Origin: Paludibacteraceae bacterium | GTDB lineage: Bacteria; Bacteroidota; Bacteroidia; Bacteroidales; Paludibacteraceae | Assembly (NCBI GenBank): GCA_016285885.1 | Contig: JAEERP010000001.1 | Span: forward strand, 62,001-126,000 | Length of the DNA: 64,000 bases | Direction of reading: 5' to 3' | Notes under the pieces: generated by a model | What the model was told of the DNA's origin: nothing | Seen by the model: only the letters and a program-made list of their open reading frames with translations | Databases searched by the model: none | Made by a program: the position numbers and the translations under genes | Shown here: one piece after another, positions 1 through 64,000 of the stretch | Layout of the letters: each line of letters begins with the position of its first letter | Numbering within the stretch: position 1 is the stretch's first letter

Positions 1-234
1 TGGGTGGATGGTCGCCGCCATGGATATGGCCGACTTGTATGGCCCAATGGCGCCGTCTACGAGGGGGAGTGGAAGCAGGATAAGCGTACGGGTTTGGGAC
101 GCTACACATGGCCCGATGGTACCGCCTTCCAAGGCCTCTTCTTTGAGGGAAAAACCGTGGGGGATGGCACCTACACCTTCCCGGACGGTACGCGTAAGGT
201 GGGCCCTTTCGATGATCTGTTGAAAAAAGAATAA
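1..234 (+). CDS. MORN-repeat protein, C-terminal part (cut by window edge)
   Basis: The reading frame is open to the first base of the window, so the gene begins upstream. What is visible is about three MORN repeats: G-x-G-x-x-x-W-P-N-G / Y-x-G-E-W motifs, for example the one containing YEGEWK followed by TGLGRYTWPDG and GDGTYTFPDG. MORN repeats form a flat beta-hairpin sheet that usually mediates protein or membrane contacts; the catalytic or anchoring part, if any, lies outside the window. The frame ends with a lysine-rich tail and a TAA stop. Partner and function cannot be said from this fragment. Confidence 0.8.
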   Translation, partial: WVDGRRHGYGRLVWPNGAVYEGEWKQDKRTGLGRYTWPDGTAFQGLFFEGKTVGDGTYTFPDGTRKVGPFDDLLKKE

Positions 235-362
235 TTTTTTTGTTTTGTAATATATTGATTGTCTGTTCTTTGTGTGATTGTTTGCAAATAGTCCGTAAAA
301 TATTTTTTGCTACGAAAAAAGAGCGCGTTCACCCCTCGTTACTTTGTATCCGTAAACGAAAG

Positions 363-448
363 GGAAGTATGGCTGAGTGGTCGAAAGCGGCACACTGCTA
401 ACGTGTTGGACTCCTTGGGTCCCGGAGGTTCGAATCCTCCTGCTTCCG
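363..448 (+). tRNA. tRNA-Ser(GCT)
   Basis: An 86-nt class II tRNA. The acceptor arms GGAAGTA and TGCTTCC pair with one wobble, the T loop is TTCGAAT, the anticodon loop reads CTGCTAA with anticodon GCT, and a long variable arm is present. The discriminator base is G448 and CCA is not encoded. It is the first of four tRNAs in a row. Confidence 0.93.
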
Positions 449-480
449 CTATCGATGGCTCGTTTGAGGTGACAAGGTAT

Positions 481-553
481 GGAACTTTGGCAGACTGGGT
501 GTATGCGTAGGACTGAAAATCCTGAGAACGTGGTTCGACTCCACGAGGTTCCA
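481..553 (+). tRNA. tRNA-Phe(GAA), atypical D arm
   Basis: A 73-nt class I tRNA. The acceptor GGAACTT pairs with AGGTTCC (one wobble), the anticodon loop CTGAAAA gives anticodon GAA at 515-517, the T arm is CGTGG-TTCGACT-CCACG and the discriminator is A553. The D arm (TGGCAGACTGGG) looks like those of Ser/Leu tRNAs rather than the usual Phe form, and the D stem is only three pairs. Confidence 0.8.
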
Positions 554-560
554 CTCATAT

Positions 561-642
561 TCGGGAGTGCTCCAGCGGCAACGAGAACGGACTGTAAATC
601 CGCCGTCTAACGACTACGTAGGTTCGAGTCCTACCTCCCGAA
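561..642 (+). tRNA. tRNA-Tyr(GTA)
   Basis: An 82-nt class II tRNA. The acceptor TCGGGAG pairs perfectly with CTCCCGA, anticodon GTA is at 594-596 in loop CTGTAAA, the T loop is TTCGAGT, a long variable arm is present and the discriminator is A642. It begins 8 nt after tRNA-Phe, so the two are probably cut from one transcript. Confidence 0.9.
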
Positions 643-679
643 CGAATCGATGCCTAGGGTCCGCCATGGGCATCTGCAT

Positions 680-753
680 GGAGGATGTAGCTCAGTGGGT
701 AGAGCGTCAGATTGTGGCTCTGATGGTCGCAGGTTCGAATCCTGCCTTTCTCC
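680..753 (+). tRNA. tRNA-His(GTG)
   Basis: The D arm GCTC-AGTGGGTA-GAGC and T arm GCAGG-TTCGAAT-CCTGC are canonical, and the anticodon loop TTGTGGC gives GTG. Placing T8-A9 at 688-689 makes G680 the extra G at -1 opposite C753, the identity pair expected of tRNA-His. The acceptor stem has one mismatch (T686-T747) and one G-T pair. Confidence 0.88.
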
Positions 754-807
754 CTAATTCCTGTGCTGTCACTTCCCTTTTTTGGGGGAATGATCATTCT
801 GAAGGAA

Positions 808-856
808 AAGTCTCCTTCCCAAGCGTTGAAGCGAGGGAAGGAGACTTCCTTTTTTC
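808..856 (+). terminator. intrinsic terminator after the tRNA cluster
   Basis: A perfect 13-bp stem (808-820 with 835-847) with a 14-nt loop, followed by a T run. It closes the tRNA transcript and also lies just past the end of the converging WYL-type gene. Confidence 0.85.
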
Positions 857-893
857 TGGAGGAGTAGCCGGGGAAAGAATCCGCGGCGCACAT

Positions 894-1307
894 CTATGCG
901 AAGTTCAGGATGGTGGTCAACCGGTTCTGAACCTTTGCGAGCACCCTCCGCATCCTCTCCTCGTCGGAGTTTTCCCTATTCCCGAGGAGTGCGATGGCCT
1001 CCTTGATGAGCTTGCAGTCATCCATGGATAGAGGCATCTCCGTGATGGAGTAGTCTGGGTCCGCGTATCTGTAGTAGATCTTGTCGTACACCTCTATCGG
1101 GGCGTTGTAGCCCAGTTTGTCGGACCGCATGATCTGGATGTCCATCTGCACGGTCCGGGTGCACACCCCCTTGGTGATTCCCTCCATGTCGTACAGCGCA
1201 TCGCTGCATGCGTCCACGAGGTCGTCGATCGTCCATTTCCTGAATCTGTTTCTCAAACAGTTGTCTATCGTTTTGTACCTTATCAAGGCATTCTTATTGG
1301 CTGGCAT
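894..1307 (-). CDS. WYL-type transcriptional regulator, N-terminal part only
   Basis: A 137-aa protein beginning MPANKNALIRYKTID, a start very typical of Bacteroidetes WYL regulators; an upstream start at 1376 is possible but would run through a terminator hairpin. The N-terminal region carries the winged-helix DNA-binding part and the stretch RTVQMDIQIMRSDKLGYNAPI. It ends soon after DPDYSITEMPLS, where full-length relatives of about 300 aa or more continue into the WYL ligand-binding domain. That domain is missing, so this is either a stand-alone DNA-binding form or a truncated remnant. The tail after the truncation (NSDEERMRRVLAKVQNRL) does not resemble the family. Confidence 0.65.
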   Translation of the reverse strand: MPANKNALIRYKTIDNCLRNRFRKWTIDDLVDACSDALYDMEGITKGVCTRTVQMDIQIMRSDKLGYNAPIEVYDKIYYRYADPDYSITEMPLSMDDCKLIKEAIALLGNRENSDEERMRRVLAKVQNRLTTILNFA

Positions 1308-1330
1308 AATTGTTTCTTCATTTTGTGATA

Positions 1331-1373
1331 AAAAAATAGTTGGGATTTCCTTCGGTAAGGATGTCCCAACTAT
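1331..1373 (-). terminator. terminator/attenuator-like hairpin ahead of the WYL gene
   Basis: On the minus strand a 10-bp stem (ATAGTTGGGA with TCCCAACTAT), extended by an inner TCCTT/AAGGA helix, is followed by a run of seven T. It ends about 24 nt before the chosen start of the WYL-type gene, so it either ends transcription from upstream or acts as a leader attenuator. Confidence 0.65.
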
Positions 1374-1693
1374 CACTTGTTTCTTGCTCTCAGTCCGGTC
1401 TATTCCGCCGGGAAGAAATAACTATGCTTCGGGTGTTGAGGTGATCCTATACCGTTTGTGCGAGTTAGACTAAAAAAATAGCGCTCATAACTCTTCCGCT
1501 CAAAACGATGATATCGTTGAGCTGAAGTCTTTGATGTTATGTCCGCAAATAGTCTCATTCCGTATAGGATTTAGTTTGTTAATTGTGCATTCTTTTTGGA
1601 ATGCGGGTGCAAATTTATAACATTAGAACGAAATCTTTTTGCGTAGTTGGAAAAAAAATGATTGCCCGCATCGTCATGCCATCTGCCGAATGA
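1374..1693. other. gene-free stretch
   Basis: About 320 bases separate the WYL leader hairpin from the end of the RhuM-like gene. I see no convincing ORF, RNA gene or repeat. A TTTGCGG tract on the minus strand near 1545 could be part of a promoter, but this is not strong. Confidence 0.4.
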
Positions 1694-2539
1694 TTATATC
1701 TGCGATAGTCTCTCCATGATTTCGTCGGCCTGCAGCTCCATCTTGCAGAAGGCGAACCACTTCTTCCCAAGGTCCTTGATGGAGGCGCCGATGTGGTAGA
1801 CATCTTGGTCGATTAACAGGAAACGGTCGTGCGATTGGGTGAAGATGCTCAAATCGATTGGTGCGTATTGGTCGTTGTGACGCGCCAAGGCCACGTTGAA
1901 CGAGGGGGAGGTGCGTTGCGTGTAAATCTTGGCCTGAACATTCTCCTCCCGTTCCGCTAAGCGTAGCAGCACGGTCTCGTCCACATAGTTGTCAATCAGG
2001 ACAATGCGTTCCTGAGCCGAACGTATCAGTTTGTTGACGAAAGCGAAAGGCTCAAGCATGTTGCCGTCGTAGAAGATCCCTTCGACGGGAGGCAGGGATG
2101 TGCGTACAAAGAAATCGATCTTGTCTTCCGCCTCTGTCATTCGGTGTTCTAATCTTTCAATCCTTTGGTTGGCGGAGTATCCTTTTAACAGGTACTCTTT
2201 TAACACTCGGTTCGCCCACTGACGGAATTGTGTACCCCGTAAGGATTTTACTCTATAACCTACTGATATTATAACATCTAGATTGTAGTATTTCTGAACC
2301 CTTTTGATTTTTCGGTTACCTTCCATTCGAACTTGTAAGGATTCCTTACAAGTTGGATTCGTGTCCAATTCACCTTCATTGTATAGGTTTCGTATATGGA
2401 TTGTGATGTTTTGTGGCGATGTTTCAAACAAATCTGCCATTTGATGTTGCGTGAGCCATACGGTTTCATCTTCCATCCTCACTTCCAGCTTTACCGTCTC
2501 GTCAGGCTGGTACAGTATGATTTCGTTCTTGTTGTTCAT
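1694..2539 (-). CDS. RhuM-like protein with C-terminal PLD-like domain (copy 2)
   Basis: A 281-aa protein. Residues 1-125 match the RhuM/virulence-protein N-terminal domain (ETVWLTQHQMADLFETSPQN, YNLDVIISVGYRVKS, GTQFRQWA). Residues about 145-281 look like a single phospholipase-D-type half domain: IVLIDNYVDETVL, then HDRFLLID, which fits H-x-R-x4-D, followed by HIGASIKDLGKKW. PLD-type domains act as nucleases or lipases when dimeric, so a DNA- or RNA-directed nuclease guided by the RhuM domain is possible but inferred. It lies 19 nt downstream of a paralogue in the same direction. The C-terminal 420 bp is nearly identical to the paralogue while the N-terminal part has diverged. Confidence 0.75.
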   Translation of the reverse strand: MNNKNEIILYQPDETVKLEVRMEDETVWLTQHQMADLFETSPQNITIHIRNLYNEGELDTNPTCKESLQVRMEGNRKIKRVQKYYNLDVIISVGYRVKSLRGTQFRQWANRVLKEYLLKGYSANQRIERLEHRMTEAEDKIDFFVRTSLPPVEGIFYDGNMLEPFAFVNKLIRSAQERIVLIDNYVDETVLLRLAEREENVQAKIYTQRTSPSFNVALARHNDQYAPIDLSIFTQSHDRFLLIDQDVYHIGASIKDLGKKWFAFCKMELQADEIMERLSQI

Positions 2540-2980
2540 AGCATATTTATTTTGTTAATTATATCTGCGAAAGTTTCTCCATGATTTCGTCGGCCTGCAG
2601 CTCCATCTTGCAGAAGGCGAACCACTTCTTCCCAAGGTCCTTGATGGAGGCGCCGATGTGGTAGACATCTTGGTCGATTAACAGGAAGCGGTCGTGCGAT
2701 TGGGTGAAGATGCTCAAATCGATTGGTGCGTATTGGTCGTTGTGACGCGCCAAGGCCACGTTGAACGAGGGGGAGGTGCGCTGCGTGTAAATCTTGGCCT
2801 GAACATTCTCCTCCCGTTCCGCCAAGCGTAGCAGCACGGTCTCGTCCACATAGTTGTCAATCAGGACAATGCGTTCCCGAGCCGAACGTATCAGTTTGTT
2901 GACGAAAGCGAAAGGCTCAAGCATGTTGCCGTCGTAGAAGATTCCTTCGACGGGAGGCAGGGATGTGCGTATAAAGAAGT
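1694..2980. repeat. near-identical 3' halves of two tandem RhuM-PLD genes
   Basis: Positions 1694-2115 and 2559-2980 (offset 865) are nearly identical at the DNA level and encode the PLD-like half. The upstream halves differ widely. The sharp change in identity inside the gene points to gene conversion or domain-wise duplication. Confidence 0.8.
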
Positions 2981-3416
2981 CTATCTTTTGCTGGTGGTCC
3001 GTAATCTGCTTTTGTTGATTTTCCACCTGGTTTTCTATGCGTTCCAATCTGTTGTTTAAAGTGTATCCTCTTAATAGATAATCTTTTAATATGCTATTGG
3101 CCCATATCCTGAATTGAGTGCCCCTTTTACTTTTTACACGATATCCAACAGATATAATAACATCTAAATTATATATCCGCATACGATAATTTTTCCCATC
3201 AGCGGCAGTTGTCAAGTAATCCTTGACAACTGAATTCTTGTCTAATTCCCTTTCTTTGAATATGTTATTAATATGGAGACTAATATTTTGTTTTGAGGTT
3301 TCAAAAAGAATAGACATCTGTTGTTGCGTGAGCCAAACTGTTTCCTCGCTCATTCTTACTTCCAGTTTCACCGTTTCATCGGGCTGGTATAGTATGATTT
3401 CGTTCTTTTCTTCCAT
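2559..3416 (-). CDS. RhuM-like protein with C-terminal PLD-like domain (copy 1)
   Basis: A 285-aa paralogue of the next gene and first in the pair. The N-terminal RhuM domain (ETVWLTQQQMSILFETSKQN, YNLDVIISVGYRVKSKRGTQ) is followed by a short glutamine-rich linker (ENQQKQITDHQQK) that the second copy lacks, and then by the PLD-like domain with HDRFLLID and HIGASIKD. The active-site-like histidine, arginine and aspartate are kept in both copies. RhuM-type proteins often sit in defence or mobility regions; the actual target is unknown. Confidence 0.75.
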   Translation of the reverse strand: MEEKNEIILYQPDETVKLEVRMSEETVWLTQQQMSILFETSKQNISLHINNIFKERELDKNSVVKDYLTTAADGKNYRMRIYNLDVIISVGYRVKSKRGTQFRIWANSILKDYLLRGYTLNNRLERIENQVENQQKQITDHQQKIDFFIRTSLPPVEGIFYDGNMLEPFAFVNKLIRSARERIVLIDNYVDETVLLRLAEREENVQAKIYTQRTSPSFNVALARHNDQYAPIDLSIFTQSHDRFLLIDQDVYHIGASIKDLGKKWFAFCKMELQADEIMEKLSQI

Positions 3417-3901
3417 AGAATTTGACGTGAGTATTATTCAAACAAATAGTAGTTGAAAAATCTTTTTCCTGTAGATTGTCGCTTTTTATAACAGGTGTCA
3501 ATTTCAATGCAAATATAATGCTTTGTTTTTGCGTTACAATGTTTTCGTATGATGATTATTGTATAACTGACACTACTTTTGGTGGCCTGCGGTGTGTGCA
3601 TGGTCGCAACGGTTTTTATTTGCTATATAATGTTTGCGATTATTTGCTATTTATCTATTTACAATTAACTATTTAGGGGAACTATGATGCATTTGCGCCA
3701 AAGCCTTCGGTGGAGATGCACAGGCTAAATAGCATATTGGACGATACATATTGATTTTTTCTTATAAATCATGGTGATTATATCGTCCGTTATGATTATC
3801 TTTATCTATTCGCCGGATGATGGATGATGCCCCATGTCAGCTTCTCTGTCAGGTTTTTAGGCCATAGGTGAACCAATTTTAATCAAATATGTTTTAATGT
3901 T
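3417..3901. other. gene-free stretch with AT-rich repeat and start of a duplicated block
   Basis: Around 3640-3676 there is an AT-rich run of the TATTTATC/TATTTACAATTAAC type that recurs at about 45.9 and 50.4 kb. From 3751 onward the DNA is copied again at 5012 onward as the common upstream region of two RDD genes. A 66-codon frame at 3476-3676 looks fortuitous. Confidence 0.55.
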
Positions 3902-4879
3902 ATGAATGACACGAAAAAAGTAAGCCGAATAGAATGGTTATGCGCCGCGATGATCGATTTCATACCGGCGGTGCTCTTTACTTATTTGGATATCTCCCTG
4001 AATAGACACATGTGCCTCTCAGGCACCATCTCCGCATTGGCTATTCTGCTTGCCGTTTATATGTTGTTGAAGGACTTCCTTTTTGACGGAAGAAGTTTTG
4101 GAAAACGATTCGTGGATATCCGGGTCGTGTGGCCGGAGGATTCAGACAAGTCTTGCCTGATCATTCGAAATTTGCCCCTCAGTTTGATGGTTCTTTTGTG
4201 GGGATGTCATGATATGTCGCAGATTTTTGAACTTCCTTCCAATTGGTTGAAACTAGGTTTTGAACTCTATATATGGGTTGATTTAATATGTGTCGCGCTG
4301 AAGGGGAAAACCTTGGGGGATTGTCTTGCCCATACAAGCCTGGAGGTGTGTGGGGATCCGAACTATGTGCTTCATAAAAAGGCGACGAAACGGATTGCAT
4401 GTCTCGTCATCGTGCTGATTCTGTCTCTTCGTGAAGCAAGCTTTATCTTTCCTTTAAACCTTCTGTATACATGTGAGTCACTTATGGGAATTATTTATCC
4501 CTTTGTGCTCTATTTGGCTCATTTCTTCCCTTATATGTGCGCTCTGTATGTTTTATATAAAATTATAAAAACCTATTTACAGGGTGATGGCATTGATGTG
4601 GAGATTGTTGTTATGATCTTGATCCTATTAATTGCCGTTCCTGTCATCTGTTTTCTATTGATGTCATTCCTCGATAGATTTTCACCTCCTTCTGATATCT
4701 TCCCGATTCTTTTTATTGCGTTGATGATTGTCGCGGTAATAGTGTTTCCGGTGGTGTATCTGTGTGAAGAAATCGTCAGGAGAAAAGATCTGAGATGGCT
4801 CATTTATATGATGGTTCTTTCGGAAGAGATCTTTAGCCTTTTCCCTTATCTCTTCTATTTGATAAATGAATCATATTGA
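3902..4879 (+). CDS. RDD family membrane protein, copy 1
   Basis: A 325-aa polytopic membrane protein. RDD-family signatures are visible: the N-terminal segment around AAMIDFIPAVLFTYL, the GRSFGKRFVDIRVVW loop after the second helix, and a KGKTLGDCLAHTSLEV segment. Seven or eight hydrophobic segments follow, where typical RDD proteins are shorter. RDD proteins are thought to be transporters or channels, but few have been tested. About 140 bp of upstream DNA and the gene itself are copied at 5012-6123. The ATG is preceded by the duplicated leader, which supports the start. Confidence 0.75.
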   Translation: MNDTKKVSRIEWLCAAMIDFIPAVLFTYLDISLNRHMCLSGTISALAILLAVYMLLKDFLFDGRSFGKRFVDIRVVWPEDSDKSCLIIRNLPLSLMVLLWGCHDMSQIFELPSNWLKLGFELYIWVDLICVALKGKTLGDCLAHTSLEVCGDPNYVLHKKATKRIACLVIVLILSLREASFIFPLNLLYTCESLMGIIYPFVLYLAHFFPYMCALYVLYKIIKTYLQGDGIDVEIVVMILILLIAVPVICFLLMSFLDRFSPPSDIFPILFIALMIVAVIVFPVVYLCEEIVRRKDLRWLIYMMVLSEEIFSLFPYLFYLINESY

Positions 4880-4938
4880 GTTGAATAAGAGTACTTTGCT
4901 CCCTTGTGTGAGGGGGAAAAACATATTTCTCCGCCATT

Positions 4939-4995
4939 CCATCTGTTGTTACGTGAGCTCCACTATTTCCTCGCTCATTCTCACTTCCGGGTTCC
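4939..4995 (-). pseudogene. relic of a RhuM-like gene start
   Basis: These 57 bases match the coding start of the RhuM-PLD gene at 3314-3371 over nearly their whole length, but the frame contains a stop (reading V-E-L-T-stop-Q-Q-M) and nothing else of the gene remains. The relic lies exactly between the two RDD copies, so it probably marks an old rearrangement junction. Confidence 0.65.
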
Positions 4996-5160
4996 TGACG
5001 GACGACATGCATTGATTTTTTTATGAATTATTGTGATTATATCGTCCGTTATGATTATCTTTATCTATTCGCCGGATGATGGATGATGCCCCATGTCAGC
5101 TTCTCTGTCGGGTTTTTAGGCCATAGGTGAACCAATTTTAATCAAATATGTTTTAATGTT

Positions 5161-6123
5161 ATGAATGACACGAAAAAAGTAAGCCGAATAGAATGGTTAT
5201 GCGCCGCGATGATCGATTTCATACCGGCGGTGCTCTTTACTTATTTGGAGATCTTCCTGAAAAAACACTTGTGCCTCTCGGAAACCATCTCCGCATTGGC
5301 CATTCTGCTTGCCGTTTATATGTTGTTGAAGGATTTCCTTTTTGACGGAAGAAGTTTAGGAAAACGATTCGTGGATATCCGGGTCGTGTGGCCGGAGGAT
5401 TCAGACAAGACTCGCTTGGTCTATCGGAACTTGCCCCTCAGTTTGATGATCCTTTTGTGGGGATGGCGGGACTTGGAGCAGATCATTCTCATCCCTTCCC
5501 ATTGGTTGAGACTTGGGTTTGTGATCTATATGTGGGCTGATCTTATTTGTGTCGCGCTAAAGGGAAAAACCTTGGGGGATTGTTTTGCCCATACAAGTCT
5601 GGAGGTGAGTGGTGATCCGAACTATGTGCTTCATAAAAGTGCGACGAAACGGATCGCCTGTTTCGTCATCGTGCTGATATTGTCTCTTTATGAAGCGGGC
5701 TATATCTCTCCTTCAAACCTTCTGTTGACAGGTAAGCCATTAGAGGATTATTCTCTCGTTTTCTATGTGAATAGCTTGTACTATATCTTCCTTTTTTCAT
5801 GCTCTCTATTTGTTTCATATAAAATTATAAGAGAGTATTTACAGGGTAAGGGCATTGATGTGGTGGTGATTATTATGATCGTGATCTTATTATTTGTCCC
5901 TTCCGTCATCAAATCGCTGTCTCTTCTATGGCTGATGATTCCCAATAAGATTCTTCTTATTTCTTTTATATTGATGCATATTGTGTCAGTGATGGTCCCT
6001 GTGGTGTATCTGTGTGAAAAAATCGTCAATAGGATAGAATTGAGATGGGTCATTTACGTGTTGGCTTTGGCGGGTACGATTTGTAGTAATATTTCTAATA
6101 TATTCATATTTTTTCGTTTCTGA
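5161..6123 (+). CDS. RDD family membrane protein, copy 2
   Basis: A 320-aa paralogue of the gene at 3902. The first ~170 residues are almost identical (GRSLGKRFVDIRVVW, KGKTLGDCFAHTSLEV), while the C-terminal membrane segments have diverged considerably, ending ...ISNIFIFFRF. As in copy 1, several hydrophobic helices are present. No functional partner is adjacent on either side. Divergence limited to the C-terminal half suggests either relaxed constraint or specialisation of the two copies. Confidence 0.75.
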   Translation: MNDTKKVSRIEWLCAAMIDFIPAVLFTYLEIFLKKHLCLSETISALAILLAVYMLLKDFLFDGRSLGKRFVDIRVVWPEDSDKTRLVYRNLPLSLMILLWGWRDLEQIILIPSHWLRLGFVIYMWADLICVALKGKTLGDCFAHTSLEVSGDPNYVLHKSATKRIACFVIVLILSLYEAGYISPSNLLLTGKPLEDYSLVFYVNSLYYIFLFSCSLFVSYKIIREYLQGKGIDVVVIIMIVILLFVPSVIKSLSLLWLMIPNKILLISFILMHIVSVMVPVVYLCEKIVNRIELRWVIYVLALAGTICSNISNIFIFFRF

Positions 6124-6241
6124 TTTTCAAATATTAAGCAGCATGTGAGGGAACCGTTTCTCTGTGAAGGAAAAATTTTGTAGAATATGGTCCGCTATGA
6201 TGATATTCACTCTTTCCCTTTGCCGGAATCGTGTTTTTTCC

Positions 6242-6271
6242 TTGTTTTTTTGCTTAAATTAAGTAAATTTG
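6242..6271 (+). promoter_or_regulatory. Bacteroidetes-type promoter for the TPR gene
   Basis: TAAATTTG at 6264-6271 matches the -7 consensus TAnnTTTG, and TTG at 6242-6244 sits 19 bp upstream as the -33 element. It lies about 90 bp before the start at 6360. Confidence 0.55.
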
Positions 6272-6359
6272 TGTACTTCGGATTGCCCGAAGTGTGATTG
6301 TGAACGATAACGTTATGTTTCTGTTTACTTATATTGTTAATTTATAATCGTTTACGAAA

Positions 6360-7409
6360 ATGGGAAAGAGATTCATTTGTCTTTTTAGCCTGCTCTCATT
6401 GTGTGTGCTAAGTGTGTTTGCCGTCGATCCTCATGCCGATTCCATATCAAGTTATCTGAAGCGGGGTGATACGGCGAGTGTTTACAAGGAGTTCGCTCAG
6501 TGGCAAAAGGAGGAACCCAATTCCCCTAATGTCGCGGACACTTGGGCCTGGTTTTATCTAGCCTCAGGGTTTAACCAGAATATGCGGATAGATAGTGTGG
6601 CTCCTACCCACACCGAGGATTTCATGGAACTTATTGAAAATGACGGGAAAGCGATATTCTTGTATATGGATGTCAAAATCAGGTGCGATTCGTTAAAGAA
6701 GGGGTTCGATATCATCGACAAGGAGATCGCCAAGCATCCTGATTGCATCGATCTCTATCGTACCAAGGGGGAAATTCTTATGTTCCTTGCGAATAAATGT
6801 AGCCATGAATCGATAGAAAAAGATCATGTGGATTTCCATCACGAAAAGGGTAGTATGACGGATGATCAAAAGATTAAATACCTGATGTCGAAGGCGTTGT
6901 CTCATCCAGTGTACGAGGGGGACCCCTCCGTCATTTCTAATCTGCCGGATGATGTGGCGAATGTTTATAGCATGATGTTGGATCGTTCGCGGGTCAATTC
7001 GAATCAATGGTATGATTTATTCGACAAGAAAGTGGAGAATGGCGAGTCCGTAATGTTGGAATGGTTGCAGGGAATAGTTCTCTCCTTGATGCAAAATGCG
7101 AACTATCAGTCGGCTAGCAAGTTGAACGACAACGTACTGAAGGTCTATCCGGATCGCTATGACTTTAGGACTAACAAAGCTTTGATTTCAATGGTTTCCC
7201 GAAATTTTGAATCGGCTTTGGCGCAGTTGGAGGTGTTGCATAAAGATTTCCCTAAGGATGATATCATTTCGATGGATCTTGCGGAGGTCTATTTGCACAC
7301 GGGGAATGTTAAGTCGGCTAAAAAACTCTATAAAACGCTTTTGAAATCATCAAACAAAGAGGTGAGCCAAACGGCTAAAAAGCGGATGGAGACGCTGAAA
7401 AAGATGTGA
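6360..7409 (+). CDS. exported TPR-repeat protein
   Basis: A 349-aa protein with a clear signal peptide (basic start, hydrophobic core LFSLLSLCVLSVF, likely cleavage after FAV). The rest is helical; the C-terminal part contains recognisable TPR-like units (YQSASKLNDNVLKVYPDRYD, FESALAQLEVLHKDFPKDD, GNVKSAKKLYKTLL). TPR proteins of this kind usually serve as periplasmic scaffolds. It ends 3 nt before the fluoride channel gene, so the two are probably cotranscribed. No family more specific than TPR can be named. Confidence 0.75.
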   Translation: MGKRFICLFSLLSLCVLSVFAVDPHADSISSYLKRGDTASVYKEFAQWQKEEPNSPNVADTWAWFYLASGFNQNMRIDSVAPTHTEDFMELIENDGKAIFLYMDVKIRCDSLKKGFDIIDKEIAKHPDCIDLYRTKGEILMFLANKCSHESIEKDHVDFHHEKGSMTDDQKIKYLMSKALSHPVYEGDPSVISNLPDDVANVYSMMLDRSRVNSNQWYDLFDKKVENGESVMLEWLQGIVLSLMQNANYQSASKLNDNVLKVYPDRYDFRTNKALISMVSRNFESALAQLEVLHKDFPKDDIISMDLAEVYLHTGNVKSAKKLYKTLLKSSNKEVSQTAKKRMETLKKM

Positions 7410-7412
7410 TGT

Positions 7413-7775
7413 ATGTTGAAGGATCTTTTCTTAGTTGGTGCGGGTAGTTTCTTCGGGGGTATGGCTCGCTACCTTGTCTCTTATTGCATGAAGGGTGTCG
7501 GCTCGGGTTTCCCGTGGGCTACCTTCACCGTCAATGTGGTGGGCTGCCTGCTTATTGGCTTGCTATGGGCTTTCTTCTCCCGCTGCCATGCCCCTTCTCT
7601 GAGTCTCTTCCTGGTGGTGGGCTTCTGCGGAGGATTCACTACCTTCTCCACCTTCTCGAAGGAGAGCCTTGCCTTGATCCAAACAGGCGATTATTCTTCC
7701 TTCCTCTTCTATGCGTTGGGAAGCGTGGTGCTCGGCCTCTTGGCTCTCTTTGGGGGCTATGTGGTGGCGAAATGA
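7413..7775 (+). CDS. crcB: fluoride channel FluC/CrcB
   Basis: A 120-aa protein, the usual length for FluC, with four hydrophobic helices. Family marks are the N-terminal GAGSFFGGMARY motif, TFTVNVVGCLLIG (the conserved Asn of helix 2) and GFCGGFTTFSTFSKE, the phenylalanine-box and sodium-site region. FluC works as an antiparallel dimer exporting fluoride across the inner membrane. It follows the TPR gene closely and is ended by a terminator at 7886. No fluoride riboswitch is evident upstream of the pair. Confidence 0.93.
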   Translation: MLKDLFLVGAGSFFGGMARYLVSYCMKGVGSGFPWATFTVNVVGCLLIGLLWAFFSRCHAPSLSLFLVVGFCGGFTTFSTFSKESLALIQTGDYSSFLFYALGSVVLGLLALFGGYVVAK

Positions 7776-7885
7776 TGCTTGCCTGTCTCCTTGTCTGCTG
7801 GTCCATCATGGTACATCGATGACGGATAGTTTGTCCGCTATCGTTTCTTGTACGTGTCTTTCTAAAATCTTCCTATAACCCAAAT

Positions 7886-7914
7886 AAAGAGCGGCTGATA
7901 GAGTCGCTCTTTTT
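7886..7914 (+). terminator. intrinsic terminator after crcB
   Basis: AAAGAGCG (7886-7893) pairs with CGCTCTTT (7905-7912) around an 11-nt loop, followed by a T run. Confidence 0.8.
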
Positions 7915-7993
7915 GTCTGGCGTGCTTTGTTCCCCCTCCTTCCCTTATCTCTGAAATAGTTGTTTATAAATGGCTAAAAAATAAATTTTTAAA

Positions 7994-8052
7994 ATTTTTT
8001 TCAGCTACGCAAATAGATTGCGTAGTGGCATTCTTCCTTTGCATCGTGAATC
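7994..8052 (+). promoter_or_regulatory. shared promoter/operator block, copy 1 (before rlaP-like gene)
   Basis: A T-rich tract leads into an 8-bp inverted repeat, CTACGCAA (8005-8012) and TTGCGTAG (8018-8025), then TGGCATTC and CTTTGCATCGTGAATC. The same 59-bp block recurs before rtcB with only a few changes (offset 969). The second half, with TTG in the palindrome and TTCCTTTG about 20 bp later, fits a Bacteroidetes -33/-7 promoter whose -33 element lies in an operator palindrome. Confidence 0.75.
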
Positions 8053-8101
8053 AAACGAGACCGCTATTGAGGGTCTGATATTGGTGAATTAAAAGAAGAA
8101 A

Positions 8102-8932
8102 ATGATGGAAACTGGAAATTTGGGCAAATGTCTTGAAATGACGAACTTCAGTCCGGATTACATGGAGAAGGTTGCCATACCTACGCATCTCAGGGAGGTG
8201 GAGGAAGAGTTTGGTGTGAAGATTCTGCTGGCCGTCGAGTCGGGTAGCCGCGCATGGGGCTTCGAGTCAAAGAACAGCGATTGGGATGTGCGTTTCATCT
8301 ACGTGCACAAGCCTGAATGGTACTTTATGATCAAAGAGCAACGTGATGTGATTGAGCGCATGTACGAGGACGATGTGGACTTGTCCGGGTGGGAACTGCG
8401 GAAAGCGCTCGTGATGTTCAGCCGTGGTAATCCATCCTTGCTCGAATGGTTCAATTCGCCTAAGGTCTATTATAGAAACGAGGAGTTCATCCGACGGGTT
8501 CTGGAGGTGGAATCGCTCTGCTTCAACCCTGTCAGAGGCATGTACCACTACAATAGGATGTACAACAAGCACAACGAACGGTATCTGCAGAAGGAGGGTT
8601 GTTCCGCCAAACGGTTCCTCTACTACCTTCGGGGTGTGTTGGCATGCAAGTGGATCGAAAAGAACCTGACAATGCCTCCTGTGGCGTTCAGGGAGCTTGT
8701 GGAGGCCGTTGTGGACGATGAGCGAATAAAGGCTCAGATTGACCGATTGCTGCAACTGAAAAAGAGCGGGAACGAATGTGATCTGCAATTGGTCGATGCC
8801 GAGTTGCAAAGCTTCACGCATCGCTTGGCGGATTATTACGACGCTCGCATCGGTTCATTCCGCCCGGGACTGCAAAGGGTGTCGCACGAAAAGCTGGACG
8901 CGATATTGTATGATATGGTTCTGCTCCAATAG
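8102..8932 (+). CDS. RlaP/YcgL-type nucleotidyltransferase (RNA repair, DNA polymerase beta fold)
   Basis: A 276-aa protein. Residues about 40-65 carry the polymerase-beta nucleotidyltransferase signature ESGSRAWGF followed by NSDWDVRFIYV: G-S, then the metal-binding D-x-D. This is the pattern of the COG3541/RlaP family, which is known to co-occur with the RNA ligase RtcB. A helical C-terminal half follows (ARG-rich KRFLYYLRGVLACKWIE). The predicted role, from family context, is adding nucleotides to broken RNA ends or otherwise preparing them for ligation; this has not been shown for most members. It has its own copy of the promoter/operator block that also precedes rtcB, so the two are probably induced together. 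Confidence 0.82.
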   Translation: MMETGNLGKCLEMTNFSPDYMEKVAIPTHLREVEEEFGVKILLAVESGSRAWGFESKNSDWDVRFIYVHKPEWYFMIKEQRDVIERMYEDDVDLSGWELRKALVMFSRGNPSLLEWFNSPKVYYRNEEFIRRVLEVESLCFNPVRGMYHYNRMYNKHNERYLQKEGCSAKRFLYYLRGVLACKWIEKNLTMPPVAFRELVEAVVDDERIKAQIDRLLQLKKSGNECDLQLVDAELQSFTHRLADYYDARIGSFRPGLQRVSHEKLDAILYDMVLLQ

Positions 8933-8962
8933 GAAATAGACTGGTTTTAAAAAAATAATGTA

Positions 8963-9021
8963 AATTTTTTCAGGTACGCAGAAAGATTGCGTAGTGGCAT
9001 TCTTACTTTGCATCGTGAATC
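8963..9021 (+). promoter_or_regulatory. shared promoter/operator block, copy 2 (before rtcB)
   Basis: Nearly identical to 7994-8052: T tract, TACGCA (8975-8980) paired with TGCGTA (8988-8993), TGGCATTC, then TTACTTTGCATCGTGAATC. The palindrome is slightly less perfect than in copy 1. Because rlaP already has the block, rtcB can be transcribed alone as well as from upstream. Confidence 0.75.
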
Positions 9022-9085
9022 TTCCATTCGGGTTGTCGGGTGGGGTGCCACAAGAAGAAAAGTGTAATTTAATAGATTGATAACG

Positions 9086-10258
9086 ATGGTAATAAAAACG
9101 ATTAACAACCGCTTGGTTAAGATTTGGACCGACGATGTGGAGGAGTCGGCCATGCGTCAGATTGAGAACCTGACCACCCTTCCGTTCCTCTTCCACCACC
9201 TGGCCATCATGCCTGACGTGCACGCTGGTATGGGTATGCCGATCGGTGGCGTGCTCGCCTGCAAGGATGTTGTCATCCCTAATGCGGTGGGCGTTGATAT
9301 CGGTTGCGGAATGTGCGCCGTGAAGACCAATTGGAAGGTGGGCGACATCCCTATGGATGTGCTCCGTAAGGAGATCATGAGGGGAATCCGCAAACGTATT
9401 CCTTTGGGTATGGACCACCACAAGGAGCCTCAGGACGAGCAATACTTGCCTCAGGGATATGACCTGGATAAGCTGGAGGTGGTGAACCGTCGCCAGCACT
9501 CCATCCGGCACGAGGTGGGTACGTTGGGAGGTGGTAACCACTTCATCGAGCTGCAGAAGGATGAGGAGGATACGCTTTGGATCATGATCCACTCGGGTTC
9601 GCGTAACTTAGGAAAGCAGGTGGGCGATTTCTACAACAAGCTGGCGGCTTCCCTGAACGAACGTTGGTATTCCAGCGTTCCTCCGGAGCTGCGTCTGCCT
9701 TTCCTGGCCCGTGGATGCAAAGAGTTCGGTATGTACTGGGAGGAGATGAAGTATTGCATCGACTTCGCTTTGTGCAACCGTAGGCTGATGATGGAGCGTA
9801 TCGAGGAGATCCTTGCGGATGCGCTCAAGGGTATCGAGTTCGAGCCGATGATCAACATCGCCCACAACTACGCCGCTGTCGAGAACCACTTCGGGTCGGA
9901 CGTCATCGTGCACCGCAAGGGCGCCACGCTTGCCCGAGAGGGTGTCGTCGGTATCATCCCGGGCTCGCAGGGTACGGCTTCGTATATCGTCGAAGGCCTT
10001 GGCAACCCAGACTCGTTCTGCTCCTGCTCGCACGGCGCGGGTCGCGTCATGTCGCGTAAGATGGCCATCGATACGCTGGATATGCGACAGGAGGTGGAGA
10101 TGCTGGAGGCGAAGGGTATCGTCCACGCTATCCGTAGCCAGGATGATATGCAGGAGGCCTCGGGTGCCTACAAGGACATCGATACGGTCATCGCCAACGA
10201 GGCGGATCTGGTCAGGGTGAAGACAAAATTGTTGCCGGTGGCGGTGATTAAGGGGTGA
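9086..10258 (+). CDS. rtcB: RNA-splicing ligase RtcB
   Basis: A 390-aa protein from the ATG at 9086; an in-frame TTG at 9077 is less likely. All RtcB motifs are present: MPDVHAGMGMPIGG, GVDIGCGM with the metal-binding Asp and Cys, GGGNHF, HSGSRNLGK, HNYA, PGSQGTASYIVEG, and SCSHGAGR, whose histidine carries the GMP intermediate. RtcB joins a 2',3'-cyclic phosphate or 3'-phosphate RNA end to a 5'-OH end using GTP and Mn, as in tRNA splicing or repair of nuclease-cut RNA. Neighbours are an RlaP-type nucleotidyltransferase upstream and tRNA-like RNAs plus a RING/TerD-like protein downstream. No rtcA (cyclase) or RtcR regulator is in the window. Confidence 0.96.
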   Translation: MVIKTINNRLVKIWTDDVEESAMRQIENLTTLPFLFHHLAIMPDVHAGMGMPIGGVLACKDVVIPNAVGVDIGCGMCAVKTNWKVGDIPMDVLRKEIMRGIRKRIPLGMDHHKEPQDEQYLPQGYDLDKLEVVNRRQHSIRHEVGTLGGGNHFIELQKDEEDTLWIMIHSGSRNLGKQVGDFYNKLAASLNERWYSSVPPELRLPFLARGCKEFGMYWEEMKYCIDFALCNRRLMMERIEEILADALKGIEFEPMINIAHNYAAVENHFGSDVIVHRKGATLAREGVVGIIPGSQGTASYIVEGLGNPDSFCSCSHGAGRVMSRKMAIDTLDMRQEVEMLEAKGIVHAIRSQDDMQEASGAYKDIDTVIANEADLVRVKTKLLPVAVIKG

Positions 10259-10470
10259 TTGTACAGACGCAATATTTTGCGTCTCTACGTCCCCCGCCCC
10301 GGCATCACGGTGTCGATTGTACAGACGCAATATTTTACGTCTCTACGTCCCCCGCCCCGGCATCACGGTGTCGATTGTACAGACGCAATGCATTGCGTCT
10401 CTACGTCCCCCGCCCCGGCATCACGATGTCGATTGTACAGACGCAATATTTTGCGTCTCTACGTACCCCG
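10257..10470. repeat. 58-bp tandem repeat with internal palindromes, 3.6 copies
   Basis: Units begin at 10257, 10315, 10373 and 10431, an exact 58-bp period. Each holds the palindrome GACGCAAT...GCGTC followed by a C-rich spacer. Unit 2 has a broken stem (TACGTC) and unit 3 has a changed centre that still pairs (AATGCATT). The same palindrome type occurs singly at 28393 and 28509. The array begins at the rtcB stop codon, so it may also shape or end the rtcB transcript. Translated frames through it are repeat artefacts. Confidence 0.92.
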
Positions 10471-10557
10471 ATACCCGATTGATATTTGGAAACACATTTA
10501 CGATTTTTTCGTCTTATTTTTCGTGATTAAACAAAATGTATGTATTTTTACGTTCAT

Positions 10558-10643
10558 AAGACGGACTAAATGGTTCTTACTTCTATTAGTATGAGACCTT
10601 CGGGGCTCAAACAGGGCAGAACCGTAATTTCCGTCTTTTTTTT
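10558..10643 (+). ncRNA. structured RNA hairpin with terminal U run
   Basis: Three nested helices are visible: AAGACGGA (10558-10565) with TCCGTCTT (10630-10637), GGTTCT (10572-10577) with AGAACC (10618-10623), and an inner hairpin GAGACC-TTCG-GGGCTC near 10592-10607. A T run follows to 10643. This fits a small RNA with its own terminator; a possible -7 box (TATTTTTA) lies near 10542. The loop beside the middle helix contains TACTTC (10578), a motif that recurs three more times downstream. No known family recognised. Confidence 0.55.
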
Positions 10644-10645
10644 AT

Positions 10646-10735
10646 GCGGCGGTAAGCTTTGTAATTGCCTCTTTCAAGGCCTAAACGTATGCTTACTCCT
10701 AATGGTTACTGTTGGTTCGAATCCAACCCGCCGCT
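10646..10735 (+). ncRNA. tRNA-like RNA without a D arm
   Basis: A perfect 7-bp acceptor-like stem (GCGGCGG at 10646-10652 with CCGCCGC at 10728-10734), unpaired T10735 as discriminator, and a perfect T arm GTTGG-TTCGAAT-CCAAC (10711-10727). Between them no D arm can be drawn. Instead TAAGC (10653-10657) pairs with GCTTA (10691-10695), enclosing a smaller hairpin GCCT/AGGC, and a 14-nt segment leads to the T arm. GCG-rich acceptor plus U73 would fit a Gly tRNA, but no regular anticodon loop is present. It could be a tRNA mimic, a decayed tRNA, or a Y-RNA-like module. Confidence 0.6.
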
Positions 10736-10754
10736 CGATAAGGAAAAGGTCAAG

Positions 10755-10781
10755 AGCAATTTACTTCTGTAACACTTTGCT
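10755..10781 (+). other. small hairpin with TACTTC loop between the two tRNA-like genes
   Basis: AGCAA (10755-10759) pairs with TTGCT (10777-10781), and the loop carries TACTTC at 10762. It follows AAGGTCAAG, exactly as the larger hairpin at 11022 does, so each tRNA-like gene is trailed by a related hairpin. Confidence 0.4.
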
Positions 10782-10820
10782 AAAGAGGCTCCATCAGTTG
10801 TTCGATTACCTCTCCTTTAT

Positions 10821-11008
10821 ACCGCGATAGCTCAGTTGGTAGAGCAATAGTTTTATTTGTGATGTCATTTCCTCCCGAAGGATCAATCATCGTATAACGG
10901 TTGTGTGAAGCCCTATTTCACCCCGTGATGTCATTCCCTTCCAAAGGATCAATCATCATATACTTCTGTTCCTACTATGTGTCGCAGGTTCGATTCCTGC
11001 TCGCGGTG
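10821..11008 (+). tRNA. tRNA gene with a 115-nt insertion in the anticodon loop
   Basis: The cloverleaf is canonical apart from the loop. Acceptor ACCGCGA (10821-10827) pairs perfectly with TCGCGGT (11001-11007), discriminator G11008. T8-A9, then D arm GCTC-AGTTGGTA-GAGC, then anticodon stem ATAGT (10847-10851) with ACTAT (10974-10978), variable loop GTGTC, and T arm GCAGG-TTCGATT-CCTGC. The anticodon loop spans 10852-10973, 122 nt instead of 7, and contains two 38-nt repeats. Depending on where an intron would be cut, a 7-nt loop would read TTC, TAC or TAT, so identity cannot be assigned. The insert is far shorter than known group I tRNA introns. RtcB is encoded just upstream. It may be an intron-containing tRNA, a tRNA mimic, or a broken gene. 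Confidence 0.7.
10859..10962 (+). repeat. two 38-nt direct repeats inside the tRNA insert
   Basis: Copies at 10859-10896 and 10925-10962 begin GTGATGTCATT and end GGATCAATCATC-R-TATA. Each can fold as GATG/CATC closing an inner CCT/AGG hairpin; differences between copies fall mostly in the inner hairpin. Copy 1 contains CCGAAGG, copy 2 CCAAAGG. Confidence 0.8.
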
Positions 11009-11021
11009 CGCTTTTTATAAC

Positions 11022-11081
11022 AAGGTCAAGGTCAGCATACTTCAAATCAGAATTGTAGTTTCTCTGCTGACCCATTACCTT
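11022..11081 (+). promoter_or_regulatory. leader hairpin ahead of the RING/TerD-like gene
   Basis: AAGGT (11022) pairs with ACCTT (11077-11081), and inside it an 8-bp helix GGTCAGCA (11030-11037) with TGCTGACC (11065-11072). The loop begins TACTTC (11038). It ends 16 nt before the ATG at 11098, so it could be a translational control element or the last of the RNA modules. Confidence 0.5.
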
Positions 11082-11097
11082 TTAAATTTTTAATGTT

Positions 11098-13365
11098 ATG
11101 GATAACAATGTTTTAACAAAAGTGGCCTTGCGCTACAAGGCGGTGTTCCTGGATGTGAACCGAGCGGATATCAATCTGCAGTCGGAGACGACCGCTCCCG
11201 TCTTGGCGCTCGTCCGCCGCTTGCAGGAGAATGGTTACTGCGTCAGCGAGGAGTTGCTCCACGCACTGAACAACGTCCCTGTGGATCGCCTCGCGGAGAT
11301 CACTTCGTGCATCAATGAGGTGATGGGTGTGGACCTCAACTGGACACCGCTCGTCAAGGGTTGGGATGTGCCTACGGGTGAATCCTTGGCCGATCATCTC
11401 ATCACGTGGGTCGCTAATATCTTTGGCAAGAAGGCTGGTTTCAAAGGCACTACATTGCCTTGCGGTCACCTGATCCCGGAGGGTACTTTCCCCCTGGAAC
11501 GCTATAACGGATGTCCTTTCTGCGGCAAGCCTTTCGAAACGTCCGAATTTGTCTACAAGGGGCAGGGTAGCAAACTGAAGGAACTGCGCCTCTTCACGAT
11601 GGAGGATATGGTGTATGTGTTCCGCTCGCTCCTGACGTCCGCCACACCGCTGGATGGTACGCAGCAGGATTCGTTGAGCCAGTTGTTGAGGCTCTTCCCG
11701 CTGCCTGATGATGTCGAGGTCACGATGAAGGAGACCGCCATGCTCGTCATCAGGATGCTGGTGGAGCAGGGTAGGGCTGACGAGGCGATGCGCTTCCTGA
11801 AGACTCCGACCGACATCCTCCGCTACCTCTGGTTCGAGAAGACGGGCTTCGCACAGATCATCGAGCCGAAGACGCTTGTCGCCCACGCCAGCAAGTTGTA
11901 CTTCCACATGTGGGGACCGCTCGACAGAAGTCAGGACGCGGCTATTGACATGAAGCGTAAGCTGATGCTGAAGTACGATCGTAAGGCTTGCCTGCGTGTG
12001 GCGAAGTGGCTGAACGATATCCCGATGACGGCTGTCCAGTCGGCCGAGAACATGAACCCGAAGCGTGGCATGTGGGTGCGCATGATCCGTGCGCTCCGCT
12101 TGGGCGAATACTCCCGCAAGAAGGGCTTCGACCGCTTGGCGGAGATCCTCGATGTCTTCTACAAGCAAGACTATTCCACATGGCAGGGGCGTGTCGACAA
12201 GGCTCGTTCCGCGAACGATGCGGAGGCCACGCTGGCGCTGCTGAGGGAGCGTCCGGGCCTCTTTGCCCGTTGCCTCTTCGCTTCTATGTTGCGCTTCGGT
12301 ACAGACAAGACGCTGGCGGCCTTCTCGGAGGTTGAGGATCGTATGCCTGCCCGCTTGCTGCTCTCGCTTTGCAATGCGGCGGAGACCTACTTCGACCCGA
12401 AGGCGGAACGTCTGGCTCGCCCTATCACGGGGGGCGTCAAAACGATTGAACCGAATAAACTGCTGGTGCTCTACGACGAGGAGACCCTCCAAGGAATGAT
12501 GGAGGCGATCAAAACGCTCTACCGACGTTCCATGACCAAACGTTTCGCGGCGCAACCGTGTGAGGCGAAGCGCATCTATATCGATCCTTCGCTCTATAAT
12601 ATCCCTGTGAGCGTGGGCGACCGTTCCGCCACCATCCAGGACGCCTCCTGCGCATTGATGGGTACGCGCTTCCCGGTGTCGGGCGATGCGGTGCGACTCT
12701 TCCTCCACTGGGGAAAAGGTCTCGGTTGCCGCCCGATCGACATGGACTTGAGCTGCCGTGTCGCCTTGCCGAACAACCAAATCGCGGAGTGCGCCTACTA
12801 CAGCCTGACCTGCGTGGGGGCGAAACACTCGGGCGATATCCGTTGGGTGCCAAAAGGCGAGATGGGTACGGCCGAGTACATCGAGCTCTCCCTCCCTGAG
12901 TTGGAGGCTGCCGGCGCCACGTACGTGACCTTCACTTGCAACGCCTACTCCTCGGGTACGCTCTCGCCTAACCTCATAGTGGGTTGGATGGATTCCGCCT
13001 ACAAAATGAAGGTGTCGGAGGAGACAGGTGTGGCCTACGACCCGTCGTGCGTGCAGCACATGGTGCGCATCAGTGAGGGGAACCTCACCAAGGGATTGGT
13101 TTTCGGTGTGCTCGATGTGGCGAAGCGTGAGATCATCTGGCTTGAGATGCCTTTCACGGCGCAGACGTTGCGGGGAGCGGACAGTGCCTCCATTGAGGCG
13201 TTGCTCCATAGGCTGGAGAACAAAATCACGGTGGGCCAGCTCCTCGACATCAAGGCGGAGGCGCAACACCTTACGCTTGTGGAGAATGTTGACGAGGCCG
13301 ATGAAGCCTACACGTATGAGTGGGCGCTCAACCCTGCTGAGGTGACGAAGCTGCTGACGGTGTGA
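11098..13365 (+). CDS. RING/zinc-finger and TerD-like domain protein, RtcB neighbour (MXAN_6230/SCO0854-like)
   Basis: A 755-aa protein. A RING-like zinc site lies at residues 122-142: C122-G-H124, then C139-P-F-C142. The middle is helical and repeat-like (residues about 190-470), similar to a scaffold. Residues about 530-690 resemble the TerD/stress-protein fold: HWGKGLGCRPIDMDLSC, then an even spacing of beta strands ending VLDVAKREIIWLEMPF. This architecture matches my memory of the family named MXAN_6230/SCO0854, members of which occur near rtcB. Biochemical role unknown; TerD domains bind calcium, and the zinc finger could bind RNA or protein. Its position next to tRNA-like RNAs and RtcB suggests it works with them. 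A strong terminator follows. Confidence 0.72.
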   Translation: MDNNVLTKVALRYKAVFLDVNRADINLQSETTAPVLALVRRLQENGYCVSEELLHALNNVPVDRLAEITSCINEVMGVDLNWTPLVKGWDVPTGESLADHLITWVANIFGKKAGFKGTTLPCGHLIPEGTFPLERYNGCPFCGKPFETSEFVYKGQGSKLKELRLFTMEDMVYVFRSLLTSATPLDGTQQDSLSQLLRLFPLPDDVEVTMKETAMLVIRMLVEQGRADEAMRFLKTPTDILRYLWFEKTGFAQIIEPKTLVAHASKLYFHMWGPLDRSQDAAIDMKRKLMLKYDRKACLRVAKWLNDIPMTAVQSAENMNPKRGMWVRMIRALRLGEYSRKKGFDRLAEILDVFYKQDYSTWQGRVDKARSANDAEATLALLRERPGLFARCLFASMLRFGTDKTLAAFSEVEDRMPARLLLSLCNAAETYFDPKAERLARPITGGVKTIEPNKLLVLYDEETLQGMMEAIKTLYRRSMTKRFAAQPCEAKRIYIDPSLYNIPVSVGDRSATIQDASCALMGTRFPVSGDAVRLFLHWGKGLGCRPIDMDLSCRVALPNNQIAECAYYSLTCVGAKHSGDIRWVPKGEMGTAEYIELSLPELEAAGATYVTFTCNAYSSGTLSPNLIVGWMDSAYKMKVSEETGVAYDPSCVQHMVRISEGNLTKGLVFGVLDVAKREIIWLEMPFTAQTLRGADSASIEALLHRLENKITVGQLLDIKAEAQHLTLVENVDEADEAYTYEWALNPAEVTKLLTV

Positions 13366-13371
13366 TGGATT

Positions 13372-13400
13372 AAGAGGAGACCAACATCTCCTCTTTTTTT
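13372..13400 (+). terminator. intrinsic terminator ending the RNA-repair locus
   Basis: AAGAGGAGA (13372-13380) pairs with TCTCCTCTT (13387-13395) around a 6-nt loop, followed by a T run, 7 nt past the stop codon. Confidence 0.9.
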
Positions 13401-13413
13401 ATGCGCTCGGACA

Positions 13414-13467
13414 AACATTTCGGTATTTTCGTACGAATTGGCTAAAAACATTTCGGTATTTTCGTAC
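13414..13467. repeat. 33-bp-period direct repeat
   Basis: AACATTTCGGTATTTTCGTAC occurs at 13414-13434 and 13447-13467 (offset 33), with a decayed third copy (AAATTTTGGTAAATATG) from about 13480. About three helical turns apart, it could be a regulatory array for the downstream operon or simply a short tandem repeat. Confidence 0.65.
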
Positions 13468-13621
13468 TTTTTGGGCTAAAAAATTTTGGTAAATATGTTA
13501 TTGGACTGATTTTTAGGTGGATGTGCGATGAAGGAATACTTGATCTCAGAATATTAATGTTCATTAGGTTGTCTTTTGAAAATAATCCGTATATTGCATT
13601 GAATTATCGAGACACCATGTT

Positions 13622-14320
13622 ATGGATATGACGAAAGATGTATATGAAGCTATCAAGGCCCGTCACAGCGTAAGGGCTTACAAGGAACTGCCTCTGTCGG
13701 AGGAGGTGGTCAAGGCGTTGGAAGAGGAGATCGCTGCCATCAACCATGAGAACCAACTGCACATCCAGCTGATCCTGAACGAACCGAAGGCTTTTCAGGG
13801 TACCATCGCCAAGTACGGTAAGTTCCGCCATGTGAGTAACTACCTCGTGATGGCGGGCCCTAAGACGGATGACCTCGACGAACGGGTGGGCTACTACGGT
13901 GAGCGCTTGGTGCTCTTGGCCCAGATGTTGGGTCTGAATACCTGTTGGGTGGGCCTCAGCTACTCTAAAGTGCCCGGCACGTATGTGCTTGATGAGGGTG
14001 AAAGGATCGCTTGTTACATCTCCATCGGCTATGGTGAGACGCAGGGCGTCGCCCATAAGATCAAACGGGTGGACCAGGTGAGCAATGTCAGCGAGAGTAC
14101 CCCTTCCTGGTTCAGGACGGGTGTCGAGGCGGCGCTGCTCGCTCCTACGGCGGTCAACCAACAGAAGTTCTCGTTCGAGTATGTAGGACAACAGGAGGGG
14201 CGCCATTTGGTACGCGCCAAGAGGGGTTTCTCCCTGATCGGCTACACACGGATGGACTTGGGCATCGCCAAGTATCACTTCGAACTGGGTGCCGGCAAGG
14301 ATAATTTTGAGTGGATATGA
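13622..14320 (+). CDS. nitroreductase-family protein
   Basis: A 232-aa protein. The N-terminal AIKARHSVRAYKELPLSEE is the FMN-phosphate-binding R-x-S-x-R motif of nitroreductases, and the central part (LVLLAQMLGLNTCWVG) matches the second conserved helix. The C-terminal half is expanded with an APTAVNQQKFSFEY segment, the typical 'aPSa-N-Q' site, as in TM1586-like NADH-dependent nitroreductases. Probable FMN flavoprotein reducing nitro or quinone compounds; substrate unknown. The ATG at 13622 could be replaced by one two codons later. Its stop overlaps the start of the next gene (ATGA), so translation is coupled. Confidence 0.85.
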   Translation: MDMTKDVYEAIKARHSVRAYKELPLSEEVVKALEEEIAAINHENQLHIQLILNEPKAFQGTIAKYGKFRHVSNYLVMAGPKTDDLDERVGYYGERLVLLAQMLGLNTCWVGLSYSKVPGTYVLDEGERIACYISIGYGETQGVAHKIKRVDQVSNVSESTPSWFRTGVEAALLAPTAVNQQKFSFEYVGQQEGRHLVRAKRGFSLIGYTRMDLGIAKYHFELGAGKDNFEWI

Positions 14321-15135
14321 AAAAGATTCTATTTCTTCACGGATTCTTCGCGAGTGGCCAGTGCGTTCCTGCCTTGGCCTTGCAGGAGGCGTTTGCGGAA
14401 AAGGCGCAGGTGATCTCGCCTGACCTCCCTAGGTACCCCCATGCGGCGATGATGCAGATTAGGGAGATCATTGACCGGGAGAGGCCTGACCTCTTGGTGG
14501 GCAATAGCTGTGGCGCTTTCTATGCGCAGATGCTGGCGCCTGTCGTGGGCATTCCGGCGCTGCTGGGTAACCCGCACTTCCAAATGACGGAGTTCCTGAA
14601 ACTGCGTCTTGGCGAACATGAGTATAAGTCGCCCCGAAAGGACGGCAACCAGAAGTTCATCATCGACGAAGAGCTGATCGCCGCATTCGCCGAGTGGGAG
14701 GCTGTGCAGTTCAACCATTGCAACCCTTACTACAAGGAGCGTGTCTGGGGAATTTTCGGCGAGCAGGATAAGGTGGCGCACTTCGAACCGCTCTTCCAGG
14801 AGCACTACAACCACGCTTTCCACTTCCCGGGCGCTCATACCCCGACGGCGGAGGAGGTCTCCACCTGGTACGTGCCTCTGGCGGAGAAGCTGTTGTTGCA
14901 GTATCCTGCGCCGCAAGACCATATGCGCTACTTCCAGCATTTCAACGGTGGATATTATCGTTACATACTCTCGGCTTTCGATTCCGAGACCGAGGAGCGC
15001 ATGGTCGTCTATCAGGCTATGCATGGTGATTGTCAGTATTGGGTTCGTCCCGAAAACATGTTCTTTGATTCTATTGTCCGTGACGGCCGCAAGTTCGCGA
15101 GGTTCACGGAGGTTGATGTGGAAGAGATTGTATAG
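14317..15135 (+). CDS. YqiA-like alpha/beta hydrolase fused to a DUF1653 domain
   Basis: A 272-aa protein starting at the ATG at 14317 (overlap ATGA with the previous gene); an in-frame GTG lies two codons upstream. Residues 1-190 resemble the YqiA/YcfP esterase family: ILFLHGFFASGQ, VGNSCGAFYAQ with the nucleophile serine in G-N-S-C-G, and a late GAHTPT histidine. Residues about 205-270 look like DUF1653: YFQHFNGGYYRYILSAFDSETEERMVVYQA, then WVRPENMFF. DUF1653 is normally a stand-alone protein of about 70 aa. The fusion suggests a common, still unknown substrate context. Confidence 0.75.
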   Translation: MKKILFLHGFFASGQCVPALALQEAFAEKAQVISPDLPRYPHAAMMQIREIIDRERPDLLVGNSCGAFYAQMLAPVVGIPALLGNPHFQMTEFLKLRLGEHEYKSPRKDGNQKFIIDEELIAAFAEWEAVQFNHCNPYYKERVWGIFGEQDKVAHFEPLFQEHYNHAFHFPGAHTPTAEEVSTWYVPLAEKLLLQYPAPQDHMRYFQHFNGGYYRYILSAFDSETEERMVVYQAMHGDCQYWVRPENMFFDSIVRDGRKFARFTEVDVEEIV

Positions 15136-15148
15136 TTTATAAGTGGAT

Positions 15149-16270
15149 ATGGATCGTAGTTCTCAAATCATTCGTACCAGTTGGGTGGGTATTGTCACCA
15201 ACGTGTTATTAGCGGCTTTCAAGGCTGTTGTAGGTATTCTCTCCAGCAGCGTGGCTATCGTGATGGACGCAGTCAATAACTTGAGCGATGCGCTGTCGAG
15301 CGTCATCACTATCGTCGGCACGAAGCTCTCGCAACGTCCGGCCGACCGTCAACATCCCTTCGGCTTTGGGCGCATAGAGTATTTCAGCGCCATCATCATC
15401 GCGGTCATCGTGCTCTCGGTGGGTATCACTTCGCTCATCGAGTCGGTCAAGAAGATCTTCGACCCTACGGAACCTAGCTATACGAAGGGTACGCTGGTGA
15501 TCATTGTGGTGGCCATCGTGGTGAAACTGGTGCTGGGACAGTATGTGAAGCGCAAGGGCGAGCAACTGAAGAGTGACGCACTGATCGCTTCTGGCTCGGA
15601 TGCGCTGTTCGATGCGGTCATCACGCTGGCGACGCTCGTCTCGGCGGGTGTCATGCTGCTGTGGAATGTGTCGCTCGACGGTATCTTAGGTGCCCTGATC
15701 TCCGTGGTCATCATCAAGGCGGGTGTGGAGATGCTTGCCTCGCCCGTCAATGAGCTTCTGGGCAAGAGCATCCCGGCGGAGCTTACCGATCAGATCAAGG
15801 AGGAGGTCTCTTCGATTGAGGGCGTGCACGGGGTGTTCGACCTTATCCTGCATAACTACGGACCGGACGTGAAGATCGGTTCGATGCACGTCAACGTCTA
15901 TGATACGATGTCCGCCCATGATATCCATGGCCTGACACGCAAGATCTCCACGCTGATGCATGAGCGGCATGGCATCATCATGACCGTCGGTATCTATGCC
16001 ATCGCTACGGGCGAAAACAAGCAGTCTGAACTGCAGTCGAAGGTGTTGCGTGTCTTCGCCTCCCACAAGGAGATCATTCAGGTGCATGGGCTCTATTACT
16101 CGGAGTGCGATAACTTCCTCTCCGTCGATGTCATCCCTGACTATACCGTCCACGATGACGATGCGCTGAGTCGTCAGCTCGCTGCCGAAATCGAACCGCT
16201 GGTGCCTGGCGTGCGGGTGGCTGTCGTGGTGGAACACAATTACAGCGAGGAGCCGAATATTAACCGTTAA
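15149..16270 (+). CDS. cation diffusion facilitator (CDF) family transporter
   Basis: A 373-aa protein from the ATG at 15149; a GTG lies two codons upstream. Family marks are DAVNNLSDALSS in helix 2, HPFGFGRIEYFSA in the following loop and helix, and SDALFDAV in helix 5, which carry the Asp residues of the metal site. A cytoplasmic ferredoxin-like C-terminal domain with several His/Asp follows (GVHGVFDLILHNYGPDVKIGSMHV). It is longer than classical members because of a second such domain (residues about 285-365), a form common in Clostridia and Bacteroidetes. Exports Zn, Fe or Mn from the cytoplasm; the metal cannot be read from sequence. Confidence 0.9.
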   Translation: MDRSSQIIRTSWVGIVTNVLLAAFKAVVGILSSSVAIVMDAVNNLSDALSSVITIVGTKLSQRPADRQHPFGFGRIEYFSAIIIAVIVLSVGITSLIESVKKIFDPTEPSYTKGTLVIIVVAIVVKLVLGQYVKRKGEQLKSDALIASGSDALFDAVITLATLVSAGVMLLWNVSLDGILGALISVVIIKAGVEMLASPVNELLGKSIPAELTDQIKEEVSSIEGVHGVFDLILHNYGPDVKIGSMHVNVYDTMSAHDIHGLTRKISTLMHERHGIIMTVGIYAIATGENKQSELQSKVLRVFASHKEIIQVHGLYYSECDNFLSVDVIPDYTVHDDDALSRQLAAEIEPLVPGVRVAVVVEHNYSEEPNINR

Positions 16271-16290
16271 TCATAAAATCGGAGGCTGTT

Positions 16291-16836
16291 ATGATAGACC
16301 AAATCATTGATTACAACAAGACTTTCGTGGCTGAGAAGGGGTATGAGAAGTATGTGACGGACAAATACCCTGACAAGAAACTGGCCGTGCTGTCGTGCAT
16401 GGACACCCGTCTGACCGAACTACTGCCCGCGGCGCTCGGCCTGAAGAACGGTGACGCTAAGATCATCAAGAATGCGGGGGGCTTGGTCATCTCGCCTTTC
16501 GACTCGGCCATGCGTAGCCTGATCGTCTCTATCTATGAGTTGGGCGTGGAGGAGATCATGGTGGTGGCGCACTCCCATTGCGGGGCTTGCCACATGAGCT
16601 ACGACCATTTCCACCATGAGATGATTGCCCGTGGCGTGACCGACCAGACGCTCGACACCATCCGCAAGTGCGGCATCGATCTCAACACATGGCTGGAGGG
16701 CTTCAAGGATACGCCTACCTCTGTGCGCAGGACGGTGGAGACCATCAAGACTCACCCTCTCGTGCCGAAGGATATTGTGGTCAGGGGCTTCATCATCGAT
16801 TCGGAAACGGGGGCTTTGGAGGAAATTAGGAGTTGA
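16291..16836 (+). CDS. beta-class carbonic anhydrase
   Basis: A 181-aa protein. The zinc ligands are seen in SCMDTR (Cys, with the Asp-Arg dyad) and in HSHCGAC (His and Cys, spaced H-x-x-C). NAGG follows the first motif as expected. It interconverts CO2 and bicarbonate in the cytoplasm. It belongs to the short beta-CA-like type common in Firmicutes and Bacteroidetes. It lies 20 nt after the CDF gene with a GGAGG ribosome site (GGAGGCTGTT) and 4 nt before an acetyltransferase gene, so it is in the same operon. Confidence 0.9.
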   Translation: MIDQIIDYNKTFVAEKGYEKYVTDKYPDKKLAVLSCMDTRLTELLPAALGLKNGDAKIIKNAGGLVISPFDSAMRSLIVSIYELGVEEIMVVAHSHCGACHMSYDHFHHEMIARGVTDQTLDTIRKCGIDLNTWLEGFKDTPTSVRRTVETIKTHPLVPKDIVVRGFIIDSETGALEEIRS

Positions 16837-16840
16837 TAAT

Positions 16841-17242
16841 ATGTTGGAATATAAAGATATACATGAATTTAGGAAGGAAGATTTGGAGTCTTTGTTCCTT
16901 TCCGTCGAATGGTCTTCCGGCCATTATCCGGAGAAACTGGTGGTCGCCATGCGCAACTTCGAAACGGTCTATACCGCATGGGATGGTGACCAACTTGTGG
17001 GGCTGATCTGCGCGATGGACGATGGTGTCATGACGGCCTATGTCCACTACCTGCTTGTTCGTCCGACTCACCAAGACCAGGGCATCGGACGACGCTTGGT
17101 GGAGATGATGAAGGAGCACTACAAGGATTACCTGCGCATTGTTGTTGTCGCCTACAACGAGGAGTTGGACTTCTACGGGGCGTGCGGCTTCAAGAAGGCG
17201 GACGATGCCAGTCCGATGTTCATCACCAGCCTGTGGACCTGA
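16841..17242 (+). CDS. GNAT-family N-acetyltransferase
   Basis: A 133-aa protein from the ATG at 16841; the frame opens earlier inside the previous gene, but that overlap would be long and the family start fits here. The acetyl-CoA-binding motif is visible as LLVRPTHQDQGIGRRLVEMM, matching R-x-x-G-x-G/A, followed by YNEELDFYGACGFKKADD, the usual C-terminal 'FY-x-x-x-GF' strand. The acceptor substrate is unknown. It is preceded by the carbonic anhydrase gene with only 4 nt between. Confidence 0.88.
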   Translation: MLEYKDIHEFRKEDLESLFLSVEWSSGHYPEKLVVAMRNFETVYTAWDGDQLVGLICAMDDGVMTAYVHYLLVRPTHQDQGIGRRLVEMMKEHYKDYLRIVVVAYNEELDFYGACGFKKADDASPMFITSLWT

Positions 17243-17256
17243 AAACTATCTGAGAT

Positions 17257-17490
17257 ATGCTGACCGTCGACACCATCAATATGTGCTCGCACCTGCAGAA
17301 GAAACTGTTCGAGGAGGAGGGTGTCTATCACTCTCTTTGGCAGGCCATGCAGGCAGACCCCGAACTGACGGCTGTGGTCCGTTCACGCCAGCTCCATGTC
17401 TACCGCAACGGAAAGAAAGTGCTGGTGCTGGCGGGGAAGTCCGCTCCCAAGATCATACGGGAAGACCCTATCTGTGAGTTGCTCCCCTGA
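17257..17490 (+). CDS. small conserved-looking protein, 77 aa
   Basis: A 77-aa frame starting 14 nt after the acetyltransferase gene, in the same direction and with similar codon use, so it is likely real and last in the operon. It has a helical first half (LQKKLFEEEGVYHSLWQAMQADPELTAVV) and a beta-like second half (RQLHVYRNGKKVLVLAGKSAPKII). No signal peptide, membrane segment or metal motif. I do not recognise a family. Confidence 0.55.
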   Translation: MLTVDTINMCSHLQKKLFEEEGVYHSLWQAMQADPELTAVVRSRQLHVYRNGKKVLVLAGKSAPKIIREDPICELLP

Positions 17491-17522
17491 TGTTTATATC
17501 CTTTGGAGGTTTAGAACCGCTA

Positions 17523-17921
17523 TCAGGCGATCCCCAACAGTTCCACCTCGAAGATCAGTGTCGAACCGCCCGGAATGCCTGGCTGGGAGAACTTTCCGTA
17601 ACCCATTTCGGCGGGGATGTAGAGCTCCCATTTATCGCCTATGTGCATCTCTTGCATGGCGGTGATCCAACCCTCGATCAGGTCGCATAGCCTGCAAGCT
17701 AAAGGTACGCCGCCACGGCTGCTGTCGAACTCTTTACCGTCGATGGTCTTCCCCGTGTAGTGGGCGGTGATGACGCTGCGGACCGTCGGTTTCGCGCTCG
17801 ACGGGTTCCCTTCGTTCAGCACTTTGTAGTAGACACCCTTGGGCAACGCCTTGACGCCCGCTTCCTTCGCCTTCTCCTCAAGCCACTTTTTGTTCGCTTG
17901 TATGTACTCTTGTTTCGCCAT
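17523..17921 (-). CDS. FKBP-type peptidyl-prolyl isomerase
   Basis: A 132-aa protein. The FKBP core is clear: VITAHYTGKTIDGKEFDSS, LCDLIEGWITAMQEMHIGDKWELYIPAEMGYG and GSTLIFEVELLGI. The loop ahead of the core helix reads GGVPLACRLCDLI, a small departure from the usual P-x-x-F-x-L pattern. No signal peptide, so it probably acts in the cytoplasm, assisting proline isomerisation in folding proteins. It converges on the 77-aa gene with about 30 bp between. Confidence 0.9.
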   Translation of the reverse strand: MAKQEYIQANKKWLEEKAKEAGVKALPKGVYYKVLNEGNPSSAKPTVRSVITAHYTGKTIDGKEFDSSRGGVPLACRLCDLIEGWITAMQEMHIGDKWELYIPAEMGYGKFSQPGIPGGSTLIFEVELLGIA

Positions 17922-17998
17922 TTTTCCTATGTGCTAATTTTGTGTGCGATTTTAGTGAAAAATCCGCAATCCTTAGCCATTAAAGGAGGGTATTGTCG

Positions 17999-18006
17999 TA
18001 TATTTG
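17999..18006 (+). promoter_or_regulatory. -7 box of a Bacteroidetes-type promoter
   Basis: TATATTTG matches TAnnTTTG exactly, 39 bp before the acetyltransferase start at 18045. The -33 element is weak. Confidence 0.5.
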
Positions 18007-18044
18007 TACTATACAATTGGTTTGTAGGCATAATTCAATCATAA

Positions 18045-18530
18045 ATGACCCATATTCGCAACATACAACCCCAGGAGATCCCCGTGTTGGACGATTTCCT
18101 CTACGAAGCCATCTTTATCCCTCAAGGTGTGGTGCCACCACCACGTTCCATCATCGAGCAGGAGGATTTGCAGCTCTATGTGCGTGGTTTCGGGGAGTCT
18201 CCTCACGACCATTGCCTGGTGGCGGAGTGTGACGGCAAGATCGTCGGCGCCGTATGGGTACGGGTGATGGACGATTATGGACATGTGGACGACCAGACCC
18301 CTTCGTTGGCCATCTCGCTCTATCCGGACTATCGTGGCCAGGGCATCGGCACGCAACTGCTTCACCAAATGCTCGAACTCCTCCACCAGAAAGGCTATGC
18401 GCAAGTATCCTTGTCGGTTCAGAAAGAGAACTATGCGCTCCGCATGTATCAAAAGGTAGGTTTCAAGATTATGGAGGATAGGGGAGAGGAGCTCCTGATG
18501 CTCGCACAACTTCCCCCTCCTCGTTGTTAA
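18045..18530 (+). CDS. GNAT-family N-acetyltransferase
   Basis: A 161-aa protein with the GNAT core: AECDGKIVGAVWVRVMDDYG (strand 4 region), AISLYPDYRGQGIGTQLL, the acetyl-CoA loop R-G-Q-G-I-G, and ENYALRMYQKVGFKIMEDRGEELLML. The N-terminal segment (HIRNIQPQEIPVLDDFLYEAIFIPQG) is typical of a Bacteroidetes group of stand-alone acetyltransferases. Substrate unknown. It has its own promoter and is the last ordinary gene before the AT-richer defence stretch. Confidence 0.88.
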   Translation: MTHIRNIQPQEIPVLDDFLYEAIFIPQGVVPPPRSIIEQEDLQLYVRGFGESPHDHCLVAECDGKIVGAVWVRVMDDYGHVDDQTPSLAISLYPDYRGQGIGTQLLHQMLELLHQKGYAQVSLSVQKENYALRMYQKVGFKIMEDRGEELLMLAQLPPPRC

Positions 18531-18631
18531 TCCGTTATGTCTCCACCCCGCCATGTTGTCAACCCGCCAAGTCGTAATGTCCCATCATTATCCCCCCCCT
18601 CCCCATAAAAAATCCACTCCTATGCCACGAT

Positions 18632-18656
18632 TTGGCACACCCCTTTCTTATATTTG
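18632..18656 (+). promoter_or_regulatory. promoter of the WYL regulator gene
   Basis: TTTG at about 18631-18634 and TATATTTG at 18649-18656 form a good -33/-7 pair. Transcription would start near 18663, so translation must begin at the ATG at 18674 rather than at an in-frame ATG at 18632. Confidence 0.65.
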
Positions 18657-18673
18657 CAAAAAAATCATTCGAT

Positions 18674-19597
18674 ATGGCAGGGAAAGGACCCAATCTAATT
18701 AGAAAGTATGTCTGGTTGGTAGACACTATCAACCGCAATCAAAAGATTTCCTTTGACGATCTGAACAAGAAGTGGAAGGGAAACGTGGACCTCAGCGGAG
18801 GAACCGATCTTCCTAAACGCACCTTTGAGAACTGGCGCAAAGCTATTGAGGAAATGTTTGATATCAATATCGAAAACGAGCGTTGTGATGAGTATCGCTA
18901 CTACATAGAGAACAGTGATGACCTCAATAACGGCGGACTGCGTTCGTGGATCATCAACACGTTCTGCGTCAGCAACACCTTGCTCTGCAGCCAAACCATC
19001 AAAGACCGTATCCTGCTGGAGTACGTACCCTCAGGACAGGCATACCTGCAAACCATCATCGAGGCCATGAAGGAGAACCGTGTGCTCAACATGACCTATC
19101 ATAGTTTCTGGAAAGACAAAGAGGGAAACTATGATGTGCACCCCTATTGCGTGAAGTTATTCCGTCAACGATGGTATATGGTGGCACAGGGAACCTATCA
19201 TGATGAGCCAAGGATATATGCATTGGATCGTATTCAAGAATTGAATGTGAAGGACGAGACATTTGAGTTGCCAAAAGATTGGGATGCGAATGAATACTTT
19301 GATGGTAGTTACGGTATTATTACCAACCCTCATGAGGAGAAACAGATAGTCAAGATAAAGGTGTCGGCGAGTCAAGCCAATTACATACGTAGCCTGAAGA
19401 TACATGAATCGCAAGAGGAGGTGGAATGCAATGAAGAATACAGTATCTTCACCTTCTTCCTCCGTCCCGAGCTTGATTTCCAGCAAGAGTTGTTGAAGAA
19501 TGGGGAAGATGTGGAAGTGATTGAGCCTCAATGGTTTCGCAATGATATAGGAGAAAAGATAAAAAGAATGTGGGATAAATATAAAAGAAAGAAATGA
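18674..19597 (+). CDS. WYL-domain transcriptional regulator
   Basis: A 307-aa protein. The N-terminal part (LVDTINRNQKISFDDLNKKW, then TFENWRKAIEEMF) is a winged-helix DNA-binding domain. The WYL domain runs from about residue 125 to 215: NMTYHSFWKDKEGNYDVHPYCVKLFRQRWYMVAQG, with W-Y-M in place of W-Y-L, then RIYALDRIQEL. A C-terminal extension (WCX-like) follows. WYL regulators often control defence islands by sensing nucleic-acid ligands. Its stop overlaps the start of the exonuclease gene (ATGA), so the two are cotranscribed. It could also regulate the downstream RhuM-Fic and AbiE genes. Confidence 0.88.
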   Translation: MAGKGPNLIRKYVWLVDTINRNQKISFDDLNKKWKGNVDLSGGTDLPKRTFENWRKAIEEMFDINIENERCDEYRYYIENSDDLNNGGLRSWIINTFCVSNTLLCSQTIKDRILLEYVPSGQAYLQTIIEAMKENRVLNMTYHSFWKDKEGNYDVHPYCVKLFRQRWYMVAQGTYHDEPRIYALDRIQELNVKDETFELPKDWDANEYFDGSYGIITNPHEEKQIVKIKVSASQANYIRSLKIHESQEEVECNEEYSIFTFFLRPELDFQQELLKNGEDVEVIEPQWFRNDIGEKIKRMWDKYKRKK

Positions 19598-20088
19598 AAG
19601 ACTTTGCAGCAATAGATTTTGAGACGGCCAACAATGAGCGCTCCTCCGTGTGCTCCGTCGGCATCGTCATCGTGCGGGATGGTGAGTTTGTGGACTCGTT
19701 CTACTCTCTCATTCAGCCAGAGCCCAACTATTACAATTACTGGTGTTCGCAGGTCCATGGCCTTTGTCACGAGGACACGGACGACGCCCCCATCTTCCCC
19801 AAGGTGTGGGCGCAGATCGAACCGTTGATAGCGGGATTGCCCCTTGTGGCGCACAACAGCTCATTTGACGAGAGTTGTCTGAAGGCAGTCTTCCGCACTT
19901 ACCAGATGGACTATCCTGATTATGAGTTCCATTGCACATGCGTAGCGGCCCGTAGACATTTCGGGAAGCGCTTGCCCAACCACCAGCTGCACGTCGTTGC
20001 CGAAGCCTGTGGTTACCATCTGGAGAACCACCATCACGCACTGGCGGATGCGGAGGCTTGCGCTTGGATCGCTAGGGAGATATTGTGA
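19594..20088 (+). CDS. DEDDh 3'-5' exonuclease (DnaQ-like)
   Basis: A 164-aa protein. The DEDDh motifs are complete: Exo I at AIDFETAN (Asp-x-Glu), Exo II at AHNSSFDESCL (the Asp) and Exo III at HHALADAEA (His-x4-Asp). The length is that of stand-alone DnaQ/PolC-type exonucleases acting on single-stranded DNA or RNA ends. It is translationally coupled to the WYL regulator (ATGA overlap). Its last 33 bases are found again at 21115-21147, so the downstream RhuM-Fic gene seems to have been inserted at its 3' end without damaging it. Confidence 0.9.
   Translation: MKDFAAIDFETANNERSSVCSVGIVIVRDGEFVDSFYSLIQPEPNYYNYWCSQVHGLCHEDTDDAPIFPKVWAQIEPLIAGLPLVAHNSSFDESCLKAVFRTYQMDYPDYEFHCTCVAARRHFGKRLPNHQLHVVAEACGYHLENHHHALADAEACAWIAREIL
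20054..20086. repeat. exonuclease 3' end, left copy of a 33-bp direct repeat
   Basis: AGGCTTGCGCTTGGATCGCT through GATATTGT is repeated at 21115-21147 with one mismatch. It flanks the RhuM-Fic gene like an attachment site. Confidence 0.88.
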
Positions 20089-20139
20089 GTAAGTATGAAT
20101 TACGATTTACCTTGAATACTAAACTATATTAAAAGAAAT

Positions 20140-21111
20140 ATGAAAAATCAAATTGAAATCTATCAAACAGAAGACGGACAGACACAGATTGATGTCCGAC
20201 TGGAGAACGAGACGGTGTGGCTGACGCAAGCTCAAATGGCAGAGCTATTTCAGAAAGATCAGTCTGTAATAGCACGTCATATAGCCAACGTGTTCAACGA
20301 GGGAGAACTAGAGAAACAAAGTAATATGCAAATTTTGCATAATACTCTGTCGAGATATAAGCCAACGGCTATTTATAACCTTGACGTTATCATTTCCGTA
20401 GGTTACCGTGTGAAGAGCAAACGTGGTACCGCTTTCCGTATATGGGCAAGACAAATCATAAAGGACTATCTTGTCAAAGGCTATGCCATTAATCAGCGCA
20501 TCCACAGAGAACAGATTGGTGAACTTCGCCAATTAGTAAGTATGCTGAGTTGCACAATCCAGGGGCAGCCACTGCTTTCCACTGACGAAACCAACGCCCT
20601 ATTCGAGGTGGTAACGGACTATACCTATGCGCTTGATACGCTCGACAATTATGATTATGAACGACTGACCATAGACAAGACCACCAAGGAAGAACCCTTT
20701 CATGCAACATACGAAAATGCGATGGAAGAAATTCGTCTTCTTCGTGAAAAATTTGGTGGATCAGTTCTCTTTGGTAACGAAAAGGACGACTCATTCAAGA
20801 GCAGTATAGGTCAGATTTATCAGACTTTTGATGGGGAAGAACTATATCCAAGTGTGGAGGAGAAAGCTGCCATGTTGCTTTATCTCGTGACTAAAAACCA
20901 CTCATTCAGTGACGGCAACAAACGCATCGCCGCCACCCTTTTCCTTTGGTTCCTCAATAATAACCGTATTCTCTATCGCAAGGACGGATCAAAACGTCTT
21001 GCCGACAATACGCTCGTAGCTCTAACCCTGATGATTGCCGAGAGCAAAACAGAGGAGAAAGATGTGATGGTGAAGGTGGTGGTGAACCTAATTAACCAGG
21101 AGAATGTATAA
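20140..21111 (+). CDS. RhuM-Fic fusion protein
   Basis: A 323-aa protein. Residues 1-125 are a RhuM-type domain (ETVWLTQAQMAELFQKDQSV, YNLDVIISVGYRVKSKRGTA), and residues about 190-310 a Fic domain with the catalytic motif HSFSDGNKRIAA: H-x-F-x-D-G-N-K-R. Fic enzymes transfer AMP or another nucleotide part to target proteins; the complete motif suggests activity. No inhibitory helix gene (S/T-x-x-x-E-G-N partner) is adjacent; the internal TFDGEELYPSVEEKA segment may contribute regulation. It is bordered by a 33-bp direct repeat and looks like a cargo gene. Confidence 0.88.
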   Translation: MKNQIEIYQTEDGQTQIDVRLENETVWLTQAQMAELFQKDQSVIARHIANVFNEGELEKQSNMQILHNTLSRYKPTAIYNLDVIISVGYRVKSKRGTAFRIWARQIIKDYLVKGYAINQRIHREQIGELRQLVSMLSCTIQGQPLLSTDETNALFEVVTDYTYALDTLDNYDYERLTIDKTTKEEPFHATYENAMEEIRLLREKFGGSVLFGNEKDDSFKSSIGQIYQTFDGEELYPSVEEKAAMLLYLVTKNHSFSDGNKRIAATLFLWFLNNNRILYRKDGSKRLADNTLVALTLMIAESKTEEKDVMVKVVVNLINQENV

Positions 21112-21114
21112 AGA

Positions 21115-21147
21115 AGGCTTGCGCTTGGATTGCTAGGGAGATATTGT
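21115..21147. repeat. exonuclease 3' end, right copy of a 33-bp direct repeat
   Basis: Second copy of the repeat at 20054-20086, four bases past the RhuM-Fic stop codon. No open frame continues from it. Confidence 0.88.
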
Positions 21148-21293
21148 AGACGGGGTGGTGTGGGTATTGGCGAAATTTGCGAATACCACTCAGCATGGTG
21201 TTATTAAAGGAATGACACATACTTTTTCCAATGATGTTTAATGGAAAGATGTTGAGAGAGCGAGGAAGAAATGACGAGTTAAGCAAAATATAA

Positions 21294-21335
21294 ATATAAA
21301 AAAGTTTATAGTGAATATAAAAAAGTTTATATTTG
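21294..21335 (+). promoter_or_regulatory. operator/promoter of the abiE operon
   Basis: ATATAAAAAAGTTTATA occurs twice, at 21294-21310 and 21315-21331, 21 bp apart, which is two helical turns. The second copy overlaps an exact -7 box TATATTTG (21328-21335). AbiEi antitoxins are known to repress their own operon, so these are probable AbiEi sites. Confidence 0.7.
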
Positions 21336-21372
21336 TTATAATTTTATCTTCAGATTCGCAAAAATTAATAAC

Positions 21373-22134
21373 ATGGCCACAAAAATACAACAGATATTAG
21401 AGACTACTCCACGAGACTCCATATTGTTTGGTTCATGGCTTTCTGACCATGGATTGGATGCCAAAGGTCAATATGCCTATATGAAGAGCGGATGGTTAGA
21501 CCGCATTTCAAAAGGAGTTTACAAGATGCATGGAGCCGAACCAAGTTTGTTGGCTGCAATATCGTCTTATAACACGCAACTAGGTAAGAGTTGTGTCGTT
21601 GGTGCCTATACAGCATTGGAACTTCGAGGGTATTCACATTATCTATCTATGGGGAAGCCGACGTCATACTTGTTTACGGATAAGTGCAACAGGTTACCCT
21701 CTTGGTTATTAAAGGACGAGTGGGATATGACTGTGAAATATATGATAACCTCGTTTTTAGGAGATGAACTGTTGGGCGTAGAGGCAATGCGTGTAGAGCA
21801 ACATGACTTACTCGTATCATCGCCAGAACGCGCATTCCTTGAATGTTTGAACTTGCCTGATGCTTCTTCTTCCCTATTAGACATCTATTATCTAATGGAG
21901 AGTTTGACAACTTTGCGTCCCAAATTGGTACAAACGTTGTTGGAATCATGTACTTCTCATAAAGTGAAACGGTTGTTTCTCTATATGGCAGAGAAAGCGA
22001 ACCATCCTTGGTTTAAGGCTCTAAAACCAGAGACTATAAACATTGGGACATCAAGACTTATGATCACGTCCACAGGAAAGTATATAAAAAAATATAACAT
22101 GACGATTTCTAAAGAACTTGCTGAATATGAATGA
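21373..22134 (+). CDS. abiEi: AbiEi-type antitoxin/repressor
   Basis: A 253-aa protein. The N-terminal part is a winged helix (YMKSGWLDRISKGVYK, the hallmark 'GWL-x-R-I-x-x-G-x-Y'), followed by VVGAYTALELRGYSHYLSMG and SPERAFLECLN, as in AbiEi-family (COG5340-like) antitoxins. In the type IV toxin-antitoxin system AbiE, this protein neutralises the nucleotidyltransferase AbiEii and represses the operon. Two direct repeats sit at its promoter. Its stop overlaps the start of abiEii by 8 nt. Confidence 0.88.
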   Translation: MATKIQQILETTPRDSILFGSWLSDHGLDAKGQYAYMKSGWLDRISKGVYKMHGAEPSLLAAISSYNTQLGKSCVVGAYTALELRGYSHYLSMGKPTSYLFTDKCNRLPSWLLKDEWDMTVKYMITSFLGDELLGVEAMRVEQHDLLVSSPERAFLECLNLPDASSSLLDIYYLMESLTTLRPKLVQTLLESCTSHKVKRLFLYMAEKANHPWFKALKPETINIGTSRLMITSTGKYIKKYNMTISKELAEYE

Positions 22135-23041
22135 TAATATAAAATCAAGCGTCTACGTTCAGACGGTGGAATTACTACTTCGCCTTATCCCTATTGTTAT
22201 GGAAGAAGACGTGTTTGCAATACATGGTGGAACGGCCATTAATTTGTTTTTGAAGAATCTGCCACGCTATTCTGTAGACATTGACCTGACATATATACCA
22301 TTGACAGATAGAGAGACAAGTATGTCTGATATCAATTCGCATCTGAAGTCTATTTGTGACAAAGCAAATCGTGCATTCAAAGGTATACATGTGATTCCCA
22401 ATTATAGCACATGTAAATTGTTGTGTGAGTATCGTGGCAAGCAGGTTAAGATTGAAGTGAATCAAACGAAGAGAGGAATTGTCGGTGGAAATGTGCTTAC
22501 TGTCCCATTGAGTGACAAGGCACAAGGAGAGTTCTCACTCTTTTGTGAAGCAAAAATTGTTCCTCTGACACAGTTATATGGCGGAAAGGTTGCCGCTGCA
22601 CTTTCTCGTCAACATCCACGAGATTTGTTTGACGTGAAGTATATGGAGATTCCCCTTAGTGAATGTCGGGAAGGACTTATCTTTTGTTTGCTCGGTAGTG
22701 ACAGACCGATTCACGAATCATTAGCGCCAAGTTTGATTGACCAGCGAGAAGCGATGGAAAATCAGTTCACTGGAATGACAGAGATTCCGTTTACATACGA
22801 AGAATTTGAAGAAACTCGAACAAAACTCATTTCAGATGTACGGTCACTAGTGACAGAAGAAGATAAGAAGTTCCTGATTAGTTTTGAATCAGGACAACCC
22901 GAATGGGACGGATATAAATTTGAATATTTCAAGGATTATCCATCTGTAAAATGGAAACTCCTCAATCTGCAAAAACTTGCGAAACAGAATCCGCAGAAGT
23001 TAAGGGAGCAGGTTGAGAAACTAACCGCATTGTTGAAATAA
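22127..23041 (+). CDS. abiEii: AbiEii-type nucleotidyltransferase toxin
   Basis: A 304-aa protein from the ATG at 22127, overlapping abiEi; an in-frame TTG lies three codons upstream. The nucleotidyltransferase site is seen as AIHGGTAINLF (G-G-T) followed by RYSVDIDLTY with the metal-binding D-x-D, then K-V-A-A-A-L and HPRDLFDVKYM. AbiEii toxins modify tRNA or otherwise stop translation after phage infection and are relieved by AbiEi. Together with RlaP at 8102 this is the second nucleotidyltransferase of polymerase-beta type in the window. Confidence 0.9.
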   Translation: MNDNIKSSVYVQTVELLLRLIPIVMEEDVFAIHGGTAINLFLKNLPRYSVDIDLTYIPLTDRETSMSDINSHLKSICDKANRAFKGIHVIPNYSTCKLLCEYRGKQVKIEVNQTKRGIVGGNVLTVPLSDKAQGEFSLFCEAKIVPLTQLYGGKVAAALSRQHPRDLFDVKYMEIPLSECREGLIFCLLGSDRPIHESLAPSLIDQREAMENQFTGMTEIPFTYEEFEETRTKLISDVRSLVTEEDKKFLISFESGQPEWDGYKFEYFKDYPSVKWKLLNLQKLAKQNPQKLREQVEKLTALLK

Positions 23042-23255
23042 GTAAAAGGTGTCGTGATTTCCGTGGAAGCAATTATTTGATTCATATGTATATGTATTGA
23101 TGCTTTTCGCAAATCAATAATTTGTTTTACTTTTGGGGATGCTGAAGGCTTGCGTGGAATGTAGATTGTGGATTTTCCATAATCATTTTTGCGCACTGCT
23201 AGACGAAGCATATGTTTGTATTGTGAGAAAGATATTATAATTAACAAAATCATCT

Positions 23256-25946
23256 ATGACGATTGATCCTATACAACTCATAAAAGATTTCATTCACGAT
23301 TATTTGCATGATAATATAGATGAAATAGTTAACTTCCAACTTTATGATCTAAGAAAGGACGATAAGTATGGTTGTCCTGATCGAAAGTTTGATTCGGATG
23401 ACACCAATATAATGCGTGCGATTTATTGTGTTTTATTCTCTGATTCATGGCAAGGACTTTCTATGGAAACACTAGAAGATTATACCTACAGAGGTGATAC
23501 TATGAACACGTATAATACGATGTTCGGAAAACCTTGTAGGGATTCGCTTCATCCTGGATTGGATAAGTTCAACCCGTCAAAAGAACTTGTCTCAAAGGTT
23601 GAGTATTTCCAAAAATGTGTGTGTGGAACCATTGGCAACATGAGTGTGTTGCCGAATGTCGGGTATGAATACAAAGGTGAGTATGAGACCATGAATACTT
23701 ACCGTGGATGCCACTATATCTGGCATGACTTCTTTGACCAATTCCTTGTTGCTTTGCAAACCGTGTTGGAGAATAAAAAGAATGTGGATTTTCCTCTTCA
23801 AAAACATATAATGCTTAATGAGCAGGCATTCCGTCCTTATATGGATGATGAGGGTGTTACTCGCCTTTCCCAAGCGTTGTTGTGGGAAGACTACCTTAAT
23901 TGTGATGGGAAGCCTTTCATTTCTTCTAAAGGATTCTACTATTGGAGGAAATCCGACATGACTGCTGAGGATTACCTGCTAGAAGCGGAACGTTATGTAG
24001 ATTTTGCCACAGAAGTTATCCGGCATAGAGCAGATATAATGGTTAAGAAATTAAAGATGAAACTAAATATGAAGCATAGGACTATTGACCCTGTGGCAAT
24101 CAAAGAACTGACTTGCTTAGATTTCCACATTCCTTCATACCAACGTGGTTATAGATGGACTACGCAACAGGTTAACGAACTGCTTGAAGACATTGAAGAT
24201 TTTTGTGAAAAGGGAGCTAAAGGCATTTACTGCATACAACCGCTTGTGGTGAAAGAACTTGGCACTTCCTGGGACGTGATAGATGGGCAGCAACGACTCA
24301 CCACCATCAATATCATTCTTTCCTGTCTGAACCAAGAGAAGTATAAACTGCGATATCAAACACGCCCCCAAAGTCAGATATTCCTCAGCGATATTCTCAA
24401 TCGCACGGAAGTTGAGGCCAAAGAGAATATAGACTTCTATCACATGTTCGAGGCACGTAATTTTATTCTTCGCTGGAAACAAGGTAAGAATGAGGATTTT
24501 ATCAGAAATTTCACAGAGGTCTTGCTAAATAAAGTTAAGTTCATCTGGTATGATACAGACACGCAGGACCCAATTGAGGTGTTCACTCGCTTGAACATTG
24601 ATAAAATACCGCTCACCTCTGCAGAATTGATCAAAGCGATTTTTCTCAATCGTTCTAACTTCCCGTCGGATGAAAATTATGAGAGGATTCGGCTCTTACA
24701 ACAGGATATCGCTTCACAATGGAACGAGATGGAGTCCATGTTGCAAAACGATGAGTTTTGGCTCTTCTTCCATGACGTTGCCGACACGCATGAAACGCGC
24801 ATCGATTTCATCTTTGAGTTGATGTGTAGCCAACGTGTGTTGGGTGAGCCGTCTGAGGATATTGGTACCGACCAATCTCGTGTGTTCCGCTATTTTTATG
24901 GTTACTTCCATGATGAAAAATACAGCGAAGCGACGCTGAAAATCGTTTGGGATGAGGTCAAGAAGATATGTGGCACACTGTACGAATGGTTTACTCATCT
25001 TGAACTTTACCACTATATTGGTTACTTGATGGCTCGCCCTAAAGAATCCACACGACAGAAAGGGAATCCTGCTGCACAGCAAACTCTCCTTTTCAAATAT
25101 CTCACTGAATGGAACAAGCCTGGCATGACCATCGGAAAGTTCAAGGAATATCTCATTGGCGAAATCAACAATACTCTGAATGATTGCGCAGACCTTGGAA
25201 AAATTTATGAGCAGAAAGGTTGCCCAAAGACGCAATGCCGCCCGCTGTTGCTCCTACATAATGTTGAATCGGTCATACAACAGGGTCTGATTGTGCAGAA
25301 AGAGTATGGACAGAGTATCTTTTCAAAATTCCCATTTAATCTTTATAAAAAAGAAAAATGGGACGTGGAACACATCGACTCTAACACAACAAATGATCTC
25401 ACAGATTTCAATGAGCAGAAGGAATGGCTGTTGACAACCTATGTTATATCGACTGAAGAACAGCGGGAACAGATAAAAAACTTCTGTCTTGACATGCAGG
25501 ATAACGATAATGAGGCGGAGCGAAAGTCCGTTTTTGACAAACTGGCGCATGAGATTCTTCCGGAGGGAAATGCTGAAGAGTATCTCAACGGAGATGAAAA
25601 AAACATGGTGTGGAACTTCACACTCCTAGACGAAAGTACGAATCGAGGTTACGGCAACGCTATTTTCCCTGCCAAACGTCGAACCATCATAGGTAAGGAA
25701 CAGGGGGTATATTATCCAACTCCAACATTCAATAAGGAAAAGGGCTTTGAGATTCCAATGGAGCGGAAGTCCAAGTCTGCCTTCATTCCACCATGCACAA
25801 AACAGGCTTTCATGAAATACTACAGTCCCACCTCTGGAAGCATGGTGGCGTGGACAAAAAATGATGCGGAAGCCTATTTGAAGAATATATATCGCACCTT
25901 ATCCCCAAAATTCAACGTTAAAGACTATGTTTCAAACTCTATATAA
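23256..25946 (+). CDS. DUF262/DUF1524 protein (GmrSD-like defence)
   Basis: An 896-aa protein. Residues 1-260 form an N-terminal domain I do not recognise. Residues about 265-480 are a DUF262 domain (FHIPSYQRGYRW, IQPLVV, DVIDGQQRLTTI: the D-G-Q-Q-R nucleotide site). The C-terminal part contains KWDVEHIDSNTTNDL, the His of a DUF1524 HNH-type nuclease site. In GmrSD-type systems this combination binds NTP and cuts modified phage DNA. The usual D-H-I-x-P is E-H-I-D here. It overlaps the next DUF262 gene by 20 nt, so the two make a pair. Confidence 0.85.
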   Translation: MTIDPIQLIKDFIHDYLHDNIDEIVNFQLYDLRKDDKYGCPDRKFDSDDTNIMRAIYCVLFSDSWQGLSMETLEDYTYRGDTMNTYNTMFGKPCRDSLHPGLDKFNPSKELVSKVEYFQKCVCGTIGNMSVLPNVGYEYKGEYETMNTYRGCHYIWHDFFDQFLVALQTVLENKKNVDFPLQKHIMLNEQAFRPYMDDEGVTRLSQALLWEDYLNCDGKPFISSKGFYYWRKSDMTAEDYLLEAERYVDFATEVIRHRADIMVKKLKMKLNMKHRTIDPVAIKELTCLDFHIPSYQRGYRWTTQQVNELLEDIEDFCEKGAKGIYCIQPLVVKELGTSWDVIDGQQRLTTINIILSCLNQEKYKLRYQTRPQSQIFLSDILNRTEVEAKENIDFYHMFEARNFILRWKQGKNEDFIRNFTEVLLNKVKFIWYDTDTQDPIEVFTRLNIDKIPLTSAELIKAIFLNRSNFPSDENYERIRLLQQDIASQWNEMESMLQNDEFWLFFHDVADTHETRIDFIFELMCSQRVLGEPSEDIGTDQSRVFRYFYGYFHDEKYSEATLKIVWDEVKKICGTLYEWFTHLELYHYIGYLMARPKESTRQKGNPAAQQTLLFKYLTEWNKPGMTIGKFKEYLIGEINNTLNDCADLGKIYEQKGCPKTQCRPLLLLHNVESVIQQGLIVQKEYGQSIFSKFPFNLYKKEKWDVEHIDSNTTNDLTDFNEQKEWLLTTYVISTEEQREQIKNFCLDMQDNDNEAERKSVFDKLAHEILPEGNAEEYLNGDEKNMVWNFTLLDESTNRGYGNAIFPAKRRTIIGKEQGVYYPTPTFNKEKGFEIPMERKSKSAFIPPCTKQAFMKYYSPTSGSMVAWTKNDAEAYLKNIYRTLSPKFNVKDYVSNSI

Positions 25947-28293
25947 TATACTGCGTCAGCAACGCATCGAAATTCCCATTATACAGCGTGACTATGCGCA
26001 GGGACGTGAAAACAAGGTATATCTTCGTGAACGTTTGCTCGGGAAGATGATAAAGGCTCTGCAAGATGAGTCTGGCAAAGAAGGATTAAGCCTTGATTTC
26101 GTTTATGGTACAAATGAACATGGCGCCATGTGGCCTTTGGATGGTCAGCAACGTCTAACCACATTGTGGCTTCTTCACTGGTATCTTGCTGTGAGGACGA
26201 ACAACCTTGTTTCCGCAAAAAGTTGGCTCAGCCATTTTACTTATGAAACCCGTATAACCTCACGCGATTTCTGCAGAAGTCTGTGCGATATGGACACGGA
26301 AGCCTTCTGCCAAAGTGGTATGAAAATAGTGGATTTCATAAAGGATCAGACATGGTTCTATTCCAAATACAAGCTAGACCCTACTATCCAAGGAATGCTC
26401 CGGACGTTGGGTGGAACGAATATCACAAATATAGAAAACGTGGATATTCAAGATGGCATAGAGGAATTTCTTGCTGACGACAACAACTGCTCTGTTTATT
26501 GGGAGCGGTTGCTGGCTGATGATTGTCCCATTCACTTCCTCTTCAAGGATATGAAGGACGAAAACCTGCCGCTATCGGATGATCTTTATATAAAGATGAA
26601 TGCCAGAGGTAAACAACTGACGGACTTTGAAAACTTTAAGGCTGATCTTATCGGCTATGTTCCAAACGGGAACAATCCCGATGAAAAACTTTTCAATCAT
26701 GAAACCGCATCTCTCGTTGACAATGAGTGGACAGATGTTTTTTGGAAGAATGCGAGTTCAAAGGGTGTCTTTAAGGTGGATGATATATACTTTAACTTCC
26801 TGCAACGTTATTTCCTTGATAGACTGATTGCCACAACTCCCCGAGATGTGCAAGAAACGCAACAGATTATGCTATATCAAGACCTCTATAAGGGCAAGGA
26901 AAACTACGATGGACTGAAAGGATATGACGAGGTGCTAACACCGGAAACAATTAAGTCTTTGGAAAAACTGTTTGCTCGATGGAATGGGGTGAAGATCGCT
27001 CCGTGTTGGGATGAAAACGACGTTTTTGCATTTATTCCCGAATATATTGTTAAAGAAACAGACAAAGATGGCAGACCTACAGTTGTGGAGGTGACAACTA
27101 TTAGCCAAAAACAACGGGCTATATTCCATGCTGTTTGTTGCTATTTTGAAAACAATGAGTTATTCAACAATGAACGATTTGAACAATGGATGTGTTTCGT
27201 CTGGAATATTGTGGAAAATAGCTACTTGAATAACGAAGAAGCAATGATTAGTGCTGTGCGTTTGTTTGAAGAACTGCGCACAAGAAGTGAAAATATCTTG
27301 CAGTTCCTTGCTTCTGACGAGAAAATACGATCTAACTTTGCGGTCAAACAAGTGGAAGAGGAACGCTTCAAGGCAAAACTGCTATGCGGAGAACATAAAA
27401 CCGAATGGTTGCCGCTCATTAGAGAAGCCGAGAAAATGTCGCTCTTTAAAGGAAACATAGCTTGTTTGCTTTGTCATGATAGCAAGGAGTTCGTAGAGGA
27501 TATTGAGTGCTTCAAAATAAAACTCTCCCATGTGCAAACTTACTTCGATGATAGAGAAGTGCGGGAGGAATATGCCCTGCCGCTCACCAAAGCCTTAATC
27601 CGTATTGCCCATCACTGGAATCAGCTTGTCGAGCAACTCATCTATAACACCAACGCAGATGCCTGGAAGGAGAATATTCTTCATGGCTCAAAGCCAAATT
27701 ACTATAGAGAAGTACATTGCCTTTTGACGGCGGATGACCTTGATGCTCTCCCTTTTATTAACTTTGAGGACGGAGAAAAGGAATGGGTTAAATCAGCCAA
27801 TCATATTAAGAAACTGTTTGCCGAGACAAAATTCTTAGAGGAAGAACCCTATGATCGTTACGGCAAAATCGTAAGTGCCGGATCAGGATGGAGACTCCAT
27901 TGGGTTGGCGGTGTAATGTCTTTTTTCCCAAAAAGTAAGAATTTCGGCTACTGTTTTGATTGGATTGATCCAGACATCAAATATTCTTTCCGACGAAATA
28001 TGATGTTGTCTCATCCATCCATAGAAATTAATCCTGATGAAAATTCATGTAACCAAGGCGTGTATTGGAAATTTAATGTGTGTTTCAAATACAATGGGAA
28101 CTCGTTCGTGTGGGTATATGGAAATAAAGTGTATCTCCTAGATCAAGTAAATGAACGCAAGAAGAGAGACGCAAATCATAAGAATGAAAGAAATGACGAA
28201 TATTTCTGCGTTTATATGAATGAGTTGCCTGATGTTTCGCAACAAGATTTTCTAAACCTGCTTACATGTTTGGTAGAGGAGGCGTCAAGATGA
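25927..28293 (+). CDS. second DUF262 protein, partner of the upstream gene
   Basis: A 788-aa protein. The DUF262 domain is at the N terminus: IEIPIIQRDYAQGR, then WPLDGQQRLTTLWLLHWYL. The rest is helical, with KMNARGKQLTDFENFKADL, the conserved 'N-x-R-G-x-x-L-x-x-x-D' element after the nucleotide site. No clear HNH site is visible in the C-terminal part (ending ...LTCLVEEASR), in contrast to its partner. The start codon lies inside the preceding gene, implying translational coupling and a fixed stoichiometry. Two DUF262 proteins in one operon occur in defence islands; the target is unknown. Confidence 0.82.
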   Translation: MFQTLYNILRQQRIEIPIIQRDYAQGRENKVYLRERLLGKMIKALQDESGKEGLSLDFVYGTNEHGAMWPLDGQQRLTTLWLLHWYLAVRTNNLVSAKSWLSHFTYETRITSRDFCRSLCDMDTEAFCQSGMKIVDFIKDQTWFYSKYKLDPTIQGMLRTLGGTNITNIENVDIQDGIEEFLADDNNCSVYWERLLADDCPIHFLFKDMKDENLPLSDDLYIKMNARGKQLTDFENFKADLIGYVPNGNNPDEKLFNHETASLVDNEWTDVFWKNASSKGVFKVDDIYFNFLQRYFLDRLIATTPRDVQETQQIMLYQDLYKGKENYDGLKGYDEVLTPETIKSLEKLFARWNGVKIAPCWDENDVFAFIPEYIVKETDKDGRPTVVEVTTISQKQRAIFHAVCCYFENNELFNNERFEQWMCFVWNIVENSYLNNEEAMISAVRLFEELRTRSENILQFLASDEKIRSNFAVKQVEEERFKAKLLCGEHKTEWLPLIREAEKMSLFKGNIACLLCHDSKEFVEDIECFKIKLSHVQTYFDDREVREEYALPLTKALIRIAHHWNQLVEQLIYNTNADAWKENILHGSKPNYYREVHCLLTADDLDALPFINFEDGEKEWVKSANHIKKLFAETKFLEEEPYDRYGKIVSAGSGWRLHWVGGVMSFFPKSKNFGYCFDWIDPDIKYSFRRNMMLSHPSIEINPDENSCNQGVYWKFNVCFKYNGNSFVWVYGNKVYLLDQVNERKKRDANHKNERNDEYFCVYMNELPDVSQQDFLNLLTCLVEEASR

Positions 28294-28392
28294 TTTCGTT
28301 TTTCTAAAAAACGTCCGATGATCTTACGATAAATTTAGGATTGCTTTCCTTGCCCATGCCAGCAATTCAGTCGTTTGTGTGGCGCGACAGCC

Positions 28393-28420
28393 GTACAGAC
28401 GCAAAATCTTGCGTCTCTAC
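28393..28420. repeat. GACGC-type palindrome
   Basis: Palindrome GACGCAAAATCTTGCGTC with GTAC/CTAC ends. Same family as the 58-bp array after rtcB and as the copy at 28509. Confidence 0.85.
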
Positions 28421-28508
28421 AATGGGACGTAATTGCAAAACGTTGCGGTAGCCTGGCTGTGAATTGTTTGTGATGTGCGAAAAATTGGTTACGTAGGTGC
28501 TGTGCATC

Positions 28509-28536
28509 GTAGAGACGCAAAATCTTGCGTCTCTAC
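28509..28536. repeat. GACGC-type palindrome, perfect copy
   Basis: GTAGAGACGC and GCGTCTCTAC pair perfectly around AAAATCTT. With the copy at 28393 it fills most of the gene-free stretch 28294-28600, in which I see no other feature. Confidence 0.88.
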
Positions 28537-28600
28537 AAGGAACCATTGTCGCAATACATCTAAAGAATTTTTGTATATTTGACAAACAGATTTATAGCCC

Positions 28601-28975
28601 ATGAAACGTAAAATTATAACCGCAATAATTGGTATAGTCATCCTGATACCCTTAGGCCTTCTTTCACGGCGTATCGCTTGGCTCCCGGCGGAAACGGGCG
28701 ATGCGCTTTGGGCGATGATGGTCTTTTGCTTCTGGCGCATCATCTTGTGCAGGAAACCCTTGCTTACCGTTGCGGTCGTAAGCTTAGCCACCGCCTACCT
28801 CGTGGAGTTCTCGCAGCTGATCACCTGGCCGTGGCTCGTCGTCCTTCGCAGCACCACCCTCGGTCACTTGGTGCTCGGACAAGGCTTCCTCTGGGTCGAT
28901 TTGCTGGCCTATACGATCGGGGTCGGGTGCATCTATTGGGTGTTTAGTAGGATGCGAAACGAAAGAATGTGTTGA
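28601..28975 (+). CDS. DUF2809 family membrane protein
   Basis: A 124-aa protein with four hydrophobic segments. The pattern GDALWAMMVFCFWRI in helix 2, then AYLVEFSQLI and TTLGHLVLGQGFLWVDLLAYTIG, matches DUF2809. The family's function is unknown; members are small inner-membrane proteins. It is GC-richer than the defence genes on either side. A convincing promoter was not found; it follows two GACGC palindromes. Confidence 0.75.
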   Translation: MKRKIITAIIGIVILIPLGLLSRRIAWLPAETGDALWAMMVFCFWRIILCRKPLLTVAVVSLATAYLVEFSQLITWPWLVVLRSTTLGHLVLGQGFLWVDLLAYTIGVGCIYWVFSRMRNERMC

Positions 28976-28993
28976 ACGTGAGATGTTTACAAT

Positions 28994-29416
28994 ATGATTG
29001 CCAAAAAGTTAATACTAGTTCTGCTTCTGCTCATTCCCTCTTTAATGTCCTATTCGAAACAAGGATCGGACAGGATCTTGAGATTGCAGGTTAACGTGTT
29101 TGGGCGTGATTGGACATTTCCGCAAGATACGGTCACACAAAAAATCATCCTTGAGTTTATCGAGGATGCGCAACTGGCAGAAGACGAGTTTTTGGAAGTC
29201 AGAGCAAGAGGGGAAAAAGAGTATAAAGAGTATAGTATACGATTGTCTCAAGAGAAGGCCAACTGGTTAAGAAAATGGATACTTGAAAATGTTTCTGTCC
29301 CAATTAAAATCGTGGCTGTTGGCATAGCCGATCATGAACCACTGGTGGAGAATCCCCAAACGGACTATGAACGGGAGATGAACATGTTTGTGGATATTAG
29401 GGTGGTGCGGAAATAG
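28994..29416 (+). CDS. small exported OmpA-like protein
   Basis: A 140-aa protein with a signal peptide (KLILVLLLLIPSLMSYS). The mature part resembles a lone OmpA-type domain: YSIRLSQEKANWLRKWILENVSVPIKIVAVGIADHEPLVEN followed by YEREMNMFVDIRV, in place of the usual L-S-x-x-R-A / G-x-x-x-P-x-x-x-N / R-x-x-N-R-R-V. The peptidoglycan-binding Asp and Arg are not clearly kept. It begins 18 nt after the DUF2809 gene. Confidence 0.6.
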   Translation: MIAKKLILVLLLLIPSLMSYSKQGSDRILRLQVNVFGRDWTFPQDTVTQKIILEFIEDAQLAEDEFLEVRARGEKEYKEYSIRLSQEKANWLRKWILENVSVPIKIVAVGIADHEPLVENPQTDYEREMNMFVDIRVVRK

Positions 29417-29482
29417 ATTTTTTATGCAATAAATACTTTGTACTGCATAAAATTGTATGTTTTTTATGCAATAGGCTTTATA

Positions 29483-29500
29483 CCCCCCCCCAAAAAAAAA
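29483..29500. repeat. homopolymer tract C9-A9
   Basis: Nine C directly followed by nine A, preceded by two copies of TTTTTATGCAATA (about 29418 and 29461). No gene depends visibly on its length; it may be a slippage-prone promoter spacer. Confidence 0.8.
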
Positions 29501-29576
29501 GTATTTGGAAGACGTTGACTCCGTAACTCCGTACATGCGTAGCGAAATGGAGGATGTGCGAAGGAGGTTGCTGAAA

Positions 29577-29619
29577 AAACCACGAAAAGGTTGTGACGTT
29601 ACAACCTTTTTCGTGGTTT
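29577..29619. terminator. long bidirectional terminator hairpin
   Basis: An 18-bp stem (AAACCACGAAAAGGTTGT with its complement, one bulged T) around GACGTT, with A/T-rich sides. It separates the OmpA-like gene from the convergent gene at 29637. Its core, 29585-29613, recurs at 30569-30597. Confidence 0.75.
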
Positions 29620-29636
29620 ATGAGTATGCTTGCCGC

Positions 29637-30449
29637 TCAGTTTTTAGCGTTGATGAGATCCCTAAAATCATCGTAAATGACCTCTACGAAATCGGTGTCT
29701 GACAGGTTGATTTGTCCCTGAAACACTGATGAGAACATAATGTGTTTCGCTTCCTTCTTCCATTCTTCGACTTCGTGGGAGTCCCAACCGTCGTATCCAT
29801 TGAGGTATTCATAGGTCCGTGCATATTCCCTTAGACGATCTGCGGTGTAATTGAGATTGTCGACGATTGATCCTGTCGGACCTTGGTCGGCACAGATGAT
29901 CACATCCTTGCAGCCAAACAACTTTGCCCGATTGTATATCTGCATCCGGTAATCGTGCAGCCGTTCTCTGTTTTCGTCCAGTTGATGGAATGTTCTTTCC
30001 AAGTGGTTCCATCTTCCTTGACTGTGTATGTTGAGATCTACGTTTTCTTTGAAGATCCATATGTCTAAGTCCCCCTCGTCATCCTCTATCTCATATAGCT
30101 CGAAGGGCTCTTCCGGCTCATATAGTATGTCTGATGCCCAATCATTCGCGAAAGTCGCCTTGCGCAATTTTTCTATGCCTACTAAATCCAGTATCTGCTT
30201 CACTTGGTAGTCCACGACAGTCATCAGTAGGGGACTCTTGGAATCGTCCACTTCGTATCTTCCCAGCTCAATTAATTCCTGCTTGTTTTTGTAATGTATG
30301 ACATTACTTGCAATATCATACTCGTATTTTTTGTAGTAAGCGAGTGTGACATTCCGCTCCATCCTTTTGGCTATCTCTTGTGCGGTTTTATGTGGATCGT
30401 CAACGGGCAGGTCATGCCCAAGTCCTATTTGCACTACATCCCATCCCAT
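29637..30449 (-). CDS. hypothetical protein, 270 aa
   Basis: I do not recognise this protein. It has no signal peptide or membrane segment, is acidic in the centre (EPEEPFELYEIEDDEGDLDI), and carries a tract GCKDVIICADQGPTGSIVD that could be a small alpha/beta element. The start MGWDVVQIGLGHDLPVDD is convincing. It is flanked on both sides by almost the same 29-bp hairpin, as if it were a single-gene cassette. AT-rich, like its neighbours in the defence stretch. Confidence 0.6.
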   Translation of the reverse strand: MGWDVVQIGLGHDLPVDDPHKTAQEIAKRMERNVTLAYYKKYEYDIASNVIHYKNKQELIELGRYEVDDSKSPLLMTVVDYQVKQILDLVGIEKLRKATFANDWASDILYEPEEPFELYEIEDDEGDLDIWIFKENVDLNIHSQGRWNHLERTFHQLDENRERLHDYRMQIYNRAKLFGCKDVIICADQGPTGSIVDNLNYTADRLREYARTYEYLNGYDGWDSHEVEEWKKEAKHIMFSSVFQGQINLSDTDFVEVIYDDFRDLINAKN

Positions 30450-30568
30450 GGCTTTCCCTTTTTTTTCTGTGAAGAATCTATTTGTCGAGGCAGTGAATAA
30501 TATTTGTAAATATAAGCAATTGCTTGGATTGTTGGATATAATGATGGAATGAAAATGGGAAAACAGCC

Positions 30569-30597
30569 AAAAGGTTGTAACGCTACAACCTTTTTCG
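30569..30597. repeat. hairpin repeat, second copy
   Basis: AAAAGGTTGTAACGCTACAA followed by CCTTTTTCG differs from 29585-29613 in two loop bases, which also keep the palindrome. It lies 120 bp upstream of the start of the gene at 29637-30449. Confidence 0.75.
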
Positions 30598-30820
30598 AAA
30601 CTTTTTTGTGCCTTATCGGTTGAAATTTATGCGTTTCCCTATAGCATTGCTTTATATTGGTGAGAAAATAACGGTTCGTTTGATGTTGGAAATTTCATTG
30701 TCATGTTTTGGATAAAAGAGCGTGAAATGCTCCGTGATTAAAAAGATCTCTTCGGAAGGTGAATGTTTGTCATATTTAATTTGTACCTTTACCATGTATG
30801 TTGTTTTTTCTCTAAAATCT

Positions 30821-31597
30821 ATGAAACAGATTAGTCTTTTATTTATCATATTTTTTGTATCAATAGCACAACTCAATGCCCAAACTTTGGTAGGAGACTG
30901 GGATGTGGAGGCTTTATCGCTAAGAGAATGGGTCGGTGAATCTGTAGGCATCTTAGAAGACGAAGATTTTGAATCTGGAGTACAATTCTCTTCTGACGGA
31001 AAGTTTTACTGCCAAAAGATAGAGAAAGGATCATACCGACAAATCGGAGACACCCTCATCCTCACACGCATACAAAAAGATGTCCGCAAACAGGAAGAGA
31101 TTATTCGCCAAAGGGAAGAGGAGTTGAAACGTGCGATGGATGATTATAACATCAATTATGATGACATCAACGAACGCCTAAGAATTTATACAACTGACAC
31201 ACTCCTCTTAGAAAAAAACAAATCAGGCAACACCCTTTTACTGCTACGAATAAGTTCAAAAACTGAGGTTAAACCTCCATTTGAATTAGCCTTTTATCTC
31301 CATAAAAAAGGCACCAATGAAAGCATCAACAAAGGCAAAAGCATCATTGGAGAATGGTTTTTCCAAAATGAAAGAGAACCATTTACGCTGATTTTTAAAG
31401 GAAACGGACAACTTCAGTTTATTTACTCAGATGGAAATAAACATTCAAACGACATTTCATATACGTTAGACGGCGAATATATCTCTACAGAGATGCCCAA
31501 CAGATTACGCTTTTTATTTGGAGATAAGTTTGCTGTTTGGCAAATGGAGCCTAATGCGAAAACGGTCATAAAGTTATTACGTCAAACAAAGAAATAA
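30821..31597 (+). CDS. exported lipocalin-like hypothetical protein
   Basis: A 258-aa protein from the ATG at 30821; the frame is open further upstream, but MKQISLLFIIFFVSIAQLNAQ is a good signal peptide. The mature part has two repeats beginning with a 'G-x-W' strand: TLVGDWDVEALSL and SIIGEWFFQNEREPFTLIFKGNGQLQFIY, as in lipocalin-like/DUF families of Bacteroidetes. Between them is a charged helix (EEIIRQREEELKRAMDDY). Probably periplasmic or cell-surface; ligand unknown. It converges on a small XRE gene. Confidence 0.65.
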   Translation: MKQISLLFIIFFVSIAQLNAQTLVGDWDVEALSLREWVGESVGILEDEDFESGVQFSSDGKFYCQKIEKGSYRQIGDTLILTRIQKDVRKQEEIIRQREEELKRAMDDYNINYDDINERLRIYTTDTLLLEKNKSGNTLLLLRISSKTEVKPPFELAFYLHKKGTNESINKGKSIIGEWFFQNEREPFTLIFKGNGQLQFIYSDGNKHSNDISYTLDGEYISTEMPNRLRFLFGDKFAVWQMEPNAKTVIKLLRQTKK

Positions 31598-31614
31598 ATT
31601 TGATTGTGAATTGT

Positions 31615-31926
31615 TCATTTGGGAACGGGTGTCCTCAATAATTCAGCATCTTGAAGCTGTCTGCCAAGTGCATCGTCAGCAGCTAGTAGGGTGATGCCTT
31701 TTTCTAGATTAAGCGCATAAAGTACTCGCGCATAAATACCCATGGAAACCGTAGGGTCACCATGTTCTACTTTAGAGACTGTCAGACGTGTCACCGTCGC
31801 CCTGTCTGCTATGTCCTGCATAGACAAATGCCTGCGCTTGCGGGCCAACATGATTTGTTCGCCCATGATTTTCAGGTTCTGAGTCAAAGCCCTTGGCATC
31901 ATTTTTCCAAATGTATCCTTTCCCAT
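31615..31926 (-). CDS. XRE/HTH regulator, HipB-like, without partner
   Basis: A 103-aa protein with a helix-turn-helix domain: GEQIMLARKRRHLSMQDIADRATVTRLTVSKVEHGDPTVSMGIYARVLYALNL. The pattern matches antitoxins of the HipB type that accompany HipA kinases. No hipA-like gene is in the window, so it is an orphan or the partner has been lost; the neighbouring repeat at 32133 may mark where it was removed. DNA-binding is likely; targets unknown. The ~200 bases upstream hold no other feature. Confidence 0.75.
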   Translation of the reverse strand: MGKDTFGKMMPRALTQNLKIMGEQIMLARKRRHLSMQDIADRATVTRLTVSKVEHGDPTVSMGIYARVLYALNLEKGITLLAADDALGRQLQDAELLRTPVPK

Positions 31927-32132
31927 GATTGTATGTTATTGAGTGCAAGAATATGTAAAAATGTTTAATATAACAAACATTATTGTAAGAATTTTACATT
32001 CGTTTACTCGTTTTTGATCTCTTGACTTCTACATATTTGAAGAGATATGATGCGCTAAATATTGGAGCCTCTTGTATTGTGGAAATGGCTTGTAGGCAAA
32101 TACAATTGAATATTGTTTCGTGTAAGAATTGG

Positions 32133-32162
32133 CCACGCAGAATCTACTTTCCGACGCAGAAT
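32133..32162. repeat. left copy of mnmE-end direct repeat (attachment-site-like)
   Basis: CCACGCAGAATCTACTTTCC plus GACGCAGAAT matches 40168-40197 at 29 of 30 bases; the right copy includes the last codons and stop of mnmE. The repeat itself contains two copies of the shorter unit ACGCAGAAT. No gene extends into it here. Confidence 0.85.
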
Positions 32163-32233
32163 GTAAAATCTGCAAATATAAGTGACTGGTAATCAGTGCA
32201 TATTCCTCAAATTAAGGGGAACAGATACTATGC

Positions 32234-33019
32234 CTATGGACGGAGGAGGGACGTTTTCTTTTCTTTGACATGAAGTTCAATCCTATAACGTGAATCTTCT
32301 AATTCAAACAGTTCCTGTATTCTATCTGCGAACATGAATATTTGTCCGCAAATGGATTCGTATTTCGTAATCAGTTCAAGGGTTGCGCTCCAAAATTCCT
32401 TTTTGTTCCTAACTGCCTCGTCAATACTTTGATCAAAGAAATCTCTTGCGACTTCTTCGAGTTCTCCAGTATCTGGATTGTTGAGAATATATGAGTTCTT
32501 TACTTTTGCCCACTTATCCCATTGTTTACTGTACTCTGCTATCTTTTCTTTTGTACAAGGCTTAGCATATTGAAATAGATCTTCGCCTTCATATTCAGAA
32601 CGAGGAATACAACCCGTTTGTACAAATTTGCGTCCACAACGGTATTCTTGCAATTCCTTTGCGTCACAAAAATTCTCCATATCAAATTCGTAAACATCGC
32701 ATTTTTGCAGGTTGAGAAACTTGCAAACAAAATATAAATCAAGAAGTTCTATTACCCAATTTGAATGATATATTATCACTTTGTCGTATTTGCTATATTC
32801 AAGCGACATAATCTTTGTCAGATAATCACTTTGTTTGTAGGATTTGATATGACACAATGCTCTATACATCTCTTTCATAGATGCATTTTTAGGACGATAC
32901 CCCCATGAAAATTGAAGCGGTATGTAAATGTAGTCGGATGTTTCTGAGATTTCTTTTCCAAATACATCCTTTAGCCATCTATTCGATTCTAATGGTGCAA
33001 TGTGCAATATCTTTTCCAT
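32234..33019 (-). CDS. hypothetical protein, possibly DUF1835/DUF3658-like
   Basis: A 261-aa protein. It begins MEKILHIAPLES and has KYDKVIIYHSNWVIELLDLYFVCKFL, which is reminiscent of DUF1835 (strand, then a 'W/N-x-x-x-x-x-L' helix). The second half (WAKVKNSYILNNPDTGELEEVARDFFDQSIDEAV) recalls DUF3658. Both resemblances are by eye and weak. No signal peptide or membrane segment. It lies inside the segment bounded by the mnmE-end repeats, 110 bp downstream of another unknown gene in the same direction. Confidence 0.5.
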   Translation of the reverse strand: MEKILHIAPLESNRWLKDVFGKEISETSDYIYIPLQFSWGYRPKNASMKEMYRALCHIKSYKQSDYLTKIMSLEYSKYDKVIIYHSNWVIELLDLYFVCKFLNLQKCDVYEFDMENFCDAKELQEYRCGRKFVQTGCIPRSEYEGEDLFQYAKPCTKEKIAEYSKQWDKWAKVKNSYILNNPDTGELEEVARDFFDQSIDEAVRNKKEFWSATLELITKYESICGQIFMFADRIQELFELEDSRYRIELHVKEKKTSLLRP

Positions 33020-33132
33020 ATGGTCAAGTTTTATATGCTTGTATAGGGTTAATTGTAAATTCTGGGTGCAAAATTAAAATATGGCTGTGCATTTTGCGTG
33101 CACAACCCTGTTAAATGTTTGCAATAATGTGA

Positions 33133-33897
33133 TTATTTAAGGAAATAGTTGCATAGAGTAACCATTTCGTCTGGTGTCAGAAGTTGTAACCTTGTATTAG
33201 CTTTCATTCCGTAGTTTTCCATCATATAGGTAAGAAAGTAACATGGTTCGATTCCATTACCAGACATTCTGAACAGATGGACGTTCCTTTTTTCTATACC
33301 AGAAACTCTTTGCTCGTATGCTCTCATCCCGGGAATAGTATTAAAAGAGATTCTTTCAAAATGATACCCAAGCCAAGGGTTTGTTCTATCATCCTGAAGA
33401 TTGTCAAAATTCAGCCCCCAGTAGTAAAGAGAACTTTTATTCGCATGAATAATGAGTTTGGGACTCAATTCATGTATTGCCTTTTGAGTTACTGACAAAA
33501 TATCATAGCGGAAATCGTTAAACTCATGAAAAACTTTCTCAAACAATGGTTGTTTGGTTTCTCTAAATGGGAAGAGGTCGAGATATGCAATATGGTCTGT
33601 CAGCAAATCACCATCGGATTCTTTTGTCGCACCAAACTGTTTGTGTTTTTTGTACCAATACCGACTCTTGCCTTCATCTTTTGCAGATGAAAAGCAGAAG
33701 GAATTACTTTCGGGCTTATCGTTTTCTTTGTATGAAGGATTGATTCCTGTAAGAAGAACTACTTTATCGTCTTTTATGTTCTGATTATCTGATATTACTA
33801 ATCCACGGTCAATTATTGTGCTCGCATCCTTGGACAGACGATCCTGGTACTGTGCTATAACCGTTTGATAAGATTTTAGAAGCTCTGAGTGTACCAT
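33133..33897 (-). CDS. hypothetical protein, possibly uracil-DNA-glycosylase-like fold
   Basis: A 254-aa protein. DDKVVLLTGINPSYKEND resembles the 'G-I/D-N/D-P' loop of the uracil-DNA-glycosylase superfamily, followed later by DHIAYLDLFPFRETKQ and LSPKLIIHANKSSLYYWG, positioned like the second half of that fold. The catalytic residues cannot be confirmed, so this is only a suggestion. AT-rich, in the same orientation as the Detocs genes but separated from them by an IS element. Otherwise no recognised family. Confidence 0.45.
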   Translation of the reverse strand: MVHSELLKSYQTVIAQYQDRLSKDASTIIDRGLVISDNQNIKDDKVVLLTGINPSYKENDKPESNSFCFSSAKDEGKSRYWYKKHKQFGATKESDGDLLTDHIAYLDLFPFRETKQPLFEKVFHEFNDFRYDILSVTQKAIHELSPKLIIHANKSSLYYWGLNFDNLQDDRTNPWLGYHFERISFNTIPGMRAYEQRVSGIEKRNVHLFRMSGNGIEPCYFLTYMMENYGMKANTRLQLLTPDEMVTLCNYFLK

Positions 33898-33950
33898 ATC
33901 ATTTACAATAACCTGTTGGTTGAATTAAATTTATAAAAAAAACATATAAA

Positions 33951-34948
33951 AAGTTGCATACTTCCTTGATTTTTAGTGTTTTAGTAATGCAAAAATAAAA
34001 CAAATACCATTGTCTTAGATATGCGCAACTTCATTATAAATTTTAGAAAAATTCTTGGAATTTGCAAACAATTCGCAGGAAATCGAGTAAATGAGAAGGG
34101 AAATGTGGCGAGATGCGGTGTTGTGCCGACCTTCTCTGATTTAGAGGTGATTGCACTCTCCATCACCGCAGAGGCATTCAGCATCGATAGTGAGAATTAT
34201 CTTTTTAAAAGGCTGAATGCGGAGTGTCCCGAAGCCATTCCCAATCTGATCACTCGTCGTCAGTATAATCAACGACGCAAGAAAATCATGCAACTTGGGG
34301 AATACATTCGTCAATCCATGGCAAAAGCAATAGATGGCGGAGAGTTCGTGTTCAGCATTGATTCCAAACCTGTTAAAGTCTGTCAAAACGCCCGCGCCGG
34401 CAGATGCCAGATAGGGAAAGATGATATCGAACATGCTCCTTCGTGGGGCTATTGCGCCTCTCAAAATATGTACTATTACGGCTACAAACTCCATGCTCTG
34501 TGTGGCATCAGCGGTGTCATCCACTCTTGTGACATGACTGCGGCCAACGTACATGACCTACAATATCTTAAAGACGTGCACTGGGAATACCACGACTGCA
34601 TGATTCTCGGCGACAAGGGCTATTTAAGCGCCCCTGTCCAGCTGAACTTGTTCGAAACCGCAAACATCACCCTTGATGTTCCTTACCGTCTGAACCAAAA
34701 GAACTGGACCGCTCCTTCTTGGGCTTACAACCGTTTCAGGAAGAGAATCGAAACTATCTTTTCTCAACTGAACGACCACCTTATGATGATTCGAAACTAT
34801 GCGAAGAAAACTTCGGGCATCTTCACAAGAATGGCGGCTAAGGTGGCGGCCTTTACATTACTGCAATATTTTAACTTTTTAAACAATAAACCCATAGGGC
34901 AAGTTAAATATGCGTTATTCTAATTCATCCAACGGATATGCATAACTA
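33951..34948 (+). mobile_element. IS982-family-like insertion sequence
   Basis: About 1 kb, the usual size for IS982 elements, holding one transposase gene. Possible imperfect terminal inverted repeats: GTTGCATACTTCCTTGAT (from 33953) against the complement of TCCAACGGATATGCATAAC (34928-34946). The ends are approximate and no clear target duplication was found. It lies between an unknown gene and dtcC without disrupting either. Confidence 0.55.
34021..34923 (+). CDS. IS982-family transposase
   Basis: A 300-aa DDE transposase, about the usual IS982 length. The catalytic acids can be placed at FSIDSKPVKVCQ (first D), DCMILGDKGYLSAP (second D, in the G-D-K-G-Y motif) and RKRIETIFSQLN (E). The N-terminal part contains the family pattern DLEVIALSITAEAFSIDSENYLFKRL. 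The frame is intact, so the element may still be mobile. Direction is opposite to the flanking defence genes. Confidence 0.9.
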   Translation: MRNFIINFRKILGICKQFAGNRVNEKGNVARCGVVPTFSDLEVIALSITAEAFSIDSENYLFKRLNAECPEAIPNLITRRQYNQRRKKIMQLGEYIRQSMAKAIDGGEFVFSIDSKPVKVCQNARAGRCQIGKDDIEHAPSWGYCASQNMYYYGYKLHALCGISGVIHSCDMTAANVHDLQYLKDVHWEYHDCMILGDKGYLSAPVQLNLFETANITLDVPYRLNQKNWTAPSWAYNRFRKRIETIFSQLNDHLMMIRNYAKKTSGIFTRMAAKVAAFTLLQYFNFLNNKPIGQVKYALF

Positions 34949-34970
34949 CTTAGCATTAATGAGTGTATAA

Positions 34971-36227
34971 TCACAATTTTTCTTTAATGAAGCGATACAA
35001 CAACACTGCACTGCTATAAGAACAGGTTCTATGATAACCATCTGCCTTGTTAGGATCTGCGAAATCACCAACTCCTTTCATCCAAAGAGCAGTTTTTTGA
35101 GTTTTGCCCGATAATAATTTTGAAGAAAGGTATAATCCAAATCCTTCCATATCCAAGCCTTCTAACTTACGATTATTTTCTTGCAGTTCCTCTACGACCT
35201 CTTTTGAAGTTACGACATAAGGGCCACAACATGTTGCAGACCATTGGACTTGATATGAATCTCTACTATCAACAAGTAAATTGGCTTTTCTAATCTTTGA
35301 CATAATAATCGACTGAGTATCATCATCTTCTATCAATTCTTGCATTGCAAGAGAAAAACTTGTTGATGTTTCAACCTGATGAATCTCTTTTAATAATTTA
35401 ACACTGCCATCTACATCTTTCAATTTTCCTGACGCATAGTCCTGAATAGAAGAGGCAACAAGTATATCTCCAAGTTTCAAATTGTTGGACGGGAAACCCG
35501 CAGAAAATCCTGTCATAAATACAGACTCAACATGAAATAGTGTGTACATAAGAGTTGTCAATACTGAAGTAGGAATAACCCCAGGACGTCCTGCCATAGC
35601 AGCAACAACACGTACATCATGGTTGTTGGCGGTAGTGATTACTGTACTTCTGAATTGAAAAGGTATATCTTCTTCAATTTGTATGGTTTGCCATTTGTCT
35701 TCACCACCAAAAGCCTGAATCATTTGCTTAAACTCTTCAGAAAGAGCACATATTACAGCGATATCATAATTATTCCTGCTTCGGAGTCTACTTTCTACAG
35801 TTTCTTTACACCTCATGGAATAATTTACTGCTTGTTTCACTTGACTAATCCATTCTACGTCACTTTGCTTGCAATGAATGACATTAAAGAGAAGAGACTG
35901 AAATTCTTCTTTCTCTTTATTATATGCATTTTCTTTTTCTGTCAATCCAATGATCTGAGTAGGAATCTTTATCCTACCATCGGCCGAAATTATATCACGA
36001 ATAAAACTCAGCCCTCCATCTTCTTGCGGTTCTTCGTTTTCAAATAGAGGAAGAACAAGATCAAGCAGAACCAGGTCGAAATAATCTTTTGTTATTGCCA
36101 TCCTTCCTGTTGCAACACTATTGGCGACCTCAATATCATTTTCATGAAGTCCACATCCCTCAAGTAGTACTTGTTTAATTTTGTCGATTTTTCTATCAGA
36201 ATCGTCAAGAATCAATATCTTAATCAT
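34971..36227 (-). CDS. dtcC: Detocs effector DtcC: response-regulator receiver plus nucleoside phosphorylase domain
   Basis: A 418-aa protein from the ATG at 36227, overlapping the dtcB stop (ATGA). Residues 1-140 are a receiver domain with acid pocket D-D (ILILDDS) and phospho-acceptor D56 (VLLDLVLP). Residues about 155-415 are a PNP/MTAN-type domain: DIAVICALSEEF, MAGRPG, FMTGFSAGFP, LEGLDMEGFGLYL and VGDFADPNK. In the Detocs anti-phage system this domain destroys ATP when the receiver is phosphorylated by DtcA, killing or arresting the infected cell. All recognisable active-site motifs are present. An IS982-like element follows downstream. Confidence 0.88.
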   Translation of the reverse strand: MIKILILDDSDRKIDKIKQVLLEGCGLHENDIEVANSVATGRMAITKDYFDLVLLDLVLPLFENEEPQEDGGLSFIRDIISADGRIKIPTQIIGLTEKENAYNKEKEEFQSLLFNVIHCKQSDVEWISQVKQAVNYSMRCKETVESRLRSRNNYDIAVICALSEEFKQMIQAFGGEDKWQTIQIEEDIPFQFRSTVITTANNHDVRVVAAMAGRPGVIPTSVLTTLMYTLFHVESVFMTGFSAGFPSNNLKLGDILVASSIQDYASGKLKDVDGSVKLLKEIHQVETSTSFSLAMQELIEDDDTQSIIMSKIRKANLLVDSRDSYQVQWSATCCGPYVVTSKEVVEELQENNRKLEGLDMEGFGLYLSSKLLSGKTQKTALWMKGVGDFADPNKADGYHRTCSYSSAVLLYRFIKEKL

Positions 36228-36670
36228 ATGATTGAATGAATATAATTTGTTAATTGTTTTTTCCAATCGCTTTTTTTAAAAGAGAAAAATATAAACCCAT
36301 CATAACTATCTGGATTATCCTCCTTCAGTTCTTTATCAAGCTGGTTAATACTTTTACCATCAAAATTTTCAAACATAGTAACAACTTTTACTTTCGTGGG
36401 AATATCACGCAGGTACATACCTTCTAATATTCTCTTTCCTGCCAAAGTTTCTGGTACGCCTCCATTTTCTTCGATGTTAACATCGAATGTTGACATCGTT
36501 ATATCCAATAGAATGAGAAAATAATCATTATGATGCTTATAAATTTCTTCTATAGCAGAATGGTATGACGATTTCTCAACAATCACCATATCAGGAAATT
36601 CCTTTATTATTTCCTTCTTTATATCATCTGCTTTTTCTGGCAAATCTTCTACTAATAATAATTTCTTCAT
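36224..36670 (-). CDS. dtcB: Detocs response regulator DtcB
   Basis: A 148-aa single-domain receiver from the ATG at 36670, overlapping the dtcA stop (ATGA). The acid pocket (LLLVEDL), phospho-acceptor D56 (ILLDITM), threonine switch (VKVVTMFE) and late lysine (FSFKKSDW) are present. A longer frame from 36712 would overlap dtcA extensively and is less likely. In Detocs, DtcB is thought to drain phosphate from DtcA in uninfected cells and so prevent accidental activation of DtcC. The tight overlaps on both sides support a fixed expression ratio. Confidence 0.85.
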   Translation of the reverse strand: MKKLLLVEDLPEKADDIKKEIIKEFPDMVIVEKSSYHSAIEEIYKHHNDYFLILLDITMSTFDVNIEENGGVPETLAGKRILEGMYLRDIPTKVKVVTMFENFDGKSINQLDKELKEDNPDSYDGFIFFSFKKSDWKKQLTNYIHSII

Positions 36671-39600
36671 ATACATATTTCCTTTAAATTTATCACTACA
36701 GACGCTATGCATTTACCATTCTCGGCTTTAATCTCTAACTGATTACTATCACAGCCGAGTTCTGCTTTGATAATCTTCTTGACTTTCACTAATCCACTTC
36801 TTCCCTCCATTTGGAGACGACTTTCAAGTTGCAACATCTCTTTGAATCGGGAATTTAGGGTGTCCTCATGCTCGCTTATATTATTTTCAAAAGATAATAT
36901 AACATTGTCTCCATCTCTCAATAGAGAAATATGGAATGGCCTCGGATTCTCTACTTTACTGTAACTAAACATATTGTTATAGAAAATTGTAAGCATATCT
37001 GAAATATGAATCACATACTCAGATTTGATAATGATATTATTATCAAAACCATCAAGTGATAAATCCACTATAATATTAGGATACATTTTGGAGGTTATTT
37101 GCCAAACGGCCTGCATTTGCTTTATAAGAGAGAAATCTTCAAACTTTGCATCTTGTAGATAAAACCATTTTTCTATATGAGCTATTTTCTGAACTGTTTC
37201 CGTCCTAGCATTTGTTACAGCACTATTGAGTTCATCATAGAAATGACGCTCTGAAAACAACTGAATATCTTGGGACAAATTGTCTACAAGCCGATTAAAA
37301 GTACTTTTTAGATTGTTATTTATCTCTTTTCGTATATTCACAAGACTGCTATTAGCCATTTTTAGCATATATTCCGTGAGCAACAAACAAAAATGGTTAT
37401 AGTCCTCTGATTTAGTATTTGAATAAACAGTTGCATAGCACATATCATCAGGAGTAAGCCTATAGTCAAACATACCTTTATCTTCATCTTCGATTTTTAT
37501 CTGAAGAGCATTCTCTTTGAATGAATCTATAGCATTGTTAACTCCCACAGAGAATTTCTCAAGCATCTTCATTAGGTCATTATGCTCTGTTTGAGATAGC
37601 CCATATTTTTTCACCCAATAGTTTGTGGGTATGTATTTGTTGTTTACTGTAGTTAAAAGTAGATGTAATCCATCATATCCAGATCTCAACACGCCCTCCA
37701 AGACTCCATGACGGATACGGGTACTCAAATATGTTTTCAGACCAAATTTACTAAATAGGAACTTATCACGAATAACAGTAAATACTTGGCATGCAGAGTC
37801 GATAAAAGCTTTACTTGTAAACTTCACTTTTGTTCTGATAAGAGCACTATCTTTATTTATATCAGTCCAATCAGAAATAGTGTTTACAATATAATATGAA
37901 TTGGTTTGACCAGAACTGGCGAACTGGTTCTTAAATTGATTATACAATCCTTCATGCTCTGCAAACTCATATTTCATAAGAGCCGCTTGATTCACATATA
38001 TTTTACTCTCATCTATCTTTCTGATATTCTGATAAACTATCATTGTATCCACTATTTCCTGATTAAGAGCTTTGTAATCATCAATTCGAGTAGAGTTGTT
38101 TAATGTTGTTAGATATTGAGATATCTTCTGCTGTTCCTCCAGCATCTTCTTTGTACTGGTAATATAGAGCATATGCCTCAAAATATCTTCAGATGCAAGA
38201 AGGAAAAGGTATAGCTCAACCTTTTCCGGACACTTTTGCATTTCTGTTTCTAATTCTGGAATCAAATCGGAAACTTGCTCAACATCTTTATAATTACAGA
38301 ATCTCTCAAGTAGAGCACTTTTCTTTTCATCCTCAGCAGCATTTAAGAAAACAAATAGTTGAAGGTCCAATCCGTTTTTTACCCCTTTTCTATACTTTTC
38401 ATGATACATCAAATCAATTAGTTCTGATGTCATTATCTGACTGATATATGCTTTGCCTTTTAGATAATAGTCTACATAAAATGTAATAGCATCCTGTTTC
38501 CTGTCCAGCTTAATAAAACACCTAAAGATATAATCTATAGCACACTGTACAATCGGAAGGACTTTATTATTCTCAATTAGTACAATTTGCCATAGTTTCA
38601 ATGCCGATTCATAATCTTCATTTTTAAATGCAATTTTAGCAGAATCGATATCTACTATATATTTTGCAATAACATGTGTATTTGATACATCATCAGCATT
38701 TCTTCTCTTTTGGTAATCAAGTGCAGAATAGGACCCGACTTTGGACATTCCAAGATCCAAATAGTCATCTTTTTCCTTTACATTATCATATAGACAGCAG
38801 TACATTGGATCAAAGTTGGTCAGTGATAGAATTTTCAAATCTTTGCTCGCTGTTTGATTCTCGCCTGAAAGATAATAATCTAATCCACACGCTATTCCCA
38901 GTCCATATATATTTTTGTTTATCTGATACAAATAACTTAGAATATCTTCATTCTCAGTATTTGTCATTGCATCATATAATAAATGCGAAATCTGATTCAG
39001 GATAGAATCTTCATTCGAACAAATTGGTGTATATCCTTTTCCTTGGGAAATAATAGACCTGCAATAGATTTTAAGAATATCAAAATGCGAATTGTCTTTC
39101 TTAACAAATGACTTACATTTCTCGCTGCAAGCATAATAATCTCCTCTATAGTAAAGATCTAATATTTCAATATAATCACAATTAAAATAATCATCAGACA
39201 AATATTTTGCATTGGTATATGCCACTAAAGAGGACAACAACCGATCGTTTGTTTTTCTATAAAATTTAACGGCCAACGCTGATGCTACATGCTTACCAAG
39301 CATATCTTTACTATTAACAAAGTATGCCTTTATCAAATAGATAAAGATATTGTACCGGTCTATTAAAGAGTTTGTTGCCTCCATTATTAACACTGGTGAC
39401 AAGTCTTGCGAATTAAACGTCTTATAAAAATTCAGTCTGAAAAGATAATAACTAAAACGATCCTTTTGGAATACAGTCCTATTAAATTTAAATTTGTTCT
39501 CAAGTTCGGTATCATATGCATAAGCTGAATATGATTTAGAGCATCTTTTATAAAGGTATGACAATAAAAATGCTACAAAGCCATGCTTTGCGTCTTTTTT

Positions 39601-40119
39601 CGCTTTATTTATTTCAGTTAGAAGTTCAAGACTTTTCTTTTCGTTTCCTGAATAACTATAAATGAGTAGCTTAGTTTCATAATACCAAATACTTACACCA
39701 AACCTACGTTTTGCTTTATCAAGCAAGAATAGAGCATCATCGTAATATCCACCAATCACTGATTTTTCAATTTGATCTCTAAACAAAACATATTCAGATA
39801 AGTCCTTGTTATGTTTGCTAACAAGAATATATAGCCAATTAAAATCACCAAGTATATTTTCTGAACGAAAGAAATAGCTGTTACCTTCTCCTAATTCATC
39901 AATATTCTTTGGAAACAAATTACCCCAAAGTAGATTTTTGTAATGAGATGATACTTTAAATATTGACTCCAAAGATTGTAAAAGAACAGAATTTGCAACC
40001 CTGTATTTCATCAATGCTGCTGTTCTCGCACATTCTTTCTGATCCTGACGTGCATTCAAGAATTGTTGTACCACATGATAAACAGGGACTTCCTTTTGTT
40101 TAACTATCTTTCGTTTCAT
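36667..40119 (-). CDS. dtcA: Detocs sensor histidine kinase DtcA
   Basis: A 1150-aa protein. About the first 750 residues are helical TPR-like repeats (for example DYESALKLWQIVLIENNK and RKQDAITFYVDYYLKG), a likely infection sensor. The C-terminal ~250 residues look like a histidine kinase: a helical pair around FSERHFYDELNSAVTN, then an ATPase-like region with FYNNMFSYSK (N box) and EGRSGLVKVKKII (G box). The kinase motifs are degenerate compared with classical HATPase domains. No membrane segments, so it is cytoplasmic. Strikingly AT-rich compared with mnmE next to it. First gene of the dtcABC operon; it starts 60 bp from the end of mnmE. Confidence 0.85.
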   Translation of the reverse strand: MKRKIVKQKEVPVYHVVQQFLNARQDQKECARTAALMKYRVANSVLLQSLESIFKVSSHYKNLLWGNLFPKNIDELGEGNSYFFRSENILGDFNWLYILVSKHNKDLSEYVLFRDQIEKSVIGGYYDDALFLLDKAKRRFGVSIWYYETKLLIYSYSGNEKKSLELLTEINKAKKDAKHGFVAFLLSYLYKRCSKSYSAYAYDTELENKFKFNRTVFQKDRFSYYLFRLNFYKTFNSQDLSPVLIMEATNSLIDRYNIFIYLIKAYFVNSKDMLGKHVASALAVKFYRKTNDRLLSSLVAYTNAKYLSDDYFNCDYIEILDLYYRGDYYACSEKCKSFVKKDNSHFDILKIYCRSIISQGKGYTPICSNEDSILNQISHLLYDAMTNTENEDILSYLYQINKNIYGLGIACGLDYYLSGENQTASKDLKILSLTNFDPMYCCLYDNVKEKDDYLDLGMSKVGSYSALDYQKRRNADDVSNTHVIAKYIVDIDSAKIAFKNEDYESALKLWQIVLIENNKVLPIVQCAIDYIFRCFIKLDRKQDAITFYVDYYLKGKAYISQIMTSELIDLMYHEKYRKGVKNGLDLQLFVFLNAAEDEKKSALLERFCNYKDVEQVSDLIPELETEMQKCPEKVELYLFLLASEDILRHMLYITSTKKMLEEQQKISQYLTTLNNSTRIDDYKALNQEIVDTMIVYQNIRKIDESKIYVNQAALMKYEFAEHEGLYNQFKNQFASSGQTNSYYIVNTISDWTDINKDSALIRTKVKFTSKAFIDSACQVFTVIRDKFLFSKFGLKTYLSTRIRHGVLEGVLRSGYDGLHLLLTTVNNKYIPTNYWVKKYGLSQTEHNDLMKMLEKFSVGVNNAIDSFKENALQIKIEDEDKGMFDYRLTPDDMCYATVYSNTKSEDYNHFCLLLTEYMLKMANSSLVNIRKEINNNLKSTFNRLVDNLSQDIQLFSERHFYDELNSAVTNARTETVQKIAHIEKWFYLQDAKFEDFSLIKQMQAVWQITSKMYPNIIVDLSLDGFDNNIIIKSEYVIHISDMLTIFYNNMFSYSKVENPRPFHISLLRDGDNVILSFENNISEHEDTLNSRFKEMLQLESRLQMEGRSGLVKVKKIIKAELGCDSNQLEIKAENGKCIASVVINLKEICI

Positions 40120-40162
40120 TGATTCTTTGATTTATTATATTCTTTTTTTGCAAAAAAAAATG

Positions 40163-40197
40163 CTTTCCCACGCAGAATCTACTTTCCCACGCAGAAT
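40163..40197. repeat. right copy of mnmE-end direct repeat (attachment-site-like)
   Basis: CTTTCCCACGCAGAAT occurs twice here, at 40163-40178 and 40182-40197 (offset 19); the second is the coding end of mnmE. The block from 40168 to 40197 matches 32133-32162. Together they bound an 8-kb segment with the Detocs genes. Confidence 0.85.
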
Positions 40198-41603
40198 TTC
40201 GCAAATATATTCCCCAAGACCTCGTCGTTGGTGATTTCTCCTCCCGTGATTTCGGCGAGGAAGAAGAGGCAGTCGCGGATGTCGCGGCTGAGGAGGTCGC
40301 CTGAGAGGTTCTCCTGCAGCCCGTCACGGACTCGGTCGATGGCGCTGAGGGCGTTGCGGAGGGCTTCGTAGTGGCGGAGGTTCGTCACGACCACGCCTTC
40401 GGTCTCCGCCTCGTGGATGCCGGAGCGCTGGATGAGCTCGTCCAGCACGGCTTGCTTGTTGAGGTTGTTCTTGGCGGAGATGTGTATGCTGGATAGCCCG
40501 TGGGATGCCACGAGTTGCTGTAGCTCCGCTTGCTGCGCCTCGTTTGATAGGTCTACCTTGTTCAGCAACGCCACCGCCTCTTTTCCTTCCCAGTGCGGGG
40601 CGTTCTGGCGCAGGAAGTCGCTGTTGCGCTCGAGCGTCTCTGTCGTGTCGAGCACCACCAGGACGATCCTTGCCTCGTCCATCTTCTTGAAGGTGCGCTC
40701 GATGCCCATCGCCTCCACCTTGTCGGAGGTCTTGCGGATGCCCGCCGTGTCGATGAAGCGGAAGAGCGTGCCGTTGATCTGCATGGTGTCCTCGATGATG
40801 TCCCTTGTGGTGCCGTGCACGTCGCTCACGATGGCGCGGTCCTCGTTCAGCAACCAGTTGAGCAGGGTGGACTTGCCTACGTTCGTCTCGCCGATGATGG
40901 CCACCGGTATGCCGTTCTTGATGGCGTTGCCGTATTGGAATGTGTCCGCCAAGGAGCCGATCCTCGTGTGGATCTCCTCCACCAACTGTGTCAGGTGGCT
41001 TCTGTCCGCAAACTCCACGTCCTCTTCGCTGAAGTCCAGCTCCAGTTCGATGAGGGAGACGAACTGCAGCAGCTTGTCGCGCAGTTGGCCCAGTTCCCTC
41101 GAGAAGCCGCCACGCATCTGCTTGATCGCCAGGCGATGGGCGGCGGATGAGTTGGAGGCGATGACGTCCGCCACGGCCTCCGCTTGCGAGAGGTCCATCT
41201 TACCGTTCAGGAAGGCCCGTTGCGTGAATTCCCCTGGTTGGGCCATGCGGCAACCCTTCTCCAAAAGCAGCTGTATGATGCGTTGCTGGATGAACGTGGA
41301 GCCGTGGCAGGCTATCTCCACCGAGTTCTCTCCCGTGAAGGAGTGCGGTGCGATGTAGAGGGTTGCGACCACCTCGTCGATGATCTCCCCTTCGTCGTTC
41401 CGTATGGTGCCGAAATGGGCGGTGTGGCTTGGGGCGTCGGCCAGTCTTTTCTCCTTCTTCACGGAGACGAAAAGCTTGTCCGCGATGCGGATCGCGTCAT
41501 TGCCCGAAAGGCGTATGATGGCGATGGCTCCCATGCCGGGGGCGGTTGAGATGGCACATATCGTGTCGGCTGTCGTATTGAATCTTTCCATGTCGTCAAT
41601 CAT
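40179..41603 (-). CDS. mnmE: tRNA modification GTPase MnmE
   Basis: A 474-aa protein, usual length. N-terminal tetrahydrofolate-binding domain (TAPGMGAIAIIRLSG, GSTFIQQRIIQLLLEKGCRMAQPGEFTQRAFLNGKMDLSQAEAV split here into its known blocks), central G domain with GETNVGKS, D-x-x-G in DTAG, and NKVD, and the C-terminal F-C-V-G-K with the catalytic cysteine. With MnmG it makes the (carboxymethyl)aminomethyl modification at U34 of tRNAs. Starts at 41603 or, four codons later, 41591. Its 3' end has been copied at 32133, marking it as an integration site. Confidence 0.96.
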   Translation of the reverse strand: MIDDMERFNTTADTICAISTAPGMGAIAIIRLSGNDAIRIADKLFVSVKKEKRLADAPSHTAHFGTIRNDEGEIIDEVVATLYIAPHSFTGENSVEIACHGSTFIQQRIIQLLLEKGCRMAQPGEFTQRAFLNGKMDLSQAEAVADVIASNSSAAHRLAIKQMRGGFSRELGQLRDKLLQFVSLIELELDFSEEDVEFADRSHLTQLVEEIHTRIGSLADTFQYGNAIKNGIPVAIIGETNVGKSTLLNWLLNEDRAIVSDVHGTTRDIIEDTMQINGTLFRFIDTAGIRKTSDKVEAMGIERTFKKMDEARIVLVVLDTTETLERNSDFLRQNAPHWEGKEAVALLNKVDLSNEAQQAELQQLVASHGLSSIHISAKNNLNKQAVLDELIQRSGIHEAETEGVVVTNLRHYEALRNALSAIDRVRDGLQENLSGDLLSRDIRDCLFFLAEITGGEITNDEVLGNIFAKFCVGK

Positions 41604-41990
41604 TTTCTGTGCATTGAAATGCTCCTCTCCGAAGAGGGAACGAAGTGCTCTTTTACTCTCCCCAAGATGTTAAATAATCCCTAAATATGAAAAAAAAAAC
41701 CTCCTTTTCATTGAAATTTTCTGTTTTTTGGAATAACGGATTGTTTTATTTTGTATATTTGGGAAGTACGTAATTGGGGTGAGCATACTACGCGAAGTTA
41801 GCAATAATTTCATTAAGGGTAGTTAATGTGTAAGAACAATTGGGCTGTGAACAAAAAAGGTTTTGTTTTTAACACTTCTTTGGGTGTTTTTAATAAAAAA
41901 AAACGAGCTTGGTTGTTGCAAATCATTAATATTTCGTACTTTTGTAGAGATGTGAATAAATTCTAACATATTTTAAACATTTTATTAACC
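41604..41990. other. gene-free stretch between mnmE and the winged-helix gene
   Basis: About 390 bases upstream of both divergent genes. It holds the promoter at 41913-41944 and otherwise AT-rich sequence in which I see no gene, repeat or RNA. Confidence 0.5.
41913..41944 (+). promoter_or_regulatory. promoter of the small winged-helix gene
   Basis: TACTTTTG at 41937-41944 is an exact -7 box, with TTG at 41916-41918 as the -33 element (18 bp spacing). It lies 46 bp before the ATG at 41991. Confidence 0.65.
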
Positions 41991-42191
41991 ATGCTACAGA
42001 ACGTAATTGGAGAAAATTCCGGTAAGGTTTGGCGTTTGCTGAATGAAAAGGGTGAATTGACCTTTAACCAAATTAAGAAAGATCTGAAACTGAAAAACGA
42101 AGAGATTTATCTCGCTTTGGGATGGTTGTTCCGCGAGGACGTCATCTATTCTAGCGAAAAGGATGAAACTCTCTACTTCGGTTGTCGTTAA
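41991..42191 (+). CDS. winged helix-turn-helix protein, 66 aa (Bacteroidetes type)
   Basis: A 66-aa protein consisting of a single winged helix: IGENSGKVWRLLNEKGELTFNQIKKDLKL, then EEIYLALGWLFREDVI and a terminal EKDETLYFGCR strand pair. This matches a widespread, uncharacterised Bacteroidetes family of the same size (DUF10771-like). It probably binds DNA, but no target is known. It is monocistronic: its own promoter at 41913 and a terminator at 42255. Confidence 0.85.
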   Translation: MLQNVIGENSGKVWRLLNEKGELTFNQIKKDLKLKNEEIYLALGWLFREDVIYSSEKDETLYFGCR

Positions 42192-42254
42192 TCTTACCTT
42201 TTAGATCTTATTGTATTATGTGATGCCCTTCGGGGTATGTATGAAAAAATTAGA

Positions 42255-42288
42255 GGAAGGTGGCCGTGAAAAGCTCCCTTCCTTTTTT
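42255..42288 (+). terminator. terminator after the winged-helix gene
   Basis: GGAAGG (42255-42260) pairs with CCTTCC (42277-42282) around a 16-nt loop, followed by six T. It touches the end of the convergent ABC gene. Confidence 0.65.
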
Positions 42289-43747
42289 ATGCCTTGGCGT
42301 GATGGTTTGCTTTGAGTTCCATGATATGGCTGATGCATGGTGGCGTCTCCTCTTTGATGTGAGTGACGTAGATGAGCGTCTTCCCCGTTTGTTCGCAAAA
42401 CCGTTCGATGATATTGAGGGCGTGTCGCTTGTTCTGCTCGTCGAGTCCGTGCAGGGGTTCGTCGAGGATCAGCAGGTCCGGGTTCTTCACCATGGTGCGG
42501 GCGAGGAGCGTCAGGCGTTGTTCTCCACCGGATAGTTTCGCGTAGTATCGGTCTTTGAGGTGGGCAATGCCGAAAATCTCCATCCATTCATGTGCGATCT
42601 CATACTCCTTTTCTGAGCATTGGCGGAAGAGCCCGATGGTGTCGAACAATCCGGAAGCCACAATTTTGCTACATGTTTGTTCTCCTTGGAAGTAGAGGTG
42701 CATCTCAGAGGATATGTACCCGATGTGGCGTTTGATGTCCCAAATGCTTTCCCCTGTGCCTCTTTTGCGGTCGAACAGGGTAATGTCCAGCGAGTAGGCG
42801 TGCGGATTGTCCGCCGCGAGTAGGCTCAGGAGCGTGGACTTGCCGGAACCATTGGGGCCTGATAACGCCCATTTTTCTCCCTTCCTGATGGTCCAGTTGA
42901 GTCCGTCGAAAATCTTTCGATCCGCATAGCCTAAATGAATGTCTTTCATCTTCAGCACGTATTCGTATGAGGCGTCCGTTGTGAGTAGGGGTGCGGGCAG
43001 TCCTTTTGAGATTGCAGGCGCGGTGGTGGGGAAAGCCTCTTTCAACTTCTGTAGGCTCTCTTTTGTGAGGGCGCCCCAAGCACTGTATTGGAAGTGCTCA
43101 GCCTTGAGTATATGGGTGGTGGCTTGCGGTATTTCGTTCGGGGATGGAACGATGAAGATCATGGGTTGTTGCTGGGCCAGTAGCATGAGGAATTCGTCCA
43201 ACTCCTTTCTGTTCTGTACATCCAATCCCGAGAATGGGTTGTCGAATATGATTAGCTCCGGTTTCTTCGCGAGGAAAAGAGCGATCAGCACCTTGCGTAG
43301 CTCGCCGGAGGAGAGCATGATGAGTCGCTTCTCCATGAGCGGTTGGATCTTCAGTCTGTTGCAGAGTTGTTCGGTGTATTTTGGGTCTTCTCCCTCTCGG
43401 AGGAGCAGTTCCCGTATGGTGGGTGTTTCTTCGTTCTCTGTGGCGTGGAACCGTTGCTGGTAGTACATGTTTCTGTAGTCGGCGAGGCTATAGGTCGATT
43501 CGAAACACACTTTTCGGATACGGTCGGTAGGGTACCTGTCTCCGCGGATTCCGTATTGGATGGTGCCTGAGCGGATGGCGTGTTTGCCAGCGATGAAATC
43601 GGCCAAGAGTGTCTTCCCTGAGCCGTTCGGTCCGATGATGCACCATTGCTCGCCCCGGTGGACGCTCCATTCGATGGGTGGTATGGGGTCCATCCCGTAG
43701 ATGCGGGGTGTGGCTTGTCGGAGGGAAAAAAGTATCTCTTTTTCCAT
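42287..43747 (-). CDS. tandem ABC ATPase, ModF/PhrA-like
   Basis: A 486-aa protein of two ABC domains without membrane parts. Domain 1: Walker A GPNGSGKT (near residue 40), signature-like LSSGELRK, Walker B ELIIFDNP, with Asn in place of the usual Glu. Domain 2: Walker A GPNGSGKS (near 295), signature LSGGEQRL, Walker B DLLILDEP. This is the layout of ModF/PhrA proteins (formerly 'photorepair'), whose role is unclear. The first site may be catalytically weak because of D-N-P. Located 6 nt downstream of smpB in the same direction. Confidence 0.85.
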   Translation of the reverse strand: MEKEILFSLRQATPRIYGMDPIPPIEWSVHRGEQWCIIGPNGSGKTLLADFIAGKHAIRSGTIQYGIRGDRYPTDRIRKVCFESTYSLADYRNMYYQQRFHATENEETPTIRELLLREGEDPKYTEQLCNRLKIQPLMEKRLIMLSSGELRKVLIALFLAKKPELIIFDNPFSGLDVQNRKELDEFLMLLAQQQPMIFIVPSPNEIPQATTHILKAEHFQYSAWGALTKESLQKLKEAFPTTAPAISKGLPAPLLTTDASYEYVLKMKDIHLGYADRKIFDGLNWTIRKGEKWALSGPNGSGKSTLLSLLAADNPHAYSLDITLFDRKRGTGESIWDIKRHIGYISSEMHLYFQGEQTCSKIVASGLFDTIGLFRQCSEKEYEIAHEWMEIFGIAHLKDRYYAKLSGGEQRLTLLARTMVKNPDLLILDEPLHGLDEQNKRHALNIIERFCEQTGKTLIYVTHIKEETPPCISHIMELKANHHAKA

Positions 43748-43753
43748 CTTCGC

Positions 43754-44212
43754 CTATCGTTTCATGGCCCTGTCCATCTGCCTTTTGTCGTCCTTCTCTT
43801 TCAGGGATTCACGCTTGTCGTACTCTTTCTTACCCTTCGCCACGGCGATCTCCAGTTTGGCGAGTCCCTTCTCGTTGAGGAAGAGCTTGGTCGGCACGAT
43901 GGTGAAACCGGTCTCCTTCGTCTGCCTGCGCAGTTTGGCCAACTCCCTCTTGTTCAGCAATAGCTTGCGGTCCCTGCGTGGCAGGTGGTTGTTGTAGGTG
44001 CCGTAGAAGTATTCGGATATGTTCATGCCCTTCACCCAAAGCTCCCCGTCGTTGAAGTAGCAGAAGGTGTCCACCAGGCTCGCTTTGCCTAGGCGGATGG
44101 ACTTGATCTCCGTGCCCACGAGCACGATTCCCGCCTGGTATTTGTCTATCAGTTCGTAGTCGAAGGTAGCCCTTTTGTTTTTTATGACGATATCGTTTTT
44201 AAGTTTTTCCAT
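43754..44212 (-). CDS. smpB: SsrA-binding protein SmpB
   Basis: A 152-aa protein. [29 protein letters not shown], then [27 protein letters not shown], and the basic tail [25 protein letters not shown] are the SmpB hallmarks. It carries tmRNA to stalled ribosomes for trans-translation. The tmRNA gene itself is not seen in the window. It lies 12 nt downstream of a Yip1-like membrane protein gene and 6 nt upstream of the ModF-like gene. Confidence 0.96.
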
Positions 44213-44224
44213 AAAGTAGAGTCA

Positions 44225-44812
44225 TTAATTTTTCATGATGAACTTCATCAGATTCTCCATCGCCACCGGTGTGATGCAGATGATGAAGGCGGAGTAGAAG
44301 GAGAACTTGGTATATTTTTCTTTCTCTAATGCGGGGAACATATACGGGATGCCGAACCAGATGATGTACAGTAGGTAGAAGAGCGCCACGTATAGGAAGG
44401 CGAAGAGAGAGAAGAGGGTCGCTAATATCTTGATGACGATATAGAAGGATAGGGTATGTGTGGTGAGTGTCGCGCAGGCCGTATAGCTGGGACGGTCGTG
44501 GAACAGCTTCGTGGTGAGCTTGCTGCTTAGGATCAGTACGGCGAGGTGGAACCCTATGAATATGGCGGAGATGCAGGTCACCAGTTCCTTCGAACAGACT
44601 TTCAGGATATGTTCCCACGTGAGTGTGTCGGAGGCGTCTTTCGTGAATCCGATGATGTTGCTTATGAGCGTGGCGATGATGACCATCTCCATGAGCGGAA
44701 GGATATAGGTGTTGCGCAAATCGCTGATTGAGGTCTCCTCTCCTGCGATTCGGTTCCATTCCCTTTGCGGGAAACGGACCAAGCGGTATAGCCGTTGAAA
44801 TACTTGTTTCAT
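44225..44812 (-). CDS. Yip1-domain membrane protein
   Basis: A 195-aa protein with five hydrophobic segments. The N-terminal RLYRLVRFPQREWNRIAGE, with the 'P-x-x-x-W' element, and the later membrane pattern are typical of the Yip1/DUF1282 group. Function in bacteria is unknown. It is the first gene of the group yip1-smpB-modF-like on the minus strand. Confidence 0.75.
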   Translation of the reverse strand: MKQVFQRLYRLVRFPQREWNRIAGEETSISDLRNTYILPLMEMVIIATLISNIIGFTKDASDTLTWEHILKVCSKELVTCISAIFIGFHLAVLILSSKLTTKLFHDRPSYTACATLTTHTLSFYIVIKILATLFSLFAFLYVALFYLLYIIWFGIPYMFPALEKEKYTKFSFYSAFIICITPVAMENLMKFIMKN

Positions 44813-44991
44813 ATTCTATCTTCCTTCCTTACCGCGAATTTAACTATTTTCCTGCACTATTTCTTCCCTGTCTGTCAAAAATGGAGGCCTCTTCTTCTCA
44901 TTTTACGCTTTAATGCTTACTTTTGTGTGGTTTTCGGGCGGAAGAGTATCCGTTGCGAGCCTTCTCTTTTCACGTTTTTTATTTTGGCGTT

Positions 44992-45885
44992 ATGGCTTTG
45001 ATTCATATACAAAATGCGGGCATTGAGGCATCTGTCCTCTTGGATGTCGGTGGACGTATCGTCTCTTTTCATCGTGTGGGTAAACCGAATGTGTTGGAGT
45101 CTGATCCTTCGTTGTGGGAGGAGTCCGAACGGCTTCATCCTGCGCCTGACATGTTGGATTTCAGGGCGTACAATGGCCACGAGGTGTGGGTGGGGCCGCA
45201 GAGCCAATGGTGGCGGCAACAGGACCTCAATCCAGAGAAGTACGACTCGGACCTCTTCTGGCCGCCGGATCCATACATTAGTTTCGGCGCATACGAGGTG
45301 GTGGAGCAATCCGCACACTCCGTCACGATCGAGGGCGAGCCTTCCCCTCTCAGTGGGGTGCGACTGACGAAGCGGGTGACGATAGAGGCGGACGGTTCCC
45401 TCTTCTTCGAGGTCACGGCGCAGAATATTCGCCAAACACCTGTTTCGTGGGATCTGTGGCTGATCACGAGGGTCAACGGCCATAACCCTAATTTCGTGCC
45501 GGTCTCTTCCGAGAAGGATGTTTTCTTGGGCGAGCCTTCCCATCCGTACCAGGGGCGGCCGACCTATAAGGTGGAGAACGGTTTCTTCTCCTTCACGCCT
45601 TTGGTCAATGATGGAAGGTTTGAGGAGTGCACCGGGAAGGCTTACATCAAGGCCTCCAAGCCTGTGATCATCACGCATTGCGGCGACGAGTGCCTGACGT
45701 TGGAGTTCGAACACCATGACCCTGCCACGATACATCCTGAGCAGGCTGAGATCGAGCTCTATAACTTTGTGCACAAGGAGGCGGCTAAGTCGTTGCTGGA
45801 GTTGGAGTACCACTCTCCGTACGTGACGCTTCAGCCGGGCGAGCGTATGAGTACGTGGTCGCGGTGGCGGCTTTCGGTTTTGTGA
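44992..45885 (+). CDS. DUF4380-type, aldose-epimerase-like protein
   Basis: A 297-aa protein from the ATG at 44992; the frame is open upstream, but a promoter-like TACTTTTG lies at 44918. The beta-rich sequence (IHIQNAGIEASVLLDVGGRIVSFHRVGKPNVLE, WVGPQSQWW, SFGAYEVVEQS, LTKRVTIEADGSLFFEVTAQN) follows the galactose-mutarotase superfold as in DUF4380 proteins. Catalytic His/Glu of true mutarotases are not certain. No signal peptide, so cytoplasmic. Sugar substrate unknown. Confidence 0.75.
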   Translation: MALIHIQNAGIEASVLLDVGGRIVSFHRVGKPNVLESDPSLWEESERLHPAPDMLDFRAYNGHEVWVGPQSQWWRQQDLNPEKYDSDLFWPPDPYISFGAYEVVEQSAHSVTIEGEPSPLSGVRLTKRVTIEADGSLFFEVTAQNIRQTPVSWDLWLITRVNGHNPNFVPVSSEKDVFLGEPSHPYQGRPTYKVENGFFSFTPLVNDGRFEECTGKAYIKASKPVIITHCGDECLTLEFEHHDPATIHPEQAEIELYNFVHKEAAKSLLELEYHSPYVTLQPGERMSTWSRWRLSVL

Positions 45886-45899
45886 GCAACGGGGCGTGG

Positions 45900-46008
45900 G
45901 GAATAATTTACTATTTAGCTGTTTACAATTTACTATTTAGCGATTTGGGATTTGCTGTTTAGTAATTTACTATTTAGCTATTTACGATTTACTATTTGGT
46001 GATTTTGG
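45900..46008. repeat. AT-rich degenerate tandem repeat
   Basis: Units like AATTTACTATTTAGCTGTTT recur about every 22 bp. The same family is seen at 50376-50430 and weakly at 3640-3676. Dispersed intergenic repeats of this kind are common in Bacteroidetes. Confidence 0.75.
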
Positions 46009-46014
46009 GTATAA

Positions 46015-46050
46015 CAAAAGCGTCCGATAATATGTCGGGCGCTTTTGTTT
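46015..46050. terminator. bidirectional terminator
   Basis: CAAAAGCGTCCGA pairs with TCGGGCGCTTTTG (46015-46047) with one G-T pair; T and A runs on the two sides serve both convergent genes. Confidence 0.85.
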
Positions 46051-46067
46051 TATAGGGAGAGCAACAA

Positions 46068-46829
46068 TTATTTTGATTGCTCTTCTGTCGCTAATTCAGG
46101 GTCGATCAAGATACGGCCGCAATATTCGCACACGATGATTTTCTTCCTGATGCGGATATCCAATTGTCTTTGAGGCGGGATCTTATTGAAGCAGCCACCG
46201 CAAGCGTCACGCTCAACAGGAACGACAGCCAAACCATTTCTCGCGTTCTTTCTGATTCTCTTGAAAGCTGTGAGCAATCTCTCTTCGATCTTGCCTTCGA
46301 TCTCCTTCGCCTTGTCGCGGAGGTTCTCCTCCTCTTGCTTGGTCTCAGAGATCACCTCGTCCAACTCTTTCTTTTTCAATACGAGGTCCTCGTTTCTCTC
46401 CACGATGAGGTTCTTAGCTTTCTCCAGCTCCTCTTTGCGGATAGCGGACAAGTTGATAGCCTCGTTGATTCTCTTCTCGCTCAACTCGATCTCCAACGTT
46501 TGGAACTCTATCTCTTTGGCGAGATTCTCATATTCTCTGTTGTTGCGGACATTGTCCTGTTGCTCTTTGTACTTGGTGATCAGGGATTTGGAAACCTCGA
46601 TGTCACTTTTCCTGCCTGTGATGGAAGAGTCGATTTGGCGGATTTCTTCGCTCAAGTTAGCGACACGGGTGTTCAAACCTGCGATTTCATCCTCTAAGTC
46701 TTGAACTTCCAATGGAAGGTCACCCCTTAATGTCTTGATTTTGTCAATTCCGGAACTGACTAATTGGAGGTCGTAGAGAGCCTTTAGTTTCTCCTCTACT
46801 GTAATCTCTTTCGAATCTTTCTCTGACAT
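46068..46829 (-). CDS. coiled-coil protein with C4 zinc ribbon
   Basis: A 253-aa protein. Residues 10-190 form a long antiparallel coiled coil (heptads through LEDEIAGLNTRVANLSEEIRQ and REYENLAKEIEFQTLEIEL), followed by a zinc ribbon with C-G-G-C and C-E-Y-C (ACGGCFNKIPPQ ... CEYCGRILID). This is the family of CT398/FlgZ-like and 'zf-RING_7' proteins, found next to nif3 in many genomes. Proposed roles include nucleic-acid or sigma-factor binding. It starts 4 nt after nif3. Confidence 0.9.
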   Translation of the reverse strand: MSEKDSKEITVEEKLKALYDLQLVSSGIDKIKTLRGDLPLEVQDLEDEIAGLNTRVANLSEEIRQIDSSITGRKSDIEVSKSLITKYKEQQDNVRNNREYENLAKEIEFQTLEIELSEKRINEAINLSAIRKEELEKAKNLIVERNEDLVLKKKELDEVISETKQEEENLRDKAKEIEGKIEERLLTAFKRIRKNARNGLAVVPVERDACGGCFNKIPPQRQLDIRIRKKIIVCEYCGRILIDPELATEEQSK

Positions 46830-46832
46830 ACT

Positions 46833-47621
46833 TTACAAGTAATTTATCGGATTTGTTTTACTTTCTGATATATGGACTGCAAATTTAGGATTTATTTTTG
46901 AAATTATTTCATAAAAAATCTCTTTTGTGAATTGCTCTGATTCAAAATGTCCTATATCTGCGAGAATTATATGGTCTTCCACTTCAAAAAACTGGTGGTA
47001 TTTGACGTCTGCCGTTATGTAGATGTCCGCTTGTTCGGCGATGGCTTTGCCGAGGAACTCGGAGGCGGAACCACCACAGAGGGCCACACGTCTCACTTTT
47101 TTGCCCTTTCCGATGCTCGTGTGACGGATGCTATCGGCTTGGAAGGTCTTTTTTACCCTTCGGAGGAAGTCCATGGCATCATCCGCCTGCGGTAGCATAC
47201 CGATGACTCCTAGGCCTACGATCTGTTCTCCGTATTTCTCCTCTTCGAGTGGGCGTATCTCCGTCATTCCGAGCTTCTCCGCCATCTTCGCGCTGACTCC
47301 GCCGATGGTTTTGTCCATGCAAGTGTGGCTGGCGTAGATGGCGATGTCATGCTTAATCGCCTTGATGATGCACCGCTCGATGTAGTTGTATCCGCAGATT
47401 TTCTTCTGCCCTCTGAAGATGAGTGGGTGGTGGGCAATGATTAGGTTGCACCCCTTTTGAATGGCCTCGTCGATGACCTCTTCCGTAACGTCGAGGGTGA
47501 TGAGTGCCCCTGAAATCTCTTGGTCAGGGTTGCCCACCTGCATGCCGCTGTTGTCGTAGCTCTCCTGATAGGCGAGGGGAGCGTATGCCTCAATGGCTGA
47601 CGTTATCTCCTTGACTTTCAT
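46833..47621 (-). CDS. Nif3-like dinuclear metal-centre protein
   Basis: A 262-aa protein of the short Nif3/YbgI form. The metal ligands are seen in IAHHPLIF (two His), SHTCMDKTIGGV (His and Asp) and DIGHFESEQF (His and Glu). YDNSGMQVG is the family's N-terminal mark. Members form hexameric toroids; a role as GTP cyclohydrolase-like or radical-repair enzyme has been proposed but is unsettled. The start overlaps the end of the phosphoesterase gene by 32 nt. Confidence 0.93.
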   Translation of the reverse strand: MKVKEITSAIEAYAPLAYQESYDNSGMQVGNPDQEISGALITLDVTEEVIDEAIQKGCNLIIAHHPLIFRGQKKICGYNYIERCIIKAIKHDIAIYASHTCMDKTIGGVSAKMAEKLGMTEIRPLEEEKYGEQIVGLGVIGMLPQADDAMDFLRRVKKTFQADSIRHTSIGKGKKVRRVALCGGSASEFLGKAIAEQADIYITADVKYHQFFEVEDHIILADIGHFESEQFTKEIFYEIISKINPKFAVHISESKTNPINYL

Positions 47622-48807
47622 GCTCTTTCTTCTTTTTCTTTAGGGTGATGATGGTGAACCTCGGAGAGATACCCAGTCGGGCTGGTATGCCTACGCAGCC
47701 CATTCCGCGGGAGACGAAGATATATTTGCCGTATTCTTTGTAGAGCCCGTCCCAATATTTGATCATGAACATGGCAGGGGACATTCTGAACCATTTCGTT
47801 TCAATACCGATTTGTCCTCCGTGGGTATGTCCGCTGAGTGTTAACACGATGTCTGTTGTGTCCCTGACGCCTCTAGGCCATGTGGTGGGGTCGTGCGAGA
47901 GTAGTATCTTGGTCTTGATCCTTTCTGTCCCCTTGTAGGCCTTCGGAAAGTCTGCCTTGTTTTCCAATCGTTTGGATGTGCCCCAGTTCTCCACGCCGAT
48001 GAAGGCGATGGTGTCGTTCCCGCGGGTGACGAAGTGGTGGCTGTTCAGCAATAACTTGAACCCAAAGTCCCTGATTTCCTGACGAATAGCTATCTCATTC
48101 ATCGACCGCAGGTCTTCGTTGTCCCAATCATAGTAGGCGCCGTAGTCATGGTTGCCTAAGATGGCTAGCTTGGTGTCGGGACAGTGTAATTTGTCGAACA
48201 GATATTTCCATCCGTTACATTCCGTGGCGAAGTTGTTGACCATGTCACCTGTGAAGACGATGATGTCCGGGTGTTGTGCCTCCATGGAGTCGAAGACATA
48301 CTCCAAACGTTTTTGCGAGTGCCCGAAACTGCCTAAGTGAAAGTCACTTGTGTGGAGGATGCGGTAGCCGTCGAACGAGTCGGGCAGGTCTTCTATCTCC
48401 ACCGTTTCCTCTGTTTTGATGAAATGGAACCGCCCAATGTGTATGGCGTATAGGATAGTGCAGAAGGTGAGACCCGCCGCGATATACCCTAGGTATTGTA
48501 TTTTTCTCCAGCGTTTTTTTGTTAGAAAGAAGACCAAGTCGAAGGTGCAGAAGACAACCTTGGTGGCATATACCAAACCGAGGATGCAGACGAACATGGT
48601 CATCTTGAAGTGTGTCGTCGGCGAGAAGATATGGTTGATGTTGAAGAGTATGCCACACGATGTGATGAGGAAATAGGCGGATATGATCCAGTGCAGAACG
48701 GCAGTGGATTTGTTGACTCTGTTCCTCATGAACCGGCAGTAAAGGTAAATGTCCGGTATGAGCACCATCGTGATGATTAATATGAGTGTGATAGGGTATA
48801 CTTGCAT
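47590..48807 (-). CDS. membrane-anchored metallophosphoesterase
   Basis: A 405-aa protein. About four hydrophobic helices (residues 1-120) are followed by a calcineurin-like phosphoesterase domain: HTSDFHLGS (D-x-H), FTGDMVNN (G-D-x-x-N), LGNHDYG (G-N-H-D), LSHDP and SGHTHGGQIG. Relatives such as YaeI act on lipids like UDP-diacylglucosamine or are of unknown substrate. It lies 19 nt after rlmD and overlaps nif3. Confidence 0.9.
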   Translation of the reverse strand: MQVYPITLILIITMVLIPDIYLYCRFMRNRVNKSTAVLHWIISAYFLITSCGILFNINHIFSPTTHFKMTMFVCILGLVYATKVVFCTFDLVFFLTKKRWRKIQYLGYIAAGLTFCTILYAIHIGRFHFIKTEETVEIEDLPDSFDGYRILHTSDFHLGSFGHSQKRLEYVFDSMEAQHPDIIVFTGDMVNNFATECNGWKYLFDKLHCPDTKLAILGNHDYGAYYDWDNEDLRSMNEIAIRQEIRDFGFKLLLNSHHFVTRGNDTIAFIGVENWGTSKRLENKADFPKAYKGTERIKTKILLSHDPTTWPRGVRDTTDIVLTLSGHTHGGQIGIETKWFRMSPAMFMIKYWDGLYKEYGKYIFVSRGMGCVGIPARLGISPRFTIITLKKKKKEHESQGDNVSH

Positions 48808-48826
48808 GACTCTGACATCTACTGAT

Positions 48827-50239
48827 TTATTCGGTTCTTAATTCTAGTGCCACCACGTTTTCGACATGGTGGGTGTGAGGGAACATATCCACGGGTTGCA
48901 CCGCTGTCACTTTGTACTTGGCGTCCAATAGGTTGAGGTCCCTTGCCTGGGTGGCTGGGTTGCAGCTGACGTAGACGATCCTTTTAGGCTCTGCGGCGAG
49001 GATGGTCTCCACCACGTCCGGGTGCATGCCGTCGCGTGGCGGGTCTGTGATGATCACGTCCGGGCGACCGTGCTCCGCGATGAACTCATTGGTCAATATC
49101 GCCTTCATGTCGCCTGCGAAGAAGAGCGTGTTGTCGATGTTGTTGTTGGCAGCATTGACCTTGGCGTCTTCTATCGCCTCCGGAACATATTCTATGCCGA
49201 CCACCTTCTTGGCGTGCTTCGCCACGAAGCAGGCGATGGTGCCTGTGCCGGTGTAGAGGTCGTATACCAGTTCGTCTCCCTTGAGCTGGGCGAACTCCCT
49301 CGCCACTTTGTAGAGCTCGTAGGCCTGTTGGCTGTTGGTCTGGTAGAATGACTTCGGACCGATCTTGAACTTCAGTCCTTCCATCTCCTCGTAGATACAG
49401 TCGCGACCCTTGTAGACGATGGTCTCCTGGTCTGTGATCGTGTCGTTGCACTTGCCGTTGATCACGTAGATGAGGGAGGTGATTTGAGGGAATTGCTCCA
49501 CCAAATGGTTCAGCAGTCCTTCCCTGAGCTCCTTGTCTTCGTGGTAGAAGACGACGATCAGCATGATCTCACCCGTGCTGGCGGTGCGTACGACGATGGT
49601 GCGCAGGAAACCCTCCTTGTTCCTCAGATCGAAGAAAGGCAGGTTGTGCGCATGGGCGTATGCCTTGATGCAGTCACGTATCTGGTCACACACCTCGTCC
49701 TGCAGGTGACACTTGTCGATGTCCAACACTTTGTCGAACATCCCTGGGATGTGGAATCCGAGGGCGTCCATGTTGTCAAACTTCTCGCCGGCGGCCACTT
49801 GTTCGTAGGTGAGCCACTTCTTGTTGGAGAAGGTGAATTCCAGTTTGTTGCGGTAGCGCTGTGTCTTAGCGGAACCTAATATGGGTTTGAGCGGCGGCAA
49901 CTCGACCTTGCCTATCCTGGTGAGGTTGTTGAACACCTGGTCTTGCTTCGCCTTCAACTGGTCTTCGTAGGGTAGGATCTGCCATTTGCAGCCTCCGCAA
50001 ACTCCGTAGTGGGAGCAGAATGCCTCCTCGCGCCTGTCGGAGTACTTGTGTATTTTCGTGACGCGACCCTCCATGTAACTGTTTTTCTTGCGGGTCACTT
50101 GCAGGTCCACGATGTCACCTGGGACGACAAACTGCGTGAAAACGACCATGTCATTCACCCGCGCGATTGCTTTTCCTTCGTTGGCGACGCCCGTTATCTC
50201 AATGTTTTCCAGCAGAGGAAGCTCCTTTTTCCGTCCCAT
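48827..50239 (-). CDS. rlmD: 23S rRNA (uracil-5-)-methyltransferase RlmD/RumA family
   Basis: A 470-aa protein. The N-terminal TRAM domain (ENIEITGVANEGKAIARVND) is followed by an Fe-S cluster motif (AFCSHYGVCGGCKW), then the methyltransferase core: YDLYTGTGTIACFVA (SAM loop), TDPPRDGMHPDV and VSCNPATQARDL with the catalytic cysteine. It makes m5U in 23S rRNA (position 1939 in E. coli numbering) or in tRNA; the exact uridine cannot be read from sequence. First gene of the operon running to the zinc-ribbon gene. Confidence 0.93.
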   Translation of the reverse strand: MGRKKELPLLENIEITGVANEGKAIARVNDMVVFTQFVVPGDIVDLQVTRKKNSYMEGRVTKIHKYSDRREEAFCSHYGVCGGCKWQILPYEDQLKAKQDQVFNNLTRIGKVELPPLKPILGSAKTQRYRNKLEFTFSNKKWLTYEQVAAGEKFDNMDALGFHIPGMFDKVLDIDKCHLQDEVCDQIRDCIKAYAHAHNLPFFDLRNKEGFLRTIVVRTASTGEIMLIVVFYHEDKELREGLLNHLVEQFPQITSLIYVINGKCNDTITDQETIVYKGRDCIYEEMEGLKFKIGPKSFYQTNSQQAYELYKVAREFAQLKGDELVYDLYTGTGTIACFVAKHAKKVVGIEYVPEAIEDAKVNAANNNIDNTLFFAGDMKAILTNEFIAEHGRPDVIITDPPRDGMHPDVVETILAAEPKRIVYVSCNPATQARDLNLLDAKYKVTAVQPVDMFPHTHHVENVVALELRTE

Positions 50240-50375
50240 AATGATCTTTTGATTCGTATATTCAATGATTTTGCAAAGTTACGTATTTTTTGGGTAAAAA
50301 CACTTGCCGTTTGCCCATTTTTATTATTGTGCCGAACGATGGTTTTGTTTATTATGTTGAACATTCGGAAACATT

Positions 50376-50430
50376 TACTATTTAACTATTTACAATTTAC
50401 TATTTAGTCATTTACGATTTGCTATTTATG
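50376..50430. repeat. AT-rich degenerate tandem repeat
   Basis: ATTTACTATTTAACTATTTA, then CAATTTACTATTTAG and related units, as at 45900-46008. Most of the 316-base stretch 50240-50555 is this repeat plus the terminator at 50503. Confidence 0.75.
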
Positions 50431-50502
50431 GATGGATCTATGTTTACCTCTGTGTGGGGTGAATGGTGGCCGGATGATCGTCGATGTGTGGGACTATTAT
50501 CT

Positions 50503-50534
50503 AAAAAAGCCGGATGGGTTTCCCCCTCCGGCTT
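50503..50534 (-). terminator. terminator of the ABC-transporter operon
   Basis: AAGCCGGA (50507-50514) pairs with TCCGGCTT (50527-50534); read on the minus strand it is followed by six T. Confidence 0.85.
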
Positions 50535-50555
50535 GATGGTTGTATGGATATCTTT

Positions 50556-51596
50556 TTACTTACAAATCTCATCCATGTACGCCGTGATGGTCTTCACGTA
50601 GTTGGCGTACTCTTCCGTGTTGAATACCCACTCCCCGCGCGGCTTGGTCTCCTCACCCGTGTAGTGGATGTCGATCTCCTTGAAGATGCGGCATGGATTG
50701 GCCTGCAGGATGAAGACTTTGTTACTGAGGTAGCAAACCTCTTCGATGCTGTGGGAGACATTGATGATGGTCGGGTCCATCTTCATCTCGTAGAATATCT
50801 TGAGGATGATGTTCTGTACTTCACGCTTCATCTTGATGTCCAATGCGCCCGTCGCCTCGTCGAAGAGGATGATCTGGGACTCGCAGGCGAGGCATCTGGC
50901 GATGGCTACCCTTTGTTGCTGGCCACCACTCAGTTTGGCTGGATACTTGTCCATGTGATCCTCCAGACCCACCCGTTTCAAGAGATCCTTGGCCTTCGCC
51001 TCCGCGGTTGCTTTGTCCACGCCCTTGACGAGCATAGGCAACATCACGTTTTGCAGGACGGTGTACCATTCGAAGTTACTGTATGTTTGGAACACCATAG
51101 GGAAGTTGTGGTTCTCCGACAATTTCTCGCCGTAGATTTCCACCGTTCCTTCGTTGAACTTGTTGAGACCTGCTATTACTTTGAGCATCTGTGATTTGCC
51201 GCAGCCTGACGCACCCATGATGGAGACGAGCTGTCCCCTGCCGGGAAGGTCAGGTATGGTGAGGTTGAAGTTCTCGAACAAACGGTATTCGTTCTTCTCT
51301 CCTTTGTTGAAGATGTGGGTGATGTTCCTGAGTCGGATGACATCCACCTCACCGTCGCCTCTCGGGCTTTTGCTTTTCTTCGGGCTCTCCGTTGGGCGAG
51401 GCTCTTCCGTTTCGATAGGTTCCTCTTTGGGGTGATTATCCCTCATGAGGGCGTCGATGTTGATATCCGTATTGGTCTCGGTTTCGGTCTGCTCCTCCCT
51501 GATGTCGTTTGCCGGGTTCTCTTCGTCCCTGCTGTGCTTCATTAAGCTGTCAATGTCTATATTTCTGTCCATAACGTTATCTGTTTTAGAGCACAC
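50556..51596 (-). CDS. ABC transporter ATP-binding protein, nitrate/taurine type, with N-terminal extension
   Basis: A 346-aa protein. Residues 1-85 are a low-complexity acidic extension containing a repeated NIDIDSLM / NINIDALM motif. The ATPase domain follows: Walker A GASGCGKS, signature LSGGQQQR, Walker B IILFDEAT, with a C-terminal switch His (VSHS). It resembles SsuB/TauB-type ATPases. It is the last gene, 2 nt after the permease. The extension is unusual for this family and may bind the coiled-coil partners encoded upstream. Confidence 0.9.
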   Translation of the reverse strand: MCSKTDNVMDRNIDIDSLMKHSRDEENPANDIREEQTETETNTDINIDALMRDNHPKEEPIETEEPRPTESPKKSKSPRGDGEVDVIRLRNITHIFNKGEKNEYRLFENFNLTIPDLPGRGQLVSIMGASGCGKSQMLKVIAGLNKFNEGTVEIYGEKLSENHNFPMVFQTYSNFEWYTVLQNVMLPMLVKGVDKATAEAKAKDLLKRVGLEDHMDKYPAKLSGGQQQRVAIARCLACESQIILFDEATGALDIKMKREVQNIILKIFYEMKMDPTIINVSHSIEEVCYLSNKVFILQANPCRIFKEIDIHYTGEETKPRGEWVFNTEEYANYVKTITAYMDEICK

Positions 51597-51598
51597 CT

Positions 51599-52405
51599 TT
51601 AGGCGCGGCGGTGTTTGAAAATAATTGGTTCACACTTCTTGAAGATAAAGTCTTGTATGATGCCTATCGCGATGATGATCAGCAGCAGGGCGTATACGCA
51701 GTCCATGGAGCTCTGGCGTGTCATCGTGGTGATGCAGGCGCCGATACCGCCCTCGCGGTTGATGTTCTCCGCTATGGTCACGTAGGTGTATGAGATGGCC
51801 ACGAGTCCGCGGATGTCGCTGTAGACGCTGGACATCACGTAAGGGAAGTATACATGGCGGAACATCTGCCAATTGGTCATGCCGATCGTCTTGGCGGTCT
51901 GTAGATAGACGTTATCTTTTGGATTGTTCGGGTTCTGCAGGTCCAGCACCTTCTGTGTCACGACGGGTAGGATGTAGATCAAGATACCCAAGGCGAGGAA
52001 GCTGGCCTTCATGTTGAATCCGAGACCGAAGATGGCCACCATGATACCGCTGACCGCCGGCAAAGGCAGGAAGCGGATGGCCTCGAACGGTTTCTGGAAC
52101 ATGGAGCGTAGGATAGGGTAGATGCCTATCAGGAAGCCCATCGGGATGGCGATCACCAAGGCGATGACGTAGCCGGCGAGGTTGAGCCCCACGGTGTAGC
52201 CTATGTTGCCGAAGAGGTTGCGCTCCGAAATCAGCTTAGGAATGGCGCGGAGGACATCTATGGGGTTGGGAAGGATTTTTGGGGAGATCCATCCCGTGAT
52301 GGTGACGATGTACCAAATGACAAGTAGCACGATTCCTCCCACAATGCCAGTTATCATCGAGTCTCTGGTGGATAAATTCCCTCCGAATTTAAATAGTTCT
52401 TTCAT
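51599..52405 (-). CDS. ABC transporter permease, nitrate/taurine type
   Basis: A 268-aa protein with six membrane helices. The EAA-like loop is visible around QTAKTIGMTNWQMFRHVYFPYVMSSVYSDIRG. The N-terminal DSMITGIVGGIVLLVIWYIVT is the first helix. Belongs to the binding-protein-dependent transport family of SsuC/TauC. It is separated from the binding-protein gene by a terminator, so less of it should be made. Confidence 0.88.
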   Translation of the reverse strand: MKELFKFGGNLSTRDSMITGIVGGIVLLVIWYIVTITGWISPKILPNPIDVLRAIPKLISERNLFGNIGYTVGLNLAGYVIALVIAIPMGFLIGIYPILRSMFQKPFEAIRFLPLPAVSGIMVAIFGLGFNMKASFLALGILIYILPVVTQKVLDLQNPNNPKDNVYLQTAKTIGMTNWQMFRHVYFPYVMSSVYSDIRGLVAISYTYVTIAENINREGGIGACITTMTRQSSMDCVYALLLIIIAIGIIQDFIFKKCEPIIFKHRRA

Positions 52406-52420
52406 TTGTCATTGGAAATA

Positions 52421-52457
52421 AAAAAAGTATAGGCGGACACACTGCCACCTATACTTT
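52421..52457 (-). terminator. intrinsic terminator within the transporter operon
   Basis: On the minus strand AAAGTATAGG (complement 52448-52457) pairs with CCTATACTTT (complement 52424-52433), followed by a T run. It lies between the binding-protein stop and the permease start, and probably lowers expression of permease and ATPase. Confidence 0.8.
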
Positions 52458-52473
52458 TATGGTTATTGTAATC

Positions 52474-54039
52474 TTATTGAGCGATCAATTGCAGGTCGGT
52501 CGTACGGTAGCTCTCGTTGGACTCCTTGACACCATCCTCGATGGCGTGTTTAGGACCATTGCCGACCACAACGAACCTGTTACGGTTGATCTTGTACTCG
52601 TTGGTGAGGTAGTCAACCACGGCCTGCGCTCTCTTCTTGGAAAGGGAGACGTTGGAGTTGTAGTTACCCGTGGCGTCCGTGTTACCCTCGATACGGATAC
52701 GAGTGTTGGCGTAGCTCTGTACGATATCCACGAACTCGCGGTCGATTGTGGCGCGCGCCTCGTTGTCGAGGGTGAATCCATTGACAGGGAAGTTGATGGT
52801 CACCTTCTTGTTGGAGAAGGCCTTCACCGTATCCTCTTTCACGGTAGGAGCCGTGAATGTTTTCTCTGCTGTACCCACGGATTTCTTCTGCTCAGGCGTC
52901 AGAGAGTTCTTCTCGTTCACCAGCTCCACGATGTCCGTGTAGGCCGCCTTAGACCAAGGCAGTACGGACTTGCAGAGGCCTAAGCCAGAGTATATGCGTG
53001 ACATCTTGGAGTAGATGCGCTCGCCTGTCATGCCAGTGTAGTCTGAGTTGAGACCCATCCAGTTGATTTGGTCTTCCATGGAAGCGTAGTTGATGGTGGA
53101 GCTGGATGCGAGGGCGAAGTCCACGTCCGTCTCAAACTCTTTTGCGAATACTTGCGCAGCCTCGTTGAAGGCGGTCTTGTTGTTGGTGACCTCCGCATTG
53201 GCGGCGAGGATGGCCTCTACGATCTTAGCGGCGAGGTCTTTGTTCTTCTCCAACCACTCTTTCTTGGCGATGAGACCGTCAGAGACGAGCATGTTGGATT
53301 GTGCGGTAGAGGTGAGCAAGTGCGCACCCTTGAATGCGTTGATGCAGTCTACATCATCCGGGCTCCAAACTGCGGCGCAATCCACTTGTTTAGCCTTGAA
53401 GGCTTGGGCGGCGTCCACACCGGAGGATACCTTGACTGGGATGATGTCGTCCATTGTCAGACTAGAGGTCTCGAGGGCGTTGATGAGCAATGTGTGGGAG
53501 GCAGTACCCTCCGCGTATGCTACACGTTTGCCTTTCAAATCGCTGATTTGGTTGATGGTGGCGTTGGCTACCAAGGCGTCCGCACCGGCGCTGAAGTTCA
53601 GAAGCATGAAGTACTTCATGTCGGTCATGGTACCGCTTGAACTCATCTCCACAGGGAGTGCGTCCAAGGTGCAGTATTCGATCTGTGCGTCATCGTTCTT
53701 CAAAGCGGAACGAGCGGCGTCGAAGTCATCCATCACGATAACCTTCAGTTTGAGTCCGTACTTCTTGGCGAAGTAGGAGTCGTCCTTTGGTTCCAGTCCG
53801 CCGTTACCCCAAACGATCGGAGCGAAGCCCGTGTAAGGGTTCACCACCAAGGTGGCATCATATTTGTTCTTCTTTGTCAATGAACTCAGAGAAGGAAGAG
53901 ATTGCCCCTCTTTGTTCTTGCTGTTCTCCGTGCAACCGCTCATGATGCCGGTGAAGTATAGGATGGCGCATACGATAGCGGTTATGATACCGATGATGGT
54001 AAACCTTCCTAAGAATGTAAGTCTGCTAAAAAAACTCAT
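52474..54039 (-). CDS. substrate-binding protein fused to an OmpA-like domain
   Basis: A 521-aa protein. An N-terminal hydrophobic segment ending IMSGC may be a lipoprotein or membrane anchor. Residues 60-375 match periplasmic binding proteins of the NMT1/taurine type: LVVNPYTGFAPIVWGNGGLE, YCTLDALPVEM, LKGKRVAYAEGTASHTLL and VDCAAVWSPDD. Residues about 415-521 are an OmpA-like peptidoglycan-binding domain: IRIEGNTDATGNYNSNVSLSK, KRAQAVVDYL. The fusion would hold the binding protein at the cell wall. The substrate is unknown. Followed by a terminator. Confidence 0.88.
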   Translation of the reverse strand: MSFFSRLTFLGRFTIIGIITAIVCAILYFTGIMSGCTENSKNKEGQSLPSLSSLTKKNKYDATLVVNPYTGFAPIVWGNGGLEPKDDSYFAKKYGLKLKVIVMDDFDAARSALKNDDAQIEYCTLDALPVEMSSSGTMTDMKYFMLLNFSAGADALVANATINQISDLKGKRVAYAEGTASHTLLINALETSSLTMDDIIPVKVSSGVDAAQAFKAKQVDCAAVWSPDDVDCINAFKGAHLLTSTAQSNMLVSDGLIAKKEWLEKNKDLAAKIVEAILAANAEVTNNKTAFNEAAQVFAKEFETDVDFALASSSTINYASMEDQINWMGLNSDYTGMTGERIYSKMSRIYSGLGLCKSVLPWSKAAYTDIVELVNEKNSLTPEQKKSVGTAEKTFTAPTVKEDTVKAFSNKKVTINFPVNGFTLDNEARATIDREFVDIVQSYANTRIRIEGNTDATGNYNSNVSLSKKRAQAVVDYLTNEYKINRNRFVVVGNGPKHAIEDGVKESNESYRTTDLQLIAQ

Positions 54040-54078
54040 AGTCGTTATTGTTTAAATTATTTCTAGTTTAGTCGTTTG

Positions 54079-55131
54079 TTAACACCATTTGTTTACCTCA
54101 ACCTTTTCCTTCTCCTTCACAGTGCCGAAGCTACTGTTGTCGATTTTAGATTCCTCGCTGAAGGAAGAGAACGAATCCTTCTGACCGTACTTCTTGAGGA
54201 TCTCCTCCACACGGTCTTCGTTAACGGCTGATTCGAGGTTGTAGTTCTCGAGCACGCCGTCGGAGTCGTTGATGAAGCCTTCCATCTCAGCCACGCTGGA
54301 GTTGATGGTGTTGGTGATGTGTTCGATGGCCATCTCCTCCTCGAGGCTTTGGGAGTCTCCGCGCATGATGCTGGAGATGGTCTTCAGGGCGCTGCGTTGC
54401 TCCTTGGCTGATTCGTAGGCGTCCTTTGTCCTCTTCAGTTCGAGGGAAGAGCGCTCCACCTTCGCCTCCGCGATGGTTTCGAGGCGTTCCATCACCTCCT
54501 GGTATTTCTTAGAGGTCTCGATACGTTTCTTTTGGCTCTCGATTATGCTGTCCAGTTGGGCGATGTCGTTGCTCAGGTTGCTGATGCTCATCTGGATCTT
54601 CAGCTTCTCGTTGGATGTCAGGTTGCTGGCGCCCGCCAACTGCTCTTTCCGCTTTTTCAGTTTGCGGATGTTATCATCCTGTTGTGATTTGTAGGAGTCC
54701 AGTTTGCTGTTCATGCTGACGAGTATCGTGCGCAGTTTGGTGACGTTCTCGTGCACGGTGTTCAGCTTGTCCTTCATCTTGCGGATGGAGTTTTCCAAGA
54801 TGGAGATAGGGTCTATCTTCACGAACATGCCGACGATCTTACGGTTGATGTGGAGCCAGAAGAGGGAGATCCACTTCCATGTGTTCTTGTTGAACAATAC
54901 CGCCAAGATGCCCACGATGGCCACGATCTCCAGAATGAGGACGAGCGTGTTGGCCGCTGCCGCCACCAGGAACGGAAGCGCTTTCGTGAAGAGGTATCCC
55001 AAGCCTAACACTGCGCCTACCGCTGTGATTTTAGCGAACGTTCCGCCCGGGCGTTTGAACATCTCCTTGAGTGACACAGGAGTGCTGTTCTGATCACCTG
55101 TGTTGTTTGAACCGAATAAATTGCTATCCAT
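54079..55131 (-). CDS. membrane protein with long coiled coil, PspA-like shape
   Basis: A 350-aa protein. Two hydrophobic segments (TAVGAVLGLGYLFTKALPFLV and ANTLVLILEIVAIVGILAVLF, roughly residues 35-80) are followed by a helical coiled coil from about 110 to 270 (MKDKLNTVHENVTKLRTILVSMNSKLDSYKSQQDD in parts). The pattern resembles PspA/ESCRT-III-like proteins attached to a membrane anchor, but this is a judgement of shape, not of motifs. It is the second gene of the transporter operon. Confidence 0.6.
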   Translation of the reverse strand: MDSNLFGSNNTGDQNSTPVSLKEMFKRPGGTFAKITAVGAVLGLGYLFTKALPFLVAAAANTLVLILEIVAIVGILAVLFNKNTWKWISLFWLHINRKIVGMFVKIDPISILENSIRKMKDKLNTVHENVTKLRTILVSMNSKLDSYKSQQDDNIRKLKKRKEQLAGASNLTSNEKLKIQMSISNLSNDIAQLDSIIESQKKRIETSKKYQEVMERLETIAEAKVERSSLELKRTKDAYESAKEQRSALKTISSIMRGDSQSLEEEMAIEHITNTINSSVAEMEGFINDSDGVLENYNLESAVNEDRVEEILKKYGQKDSFSSFSEESKIDNSSFGTVKEKEKVEVNKWC

Positions 55132-55164
55132 TTTCTATTTTGTAATTATTTGTTATTGTTTCTA

Positions 55165-55923
55165 TTATTGATCCACATTGATGTTGGACATCTCCTCCCG
55201 GTCGGTCATGAGGTCGCAGATGACGCTGTTGGCGGAGTTGATGAAGACCTGCTCGTCGTGGGCGATCTCCTTGGTGGCCGCCGTGATCTCCGCTTTCAAC
55301 TTCTCGATTTCATTGGTCAATTCCTTGTTCTTTTTCTGCAACTCAATGAGCTGTTGCTCGATATGGTTGTTCTCCTTGACCATGTTGTCGAGGTTCTTTT
55401 GCTGCGTGCCGATGGTCTGCTTGCGCTTGGCGGCGTATTGGTTCCTGCCGCTCTCGATCTCCTCGTTGACAAAGTTGATGTAGGTGTCGATCGATTTCAG
55501 CAACTTCTCCTTCGTGAAGTCCGGGTATTGCGCCTTCAGCATCTTGAATGCAGCCTCGTAGCGCTTCTCCTGGGAGAGGCCCATGGACTCCAGGGAGGCT
55601 GAATAGCTCTTCAGCTCCAGCATGTCCGGTCCGGGAAGGTTCCTCTTGATCAGGGTTTCCCAAAGCCTTTTCTTCTTCACGTTGTTCACCTCGGTGATGG
55701 GCGTCTCATTCTCTTGCGCCTCAGGAGTGGGTTGAGGAATGATGTTGTCCATGTTTATTTGCCCGATGGGGCTTTCCGGTTCAGGTGCCGGCGCTGGCTC
55801 TTGCTTCTGAACAACGGGCTCTTCCCTCCGGGAATTCTCCGTGGACTTGTTATTGCCAGTTTGGTTGTTCCCCTTTTTGGGGGCATTGTTCTCCGGCCTG
55901 ATGAATAGGTCTTTCAGACTCAT
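55165..55923 (-). CDS. cytoplasmic coiled-coil protein
   Basis: A 252-aa protein. The first 75 residues are low-complexity (Asn/Pro/Glu-rich), residues 90-165 are helical, and 165-240 form a coiled coil (NLDNMVKENNHIEQQLIELQKKNKELTNEIEKL in blocks). No signal peptide, membrane segment or catalytic motif. I recognise no family. First gene of the operon that ends with an ABC transporter; probably a scaffold for the membrane coiled-coil protein. Confidence 0.6.
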   Translation of the reverse strand: MSLKDLFIRPENNAPKKGNNQTGNNKSTENSRREEPVVQKQEPAPAPEPESPIGQINMDNIIPQPTPEAQENETPITEVNNVKKKRLWETLIKRNLPGPDMLELKSYSASLESMGLSQEKRYEAAFKMLKAQYPDFTKEKLLKSIDTYINFVNEEIESGRNQYAAKRKQTIGTQQKNLDNMVKENNHIEQQLIELQKKNKELTNEIEKLKAEITAATKEIAHDEQVFINSANSVICDLMTDREEMSNINVDQ

Positions 55924-56434
55924 AATCTATCTATTTTTTTACTTTTATTATATTCTCTAATATAGCAATTTTTATTAAGATTTTCAATTATTCGACACTT
56001 AAAAAATCTTAATTTCAACACCCATGGCGCTTGTATGGGCAAAGATAATCAATATTTGTGTTTTATGTGGAGATAATAAGCAAAAATATGTGCGTGGATT
56101 TGTCGTGAAATGCAATTATGTGCATTTTTTTGTTCGTGTTCCCCTAAAAACGCAAGTCAGTCCCCCTAAAAAAAGGAATGTTTCAGCCTATTTGTGATTC
56201 CTCACAAACCGAGATGGTGTGCTTTCGTGTGATAAATTCATGGTTTTCCCTTTTTTTCTGTGGAGAAAAGGACTCAGATTGCCTGATGTTGAAAAAAATA
56301 TTTAGGTTGATTCGTTTTTTTTGATTTCTTTTGCAATAAAAATGGAAAAGAGTTGTTATGTCTTTGGAGGCACGTCGTAAGAGTGGCGAGCTTTAGAGAA
56401 AAAAAACATAAATTAGATAAGATATTTATATCAA
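55924..56434. other. gene-free divergent promoter region before porV
   Basis: About 510 bases between two divergent units. CCCCTAAAAA occurs twice near 56143 and 56162. A TTCTTTTGC near 56325 is a plausible -7 region for porV. No RNA gene or ORF recognised. Confidence 0.5.
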
Positions 56435-57667
56435 ATGGGAAAATTAAATGTACGTGCGGTTCTTTTATCCGCTGCTTTGAGTTCATCTCTTGTCGCCAAT
56501 GCTTACGTGGATGATAATGGAGCTTTTTATAATCCTTTGCAGACGGCCATCCCGTCGCTTTCCATTGCCCCTGACGCAGTAGGCGGTGCTATGGGTGATG
56601 TTGGTGCGGCGACCAGACCGGACAATATGTCCCAGTATTGGAATCCCGCTAAATATGCACAGTCTGAGAGCAACGGAGGTTTCTCCATCTCCTATACACC
56701 ATGGTTGCGTAAGATCGTCAACGATATCGATTTGGTATATCTTTCTGGTTTTTACCGCCCTACGGATAAGACGGCTATCGGTGCTTCTTTCCGCTATTTC
56801 ACCATGGGTGAGATCCAATTGACGGGTCAGCCAGGCTGGGGAGGTGAACCGATCGACCAAGGTACGGCCAAACCGTATGAGCTCGCCTTGGACGCCAGCT
56901 TCTCGATGCTGCTCTCCGAGTATTGGTCAGGTGGTGTCGCCTTGCGTTTCATCTATTCTGACTTGTTCAATGGCGCGTTCGACGAGGACGAGTACACTTC
57001 CGCAAAGGCTATCGGTGCGGACATCGCGTTCTCCTATCGCCGCCCTGTACAGACCGGCGCCACCACTTCTTACGTGGGCTTGGGTATGTCCATCTCCAAT
57101 ATCGGTAACAAAGTGTCGTATGACAATGACAGAACTCAACAGTTCATCCCTACTAATTTTAGGTTCGGAGGCTCGTTCGAGTATGCGTTTGACGATTATA
57201 ACAGAGTCCAGTTCGCCGCTGATATAAACAAACTCTTGGTGCCTACTCCTTATGGACACTCTGGTCAGTATGACAATGATGATGATTTCAAAGACGCTAA
57301 GAGGGAGTATGAGGAGACTACCGCTATTGGTGGTATCTTCAAATCTTTGGGTGATGCGCCTGATGGCTTCAAGGAGGAAATGAGGGAGATAAACTTCTCC
57401 GTGGGTTTGGAGTATTCTTACAACAGAAAATTCATGGTGAGAGGTGGTTACTTCAATGAAAACAAATACAAGGGTAACCGTAAGTTCTTCAATGTGGGTG
57501 CTGGTTTTAACCTGAGCATCTTCCAATTGAGTGCGGCTTACGTGATCGCTATCGCCCAGACTAGCCCGTTGAACAATACTTTGCGTTTCTCCCTTGGCTT
57601 CGACATGGGTGGCTTGAAGGATATCTTCGGTGTGAATGCGGATAGCGGCGCCTCCAACGATGATTGA
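56435..57667 (+). CDS. porV: type IX secretion outer-membrane protein PorV
   Basis: A 410-aa protein. Signal peptide ending VANA; the mature part starts YVDDNGAFYNPLQTAIPSLSIAPDAVGGAMGDVGAA in blocks, the PorV/LptO hallmark, with further beta strands (YSDLF, SFRYFTMGEI, FSVGLEYSY) of an outer-membrane barrel and the C-terminal LRFSLGFDMGGLKD. PorV shuttles cargo from the Sov translocon to the PorU sortase in type IX secretion and is restricted to Bacteroidetes. No other por gene is in the window. Confidence 0.95.
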   Translation: MGKLNVRAVLLSAALSSSLVANAYVDDNGAFYNPLQTAIPSLSIAPDAVGGAMGDVGAATRPDNMSQYWNPAKYAQSESNGGFSISYTPWLRKIVNDIDLVYLSGFYRPTDKTAIGASFRYFTMGEIQLTGQPGWGGEPIDQGTAKPYELALDASFSMLLSEYWSGGVALRFIYSDLFNGAFDEDEYTSAKAIGADIAFSYRRPVQTGATTSYVGLGMSISNIGNKVSYDNDRTQQFIPTNFRFGGSFEYAFDDYNRVQFAADINKLLVPTPYGHSGQYDNDDDFKDAKREYEETTAIGGIFKSLGDAPDGFKEEMREINFSVGLEYSYNRKFMVRGGYFNENKYKGNRKFFNVGAGFNLSIFQLSAAYVIAIAQTSPLNNTLRFSLGFDMGGLKDIFGVNADSGASNDD

Positions 57668-57696
57668 TGAGTTTAGAGCTTTTTAGTATACAACGG

Positions 57697-57727
57697 AAAG
57701 TGCGGTCTTCTGGCCGCACTTTTTTTG
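57697..57727 (+). terminator. terminator of porV
   Basis: AAAGTGCGG pairs with CCGCACTTT (57697-57722) around GTC-TTCT-GGC extras, followed by a T run. Confidence 0.9.
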
Positions 57728-57811
57728 TGTCTGCCTTCCTGTTTTCTTGGATGATGTGGTGCCAACTCTTCGGATTCTTTTGTAATTTCGCGGTCTAATT
57801 TGTATGGTTGA

Positions 57812-59020
57812 ATGGATTGCCCGAAAGATAGATTGTTCACGATGAGTTTCGTCTGCTCCTGCAGTGCGAATTTCCTCCTCTTCTTCTCCTTCTACCTGAT
57901 CATGCCTATCTTAGCCATGTATCTGATAGAGGTCTTCACTGTGCCTGAGTCCACGGTGGGGGCGGTCCTTTCCTGCTATACGTTGGCTTGCCTGTTCGTC
58001 CGCCCCTTCTCGGGTTATCTGGTGGACACTTTCCAGCGCAAGCCGCTCTATCTGATGGCCCTCTCGGTCTTTGTCCTCCTCTTTGCGGGGTACCCTTGCG
58101 TGAAGACGGTCTTCCTCTTCGCCTTGCTCCGCGTGATGCACGGACTGGCCTTTGGTATGGTCTCCATATCGAGCAATACGATCGTGATCGACATCATGCC
58201 TTCCAGCCGTAGGGGCGAGGGCTTGGGCTACTTCGGTCTCTCCAACAACTTCGCCATGGCGACGGGCCCGATGGTGGGCATGTGGCTCTTGGACCATTAT
58301 AGCTACGAGACGATCTTCTACTCCTCCTTCTGCGTGAGCCTCTGCTCCTTCCTGATCGGTAGTCTGATCAAGACGAAGTACCGCCCGAAGACGGACGTGA
58401 AGGAGAAACTCTCTTTGGACCGTTTCTTCCTGAAGAAGGGAGTGCCTGCGGGCATCAATCTTTTCTTCCTCGCCATTCCGTATGGGGTCATGACCTCCTT
58501 CATCGCCTTGTATGCGAAGGAACTTTCCGTCGAGGGGAATCCATCCTTCTTCTACCTCTTCCTGGCCTCTGGCATCGCCTTGTCGCGTATCTTCTCGGGC
58601 AAATTGGTGGATAGGGGTAAGATGTTACTCATGATCAAGGTGGGGATCGCCGCCGGCGGATTCGCCTACATCCTGCTCGGTGCCTTGCCTTATCTCGGCA
58701 TCCCGGCGGACTATATGCGTGCGACCTTCTTCTTTGTCGCGCTCTTGATCGGTATGGGTTACGGGACGATTTTCCCTGCCATGAACTCACTGTTCGTCGC
58801 GCTCGCACCGAACAACAAACGTGGTACGGCCACCTCCACCTACCTCACTTCGTGGGACATAGGAATCGGTGTGGGACTGTTTGGGGGCGGTTGCCTGAGC
58901 GAATGGACCTCTTTCTCCACCACCTTCTGCGTCGGCGGATTGCTGGACATGGTCGCCCTGACGCTCTTTGCCTCCTTCACGGCCGCACATTTCCTGCGTA
59001 ACCGTGTGCGTGAGGCTTGA
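57812..59020 (+). CDS. MFS transporter
   Basis: A 402-aa protein with twelve hydrophobic helices. The loop between helices 2 and 3 has GYLVDTFQRKPLY, the MFS G-x-x-x-D-x-x-x-R-K motif, and FGMVSISSNTIVIDIMPSSRRGEGLGYFGL is the drug/arabinose-efflux-type motif C region. Members of this group (YfcJ/AraJ-like) export small molecules. Substrate unknown. miaA follows 58 bp later in the same direction. Confidence 0.88.
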   Translation: MDCPKDRLFTMSFVCSCSANFLLFFSFYLIMPILAMYLIEVFTVPESTVGAVLSCYTLACLFVRPFSGYLVDTFQRKPLYLMALSVFVLLFAGYPCVKTVFLFALLRVMHGLAFGMVSISSNTIVIDIMPSSRRGEGLGYFGLSNNFAMATGPMVGMWLLDHYSYETIFYSSFCVSLCSFLIGSLIKTKYRPKTDVKEKLSLDRFFLKKGVPAGINLFFLAIPYGVMTSFIALYAKELSVEGNPSFFYLFLASGIALSRIFSGKLVDRGKMLLMIKVGIAAGGFAYILLGALPYLGIPADYMRATFFFVALLIGMGYGTIFPAMNSLFVALAPNNKRGTATSTYLTSWDIGIGVGLFGGGCLSEWTSFSTTFCVGGLLDMVALTLFASFTAAHFLRNRVREA

Positions 59021-59078
59021 TGGCTTCCCTCGTTTTGATTATCTTTGGACGTTGATATGAACTTAAGAATAGCTCGTT

Positions 59079-59993
59079 ATGGCTTATGATATGCTGACGA
59101 TACTGGGACCAACCGCAAGTGGGAAGACCTCCTTGGCGGCTCACTTAGCCCGCCGCTTGGGGGCTGAGATCATCAGTGCGGACTCCCGCCAGATCTACCG
59201 TGGCATGGACATCGGTACGGGGAAGGACCTCTCCGACTATGTGGTGGATGGTGTCTCCATCCCTTACCACCTGATCGACATCGCCGATCCGGGGTACAAG
59301 TACAATCTTTTCGAGTACCAGCGTGATTTTCTTTCCGCATACCAGGATATCAAGGGGAGGGGAGTATTCCCTATTCTCTGCGGGGGAACCGGTCTCTACA
59401 TCGAGTCGGTCCTCAAAGCCTATAAGATGATGCCTGTGCCTCAGAACGAGGAGTTGAGGCAGTCGCTGGAGGGTAAATCGTTGGAGGAGCTGACGGCTAT
59501 TCTATCCACCTACAAGACGTTGCACAACACGACCGACGTGGACACCGCCAAGCGTGCGATACGTGCCATAGAGATCTGCGAGTATTATCGTAGCCATCCG
59601 CAGGACTTCGTCGATTTCCCAGACATCAATTGCCTTGTCGTGGGGGTGGATATCGCGCGTGACCTGCGTCGTGAGAAGATCTCCAAACGGTTGCGGGCTA
59701 GGCTGGATGAGGGCATGGTGGACGAGGTGCGGCGCATCTTGGATTCAGGTGTCTCCGCGGAGGATATGATTTATTATGGCTTGGAGTATAAGTATCTGAC
59801 GAACTATGTGATCGGTAACCTCACGTACGAGCAGATGGTCTCCGAGCTGGAGATCGCCATCCATCAGTTTGCGAAACGGCAGATGACCTGGTTCAGGGGA
59901 ATGGAGCGCCGTGGTTTCACCATCCATTGGGTGGATGCGTGCTTGCCGATGGACGAGAAGGTGGAGGTTATCTGCAACCTGCTGCAGGCTTAG
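59079..59993 (+). CDS. miaA: tRNA dimethylallyltransferase MiaA
   Basis: A 304-aa protein, usual length. ILGPTASGKTSLA is the P-loop, SADSRQIYRGMDIGTGKDL the substrate-binding D-S-x-Q-x-Y motif, and GGTGLYIESVL and TWFRGMERRGFTIHW the later family marks. It adds a dimethylallyl group to A37 of tRNAs reading U-first codons, including the Phe, Ser and Tyr tRNAs of which members are encoded at the start of the window. Ends 317 bp before glnN. Confidence 0.96.
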   Translation: MAYDMLTILGPTASGKTSLAAHLARRLGAEIISADSRQIYRGMDIGTGKDLSDYVVDGVSIPYHLIDIADPGYKYNLFEYQRDFLSAYQDIKGRGVFPILCGGTGLYIESVLKAYKMMPVPQNEELRQSLEGKSLEELTAILSTYKTLHNTTDVDTAKRAIRAIEICEYYRSHPQDFVDFPDINCLVVGVDIARDLRREKISKRLRARLDEGMVDEVRRILDSGVSAEDMIYYGLEYKYLTNYVIGNLTYEQMVSELEIAIHQFAKRQMTWFRGMERRGFTIHWVDACLPMDEKVEVICNLLQA

Positions 59994-60210
59994 TATAGAA
60001 ACTCCCTCCCTGCTTATTGCTATATTTTATTGTCTTTTTGTTTCAGAACAGAAATATATTCAAAATCACATACATAACCTTTTGTCAGGGAGTGATCTTC
60101 TTGAGAAAGCCCCCATGTCCCTGCGTCTTGAATGTTTTTTGCTTGTTGCCCCGTTTTTTTTGCTCTTTTGTCTGTGAATTTTATATTTTTCTAAAAATAC
60201 CCCATAAAAA

Positions 60211-60243
60211 TTGGGGGTACAATCCGAAAATTATGTATTTTTG
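60211..60243 (+). promoter_or_regulatory. promoter of glnN
   Basis: TATTTTTG at 60236-60243 matches the -7 box, with TTG at 60211-60213 about 22 bp upstream. The gene starts at 60311. The rest of the 317-base stretch from 59994 holds nothing recognised. Confidence 0.55.
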
Positions 60244-60310
60244 CGCATCGAACCTCGAAAAATGTAGGGGTATTGTTTACAGACGAATGTTATTTTAAAT
60301 TATATCTGTT

Positions 60311-62497
60311 ATGGCGATAATGAGATTCAACGCATTGAAGGAGCTGCAAAGCAGGCGTCCATTGCCGGTGCATATACCATCGGACAAGTTGTCTGACTAT
60401 TTCGCGATCAATGTGTTTACGAAGGAGAAGATGCGCGAGTATCTTTCCAAGGATGCATTTAATGCTTTTATTGCGGCGGTAGACCGTGGCGTGTTGTTCG
60501 ACAGAAACGTGGCGGACCAGATTGCGACGGGCATGCGCAAGTGGGCGAGTGAACGTGGGGCGACCCATTACACGCACTGGTTCCAGCCCCTGACGGACGG
60601 TACGGCTGAGAAGCATGACGGGTTCATCGATTTCGACGAGAACGGTGACATCATCGAACGCTTCTCCGGCAAGCTGCTGATCCAGCAGGAGCCTGACGCC
60701 TCTTCCTTCCCTAACGGAGGTATACGCAACACGTTCGAGGCGCGCGGTTATACGGCTTGGGATCTCTCTTCGCCCGCTTTTGTGGTGGGCTCCACCCTTT
60801 GTATACCGACCATCTTCATCTCCTACACGGGTGAGGCGCTGGACTACAAAACGCCTTTGCTGAAGGCTATTTCGGCGGTGGATAAGGCTGCCGTGGCGGT
60901 CTGCCAGTATTTCGACAAGAATGTGACAAAGGTGAATACGAACTTGGGCTGGGAGCAGGAGTATTTTTTGGTGGACTCCGCCCTCTACAACGCACGCCCT
61001 GACTTGTGCATGACGGGTAGAACCCTGATGGGTCATGCCTCTGCCAAGGACCAACAACTGGACGACCACTATTTCGGCTCCATCCCGGAGCGTGTCACTT
61101 CCTTCATGCGTGAAGTGGAGGTGGAGGCGCATAAGTTGGGTATTCCTTTGAAAACCAGACATAATGAGGTGGCTCCTAACCAATTTGAGTTCGCCCCGAT
61201 CTACGAGGAGGCGAACCTGGCAAACGACCACAACCAGCTCATCATGGACGTGATGAAGCGTATCGCCCGCAAGCACCATTTCCAGGTCTTGCTGCATGAG
61301 AAGCCTTTCGCGAGTGTGAATGGTTCCGGCAAGCACAATAACTGGTCGCTGACGACCGACACGGGCATCAACCTGCTCTCTCCTGCCAAGAACCCTAAGG
61401 GGAACATGTTGTTCCTCACCTTCCTCGTGAATGTGATGACGGCTGTCTACAAGCATCAGGATCTGCTACGCGCCTCTATCATGAGCGCTGGCAACACCTA
61501 TAGATTGGGCGCCAACGAGGCACCTCCTGCCATCCTCTCCGTCTTCTTGGGACGTACGCTCTCTAAGATGTTGGACGACCTGGCCACTCAGGTGGGTGAC
61601 AACAAGATGACGCCAGAGGAGAAGACTGCCCTGAAGTTGGGTATCGCACGTATCCCGGACATCATGCTGGATACCACCGACCGTAACAGAACCTCTCCGT
61701 TCGCCTTCACGGGTAACCGTTTCGAGTTCCGTGCTGTTGGTTCGTCCGCTAACTGTGCAGCCTCCATCATCGCTTTGGATGCGGCCGTCGCCCACCAGCT
61801 GAACGAGTTCCGCGCGGAGGTGGATGACTTGATCAATGCGGGGAAAGGAAAGGATGAGGCGATCTTCCAAGTGCTGAAGAAACTGATCATAGAGTCCAAA
61901 CCGGTACGTTTCGAGGGAGACGGCTATTCCGAAGAGTGGAAGGCGGAGGCCAAGAAGCGCGGACTCACCAATATCACCAGCGCCCCTGAGGCCATCAGCA
62001 AGTATTTGGACAAGTCTTCCATGGATGTGCTGATCGGTGAGAATGTCTTCAACGAGGTGGAACTGAAGGGACGTGTCGAAGTGGAGTACGAGAAGTTCTC
62101 GAAGAAGGTGCAGATCGAGTCGCGCATCTTGGGCGACATCGCCATCAACCATATCGTGCCTACCGCGGTGGCTTACCAGAACCGTCTGATCGAAAACCTC
62201 TGCGGCTTGAAGCAGTTGTTCGATGCAAAGGAGTACGATGTGCTTTCGGAGGATAGGAAGGACCTGATCCGTGAGATCTCCAGCCATGTCACCGCCATCA
62301 AGAAGTTGGTGAAGCGCATGACGGAGGAGCGCCACACCGCCAACACGGCGAAGAGCGAGCATGAGACAGCCGTGGTGTACGACAGTGTGGTACGCCCTAC
62401 GATGGAGGAGATCCGCTCCCACATCGATGACCTCGAATTGGTGATCGACGATGACTTCTGGCCGATGCCGAAGTACCGTGAGCTGTTGTTCTCTTGA
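60311..62497 (+). CDS. glnN: type III glutamine synthetase
   Basis: A 728-aa protein, the length of GSIII, much longer than GSI. Family marks: HYTHWFQPLTDGTAEKHDGF, EQEYFLVD (metal site), HNEVAPNQFEFAPIYE, HEKPFASVNGSGKHNNWS (ATP/glutamate site) and FAFTGNRFEFRAVGSSAN. It joins ammonia to glutamate with ATP. GSIII is the main form in Bacteroidales and forms a double hexamer. Here it is a single-gene unit with its own promoter and a strong terminator; no glnB or ammonium transporter is adjacent. Confidence 0.96.
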   Translation: MAIMRFNALKELQSRRPLPVHIPSDKLSDYFAINVFTKEKMREYLSKDAFNAFIAAVDRGVLFDRNVADQIATGMRKWASERGATHYTHWFQPLTDGTAEKHDGFIDFDENGDIIERFSGKLLIQQEPDASSFPNGGIRNTFEARGYTAWDLSSPAFVVGSTLCIPTIFISYTGEALDYKTPLLKAISAVDKAAVAVCQYFDKNVTKVNTNLGWEQEYFLVDSALYNARPDLCMTGRTLMGHASAKDQQLDDHYFGSIPERVTSFMREVEVEAHKLGIPLKTRHNEVAPNQFEFAPIYEEANLANDHNQLIMDVMKRIARKHHFQVLLHEKPFASVNGSGKHNNWSLTTDTGINLLSPAKNPKGNMLFLTFLVNVMTAVYKHQDLLRASIMSAGNTYRLGANEAPPAILSVFLGRTLSKMLDDLATQVGDNKMTPEEKTALKLGIARIPDIMLDTTDRNRTSPFAFTGNRFEFRAVGSSANCAASIIALDAAVAHQLNEFRAEVDDLINAGKGKDEAIFQVLKKLIIESKPVRFEGDGYSEEWKAEAKKRGLTNITSAPEAISKYLDKSSMDVLIGENVFNEVELKGRVEVEYEKFSKKVQIESRILGDIAINHIVPTAVAYQNRLIENLCGLKQLFDAKEYDVLSEDRKDLIREISSHVTAIKKLVKRMTEERHTANTAKSEHETAVVYDSVVRPTMEEIRSHIDDLELVIDDDFWPMPKYRELLFS

Positions 62498-62519
62498 TAA
62501 CTCCTTAGGGGTAAAATAG

Positions 62520-62566
62520 AAGACGGGGAAGCAGTCGTGTTTGATCGCTTCCCCGTCTTTCTTTTC
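62520..62566 (+). terminator. terminator of glnN
   Basis: AAGACGGGGAAGC pairs perfectly with GCTTCCCCGTCTT (62547-62559), followed by T-rich DNA. Confidence 0.9.
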
Positions 62567-62663
62567 TCGGGAGGAGGCACTAGGCGCCGTCACCCGAAAT
62601 GTTATCTTAAGGAGTCTATCGGACCTTCGTTTTGTTTGCTAGTCCATGATGTGCGTGATGGTT

Positions 62664-63668
62664 TTAGTCCCACCAAAAATACCAGAATCTGGAGTCCTTT
62701 AATGAGTTGGCAAGGTTCTGTACCGTCTCGCAGCCTTGGGTGACGATGTCTGAGCAAAAACCGAACTGCTGGAGTGCGAGGGCTTTCACCTCTCCTTCCT
62801 CCTTCACGGGTTGTTTCACGTAGAATTGCAGGACGTCGCCAGACATGAAGCAAGGAACCGCTCCGTATTTTTCAAACCAATATTTCGCGATGCTTCGGTG
62901 TTCCAGCGGTTCAGGGCTTTCCGCACCGCCGAATGGTAGGTAGCAGAATACGTCGTAGACTGATTGCACCGGCACATCGACGAAGCATAGGATGTTGTCG
63001 CTTTGGCTTAGTATGATAGAGCTTAACGCATCACATTCAGCCGATTCCTTCCCCCAGGCGATCATATCGTTATCCCAATCTATGTCACCATCCGATGTGT
63101 AGATCTCCTTCGTCTCATCGAAACGGTTCTTGAGAATGCCCTCCGCATTTTCATAAGGCGTGCTCAACTTGCTTTGAATGAAGGCATCCATGTCAGACAG
63201 ATGCTCTTCGTATTCAATCAACAGATTATCGATCAGTATACTATCCAACTCCACCATGACACGGACGAACCCTGGATTCGGTTGCTCAGCCATGCGCAGG
63301 TATAAATCGGTCAGTTGATCTTCCGTGATGTTGTTGCAGCTGACGATGTGGGCGATTTTGCATCCAGTCTTTTCGATGATGTTGATGGCTTTTCCCGCCT
63401 CGTCGCTCACCTTGATCTGCGTCTCCGTTTTGGGCGTCTCCACTGGTAGCTCGGATTCCTGCGGTTTTTCGGATTCCTGCGTCTTCCCCGATTCTTGTGG
63501 CTTTTCAGCGTATTCAGGGCTTTCGGTATTCTTAGGGGTGGTCTCCTGACTCTTCTCCTTTCCCTCCTCGGCAGTCTGTTTCAGCTTAGCCTTGAGGTAT
63601 GCGGCTGCGATGGGAGCTAAGGCGGCGACAGATAATTTTATTAAGTTTTTAATTGTTTGTCGATCCAT
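62664..63668 (-). CDS. DUF4253-type protein with repeat-containing N-terminal region
   Basis: A 334-aa protein. A hydrophobic N-terminal stretch (LIKLSVAALAPIAAAYL) may anchor it in the membrane. Residues 35-80 are a degenerate repeat of the form E-K-P-Q-E-S. The C-terminal ~110 residues match DUF4253: HRSIAKYWFEKYGAVPCFMSGDVLQFYV, then FCSDIVTQGCETVQNLANSL and the terminal WYFWWD. DUF4253 proteins are often linked to contact-dependent or immunity loci, but function is unknown. Last in a minus-strand pair with the BIG2 protein. Confidence 0.72.
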   Translation of the reverse strand: MDRQTIKNLIKLSVAALAPIAAAYLKAKLKQTAEEGKEKSQETTPKNTESPEYAEKPQESGKTQESEKPQESELPVETPKTETQIKVSDEAGKAINIIEKTGCKIAHIVSCNNITEDQLTDLYLRMAEQPNPGFVRVMVELDSILIDNLLIEYEEHLSDMDAFIQSKLSTPYENAEGILKNRFDETKEIYTSDGDIDWDNDMIAWGKESAECDALSSIILSQSDNILCFVDVPVQSVYDVFCYLPFGGAESPEPLEHRSIAKYWFEKYGAVPCFMSGDVLQFYVKQPVKEEGEVKALALQQFGFCSDIVTQGCETVQNLANSLKDSRFWYFWWD

Positions 63669-63713
63669 TTCGCTTGTCTTTTATTGGTTTAATATTGTTT
63701 ACTCCTCTTCTTC

Positions 63714-64000
63714 TCACTCATTGACGAAGACGGTGCACTTCGCTGTCACATTTCCCACGGAGGCAGATACGGTGGTTTCACCTTCAGCCATAGCGGTGAT
63801 TGTGCCGTCCGTTTCGACGGTTGCCACTGCATTGTTGTCGGAACTCCAGACGATGGATTTTTGGGTTGATCCCTCAGGATATATCGCTGCGTTGAGTCTT
63901 TTCTTCTCTCCGATGTTCAAGTGTAACTCGTTTTTGTTCAGCAATATATCGTTGGCTTTGATAGTCTCTTCCGATTTGACGATGAAACTATCCACCACAT
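63714..64000 (-). CDS. Ig-like (BIG2) domain protein, C-terminal part (cut by window edge)
   Basis: The frame is open to the window edge, so only the last ~95 residues are visible; a GTG at 63998 is not necessarily the start. They form one BIG2 domain: LNKNELHLNIGEKKRLNAAIYPEG, then IVWSSDNNAVATVETDGTITAMAEGETTVSASVGN. BIG2 domains occur in surface proteins as adhesion or spacer modules. 45 bp separate it from the DUF4253 gene. Confidence 0.8.
   Translation of the reverse strand, partial: VVDSFIVKSEETIKANDILLNKNELHLNIGEKKRLNAAIYPEGSTQKSIVWSSDNNAVATVETDGTITAMAEGETTVSASVGNVTAKCTVFVNE

Follow-up and report, generated by a model that had tools for sequence, protein, structure and literature searches.

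A hairpin RNA module linked to RING-type genes recurs, circularly permuted, in the anticodon arm of tRNA-bodied RNAs of Bacteroidota

By comparing related loci, we found an RNA module that covaries, is linked to genes encoding a RING-type protein, and occurs both as free hairpins and, circularly permuted, inside tRNA bodies, which in turn co-occur with the RNA ligase RtcB. In the window (the whole 64,000-nt stretch of Paludibacteraceae DNA that was analysed), the tRNA-bodied form is a 188-nt gene. It lies in the 0.84-kb gap between rtcB and the RING gene and is surrounded by four more RNAs that share its module (Table 1). We consider it fairly likely (probability roughly 0.6) that this gene encodes a tRNA-bodied non-coding RNA with the module grafted on its anticodon stem, that the RING protein forms RNPs with the cluster RNAs, and that RtcB acts on or beside the tRNA-like body. 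The host genome (G000) is 3.75 Mb in size, and the window belongs to its contig C13; the closest named relatives are rumen Paludibacteraceae/Bacteroidales MAGs.

Table 1 Repair genes, module RNAs and RING gene of the cluster in the window
Feature	Position	Strand	Evidence or remark
RlaP, RNA-repair DNA-polymerase-beta-type nucleotidyltransferase	8102..8932	+	Pfam PF10127, E 9.5e-75
RtcB RNA ligase	9077..10258	+	Pfam PF01139, E 7.6e-108; ends 563 bp upstream of the 188-nt gene
Module hairpin 1 (outer stem, CTAA / AATT internal loop, 8-bp stem, TACTTC)	10559..10637	+	R1 41.0 bits (sequence is in the model); folds into this shape
Half-tRNA RNA: acceptor stem and T arm only	10646..10735	+	read by eye
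Module hairpin 2	10743..10815	+	R1 58.1 bits (sequence is in the model); folded singly
tRNA body with 122-nt insert	10821..11008	+	RF00005, 51.8 bits
Permuted module repeat, copy 1, without TACTTC	10859..10896	+	direct repeat D3
Permuted module, copy 2, TACTTC at 10961-10966	10925..10966	+	repeat and spacing test; inner pairs 7/8
Module hairpin 3	11019..11084	+	R1 63.8 bits (sequence is in the model); folded singly
RING protein, 755 aa	11098..13365	+	NCBIfam NF041916, E 4.4e-45

The Rfam tRNA family matches the 188-nt gene over the whole model (1-71/71), well above its gathering threshold of 29 bits (E 3.2e-8; 4.5e-10 when the sub-region was searched). Its stems are ACCGCGA/TCGCGGT (acceptor), GCTC/GAGC (D), GCAGG/CCTGC (T) and ATAGT/ACTAT (anticodon; 10847-10851 and 10974-10978), the last of which encloses a loop of 122 nt at 10852-10973. 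ARAGORN, with the settings used, called no tRNA here. Compared with a decoding tRNA, the cloverleaf with its D and T arms is kept, but the 7-nt loop with its anticodon is not. A first-pass annotation, made from the letters of the window, had described exactly this complete cloverleaf and oversized loop, with RtcB encoded some 560 bp upstream and no recognisable group I core, and all of these points are borne out. No Rfam intron family, group I core included, matches at gathering in the window or at E≤1 in 10200-11120. Likewise, no Rfam ribozyme family matches the cluster RNAs, and across the window and the Bacteroidota loci searched only the tRNA family covers any of them at gathering. Sub-gathering matches in 10200-11120 to mir-592, CLRN1-AS1, Fibrobacter-1 and PYLIS_3 were taken as chance.

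The 188-nt RNA is more stable than all of 200 dinucleotide shuffles (-56.4 versus -39.8 ± 3.7 kcal/mol, z -4.45), a stability to which the tRNA body contributes, and its single-sequence MFE structure loses the normal D arm. The insert contains two copies of a 38-nt direct repeat that are 89% identical (10859-10896 and 10925-10962), and the letters of this repeat match the hairpins 5′ and 3′ of the tRNA. The first-pass annotation had missed both this repeat and the four module RNAs around the gene. Such a two-copy form was found in 6 of the 61 genomes searched, all in the genus of the window. The neighbouring half-tRNA RNA appears by eye to have a permuted, weaker copy of the module in place of the D and anticodon arms, and this RNA is kept in L031, L032, L033-L038, L041 and L043. 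Between rtcB and the RNA cluster (10257-10470), the window also has head-to-tail repeats of about 58 bp, 94-95% identical to a reference copy. Each carries a hairpin, GACGCAAT..ATTGCGTC, and their number varies among relatives by eye (none in L031, more in L041).

As a free hairpin, the module has an outer stem ending in GG, then C or CY, AA opposite UU, an eight-pair inner stem and the sequence UACUYC. This last element lies on the 5′ side of the variable loop and is the most constant unpaired element of the hairpins. Most of 18 singly folded hairpins share one shape, which L038d and L042a adopt only partly. We aligned sixteen sequences from seven sources (the window, L032, L037-L040 and L042) with MAFFT. 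The covariation score of this alignment is 0.603, versus 0.212 ± 0.030 after shuffling (0/500) and 0.069-0.172 when the alignment is slid. Doubly changed cells number 48 versus 16.3 in shuffles (0/500) and pairs with a double change 9 versus 6.2 (10/500), while another, weaker measure gives 3/500. In the inner stem, both sides have changed in seven of the eight pairs. Where the loop has only 4 nt, the alignment displaces the outer stem by one column, which brings the pairing of this stem down to 73.8%. In a spacing test, at least 6 of 8 inner pairs form in 14 of the 16 hairpins (all but L038a and L038b) and in 0/2000 shuffled versions; the module patterns, including this test, were defined on the same Bacteroidota sequences that were then scored. 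The R1 model matches the host genome at this cluster only.

Within the tRNA bodies, the strands of the module occur in a different order, namely the UU-side strand, a loop-closed GG/CC stem, the AA-side strand and finally UACUYC leading back to the anticodon stem. We aligned 13 tRNA-bodied genes (alignment A4), leaving out the two-copy gene of the window and L072. The L072 tRNA match (103 nt) lacks the module as aligned, and the RtcB comparison below includes it among the tRNA bodies. In A4, 92.0% of paired cells are paired and the covariation score is 0.655 versus 0.238 in shuffles, with five measures at 0/500. Conservation and covariation of the insert in relatives, which the first-pass annotation had proposed to check, are thus found, and they contradict the disrupted gene that it had named as the outcome of a refutation. 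Every cell of the acceptor, D and T stems is paired (100%, 13/13 relatives), compared with 89.1% for the anticodon stem and 82.8% for the module helix, in which 8 of 13 pairs are doubly changed. Given A4 alone, RNAalifold misses the anticodon stem but recovers the other three stems of the tRNA body (acceptor, D and T), the 8-bp stem of the module and an outer stem (2 bp, shifted). All 13 inserts have the permuted module with the exact 8-nt spacing and 6-8 of 8 pairs, and the gene in the window has 7; among letter-shuffled inserts, 0.9% reach at least 5 pairs. The 13 aligned genes have no conserved anticodon, and the flanks of their inserts vary in length.

Module hairpins occur in all 25 Bacteroidota loci with a RING-type gene that were examined (one weak), and tRNA bodies with inserts, whose matches span 103-188 nt, in 17 of them (L031-L034, L037, L038, L041-L043, L071-L076, L080 and L082). 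The clusters of L035, L036, L039, L040, L070, L077, L079 and L081 have no tRNA match, although the contig of L040 begins only 280 bases before the RING gene. R1 matches lie 5′ of the RING gene in 13/13 loci found by protein in named genomes, several of which supplied the R1 model while others belong to near-identical congeners. Any NF041916 match at all occurs in 14 of the 395 genomes of a class sample, and the full-length protein in seven, the host genome among them. Ten further regions came from the six other genomes with the full-length protein, three found by R1 (G220, G326 and G297) and G004. The protein is present in nine of these regions, and all nine have R1 matches (in L074 a weak one, 18.6 bits, E 0.05). 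The three loci on plasmids or second chromosomes (L080-L082) match as well. In an order sample, R1 matched 5 of 295 genomes (G000, G220, G326, G245 and G297). The matches in G000, G220 and G326 adjoin the protein, and that in G245 has the coordinates and scores of L040. The match in G297 (28.8 bits) is probably false: it falls within a long ORF, and the 9 kb examined contain no recognisable RING gene.

Among congeners of the window, L035 and L036 lack a gene of the 188-nt type. G004, rated 100% complete, lacks both the tRNA-bodied RNA and RtcB, and its cluster resembles, by eye, a deletion that fused the ends of the tRNA. In L032, what looks by eye like a coding segment (5060-5920) lies between the RNA cluster and the RING gene, with a leader-type hairpin on each side of it. 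L071 has three ordinary-length tRNA matches (55, 37 and 61 bits) at 5913-6208, just 5′ of the module RNAs.

We searched 22 whole genomes for RtcB, counting G245 and G719 (taken as the genome of L040) once and leaving the genome of L031 outside the count. RtcB is present in all 15 with a full tRNA body (G000, G220, G391, G442, G562, G626, G631, G711-G713, G716, G717 and G720-G722), in both with only the acceptor and T-arm RNA (G714 and G715) and in none of the five without a recognised tRNA-like cluster RNA (G004, G326, G522, G718 and G719), against a class background of 64/295 genomes. These counts ignore kinship, and the genus of the window contributes 6 of the 15, both half-tRNA genomes and one of the five; the RtcB-less genomes are also partly incomplete (G326 89%, G245 86%; G718 has no completeness figure). 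Linkage does not explain the co-occurrence, because rtcB is unlinked in several genomes (e.g. P. ihumii G721, G220, G442 and G626). Since the five RtcB-less genomes keep the hairpins and the RING gene, RtcB cannot be required by the hairpin part. A plasmid record of S. hominis with a tRNA body carries RtcB. In searches of single records, RtcB was absent from those of Hymenobacter (tRNA body) and Prevotella oral taxon 299 (no tRNA body).

Other RNA-repair genes are patchier. RlaP was detected in 5 of 11 genomes searched, and an RlaP-type nucleotidyltransferase adjoins the RNA ligase in the window and in only some relatives. L073 has an Rnl1-type ligase and L075 has two RlaP genes. Near RING-type genes outside Bacteroidota, we found rtcR with a sigma-54-like promoter (by eye) in Variovorax (L085), RlaP in the phage XacN1 locus, an RNA ligase in Vibrio and, 3 kb away, RtcB in phage Weasels2. 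WYL regulators occur in L071, L073, L075, L077 and L082. In 9 of 18 clusters, the 400 nt 5′ of the first RNA contain a palindrome resembling TRCGCA-N4-8-TGCRYA. L071, L073, L075 and L077 are among these nine, whereas L082 and the window are not; whole loci hold 0-5 copies. That WYL proteins control the RNA clusters is a guess.

The 755-aa RING protein is, by sequence, a distant member of the MXAN_6230/SCO0854 family (NCBIfam NF041916, RING_SCO0854), to which it is related over most of its length at 154 bits, compared to a curated cut-off of 600. Pfam Prok-RING_4 scores 25.2 bits on it, just under the cut-off of 27, and is detected in nine of nine family members at E≤1 (best 1.4e-5). The C-terminus is probably a TerD-like domain, judging from relatives. 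The C-terminal stretch of NF041916 matches TerD genes in G391 and G348, and the Vibrio and Deinococcus relatives are annotated as TerD family. Pfam TerD does not match the RING protein, and hhalign relates the two weakly (E 0.003 and probability 10.6 with distant members, 0.1 with Bacteroidota alone). An AlphaFold2 model from a 7-row alignment was too poor to use (pLDDT 54.7). Foldseek with this model returned nothing usable (best E 3e-3, TM 0.09), and PDB sequence searches gave no credible match. TerB, vWA or MoxR genes occur close to the RING-type gene in some Deinococcus and Streptomyces loci (L131, L132, L083 and L127), an arrangement known from Ter-type conflict systems. In an open-access literature search, we found no report of the module RNAs or of an RNA partner for the RING family, and no paper naming MXAN_6230 or SCO0854; papers matching only "Prok-RING" dealt with plant and snail genes.

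With tblastn, relatives of the RING protein were found in phages and on plasmids from Streptomyces, Vibrio, Variovorax, Deinococcus, Mycolicibacterium, Niallia and others; viral contigs searched with two protein alignments gave no match. In 18 loci of other phyla and phages, we scanned for a strict hairpin with a 5-bp outer stem, at least 7 of 8 inner pairs and T[AC]CTTC directly after. In flanks of 1 kb before and 0.8 kb after the gene, on its own strand (32.4 kb), the scan gave 17 near hits, versus 3 elsewhere (328 kb). Its pattern was written after six loci had been viewed, and both the score bar (11) and the flank sizes finally used were chosen knowing the first results. Controls gave 3 hits in 311 kb (13 TROVE regions) and 0.04 in dinucleotide-block shuffles of the flanks. 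The near hits fall in 12 of the 18 loci, of which the Streptomyces-type loci are mutually related, and are missing from L085, L088, L129, L131, L134 and L138. In the twelve loci fetched after the pattern was set, eight have near hits (11 hits), and L129 and L131 have one far hit each. Looser versions are visible by eye in L085, L088 and L134, among them what look like tRNA arms joined to the module in the Rhodobacter and Ruegeria phages. The letters of the internal loop differ between phyla. At E<0.01, R1 matches only 1 of the 18 loci, that of phage Weasels2 (three matches, E 1.3e-5 to 1.9e-3). In Rhodobacter phage RcXuper, Rfam alpha-proteobacterial and permuted tmRNA matches (L088 3216-3632) lie shortly 5′ of the RING-type gene, next to many tRNAs and to hairpins that resemble the module. 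In Ruegeria phage RpAliso, the region of the RING-type gene also contains an annotated tRNA-Gln of 122 nt (L134 190-311).

The arrangement resembles the Ro60 system. In passages of one account, S. Typhimurium rsr-yrlBA-rtcBA places Ro60 and Y RNA beside RtcB, RtcR senses tRNA fragments, and YrlA has a tRNA-like domain (PMC7790460). Another describes jumbo phages in which TROVE has a tRNA-like partner and RlaP occurs with RNA ligases (PMC7824862), and a third states that Y RNA stems retain a bulged C (PMC4030889). As in Ro60-Y RNA-RtcBA, non-coding RNAs, one of them tRNA-like, occur here with the gene of a putative RNA-binding scaffold and with RtcB, and rtcR adjoins the RING-type gene in Variovorax. 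The GG followed by an unpaired C may also resemble Y RNA stems, and a tRNA body is present too. However, TROVE (PF05731) is absent from the host genome, the RING protein aligns to TROVE with an hhalign probability of 0.1, no Rfam match to Y RNA or YrlA was found at E≤1 in 10200-11120, and R1 had no match in 13 Bacteroidota TROVE regions. By partner protein and by Rfam, the cluster RNAs are not Y RNA. In a further difference from the Ro60 system, a complete tRNA with its acceptor stem here bears the module in the anticodon arm. Burroughs and Aravind (2016) reportedly described a novel tRNA-like molecule with SPFH/Band-7 RNA-repair systems. The cluster would resemble that system in having a tRNA-like RNA in RNA-repair islands, but no Band-7 gene was recognised among the annotations and ORFs viewed.

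We infer the binding, expression and function of the cluster RNAs from these comparisons. The 188-nt gene would give rise to a non-coding tRNA-bodied RNA whose insert is a recognition module common to the neighbouring hairpins. If the RING protein binds this module, the cluster RNAs would form RNPs with the protein. By offering a surface that resembles a tRNA, the tRNA body might allow RtcB, joined by RlaP in genomes that have it, to act on or beside the RNA. The RNA could serve as a mimic, bait or resealable substrate during a tRNA-damage response, comparable to the way in which Ro60/Rsr accompanies a tRNA-like Y RNA in rtcBA operons. Among the readings of the first-pass annotation, a tRNA mimic whose long arm binds a protein fits best, because the insert is a conserved, covarying module that is also found outside tRNAs. 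A broader version is tentative. It would see an uncatalogued RNA family that spans phyla (GG-C / 8-bp / U(A,C)CUUC) and is dedicated to RING-TerD proteins as a TROVE-independent counterpart of Ro60-Y RNA, and the anticodon arm that the permuted module enlarges in complete tRNAs as one that RtcB cuts and reseals, perhaps freeing a circular module RNA.

Several other explanations draw on the same data. The tRNA body could draw an anticodon nuclease, with the altered loop blocking or reporting it while RtcB and RlaP mend real tRNAs. The co-occurrence with RtcB and the rtcR gene with its sigma-54-like promoter in Variovorax are consistent with such a decoy or sensor, and a passage on YrlA suggests that it may compete for anticodon nuclease (PMC7790460). 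This idea overlaps with the RING-RNP explanation; by itself it leaves the RING gene and the plain-hairpin majority of cluster RNAs unexplained, and we consider it unlikely. The first-pass annotation had also raised a spliced intron. In that case, the arm would be cut on both sides of the insert and RtcB would join the halves into a tRNA or tRNA-like product, perhaps circularising the insert, which would then regain the hairpin order of the module. An insert in the anticodon loop with RtcB as ligase is indeed reminiscent of tRNA introns, and the link to RtcB holds up, with its gene 563 bp upstream in the window, a conserved tRNA body and the 15/15 versus 0/5 distribution. Unlike the group I introns of bacteria or the protein-spliced introns of archaea and eukaryotes, however, the insert has no Rfam intron match and no splicing endonuclease family to process it, and the module also occurs outside tRNAs. 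The endonuclease family tRNA_int_endo (PF01974), detected in four archaeal controls, is absent from the host genome. The unequal insert flanks and lack of a common anticodon in the 13 aligned genes, and the congeners L035 and L036, which have RtcB without the gene, also argue against a classical intron. The 52 ordinary tRNAs of the host genome serve 18 amino acids, with only Ala and Ile missing. Ala and Ile tRNAs usually sit in rRNA operons, and position 3-70 of the 188-nt gene is C-G, versus G-U in tRNA-Ala. An intron of an ordinary decoding tRNA is thus unlikely and RtcB-dependent splicing in general rather improbable, although processing of the 188-nt RNA by RtcB is conceivable because tRNA-bodied RNAs and RtcB co-occur genome-wide.

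Circular permutation is typical of small ribozymes, RtcB joins the kind of ends they would leave, and the 8-bp stem is flanked by two conserved unpaired elements. A ribozyme is nevertheless very unlikely, given the lack of a match to Rfam ribozyme families, the persistence of the hairpins in RtcB-less genomes and the variation of internal-loop letters across phyla. UACUYC, as the most constant unpaired element, might instead be an antisense seed for target mRNAs. Hairpin 3, whose 3′ end lies 13 nt 5′ of the start codon of the RING gene, may be a leader element of the RING mRNA and would control it. As an account of the whole cluster, such regulation is highly doubtful, since the tRNA body and the conserved internal loop are left unexplained. 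A decaying tRNA gene with a random insertion could account for the restriction of the two-copy form to 6 of 61 genomes. It is hardly credible, because tRNA stems and module covary, all 13 inserts have the permuted module with exact spacing, and the tRNA-bodied form recurs in distant families.

Taken with the RING-RNP reading, these comparisons speak for an uncatalogued damage-response system based on RNA, and against a broken or an ordinary tRNA. They show that complete tRNAs have gained an RNA module in their anticodon arm through circular permutation. They also offer a putative RNA partner for a widespread RING family for which our open-access search found no paper. Finally, bacterial RtcB may have a natural partner or substrate in the 188-nt RNA; the abstract of PMC7790460 describes the substrates of this ligase in RNA-repair operons as unknown.
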